Assembly: GCA_026713205.1 (NCBI GenBank)
Contig: JAPOOY010000043.1
Span: 1 to 11,238 of the forward strand
Reading direction: 5' to 3'
DNA: 11,238 nucleotides
DNA from: Bdellovibrionales bacterium
GTDB taxonomy: Bacteria; Bdellovibrionota; Bdellovibrionia; Bdellovibrionales; UBA1609
In this document: positions 1 through 11,238 of the stretch, piece after piece
How positions within the stretch are numbered: position 1 is the first letter of the stretch
Layout: every line of letters starts with the position of its first letter
Made by a program: the position numbers and the translations under genes
The notes under the pieces: generated by a model
What the model saw: the letters and a program-made list of their open reading frames with translations, nothing else
What the model was told of the DNA's origin: nothing
Database searches by the model: none

Positions 1-108
1 ATGGAAGCCATTTATGAGACGGAAAAAATGTTAAAATCTTCTCCCTTATCCGCTCATATCTGGTTGGAAAACTTTGTTTTGCAGGTATGTCATCCTGAAG
101 TTCAATAG
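1..108 (+). CDS. 3' end of a gene, possibly DNA polymerase III delta or delta' subunit
   Basis: An open frame runs from the first base of the window to TAG at 106-108 (35 codons visible). The first triplet is ATG, but nothing upstream is visible, so this is most likely the C-terminal tail of a longer protein. The tail has the form xAIYETEKMLK...LENFVLQVC, a helix with a Thr-Glu-x-x-Leu-Lys element followed by a Leu-rich helix. This resembles the last helices of the clamp-loader subunits HolA and HolB, which typically end with a 'D/E-x-x-LK ... LE-x-LLL-x-L' pattern. The assignment rests on that short resemblance only. It could be any helical protein. Confidence 0.35.
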   Translation: MEAIYETEKMLKSSPLSAHIWLENFVLQVCHPEVQ

Positions 109-114
109 CTGGCT

Positions 115-147
115 TCTGAAAAAATCCGGTTCTTCATAAGAGAGAAT
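115..147 (-). repeat. 33-nt diverged repeat, copy A
   Basis: Aligned without gaps to 10089-10121, 27 of 33 positions match, including the identical 15-mer TCCGGTTCTTCATAA at 125-139 (plus-strand reading). Both copies lie between genes and in the same orientation. Copy A contains one AACCGGA motif (minus strand, 131-125). Function unknown; it could be a shared regulatory site or remnants of a dispersed intergenic element. Confidence 0.45.
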
Positions 148-151
148 ACTT

Positions 152-178
152 ACCCCCTTTATAACAGACTCTGGGGGT
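152..178. other. short GC hairpin, ACCCCC/GGGGGT
   Basis: Six perfectly complementary bases (152-157 and 173-178) flank a 15-nt loop, between the stop codon of the upstream plus-strand gene and the 3' end of the kinase. No T-tract follows on either strand, so it is not a convincing intrinsic terminator, although its place between two convergent genes would suit one. It also overlaps the end of the tentative small frame 159-233. Confidence 0.25.
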
Positions 179-233
179 CAAAAATTTGCTTTAGTGCGAC
201 TTGCAACTGCATCTGTGTCAAAGCCGAACTCAT
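159..233 (-). CDS. possible 24-residue small ORF downstream of the kinase
   Basis: ATG at 233 opens a 24-codon frame ending in TAA, 24 nt after the kinase stop and on the same strand. An AAAGG sequence lies 6 nt before the ATG, a usable ribosome binding site. The peptide begins MSSALTQMQLQVALKQI, is mildly amphipathic and contains no Cys. It could be a small protein co-transcribed with the kinase. A frame this short also arises by chance, and no family is recognised. Confidence 0.2.
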   Translation of the reverse strand: MSSALTQMQLQVALKQIFDPQSLL

Positions 234-257
234 TTTTAACCTTTATAGCTGTTGTTC

Positions 258-1109
258 TTAGGCTGTTTTTTTGGATTGTCGGATTTTTGGCAGTTCAAAA
301 TAAAACAGAGTCCCCTGTCCTTCTTCAGAAGATAAGAGGTCCATAACACCTTGATGTTTTTTTATAATGGCATAGGCGATAGCCAATCCAAGACCGGTGT
401 TTTTAAAGAATCCTCCGGTTTTAGTTTGTTTTTTGTAGAAGGCTTCAAAAAGCCTCTTTTTTTCTTCCGGCGGCACACCTGTTCCTTCATCCTTTACGGA
501 TAATCTAAGAGAGCCTGAAGGGGTGACATGGGAGGAGATGATAATAACAGAGTTATTGGGGGAATGATTGAATGCATTGGAGATTAAATTATTCAGGACT
601 TGTTTAATCCATAGAGAATCCATAAACACTTCCGTATCCTCATTTAAGTTTTCTATTTTCCACTGTATCCCTTTTTCACGGGAGGCCAATTCAAAGGGTT
701 TTATGGATTGCTCTATGATATCCCCCCAAAATTCCCATTCAAATCTCATTAAATCCCCTTTTTCCTGTAGGAGACGCAGGTCCAGGGTGTTACTGATAAA
801 AAACATCATTCTATTGATTTCCTGATCCATTAAATGAAGCAATTCCTGTTTATCTTGAGGTGAAGTCTGGTTTTTCTTAATTAAATCCAAAGCCAGTTTT
901 AGTGAACTGATGGGAGTTTTCAGCTCATGGCTGAATAAACTGAGGGGATCCATGAATATTTTTTTACCCATAATCACCCTTTCGGATGGCTGTCCTGATT
1001 GTTTGAGTTTTTTTGTTTTATTGCTATATGGTTTCGGTTCATTTAAGATAGTCATTAAGACTGTTAAAAAAACCGGAAAATTTTCAAAAAAATGTTTAAC
1101 CCCTTTCAA
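258..1109 (-). CDS. sensor-less histidine kinase (HisKA + HATPase_c)
   Basis: This is the transmitter part of a two-component histidine kinase, which autophosphorylates a histidine and passes the phosphate to a response regulator. The H-box has the form SHELKTP, with the phospho-acceptor at His61. The N-box QVLNNLISNAFNHS is at 170-183, the G1 box DEGTG at 207-211 and the G2 region NTGLGLA at 237-243. It ends with the usual G-x-LFYFELP strand. There is no HAMP, PAS or clear paired membrane segments. The longest frame starts at TTG 1109 and would overlap the divergent radical SAM start by 18 bp. ATG 971 (residue 47), preceded by AAGGGT at a good distance, is the more likely start and gives about 237 residues. 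ATG 1055 is an alternative. No response regulator is in the window, so its partner is unknown. A soluble kinase, or a fragment of a once longer one, are both possible. Confidence 0.85.
   Translation of the reverse strand: MKGVKHFFENFPVFLTVLMTILNEPKPYSNKTKKLKQSGQPSERVIMGKKIFMDPLSLFSHELKTPISSLKLALDLIKKNQTSPQDKQELLHLMDQEINRMMFFISNTLDLRLLQEKGDLMRFEWEFWGDIIEQSIKPFELASREKGIQWKIENLNEDTEVFMDSLWIKQVLNNLISNAFNHSPNNSVIIISSHVTPSGSLRLSVKDEGTGVPPEEKKRLFEAFYKKQTKTGGFFKNTGLGLAIAYAIIKKHQGVMDLLSSEEGQGTLFYFELPKIRQSKKTA
1021..1049 (+). promoter_or_regulatory. candidate promoter of the first radical SAM gene
   Basis: TTGCTA (1021-1026) and TAAGAT (1044-1049) are separated by exactly 17 nt, each matching the sigma-70 consensus at four of six positions. 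Transcription would begin near 1056, leaving about 36 nt of leader before ATG 1092. The site lies inside the extended N-terminal frame of the divergent kinase, which favours the shorter kinase start at 971. AT-rich DNA produces such matches by chance. Confidence 0.3.
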
Positions 1110-2369
1110 TCAAATAAGAACCCTTCTTCCTCTCCTACTTTCTGCATCCTTCCCTGGCTTCATTTGGCCACCCGCACCTACGGGGCTGTGACTCCCTGTT
1201 GTGTGGGGGAGCCTTTGGCGGAAAATCTCAATCAGACCACTTTTTCTGAAGCCTGGAACGCGCCCTCTATCAGGACATTGAGGAAAAAAATGCTGAAGGG
1301 GCAGACCTCTCCCCTTTGTCAGAAATGTTACGAAGAGGAAGCGGCCGGAGTGGCCTCTCACAGAGTGCGCGCCAATGACTATTGGAAAGACTTTTACTCT
1401 TTTGATGAAATGATTGGAAATACAAACTCCAGAGGCTTTTTTAAAGGAAAGTATATTTATCTGGATTTGCGCCTGGGCAATAAGTGTAATTTAGAGTGCA
1501 ATATGTGCAGCCCTCAGGAAACAGTGCGCTGGGAATCCTTAGCCGGAAAAATTTTTGAATTTGCGAAAACAGATTTACTGAAAGATTACATAACGAAGCA
1601 AATATCTCTCATGAAGAACTCCCCTTCCAAAAATTGGCATGAAAGAGATGAGGTGATTCAGGATATACATAATCATTTACCCCATTTAAGAAGAGTGACC
1701 ATTGCCGGAGGAGAGCCTCTTTTAATCAAAGAGCATCATAAGTTTTTGGAAGAGTGTATTAACCGTGGAGAGGCTCACCATATATCTCTCCATTATCATA
1801 CAAACGGGACGGCGTTGGATTCTCAATTGTTTGAAAAGTGGAAGCACTTTGAATCTGTTTTGGTGTTTATCAGTCTGGATGATTTGAAAGATCGAAACCG
1901 TTATATTCGCTGGCCCACATCCTGGAAACTGATGGAGAGAAATTTAGATTTCATTGATAGAGAATCTCCCGCCAATGTTCACCCCATGATTTTATGTACC
2001 ATACAGTTGAAAAATATTTTTTATTTTCCTGAGTTTCTTGAATGGTTTTCAGAAAAGAAATTTAAAAAAATTCATGCATGTTATGATTCTGTTGTCCACA
2101 CAGAGCTTGTGATACAGCCTTATTTTCTTTCCTGTCAGGTATTACCCCCTCCTGTTAAAAGGCTTGTTACGGATAAATTTGAGAAAATGTATCAAAAATA
2201 TGGGAAAAAATCAGAGAGATTTAAAACTTTAGTGAATTTTATGAATCTTAAAGATAAAAGTGATATGCTCTATGTTTTTAAGGATTATGTACAGGCCTTG
2301 GATCGGATTAGGAAAACAGACTTTTCCAAAGTCTTTCCTGAATTATCGGAATTATTAGAGGAGGCATAA
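1092..2369 (+). CDS. radical SAM protein with N-terminal twitch-like cysteine cluster (paralogue 1)
   Basis: A radical SAM enzyme of 425 residues. The CxxxCxxC motif (Cys132, 136, 139), which binds the [4Fe-4S] cluster that cleaves S-adenosylmethionine, sits in the context LGNKCNLECNMC, and the GGEP motif is at 206-209. Before the barrel is a region with five cysteines: FC-x-x-PW (Cys18), CC (36-37) and C-x-x-C (76 and 79), with W-x(7)-R and ML-x-G spacers. This matches the pattern of 'twitch domain-containing radical SAM proteins', where an auxiliary Fe-S cluster precedes the barrel. Further shared elements are NWHE (181-184), TNGT (237-240) and YIR-x-P (271-275). ATG 1092 is the only start that keeps the FC-x-x-PW element. 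The C-terminus FPELSELLEEA matches the ending of both neighbours. The substrate is unknown; peptide or carbohydrate modification is possible. Confidence 0.9.
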   Translation: MFNPFQSNKNPSSSPTFCILPWLHLATRTYGAVTPCCVGEPLAENLNQTTFSEAWNAPSIRTLRKKMLKGQTSPLCQKCYEEEAAGVASHRVRANDYWKDFYSFDEMIGNTNSRGFFKGKYIYLDLRLGNKCNLECNMCSPQETVRWESLAGKIFEFAKTDLLKDYITKQISLMKNSPSKNWHERDEVIQDIHNHLPHLRRVTIAGGEPLLIKEHHKFLEECINRGEAHHISLHYHTNGTALDSQLFEKWKHFESVLVFISLDDLKDRNRYIRWPTSWKLMERNLDFIDRESPANVHPMILCTIQLKNIFYFPEFLEWFSEKKFKKIHACYDSVVHTELVIQPYFLSCQVLPPPVKRLVTDKFEKMYQKYGKKSERFKTLVNFMNLKDKSDMLYVFKDYVQALDRIRKTDFSKVFPELSELLEEA

Positions 2370-2439
2370 GTGCATTTCAGGTTATCTTAACAATAATATA
2401 TGGTTCTTTTTAAGTTTAAGATCATGAAATTTCAAACAC

Positions 2440-2491
2440 GATCGGTATAAATACTGAGAACGCACGGGAATAAAGAGTATTTATACCGATC
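2440..2491. repeat. perfect 16-bp inverted repeat with 20-nt spacer
   Basis: GATCGGTATAAATACT (2440-2455) is exactly complementary to 2476-2491, with a 20-nt loop between. It lies about 70 bp after the stop codon of the first radical SAM gene. As RNA it would form a strong, mostly AU stem with two GC-rich ends. There is no run of T directly after it, so it is not a standard intrinsic terminator. Its right arm abuts an ATCCGGTTTG element. Confidence 0.8.
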
Positions 2492-2607
2492 CGGTTTGGA
2501 TTTTACGGTTTTCCGCTAACATAAGGTTAGCTCTTCATTAAGAGAAGAGAGGGTGTAATCTTTCTTTCGTCTGAAAAATCTCAAAATTCAAACCGGATCA
2601 GTAGAAG

Positions 2608-2625
2608 TATCAAACCGGATTGATA
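2608..2625. promoter_or_regulatory. 18-bp operator-like palindrome TATCAA-A-CCGG-A-TTGATA
   Basis: TATCAAACCGGATTGATA reads the same on both strands except at one symmetrical pair (A2614/A2619). It is centred on CCGG and ends 8 bp before the -35 hexamer of the second radical SAM gene. A second CAAACCGGAT starts 22 bp upstream (2589), about two helical turns away, so both would present the same DNA face. This arrangement suits a dimeric transcription factor. The regulator is unknown. It resembles but does not match the IHF consensus. Confidence 0.5.
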
Positions 2626-2633
2626 TATTTGTG

Positions 2634-2662
2634 TTGTGATATGGCGTAAGGTTGTTTAAAAT
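2634..2662 (+). promoter_or_regulatory. candidate promoter of the second and third radical SAM genes
   Basis: TTGTGA (2634-2639), a 17-nt spacer and TAAAAT (2657-2662) match the sigma-70 consensus at four and five of six positions. The start would be near 2669, about 20 nt before ATG 2689, with AAAAGG as a weak ribosome binding site. The palindrome 2608-2625 sits directly upstream. The 40-bp gap after the second gene suggests both radical SAM genes are read from here. Confidence 0.45.
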
Positions 2663-2688
2663 AGATAATATAAAAAGGTTTAGAACAG

Positions 2689-4044
2689 ATGCCTGATCCT
2701 ACTTTAGACTGTGAATCAAATCAAACCGCAGAGGTTCCTTCTTTTTCTCCCACTTTTTGTGTTTATCCCTGGATGGAGTTTATTGTGGGGCCTACAGCAC
2801 ACATGAAGTTATGCTGTATAGCTCAAGGAGCTTTAAAAACGGAATCCGGTAAATCTTACACTGCGGAAAAGCATTCCATGGAGGCTGTGTGGAATAGTTA
2901 CGGTATGAGAGAGGTGAGAAAAAAAATGCTCTCAGGGAAAAGCATCAAGGATTGTGCTCATTGTTACTATCAGGAATCCCTGGGGCGCACTTCTTATCGG
3001 CAAACTTTTAATCGTGAGTGGCTGACGGGGCCTTTTGGTAAAGAAATCATACGGCGGGTTAAAGCCAGTCAGGAAAATGATGGAAAAGTTGACTCTCCAC
3101 CTTTATATCTGGATATTCGTCCCGGAAATCTGTGTAATTTGAAATGTCGTATGTGCAATCCCGGGAATAGTTCAAAAATTTATCAGGAACAAAAAGAGCT
3201 TCTGAATGAAAAAAGAGAATTATTTTCTCCGTTGATTGAGACGGCTTATTTTAATTCAGATAAGGAAGCTTTTCATAATTGGCATGAAGATTCCCGGATA
3301 TGGGAAGAGATTTATTCCTGGCTTCCGGGAGTTAAAAAGCTTTATTTTACAGGAGGTGAGCCAACACTGATCCAACGCAATTGGGATTTATTGAATCATG
3401 TGAAAAAAAATAATTGGTCAAAAAATATTTATTTACATTTTAATATAAACTGCACTCATGTTCCGGATAAGTTGCTGGATACTTTTGAGGATTTTCAGGG
3501 AGTGTGTCTTAATTTAAGCATTGATGGTTATGGAAAGGTTCAGGAGTATATTCGTTATCCTTCAAAATGGAGAGTCATTGAGAAGAATATTAGAAAAGTG
3601 ATGAAACATAAAAATGAGAGGGTATCTGTTTATTTTTCACCTGTGGTTCAAGTGTATAATATTTTAAATTTAACAAAACTTCTTAAATGGGTTGATGGTT
3701 TACAAAAGGAGTTTGAAACGACAATTCGTCATGCTCTCATTTTTTGTACAGGGCCTCATTTTTTGGATATTGCCGTTTTGCCTCAGAATGTGAGGGTTCA
3801 GGCTTTAGATCAAATTCAGGATTATCTGGATAATTATCAGGGGAATGATTCTTTTTTACGGGAATGCTTGGAATCTATACAGCTTATCTTAAGAACAAAA
3901 TTTAAAAACTCCAAAAAGAATTTACGGCAGCTTTTTCAATATACCCATATTCTTGATGAAAAGCGTGGGGAGAATTTTCAAATGGCACTGCCGGAGCTCA
4001 GTCAGTTCCTCAATGAAGAGGGGAGTTGGAAGAGCAAAGAATAA
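2689..4044 (+). CDS. radical SAM protein with N-terminal twitch-like cysteine cluster (paralogue 2)
   Basis: The longest of the three paralogues (451 residues). Its N-terminal cysteine pattern repeats that of the first: FC-x-x-PW (Cys24), CC (42-43) and C-x-x-CY (89 and 92). The radical SAM CxxxCxxC is at Cys149, 153 and 156 in GNLCNLKCRMC, with GGEP at 222-225. NWHE (197-200), YIRYPSKW and the ending LPELSQFL are shared with the others. The N-terminal extension before Cys24 is about 6-15 residues longer than in its neighbours, and a 12-residue tail follows the PEL motif. At position 255 of the 'N-x-T' strand a Cys (FNINCT) replaces the residue found in paralogues 1 and 3. Its own promoter and operator-like palindrome precede it. 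The family is uncharacterised and the substrate unknown. Confidence 0.9.
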   Translation: MPDPTLDCESNQTAEVPSFSPTFCVYPWMEFIVGPTAHMKLCCIAQGALKTESGKSYTAEKHSMEAVWNSYGMREVRKKMLSGKSIKDCAHCYYQESLGRTSYRQTFNREWLTGPFGKEIIRRVKASQENDGKVDSPPLYLDIRPGNLCNLKCRMCNPGNSSKIYQEQKELLNEKRELFSPLIETAYFNSDKEAFHNWHEDSRIWEEIYSWLPGVKKLYFTGGEPTLIQRNWDLLNHVKKNNWSKNIYLHFNINCTHVPDKLLDTFEDFQGVCLNLSIDGYGKVQEYIRYPSKWRVIEKNIRKVMKHKNERVSVYFSPVVQVYNILNLTKLLKWVDGLQKEFETTIRHALIFCTGPHFLDIAVLPQNVRVQALDQIQDYLDNYQGNDSFLRECLESIQLILRTKFKNSKKNLRQLFQYTHILDEKRGENFQMALPELSQFLNEEGSWKSKE

Positions 4045-4084
4045 ACCCTTGTTTTCTAAATTATCAGAGTTATTGGGGGCATGA

Positions 4085-5377
4085 GTGAAGCCTAATCTAA
4101 AGACTTTTTGTCCCTTGCCTTGGATACATCTCAGCGCCCGATCAGATGGCAGTGGGCGGTTATGTTGTAAGGCTCATGAGTTTCCCCTTAAAAATAATCA
4201 GGGAGAAGTGGTTTTTTGGCAGAATTCTGATAATGTTCACTCTTATTTCAATTCAGAAGAATACAAAAAAATCCGTCTTCAGATGCTGAGAGGAAAACAG
4301 CCTTCCCATTGTGTTTCCTGCTTTGAGCAGGAAAGTCATGGAGGGCATAGCCAAAGACAGGCCGCTTTGAATGAGTATGGAACACATAAGCGGATTATTG
4401 ATTCTCTCATAAGGAGCACCAATTCAGATGGATCCATAGATCATCCAAAGCATTTATATCTGGATATGACCTTGGGCAATAAATGCAATTTAAAATGTCG
4501 CATGTGTCATCCGTGGAGTTCTTATATTATAGGGCGGGATTGGAAAAAGATGGGAAAGGAATTTAATGAGGAAGAGACTAAAAAAATACTACAGAACGAA
4601 TGGTATGCTTCTCCGGATTTTTTTCAGTTTGTTCGTTCCGCCTTACCCTTTGTGGAAGAGATAAATACCACAGGTGGCGAACCGTTTTTAATAAAAGAGC
4701 ATTTTTCCATATTAAAAATGATTATAGAGGAAGGTCATTCAGATCATATATCACTGAGATATAATACAAATTACACTGTTATTCCGGATCAAATGGTAAA
4801 GCTTTGGAAATCTTTCAAAAAAGTAACTGTTAATTGTTCAGTGGAAGCTTGTGGAGAATTGAATGATTATATTCGTTACCCATCAAAATGGAATCAATTG
4901 GAAAAAAATATGTATGCTTTGGATGAGTTGGCCTTTCAAAACCCTCACATTAATATACTCATTCACACCACACTTCAGGCCTATAATGTATTAAGGATTC
5001 CTGAATTTTTAGATTGGTTGAGACAAGCAGATTTTAAAGCTGTTTTTCGGTTTCCCGGTCTTGATCTGGTTCAGTCTCCGGAATGGCTGCATCCCGGGAT
5101 ATATCCTCAAAACTTGAGAAGTGAAATTGCTGATAAGATTTTAGAAAGTGTGGATCATCATGAACCTTTCTTTTTAAATTATAATGAAGGGCCTTATCGT
5201 GAACATTCTCGTGAAAGAATTCAAATACTCAGAGATTTTTCTGAAATGATTCGGACGGATTCCAGTCAGGAACGGTATTTTGAATCCTTTATTAAGGAAA
5301 CCAAAGCGCACGATACCTTGAGAAGGCAGTCCGTTACATATGTTCTTCCTGAGTTAAAACCGTTTTTCGTCGATTAG
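4085..5377 (+). CDS. radical SAM protein with N-terminal twitch-like cysteine cluster (paralogue 3)
   Basis: Third paralogue, 430 residues. It starts at GTG 4085: a TGA (4082-4084) directly before it in frame excludes an earlier start, and GGGGG at 4075-4079 lies 5 nt upstream. Cysteines are at 9, 27-28, 76 and 79 in the N-terminal cluster, and 134, 138 and 141 in the radical SAM motif (LGNKCNLKCRMC), with GGEP at 197-200. YIRYPSKW and the terminal VLPEL motif are kept, but the NWHE element is reduced to an EWY segment. It is 40 bp after paralogue 2 and probably co-transcribed with it. It stops at TAG 5375-5377 inside the 3' end of the convergent MerR gene (24-bp overlap). Its closeness to the other paralogues to the last residue shows that TAG is read as stop here. 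Confidence 0.9.
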   Translation: MKPNLKTFCPLPWIHLSARSDGSGRLCCKAHEFPLKNNQGEVVFWQNSDNVHSYFNSEEYKKIRLQMLRGKQPSHCVSCFEQESHGGHSQRQAALNEYGTHKRIIDSLIRSTNSDGSIDHPKHLYLDMTLGNKCNLKCRMCHPWSSYIIGRDWKKMGKEFNEEETKKILQNEWYASPDFFQFVRSALPFVEEINTTGGEPFLIKEHFSILKMIIEEGHSDHISLRYNTNYTVIPDQMVKLWKSFKKVTVNCSVEACGELNDYIRYPSKWNQLEKNMYALDELAFQNPHINILIHTTLQAYNVLRIPEFLDWLRQADFKAVFRFPGLDLVQSPEWLHPGIYPQNLRSEIADKILESVDHHEPFFLNYNEGPYREHSRERIQILRDFSEMIRTDSSQERYFESFIKETKAHDTLRRQSVTYVLPELKPFFVD

Positions 5378-5791
5378 ATTTGCTTCGCTTTGAACAGATT
5401 TTTTAATTTCATTAATTTCTTCAATAAGGTCTTTCAGTTTTTGTGCCGCTTCAGAGGTTTGCTTTTTTTGAGGAGGTTGAGACTTCTTGTGGTTTAATTC
5501 GTAATAATACTTTGAAAGATGTTTTCTTACTCCTTTAACGGATAGATTATATTGATAAAGAAGGCTTTTAATTAAAATTAAAAGCTCCATGTCTTTTTTA
5601 AAGTACAGCCTTTGGTTGTTGGTAAACTTTCGTGGTTTTAAAAGCGAAAATTCCTCTTCCCAGTAACGGAGAATATGAGGTTTTATTCCCAAAAGCTTGG
5701 CGGCTTCGCCAATCTTAAAATTCATTTTATCAGGCAAGAGGGCAAACTCAGCCTGCACTTCCTCTAGCAAGCGAGAGTCGGAAAGCATCAT
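5354..5791 (-). CDS. MerR-family transcriptional regulator
   Basis: A 145-residue DNA-binding protein. Residues 24-91 form a MerR-type winged helix: FKIGEAAKLLGIKPHILRYW, the wing with RLYF-x-x-DME, and a helix ending in GVRKHL. The tail (about 112-137) is charged and probably helical, suited to dimerisation. No cysteine or other effector-binding residues are visible, so it differs from metal-sensing MerR. A MerR-like gene directly after ihfA is common in proteobacteria, where its role is poorly defined. ATG 5791 overlaps the ihfA stop (ATGA). The adjacent ATG 5788 has better spacing (6 nt) to GAGG, so it may be the true start. Translation is coupled to ihfA either way. The 3' end overlaps the convergent radical SAM gene by 24 bp. 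Confidence 0.85.
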   Translation of the reverse strand: MMLSDSRLLEEVQAEFALLPDKMNFKIGEAAKLLGIKPHILRYWEEEFSLLKPRKFTNNQRLYFKKDMELLILIKSLLYQYNLSVKGVRKHLSKYYYELNHKKSQPPQKKQTSEAAQKLKDLIEEINEIKKSVQSEANLIDEKRF

Positions 5792-6087
5792 AAGCCTCTT
5801 TTAAATTTTGTTTTCATACTCAAGCTGGGACGAAAGGTGAGAACTCTCCGTGGTTTAATGATCAGAGATTCCCCTGTTTGGGGATTACGCCCCTTCCTTT
5901 TTTTTTTATCTCTCAGGACAAATTTTCCAAAGCCGGAAATTCTGACACCTTGTCCGTTTTGTAGTTTATCCTGTATAGTAAAAAAAATATCATTGACCAA
6001 TACCTTGCTGAATTGTTTTGTATAACCGATTTTGTTGTAAAGAATTTCAGTTAAATCAGATTTTGTTATTGTCTTTTTTGATGTCAC
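5788..6087 (-). CDS. ihfA: integration host factor alpha subunit
   Basis: A 99-residue HU/IHF-family protein that, with IhfB, binds and sharply bends DNA in replication, recombination and transcription. The beta-arm tip GRNPQTGE (67-74) carries the DNA-intercalating proline (Pro69), and ISGFGKF (50-56) and RRVLTFRPS (80-88) are family signatures. The pheT-ihfA gene order and 99-residue length favour IHF-alpha over HU. It begins at GTG 6087, preceded by a perfect GGAGG six bases upstream (6098-6094), so this start is well supported. The tail KFKRGL is basic. The stop TGA overlaps the start of the MerR gene. Confidence 0.9.
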   Translation of the reverse strand: MTSKKTITKSDLTEILYNKIGYTKQFSKVLVNDIFFTIQDKLQNGQGVRISGFGKFVLRDKKKRKGRNPQTGESLIIKPRRVLTFRPSLSMKTKFKRGL

Positions 6088-6317
6088 TCACGACCTCCGA
6101 GCTATTGCTCTTAAACTGTGAAATTTTTTTCAAAGAGGAGAAAAAATGAAATCCCTTAACCTCTGATCCAGAAAATAAACCGGCCACTTAAGGTAACCTC
6201 TCACTTTCATTTGGATTTTGTGAATCCCCTCTATTATATTTTTCAGCAAAAGTGTCTTCCTATCAAGTAAAATCTTTAAAATTCAGTCACTTAAGCGCTA
6301 AAAAGGGGGTTTGGATT
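6088..6317 (-). promoter_or_regulatory. 230-bp pheT-ihfA spacer with a candidate -10 element
   Basis: On the minus strand a consensus TATAAT lies at 6238-6233, so ihfA may have its own transcript with a leader of about 140 nt. No good -35 is found at 16-18 nt; TTGATA is 22 nt away. A 26-codon ATG frame (MKVRGYLKWPVYF...) lies in the leader but has no recognisable family. No terminator follows pheT, so readthrough from pheST is also expected. Confidence 0.35.
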
Positions 6318-8459
6318 TTATTTCAGCCTTATGGACGGGAAATGACGGGTGATATGTTGGATGACCTTGTTTTGAATGGCTTCCAATTCCTTATCTGTCC
6401 AGGGCCTTTCGTCCGGTGTGAGGAACATTCTAAAGGATACAGACCTTTGTCCTTCCTGCTCATAAATATCAAAAACAGTCACTTCCTGTCCTGTTTTTCC
6501 CAGAGCTTTACGAATGGATTGCTGTACCTCTCCCGCCGGAATGGAGGGAGGAATGACAAAACAAAGATCTCTTTCCACAGGGGATAGCTCAGAGAAGGGC
6601 TTGAATTTCACGGGGCTTTTAGAGCATTTCCAAAGCTCCTCTCCATTAAATTCTCCAAAAGCCATAGGGACAGACATCTTGTGTTTTAAGGCAAATGAAG
6701 GATGAATGGAGCCTATAAGCCCCAGGCGGCGGCCCTGTACCTGAAGAAAAAGTGTTTGGCTCGGATGAAAAAAAGAGGGAGGATCAGAAAGAGTCTCCCA
6801 TGTCCATCCTTTCCAGCGAAAGGATTTTAATAAAAACTCCATAGCGGATTTTAAATGAAATACATTGGGAATGGCGGCTGGAGATCGGAAATTTAAAGGT
6901 TGACCCCAACAGGCCAGACTGAAGTGTGGGATTTCTTTATAGGACTTTCCCTCTTTGTAGAAAACAGGAGCTATTTCAAATAAACGCCCCTCTTTATTAT
7001 TGTTTCTTACATTGCCTGCGACGGCTTTAAATACATCGGGAAGCAAAAGGGGTTTCATAAGAGACAGGCGGGAGCTAATGGGATTGGAAACTGAAAAAGT
7101 CTCTTCAAAAAACAGCCCTGTTTTTGAAAATTTTAGTTGGTCTTTCATAAAATCCGCATAAAAATTTGGATCGGAAAAACTGTAGTTAATCATCTGGCGC
7201 CAGCCATGACTTTTCAGCTTCTGGGAAAATGTCATTTCCCTGGAAAAGGTTGAACTTAAATTTTCTCCTATGGACTTCATTGGACGAGCCGGAGTTGAAG
7301 GAATATGCTCATAACCTTTCAAGCGAGCCAGTTCCTCCATCAGATCTTCTTTAATGGACAAATCCACACGGAAGGAGGGAGGTGTGACTTTGAATTGAAG
7401 TGCGCTGGTTGTGTTTTCGCGGGATTGAGAGGTTTTCGGGAGATTTTTTTCTTCTGAATTTTGAGAGGACTTAAGGGAGGAAATTTCACATTTCAAATGT
7501 GTCAAATAGCTTTTAAATTCTTCAGAATTTATTTCCATACCCAAACGGCTTTTTATTTCAGAAAGGGAAATGGAAATGTGTTTTGGTTTATAGGGTTGAG
7601 GGTACTTATCACAGGGCTTGGAGTTGATTTTTCCTCCAGTCAGTTTTTGAATCATAAGACAGGCTTTATTCATCGCCGATAAAACACCTTCAGGGTCTGT
7701 GCCACGGGAGAAACGATAGGAGGAATCCGTTTGCAATCCAAAACGGCGAGCTGTATGGCGCACGGATTCAGGACGAAAACAGGCCGATTCCACAAAAATA
7801 TTTATTGTTTCATTGGAAATGGCCGAATCCCTTCCTCCTATGACACCCGCTAAAGCCAGTACTCCTTTTTTATCCCGAATGGTGAGTTCCTCTCCTGTTA
7901 AAGTAAGTTCTTTATCCTCCAGGGAGATGAACTTTTCCCCTTTTTTGGAAGAATCCACAGAAATGGAAGAGATTTGATCTCTGTCAAAAGCATGGAGGGG
8001 CTGTCCCACATCCATTAAAATAAAGTTGGTTATATCCACAATGTTGTTTATGGATTTTAACCCCAGTCTTTCCAGACATCTTTGTAAAGGAAGAGGGGAG
8101 GGAGCCACAGTGACTTCCTCAATAAGCTGACCGCAGTAACGGGGGCAGGCTTTGGAGTCTTTTATTTCCAATGGAAGGGGTTTGTTTTTACGGAGTTCCT
8201 TATCACTTAAAGAGGTTTTCTTTTTTGTTACAGGAGAGTTTTCCTTTTTGGAGGATTTTTGTTTTTGTGTCTCATTTGAAGAGTAAATCTGTTGTTCTTC
8301 CTGTTTCCATCTCTCTATAAGAGAGGTGAAGTTTTGTTTTATTTCCGGAGTTCGCAAAGGCCGTTTAAAAAGAGCGCTTATTTCCCGAGCAAGCCCCAAG
8401 TGGCTTAAACAGTCCGCTCGGTTAGGGGTCACATTAACATCTATTAAAATATCACTCAT
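6318..8459 (-). CDS. pheT: phenylalanyl-tRNA synthetase beta subunit, C-terminal 713 residues (B1 second half to B8)
   Basis: The main body of PheT, which forms an alpha2-beta2 enzyme with PheS charging tRNA-Phe. It opens with the normal PheT strand DILIDVNVTPNRADCLS (residues 3-19). The B3/B4 editing domain follows (about 104-280; HAFD at 156-159 and FVESA at 222-226, positions where editing residues lie). Next are the B5 domain (about 294-390), the B6/B7 synthetase-like region (about 400-610, NVRNNN and RLFEIAPVF) and the C-terminal anticodon-binding ferredoxin-fold domain (about 620-713). Two low-complexity K/S/E-rich inserts, about 45-92 and 329-354, make it longer than usual. The ATG directly follows the TAG of the upstream part, in the same frame. 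GGAAG four bases before the ATG could support reinitiation. Confidence 0.9.
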   Translation of the reverse strand: MSDILIDVNVTPNRADCLSHLGLAREISALFKRPLRTPEIKQNFTSLIERWKQEEQQIYSSNETQKQKSSKKENSPVTKKKTSLSDKELRKNKPLPLEIKDSKACPRYCGQLIEEVTVAPSPLPLQRCLERLGLKSINNIVDITNFILMDVGQPLHAFDRDQISSISVDSSKKGEKFISLEDKELTLTGEELTIRDKKGVLALAGVIGGRDSAISNETINIFVESACFRPESVRHTARRFGLQTDSSYRFSRGTDPEGVLSAMNKACLMIQKLTGGKINSKPCDKYPQPYKPKHISISLSEIKSRLGMEINSEEFKSYLTHLKCEISSLKSSQNSEEKNLPKTSQSRENTTSALQFKVTPPSFRVDLSIKEDLMEELARLKGYEHIPSTPARPMKSIGENLSSTFSREMTFSQKLKSHGWRQMINYSFSDPNFYADFMKDQLKFSKTGLFFEETFSVSNPISSRLSLMKPLLLPDVFKAVAGNVRNNNKEGRLFEIAPVFYKEGKSYKEIPHFSLACWGQPLNFRSPAAIPNVFHLKSAMEFLLKSFRWKGWTWETLSDPPSFFHPSQTLFLQVQGRRLGLIGSIHPSFALKHKMSVPMAFGEFNGEELWKCSKSPVKFKPFSELSPVERDLCFVIPPSIPAGEVQQSIRKALGKTGQEVTVFDIYEQEGQRSVSFRMFLTPDERPWTDKELEAIQNKVIQHITRHFPSIRLK

Positions 8460-8936
8460 CTAGCTTCCGGGGATCAATTGGGAAAAATCCTTCCCCGGTT
8501 TGGTGTCCTGAGGCAAAATAATAATTCCATTTGAGAGATCGGTGGGGCCTGACAGGGCCAGCTCTTTGTGTGAGGCGAGGAAACCATAACTTTCCTCTCC
8601 ACGGATTTTTGCTTTTTTTACAGGGTCTGATCCTCCGGGTAAAATGGCGCCGGGGAGAGCTAAGACCCCCATGTCTCCATCTTTATGGTTTGTTGCTCCA
8701 CAAACGACGGGGATGGTTTCTGTTCCGGTCCAAACCTGACAGAGAGTGAGACGATCGGCATTGGGATGTTTTTTAACGGATTGAATTTTTACCGTGATGA
8801 TTTTTTTGAAATGAAAGTCCTCCATTCCCTCCACTTCCAAACCTTTTTCTGTGAGGGTATTCATGAGGATTTCCGGTTTTTCCAGAAAATCACTTGTATC
8901 TACAAATTCATTCAGCCATTGGATGGAAAATTTCAT
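8460..8936 (-). CDS. pheT: phenylalanyl-tRNA synthetase beta subunit, N-terminal 158 residues (B1 first half and B2 tRNA-binding domain)
   Basis: The N-terminus of PheT up to an in-frame TAG (8462-8460). MKFSIQWLNEFVD is the usual first strand and helix of domain B1. Residues 42-150 are the EMAP-II/OB-fold tRNA-binding domain B2: KKHPNADRLTLC (55-66), VVCGATN (77-83), LPGAILPGG (94-102) and KIRGEESYGFLASHKEL (110-126). The chain ends at IPGS just before the DILIDVNVTPNR strand that normally follows, so the stop cuts the discontinuous B1 domain. It starts 18 bp after pheS with a weak AAGAAG site. Explanations are a true split gene producing a free-standing tRNA-binding protein, readthrough of the TAG, a recent nonsense mutation, or a sequence error. 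Confidence 0.9.
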   Translation of the reverse strand: MKFSIQWLNEFVDTSDFLEKPEILMNTLTEKGLEVEGMEDFHFKKIITVKIQSVKKHPNADRLTLCQVWTGTETIPVVCGATNHKDGDMGVLALPGAILPGGSDPVKKAKIRGEESYGFLASHKELALSGPTDLSNGIIILPQDTKPGKDFSQLIPGS

Positions 8937-8954
8937 GGTCTTCTTTCTCTTGTT

Positions 8955-9974
8955 TTATAGATTTTCAAATTGCCTTAAAAATCGCAGATCGTTTTCAAAA
9001 AGCAAACGGATATTAGGGATGTTATATAAAAGCATTGCAAGCCTCTCAAGACCTAATCCAAAGGCAAAGCCCTCCCAATTTCCTTTCAGACCGGCGGAGG
9101 AAAACACATTGGGGTGAACCAACCCGCATCCTCCCACTTCAATCCATCCGGATTTTTTACATACGGGGCAGCCTCGTTTTTTACAGAACAAACAGGAAAT
9201 ATCATACTCTGCTGAAGGTTCGGTAAAGGGGAAAAAACTGGGACGAAATCTCATTTCCACCGGACCGAAAAGTTTTTTTAGAAAGAAAGACAAAGTTCCC
9301 TTCAAATCTGCAAAAGACACATGTTTATCCACCAAAAGCCCTTCAATCTGATGAAACATGGGAGAGTGGGATATATCACTGTCATGACGAAATACAGGTC
9401 CCGGCGCGAGAACAGCCAAAGGAGGGGAAAAGGATTGCAGAGCGCGGATTTGAACAGGACTGGTATGAGTTCTGAGGACAAAGTCCTCTTCCACATAAAA
9501 GGTATCCTGCAAATCCCGGCTGGGGTGAAAAGGAGGGATATTAAGGGCCGTAAAATTATACCAATCGGATTCCACCAGGGGACCTGTTTGCACGGACCAT
9601 CCCAGTGGAGTGAAGATGTGAATGATTTCATCAATGACTTTTGTAATGGGGTGAAGTGAGCCTGATGGGTGTTCAGGAGGCGGCAGACTTAAATCCAGGA
9701 TGTCCTTTTCCACTTGAGAGGAAAGCTCCTGTTCTTCCAATTCCTGTTTTCTTTGAAGATAGAGGGTTTCCAGGCGCTTTCTTATTTCATTGAGCTTTTG
9801 TCCCCATTTTGGTTTTTCTTCAGCGGGAAGATTCTTCAGTTCCTTTAAGATTAGGGAAAACTCTCCTTTTTTGCCCATGTAAAGAACTTTGGCATCATAC
9901 AGGGATTTGCTGTTTTCGGCTTCCAGAAAGGCCTTCTTCGCCGCATGGAAAATAGTATCCGCTTTCTCTTTCAT
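8955..9974 (-). CDS. pheS: phenylalanyl-tRNA synthetase alpha subunit
   Basis: The catalytic subunit of phenylalanyl-tRNA synthetase, 339 residues, near the usual length. An N-terminal coiled-coil arm (about 1-95) contacts tRNA. The class II core follows, with RTHTSPVQIR (168-177), motif 2 GPVFRHDSDISHSPMFHQIEG (192-212, key Arg196), the SAEYDISC strand and four cysteines (CLFC, CPVC at 261-272) of a typical GC-rich knuckle, then GWIEVGGCGLVHP. Motif 3 GFAFGLGLERLAML (302-315) keeps the alanine equivalent to E. coli Ala294, so the phenylalanine pocket looks normal. It ends in the standard FENDLRFLRQF. It is the first gene of the pheS-pheT-ihfA-merR series. No convincing ribosome binding site precedes ATG 9974. 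Confidence 0.96.
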   Translation of the reverse strand: MKEKADTIFHAAKKAFLEAENSKSLYDAKVLYMGKKGEFSLILKELKNLPAEEKPKWGQKLNEIRKRLETLYLQRKQELEEQELSSQVEKDILDLSLPPPEHPSGSLHPITKVIDEIIHIFTPLGWSVQTGPLVESDWYNFTALNIPPFHPSRDLQDTFYVEEDFVLRTHTSPVQIRALQSFSPPLAVLAPGPVFRHDSDISHSPMFHQIEGLLVDKHVSFADLKGTLSFFLKKLFGPVEMRFRPSFFPFTEPSAEYDISCLFCKKRGCPVCKKSGWIEVGGCGLVHPNVFSSAGLKGNWEGFAFGLGLERLAMLLYNIPNIRLLFENDLRFLRQFENL

Positions 9975-9981
9975 AGCACTG

Positions 9982-9987
9982 ATTATA
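9982..9987 (-). promoter_or_regulatory. candidate -10 element of pheS
   Basis: TATAAT reads 9987-9982 on the minus strand. Initiation about seven bases downstream would start the mRNA almost at the pheS ATG (9974), giving a leaderless or near-leaderless transcript, which would fit the lack of a Shine-Dalgarno sequence. The -35 is poor: TTGTTT is 24 bases upstream. Confidence 0.3.
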
Positions 9988-10088
9988 ATAAATATATAAA
10001 CAGACTTTTAAAAACAAGGCTTTTATATGATCGTATTTGAAAATTCCAGAATTAAATTTAAAACAGGGCAAATGTTATACTCCTCCAG

Positions 10089-10121
10089 TTTGAAATTTTC
10101 CGGTTCTTCATAAAAAAGAAT
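10089..10121 (-). repeat. 33-nt diverged repeat, copy B
   Basis: Counterpart of 115-147 (27 of 33 identical). On the minus strand it reads ATGAAGAACCGGAAAATTTC in its centre. The piece AACCGGAAAATTT also occurs exactly at 1071-1083, directly before the first radical SAM start codon. Its end overlaps the left arm of the hairpin 10113-10148. Confidence 0.45.
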
Positions 10122-10148
10122 CCTTCACTATTGGCTGGGATTCTTTTT
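10113..10148. terminator. bidirectional terminator-like hairpin or attenuator
   Basis: AAAAAGAATCC (10113-10123) pairs fully with GGATTCTTTTT (10138-10148), an 11-bp stem with a 14-nt loop and a T-run on either strand. The GC content of the stem is low, so efficiency is uncertain. It lies between two divergent genes, so there is no upstream coding region on either strand for it to end. It may attenuate transcription in the pheS leader or in the leader of the downstream gene. Confidence 0.5.
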
Positions 10149-10296
10149 GATTTACGGTAATTTGACAGAGAAAAATCCTTAAAACAGGATTAAAGTCTGT
10201 GTCCTGTATGAGAGTTATAGAGAAATCAGGACCATTATTTAAAAAAAAACTTTAAACCTCCCCTTGTTGTCACCGATAAATTAACGGGATACAACT

Positions 10297-11238
10297 GTGC
10301 TTCAACTGATTTTATCTTTTCTGCTTTTCTTTTCAGGGCTTTCCGCTCAGGGCGCTGTGATTCTGAAAAAAAAGAATCGACAGGCTCTTCTGCATTTAGA
10401 AGGTTTACAGACAAAGCCTGGAGCTTACTTTGAAGTTTTGGATTGGAATGGAAAAACTCGTGGATTGGTGCAAATCAAGCGATTAAGTAAAAATAAGAAG
10501 AAAGCTATTGGAGTTTTAAAATCAGGAAAAATGGGTAAAAATTGGGCCTTAGAACCTGTTAGTCGTAGGGTTGCCAAAGGAAAACTACAAAAATCAAACA
10601 ACAGAAAGCAGGCTCTTTTAAAGAAGAGACGATCCATACGCAAATTGGCCAGTGCCAGAAAAAATAAGAGATGGGACCCTGTGAGCCGAATCAAACGAAA
10701 ACGAAAGAGAAGAGTTCCTTCCCGGTATGTGTCTAATGCGAATGAAGCCATTCAGGAAGAAGCAAATTATGAGCAAGAGACACAAAACGAACAGTATATG
10801 ATAGATGAGAGTTCCGCCTCTCCGCCTCAGGAAGACTACTATAATCCTGATTTTCTTAAAAAAGTGTCTTCTGATGGTGCAGCTGCTGATTCGGACTTTG
10901 ATGTTAATCTCGTTATCGGAGGCGCTGTGGCTCCCTCTTTGGGTTTTATGAAACTGCAATATGATAGTATTGAGCTTCTTCCAACAGGTATGGGTTTTGA
11001 TGGGCAGGCTTTTGTGGAAGGCTCCATGAATGATTCTATCAGATGGAATGTTCATGGGGGATATAGGACATTTTCCGTGAGCGTTCAGGACTCCCTATGT
11101 GATCGGGGCGAGTGTCTTCTGGATATGAATTATCTTATTGGCGGTGTTGGATTAAAATTTAATTTTGTTGATAAAAAATCCTTTAATCTTTGGGGAGGAT
11201 TGTGGAGTGATATGATGTTTCTTCTGGGTTATGATAAT
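10297..11238 (+). CDS. secreted or outer-membrane protein with basic central segment (3' end missing)
   Basis: An open frame from GTG 10297 to the last base (314 codons, truncated by the window). GGGA seven bases upstream serves as ribosome binding site, and an in-frame TAA at 10282-10284 limits other starts. Residues 1-20 are a signal peptide: a hydrophobic LILSFLLFF core with a possible cleavage after LSA or AQGA. Residues 20-75 look like a small beta domain. Residues 93-143 are extremely rich in Lys and Arg (for example KRKRKRR at 133-139), and 148-185 are acidic and Gln/Tyr-rich. From about 200 onward, alternating strands with aromatic ends (VIGGAVAP, WNVHGGYRTFSV, YLIGGVGLKFNF) suggest an outer-membrane barrel. 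No family recognised. The basic part could contact peptidoglycan, lipopolysaccharide or nucleic acid; this is speculative. Confidence 0.7.
   Translation, partial: MLQLILSFLLFFSGLSAQGAVILKKKNRQALLHLEGLQTKPGAYFEVLDWNGKTRGLVQIKRLSKNKKKAIGVLKSGKMGKNWALEPVSRRVAKGKLQKSNNRKQALLKKRRSIRKLASARKNKRWDPVSRIKRKRKRRVPSRYVSNANEAIQEEANYEQETQNEQYMIDESSASPPQEDYYNPDFLKKVSSDGAAADSDFDVNLVIGGAVAPSLGFMKLQYDSIELLPTGMGFDGQAFVEGSMNDSIRWNVHGGYRTFSVSVQDSLCDRGECLLDMNYLIGGVGLKFNFVDKKSFNLWGGLWSDMMFLLGYDN

Follow-up and report, generated by a model that had tools for sequence, protein, structure and literature searches.

A lone in-frame TAG in pheT of a fragmented Bdellovibrionales assembly: very probably an error of the consensus or a nonsense mutation of very recent origin

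The window, as we call the whole stretch of DNA analysed here (11,238 nucleotides of one contig of a Bdellovibrionales assembly), carries on its minus strand a pheT gene (6318-8936) that is interrupted by one in-frame TAG after residue 158 (Table 1). The original prediction, that pheT is cut by a single in-frame TAG immediately followed by ATG, is confirmed by the sequence and by the frame: the minus-strand letters around the break are ...CCC GGA AGC TAG ATG AGT GAT ATT..., and the frame read from 8936 to 6318 contains one stop in 872 codons. All five PheT domains are present in order and above the Pfam cut-offs, yet spread across two frames. The gene adjoins pheS on the same strand, as expected for a bacterial PheT, and departs from the expected single continuous chain, as the assembly reads, through one in-frame TAG. 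Ordinary bacterial PheT proteins with solved structures (2rhs_B, 3pco_B, 6p8t_A, 1b70_B) have the same domain order, match the window PheT before as well as after the break and are likewise preceded by pheS; these are single chains, whereas in the window one codon reads TAG. The matches of the first piece to solved chains extend to approximately residue 149-153 and those of the second start at residue 154-156 (two alignments per piece). The OB domain lies wholly inside the first piece, and the regions at the break are presumably those named B1 and B2.

Table 1. Features of the pheT locus in the window
Feature	Position	Strand	Remark
In-frame TAG inside pheT	8460..8462	-	tryptophan in the seven nearest relatives
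ATG abutting the TAG	8457..8459	-	methionine in 6/7 nearest relatives, isoleucine in the 7th
pheT 5' part, 158 aa	8460..8936	-	OB-fold tRNA_bind domain (Pfam PF01588)
pheT 3' part, 713 aa	6318..8459	-	B3_4, B5, CLM and FDX-ACB domains (Pfam)
GGAAG, weak Shine-Dalgarno (SD)-like stretch 5' of the ATG	8464..8468	-	within Gly-Ser codons
pheS (alpha subunit), intact, directly upstream of pheT	8955..9974	-	family match
IHF/HU-family DNA-binding protein, intact, downstream of pheT	5788..6087	-	PF00216

A stretch of about 40 residues rich in Lys, Ser and Gln precedes the B3_4 domain of this PheT (minus strand, approximately 8180-8305). The PheT proteins of the ten nearest relatives among the matches listed are likewise long (863-902 aa).

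To compare the break with homologs, the 713-residue piece served as query against 5.8 billion proteins, which gave 6332 matches (the best 120 of these 6332 were used), and against 58 related genomes, 57 of which had a match (loci were obtained for 30 matches, the own one included). With the own entries left out, 119 of the best 120 proteins and 29 of the 30 loci formed an alignment of 148 rows, not all of them independent, as a protein and a locus may share one organism; the two window pieces were added to it separately. A sense residue occupies the TAG column in all 148 aligned relatives: glycine in 105, tryptophan, serine and lysine in seven each, asparagine in six, glutamate in five, aspartate and alanine in three each, arginine in two, and leucine, glutamine and histidine in one each. 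The column is thus variable, with 12 different residues. More than 60 upstream residues stand on the same chain in 146 of the 148 relatives, the two others having 34 (P0102) and 32 (L022, whose frame begins at the end of its sequence stretch). Neither a separate OB piece of the 158-residue type nor a clade-wide split of pheT occurs in any of the 148 aligned relatives. Two further sources were uninformative in this respect or remote: the 259- and 601-residue pheT frames of one related genome (G015) are due to a run of N in its assembly, and named GTDB contigs, scanned for close relatives (80 of 137 loci retained, none of them entered in the alignment), yielded distant ones only, at most 36% identical. 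By the names of the relatives in these searches, the source would be an uncultured bacterium close to Bdellovibrionota.

The window PheT stands as a singleton in the protein collection; among the matches listed, the closest other sequence is 83% identical. Tryptophan at the TAG column marks exactly the seven nearest relatives among these matches (P0002 to P0008, 66-83% identical). The two halves are well conserved, as had been claimed: identity to the nearest relative is 86% for the 5' part (136/158) and 85% for the 3' part (598/706), and to the next six relatives 75-83% and 68-76%, respectively, with no sign of decay in the identity of either part. As Trp stands in the nearest seven, followed by Met in six, the older reading is Trp-Met, and the ATG is old as well; the TAG-ATG is thus an old Trp-Met pair in which one codon has changed. 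The gene would then be an ordinary single-chain pheT in which one codon, Trp in the nearest relatives, reads TAG in one assembly.

The comparison bears directly on the proposal, made in the original prediction, of a beta subunit in two pieces, with a free OB-fold protein. Trbp111 and Arc1p are free OB-fold tRNA-binding proteins, and a 199-residue putative tRNA-binding protein (3bu2) matched the first pheT piece; like that piece, they are short chains that carry a tRNA_bind domain. Unlike these proteins, the short chain in the window is owed to one stop codon and is separate in none of the 148 relatives. An evolved two-piece PheT would agree with the OB domain lying wholly in the first piece and has a precedent in the heritable split pheT reported from Altiarchaeales (PMC4975002). 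There, pheT is reported to be encoded in two parts, with the conserved residues retained; the split is common to most of the genomes compared, lies just before B5, separates non-adjacent loci, and is backed by reads and several assemblers (PMC4975002). The window gene resembles that case in having pheT in two pieces with conserved residues, and differs from it in that the split is found in one assembly, lies after the OB domain and before B3_4, consists of a single codon and leaves the pieces adjacent; every feature of the Altiarchaeales-type split that was testable here fails. No extra residues were added at either new end of the two pieces, so that nothing has been gained there; none of the 148 aligned relatives, the closest at 83% identity, has the arrangement; and both the ATG, an old methionine, and the SD-like stretch are old coding residues. 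We therefore regard an evolved two-piece PheT as very improbable and do not uphold this part of the prediction.

The GGAAG before the ATG, which had been suggested to allow reinitiation, is indeed present. It matches the SD core over three bases, as do 41 of 152 sampled first-ATG upstreams, while 55 of the 152 have a match of four or five bases and 56 have none (the tally uses the first ATGs of frames, which are not proven starts). The match is thus weak, and the Gly-Ser codons that hold it are common to all seven nearest relatives, so that the seeming start signal is old coding sequence. The ATG after the TAG is likewise an old residue from inside the chain, and could serve as a start no more than by chance. 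In lacI, translation restarts after an amber codon; the window shares with this system an in-frame ATG soon after the nonsense codon, unlike lacI, however, its restart is only putative and the SD-like match is weak.

Such a restart would matter if the TAG had arisen by a genuine and recent nonsense mutation in the strain sampled, which the cell may survive by restarting at the ATG, with the two pieces associating into a functional beta subunit. This is a possible, if rather unlikely, origin of the stop, second in probability to a consensus error, and it forms part of our preferred explanation. It would fit the ATG directly after the stop with the SD-like GGAAG before it, the position of the break at a residue that varies among relatives, and the preservation of all domains in the two parts. 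It is weakened by the three-base SD match, by the lack of a split in any aligned relative, and by another in-frame stop of this assembly, unrelated to the one in pheT (see below), which points to errors. That the TAG is real and also fixed in the species, with stop-and-restart yielding a PheT of two pieces as a first step of gene fission, seems very improbable to us; if true, it would show a synthetase gene splitting in a single step.

The other biological reading is that TAG is translated, either by a suppressor tRNA or through a changed code. Tryptophan in the near relatives and a variable position tolerant of many residues would suit it. As had been argued from other genes ending in TAG, the use of this codon as a stop speaks against general recoding: among 154 long open frames (250 codons or more and a visible stop; 61-contig sample described below, shadow frames included), 83 end in TAA, 49 in TGA and 22 in TAG. 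Release factor RF1 is present without internal stops (score 447.9 bits, cut-off 423.25), and its loss was therefore rejected. The search for a suppressor tRNA found 18 tRNAs in the assembly, whose completeness is 85%; a full set would be larger, and one could therefore be missing. The tRNA-Trp has the anticodon CCA, and none of the 18 has CUA. With the threshold loosened to E = 1, one more weak match appeared, at which ARAGORN found no tRNA. As the assembly is incomplete, the absence of a CUA tRNA is suggestive only; taken with the intact RF1 and the use of TAG as a stop, it leaves the suppression or readthrough that had been considered without support, and we hold it highly unlikely that TAG stands for an amino acid in this case.

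The same assembly was searched for a second pheT copy, the presence of which would make the window copy a pseudogene. None was found within its 85%, where B3_4 and the 158-residue piece were each matched once. The incompleteness of the assembly leaves some room for an intact pheT elsewhere; against this, the gene lies directly behind an intact pheS, and its 872 codons include a single stop; we consider a pseudogene very improbable.

The assembly comprises 302 contigs and 1.5 Mb (1,506,820 bases). We scanned 61 of its contigs (60 sampled contigs and the window; 350,802 bases, 23% of the assembly) for other interrupted genes. A codon-usage scan for in-frame stops gave 80 same-frame pairs in this sample, and 43 and 56 in two control genomes (G003 and G004, respectively). 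The top 14 pairs per sample were viewed by eye; ten pairs of the own sample were given coordinates, and five pairs were scanned against families. One of the five is an aspartokinase cut in two. Two others are different neighbouring genes above the cut-offs (nusG/ribosomal L11 and nuoB/nuoCD); one pairs an ABC ATPase with a piece whose only match, weak and under the cut-off, is to a membrane protein, and one has no family match. A filtered TBLASTN screen identified one gene with an interior stop in 94 stretches of the own sample (the same aspartokinase), one in 107 stretches of G003, where the match is weak and gapped, and none in 88 stretches of G004. This comparison is made without pheT, as the pheT genes of G003 and G004 lie outside the samples, and its filters were chosen after the unfiltered screens, crowded in all three samples by stops at alignment ends and by shadow frames, had been viewed; the difference between the own sample and the controls means nothing on its own.

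The aspartokinase gene has a lone in-frame TGA (L167:220-222, contig C165) and is cut by the contig start; its pieces match TIGR00656 positions 72-141 and 143-406. In the genome search it is the only match in the own genome, with one TGA inside, and the 21 matches of relatives that ranked above it have no internal stop. Stops occur in lower-ranked matches, namely a second aspartokinase-like match in G041 (one TAA), whose stop, to judge from its open frame of 404 aa, would lie at the end, and seven weak ones (E from 1e-12 to 1e-6). Among 25 relative loci examined, the motif around the TGA was found in 14 with a strict pattern and in 18 with a looser one; neither pattern located it in the other seven, and the residue at the TGA is Gly in all 18. 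The aspartokinase TGA is therefore likely another error of the same assembly. Since the two genes have different stop codons at different residues, one usual suppressor tRNA is no explanation; no common biological cause can be named, and independent changes or errors explain both.

The relatives with a sense residue, together with the second lone stop, make a sequence error or a recent mutation the likeliest explanation of the TAG, in agreement with two of the options listed in the original prediction. We consider it very probable that the stop in pheT is either a consensus error or a nonsense mutation of very recent origin, and not an evolved arrangement. Within this explanation, a consensus error in a fragmented metagenome assembly is probable: the pheT and aspartokinase stops would be independent one-base changes, and that both are errors, and not real mutations, is most likely. 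The small excess of lone stops over the relatives weighs against the error reading: only two clear cases were seen in 351 kb, pheT being the given one. Two nonsense events would correspond to roughly 1e-4 substitutions per base, a figure that carries no weight, its denominator (398,010 coding bases) exceeding the sample because shadow frames are included. The weight lies on two stops in conserved genes, each found once, in one 302-contig assembly. When an essential gene appears cleanly split in a metagenome assembly of many fragments, one wrong codon may thus be the cause, and comparison with near relatives together with a search for other lone stops goes most of the way to settling such cases.

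Two minor observations concern other genes. A gene of the own sample that we take, by its sequence, to be lytic-transglycosylase-like contains a TAA at 2811 and a TGA at 2826, five codons apart (L177:2811-2828, contig C110); it is identical to a G003 protein in 268 of 690 alignment columns, failed the TBLASTN filters and was left out of the counts. In the window itself, the plus strand carries a tandem of three radical SAM proteins at 1092-5377 (425, 451 and 430 aa), one of which has a SPASM match.
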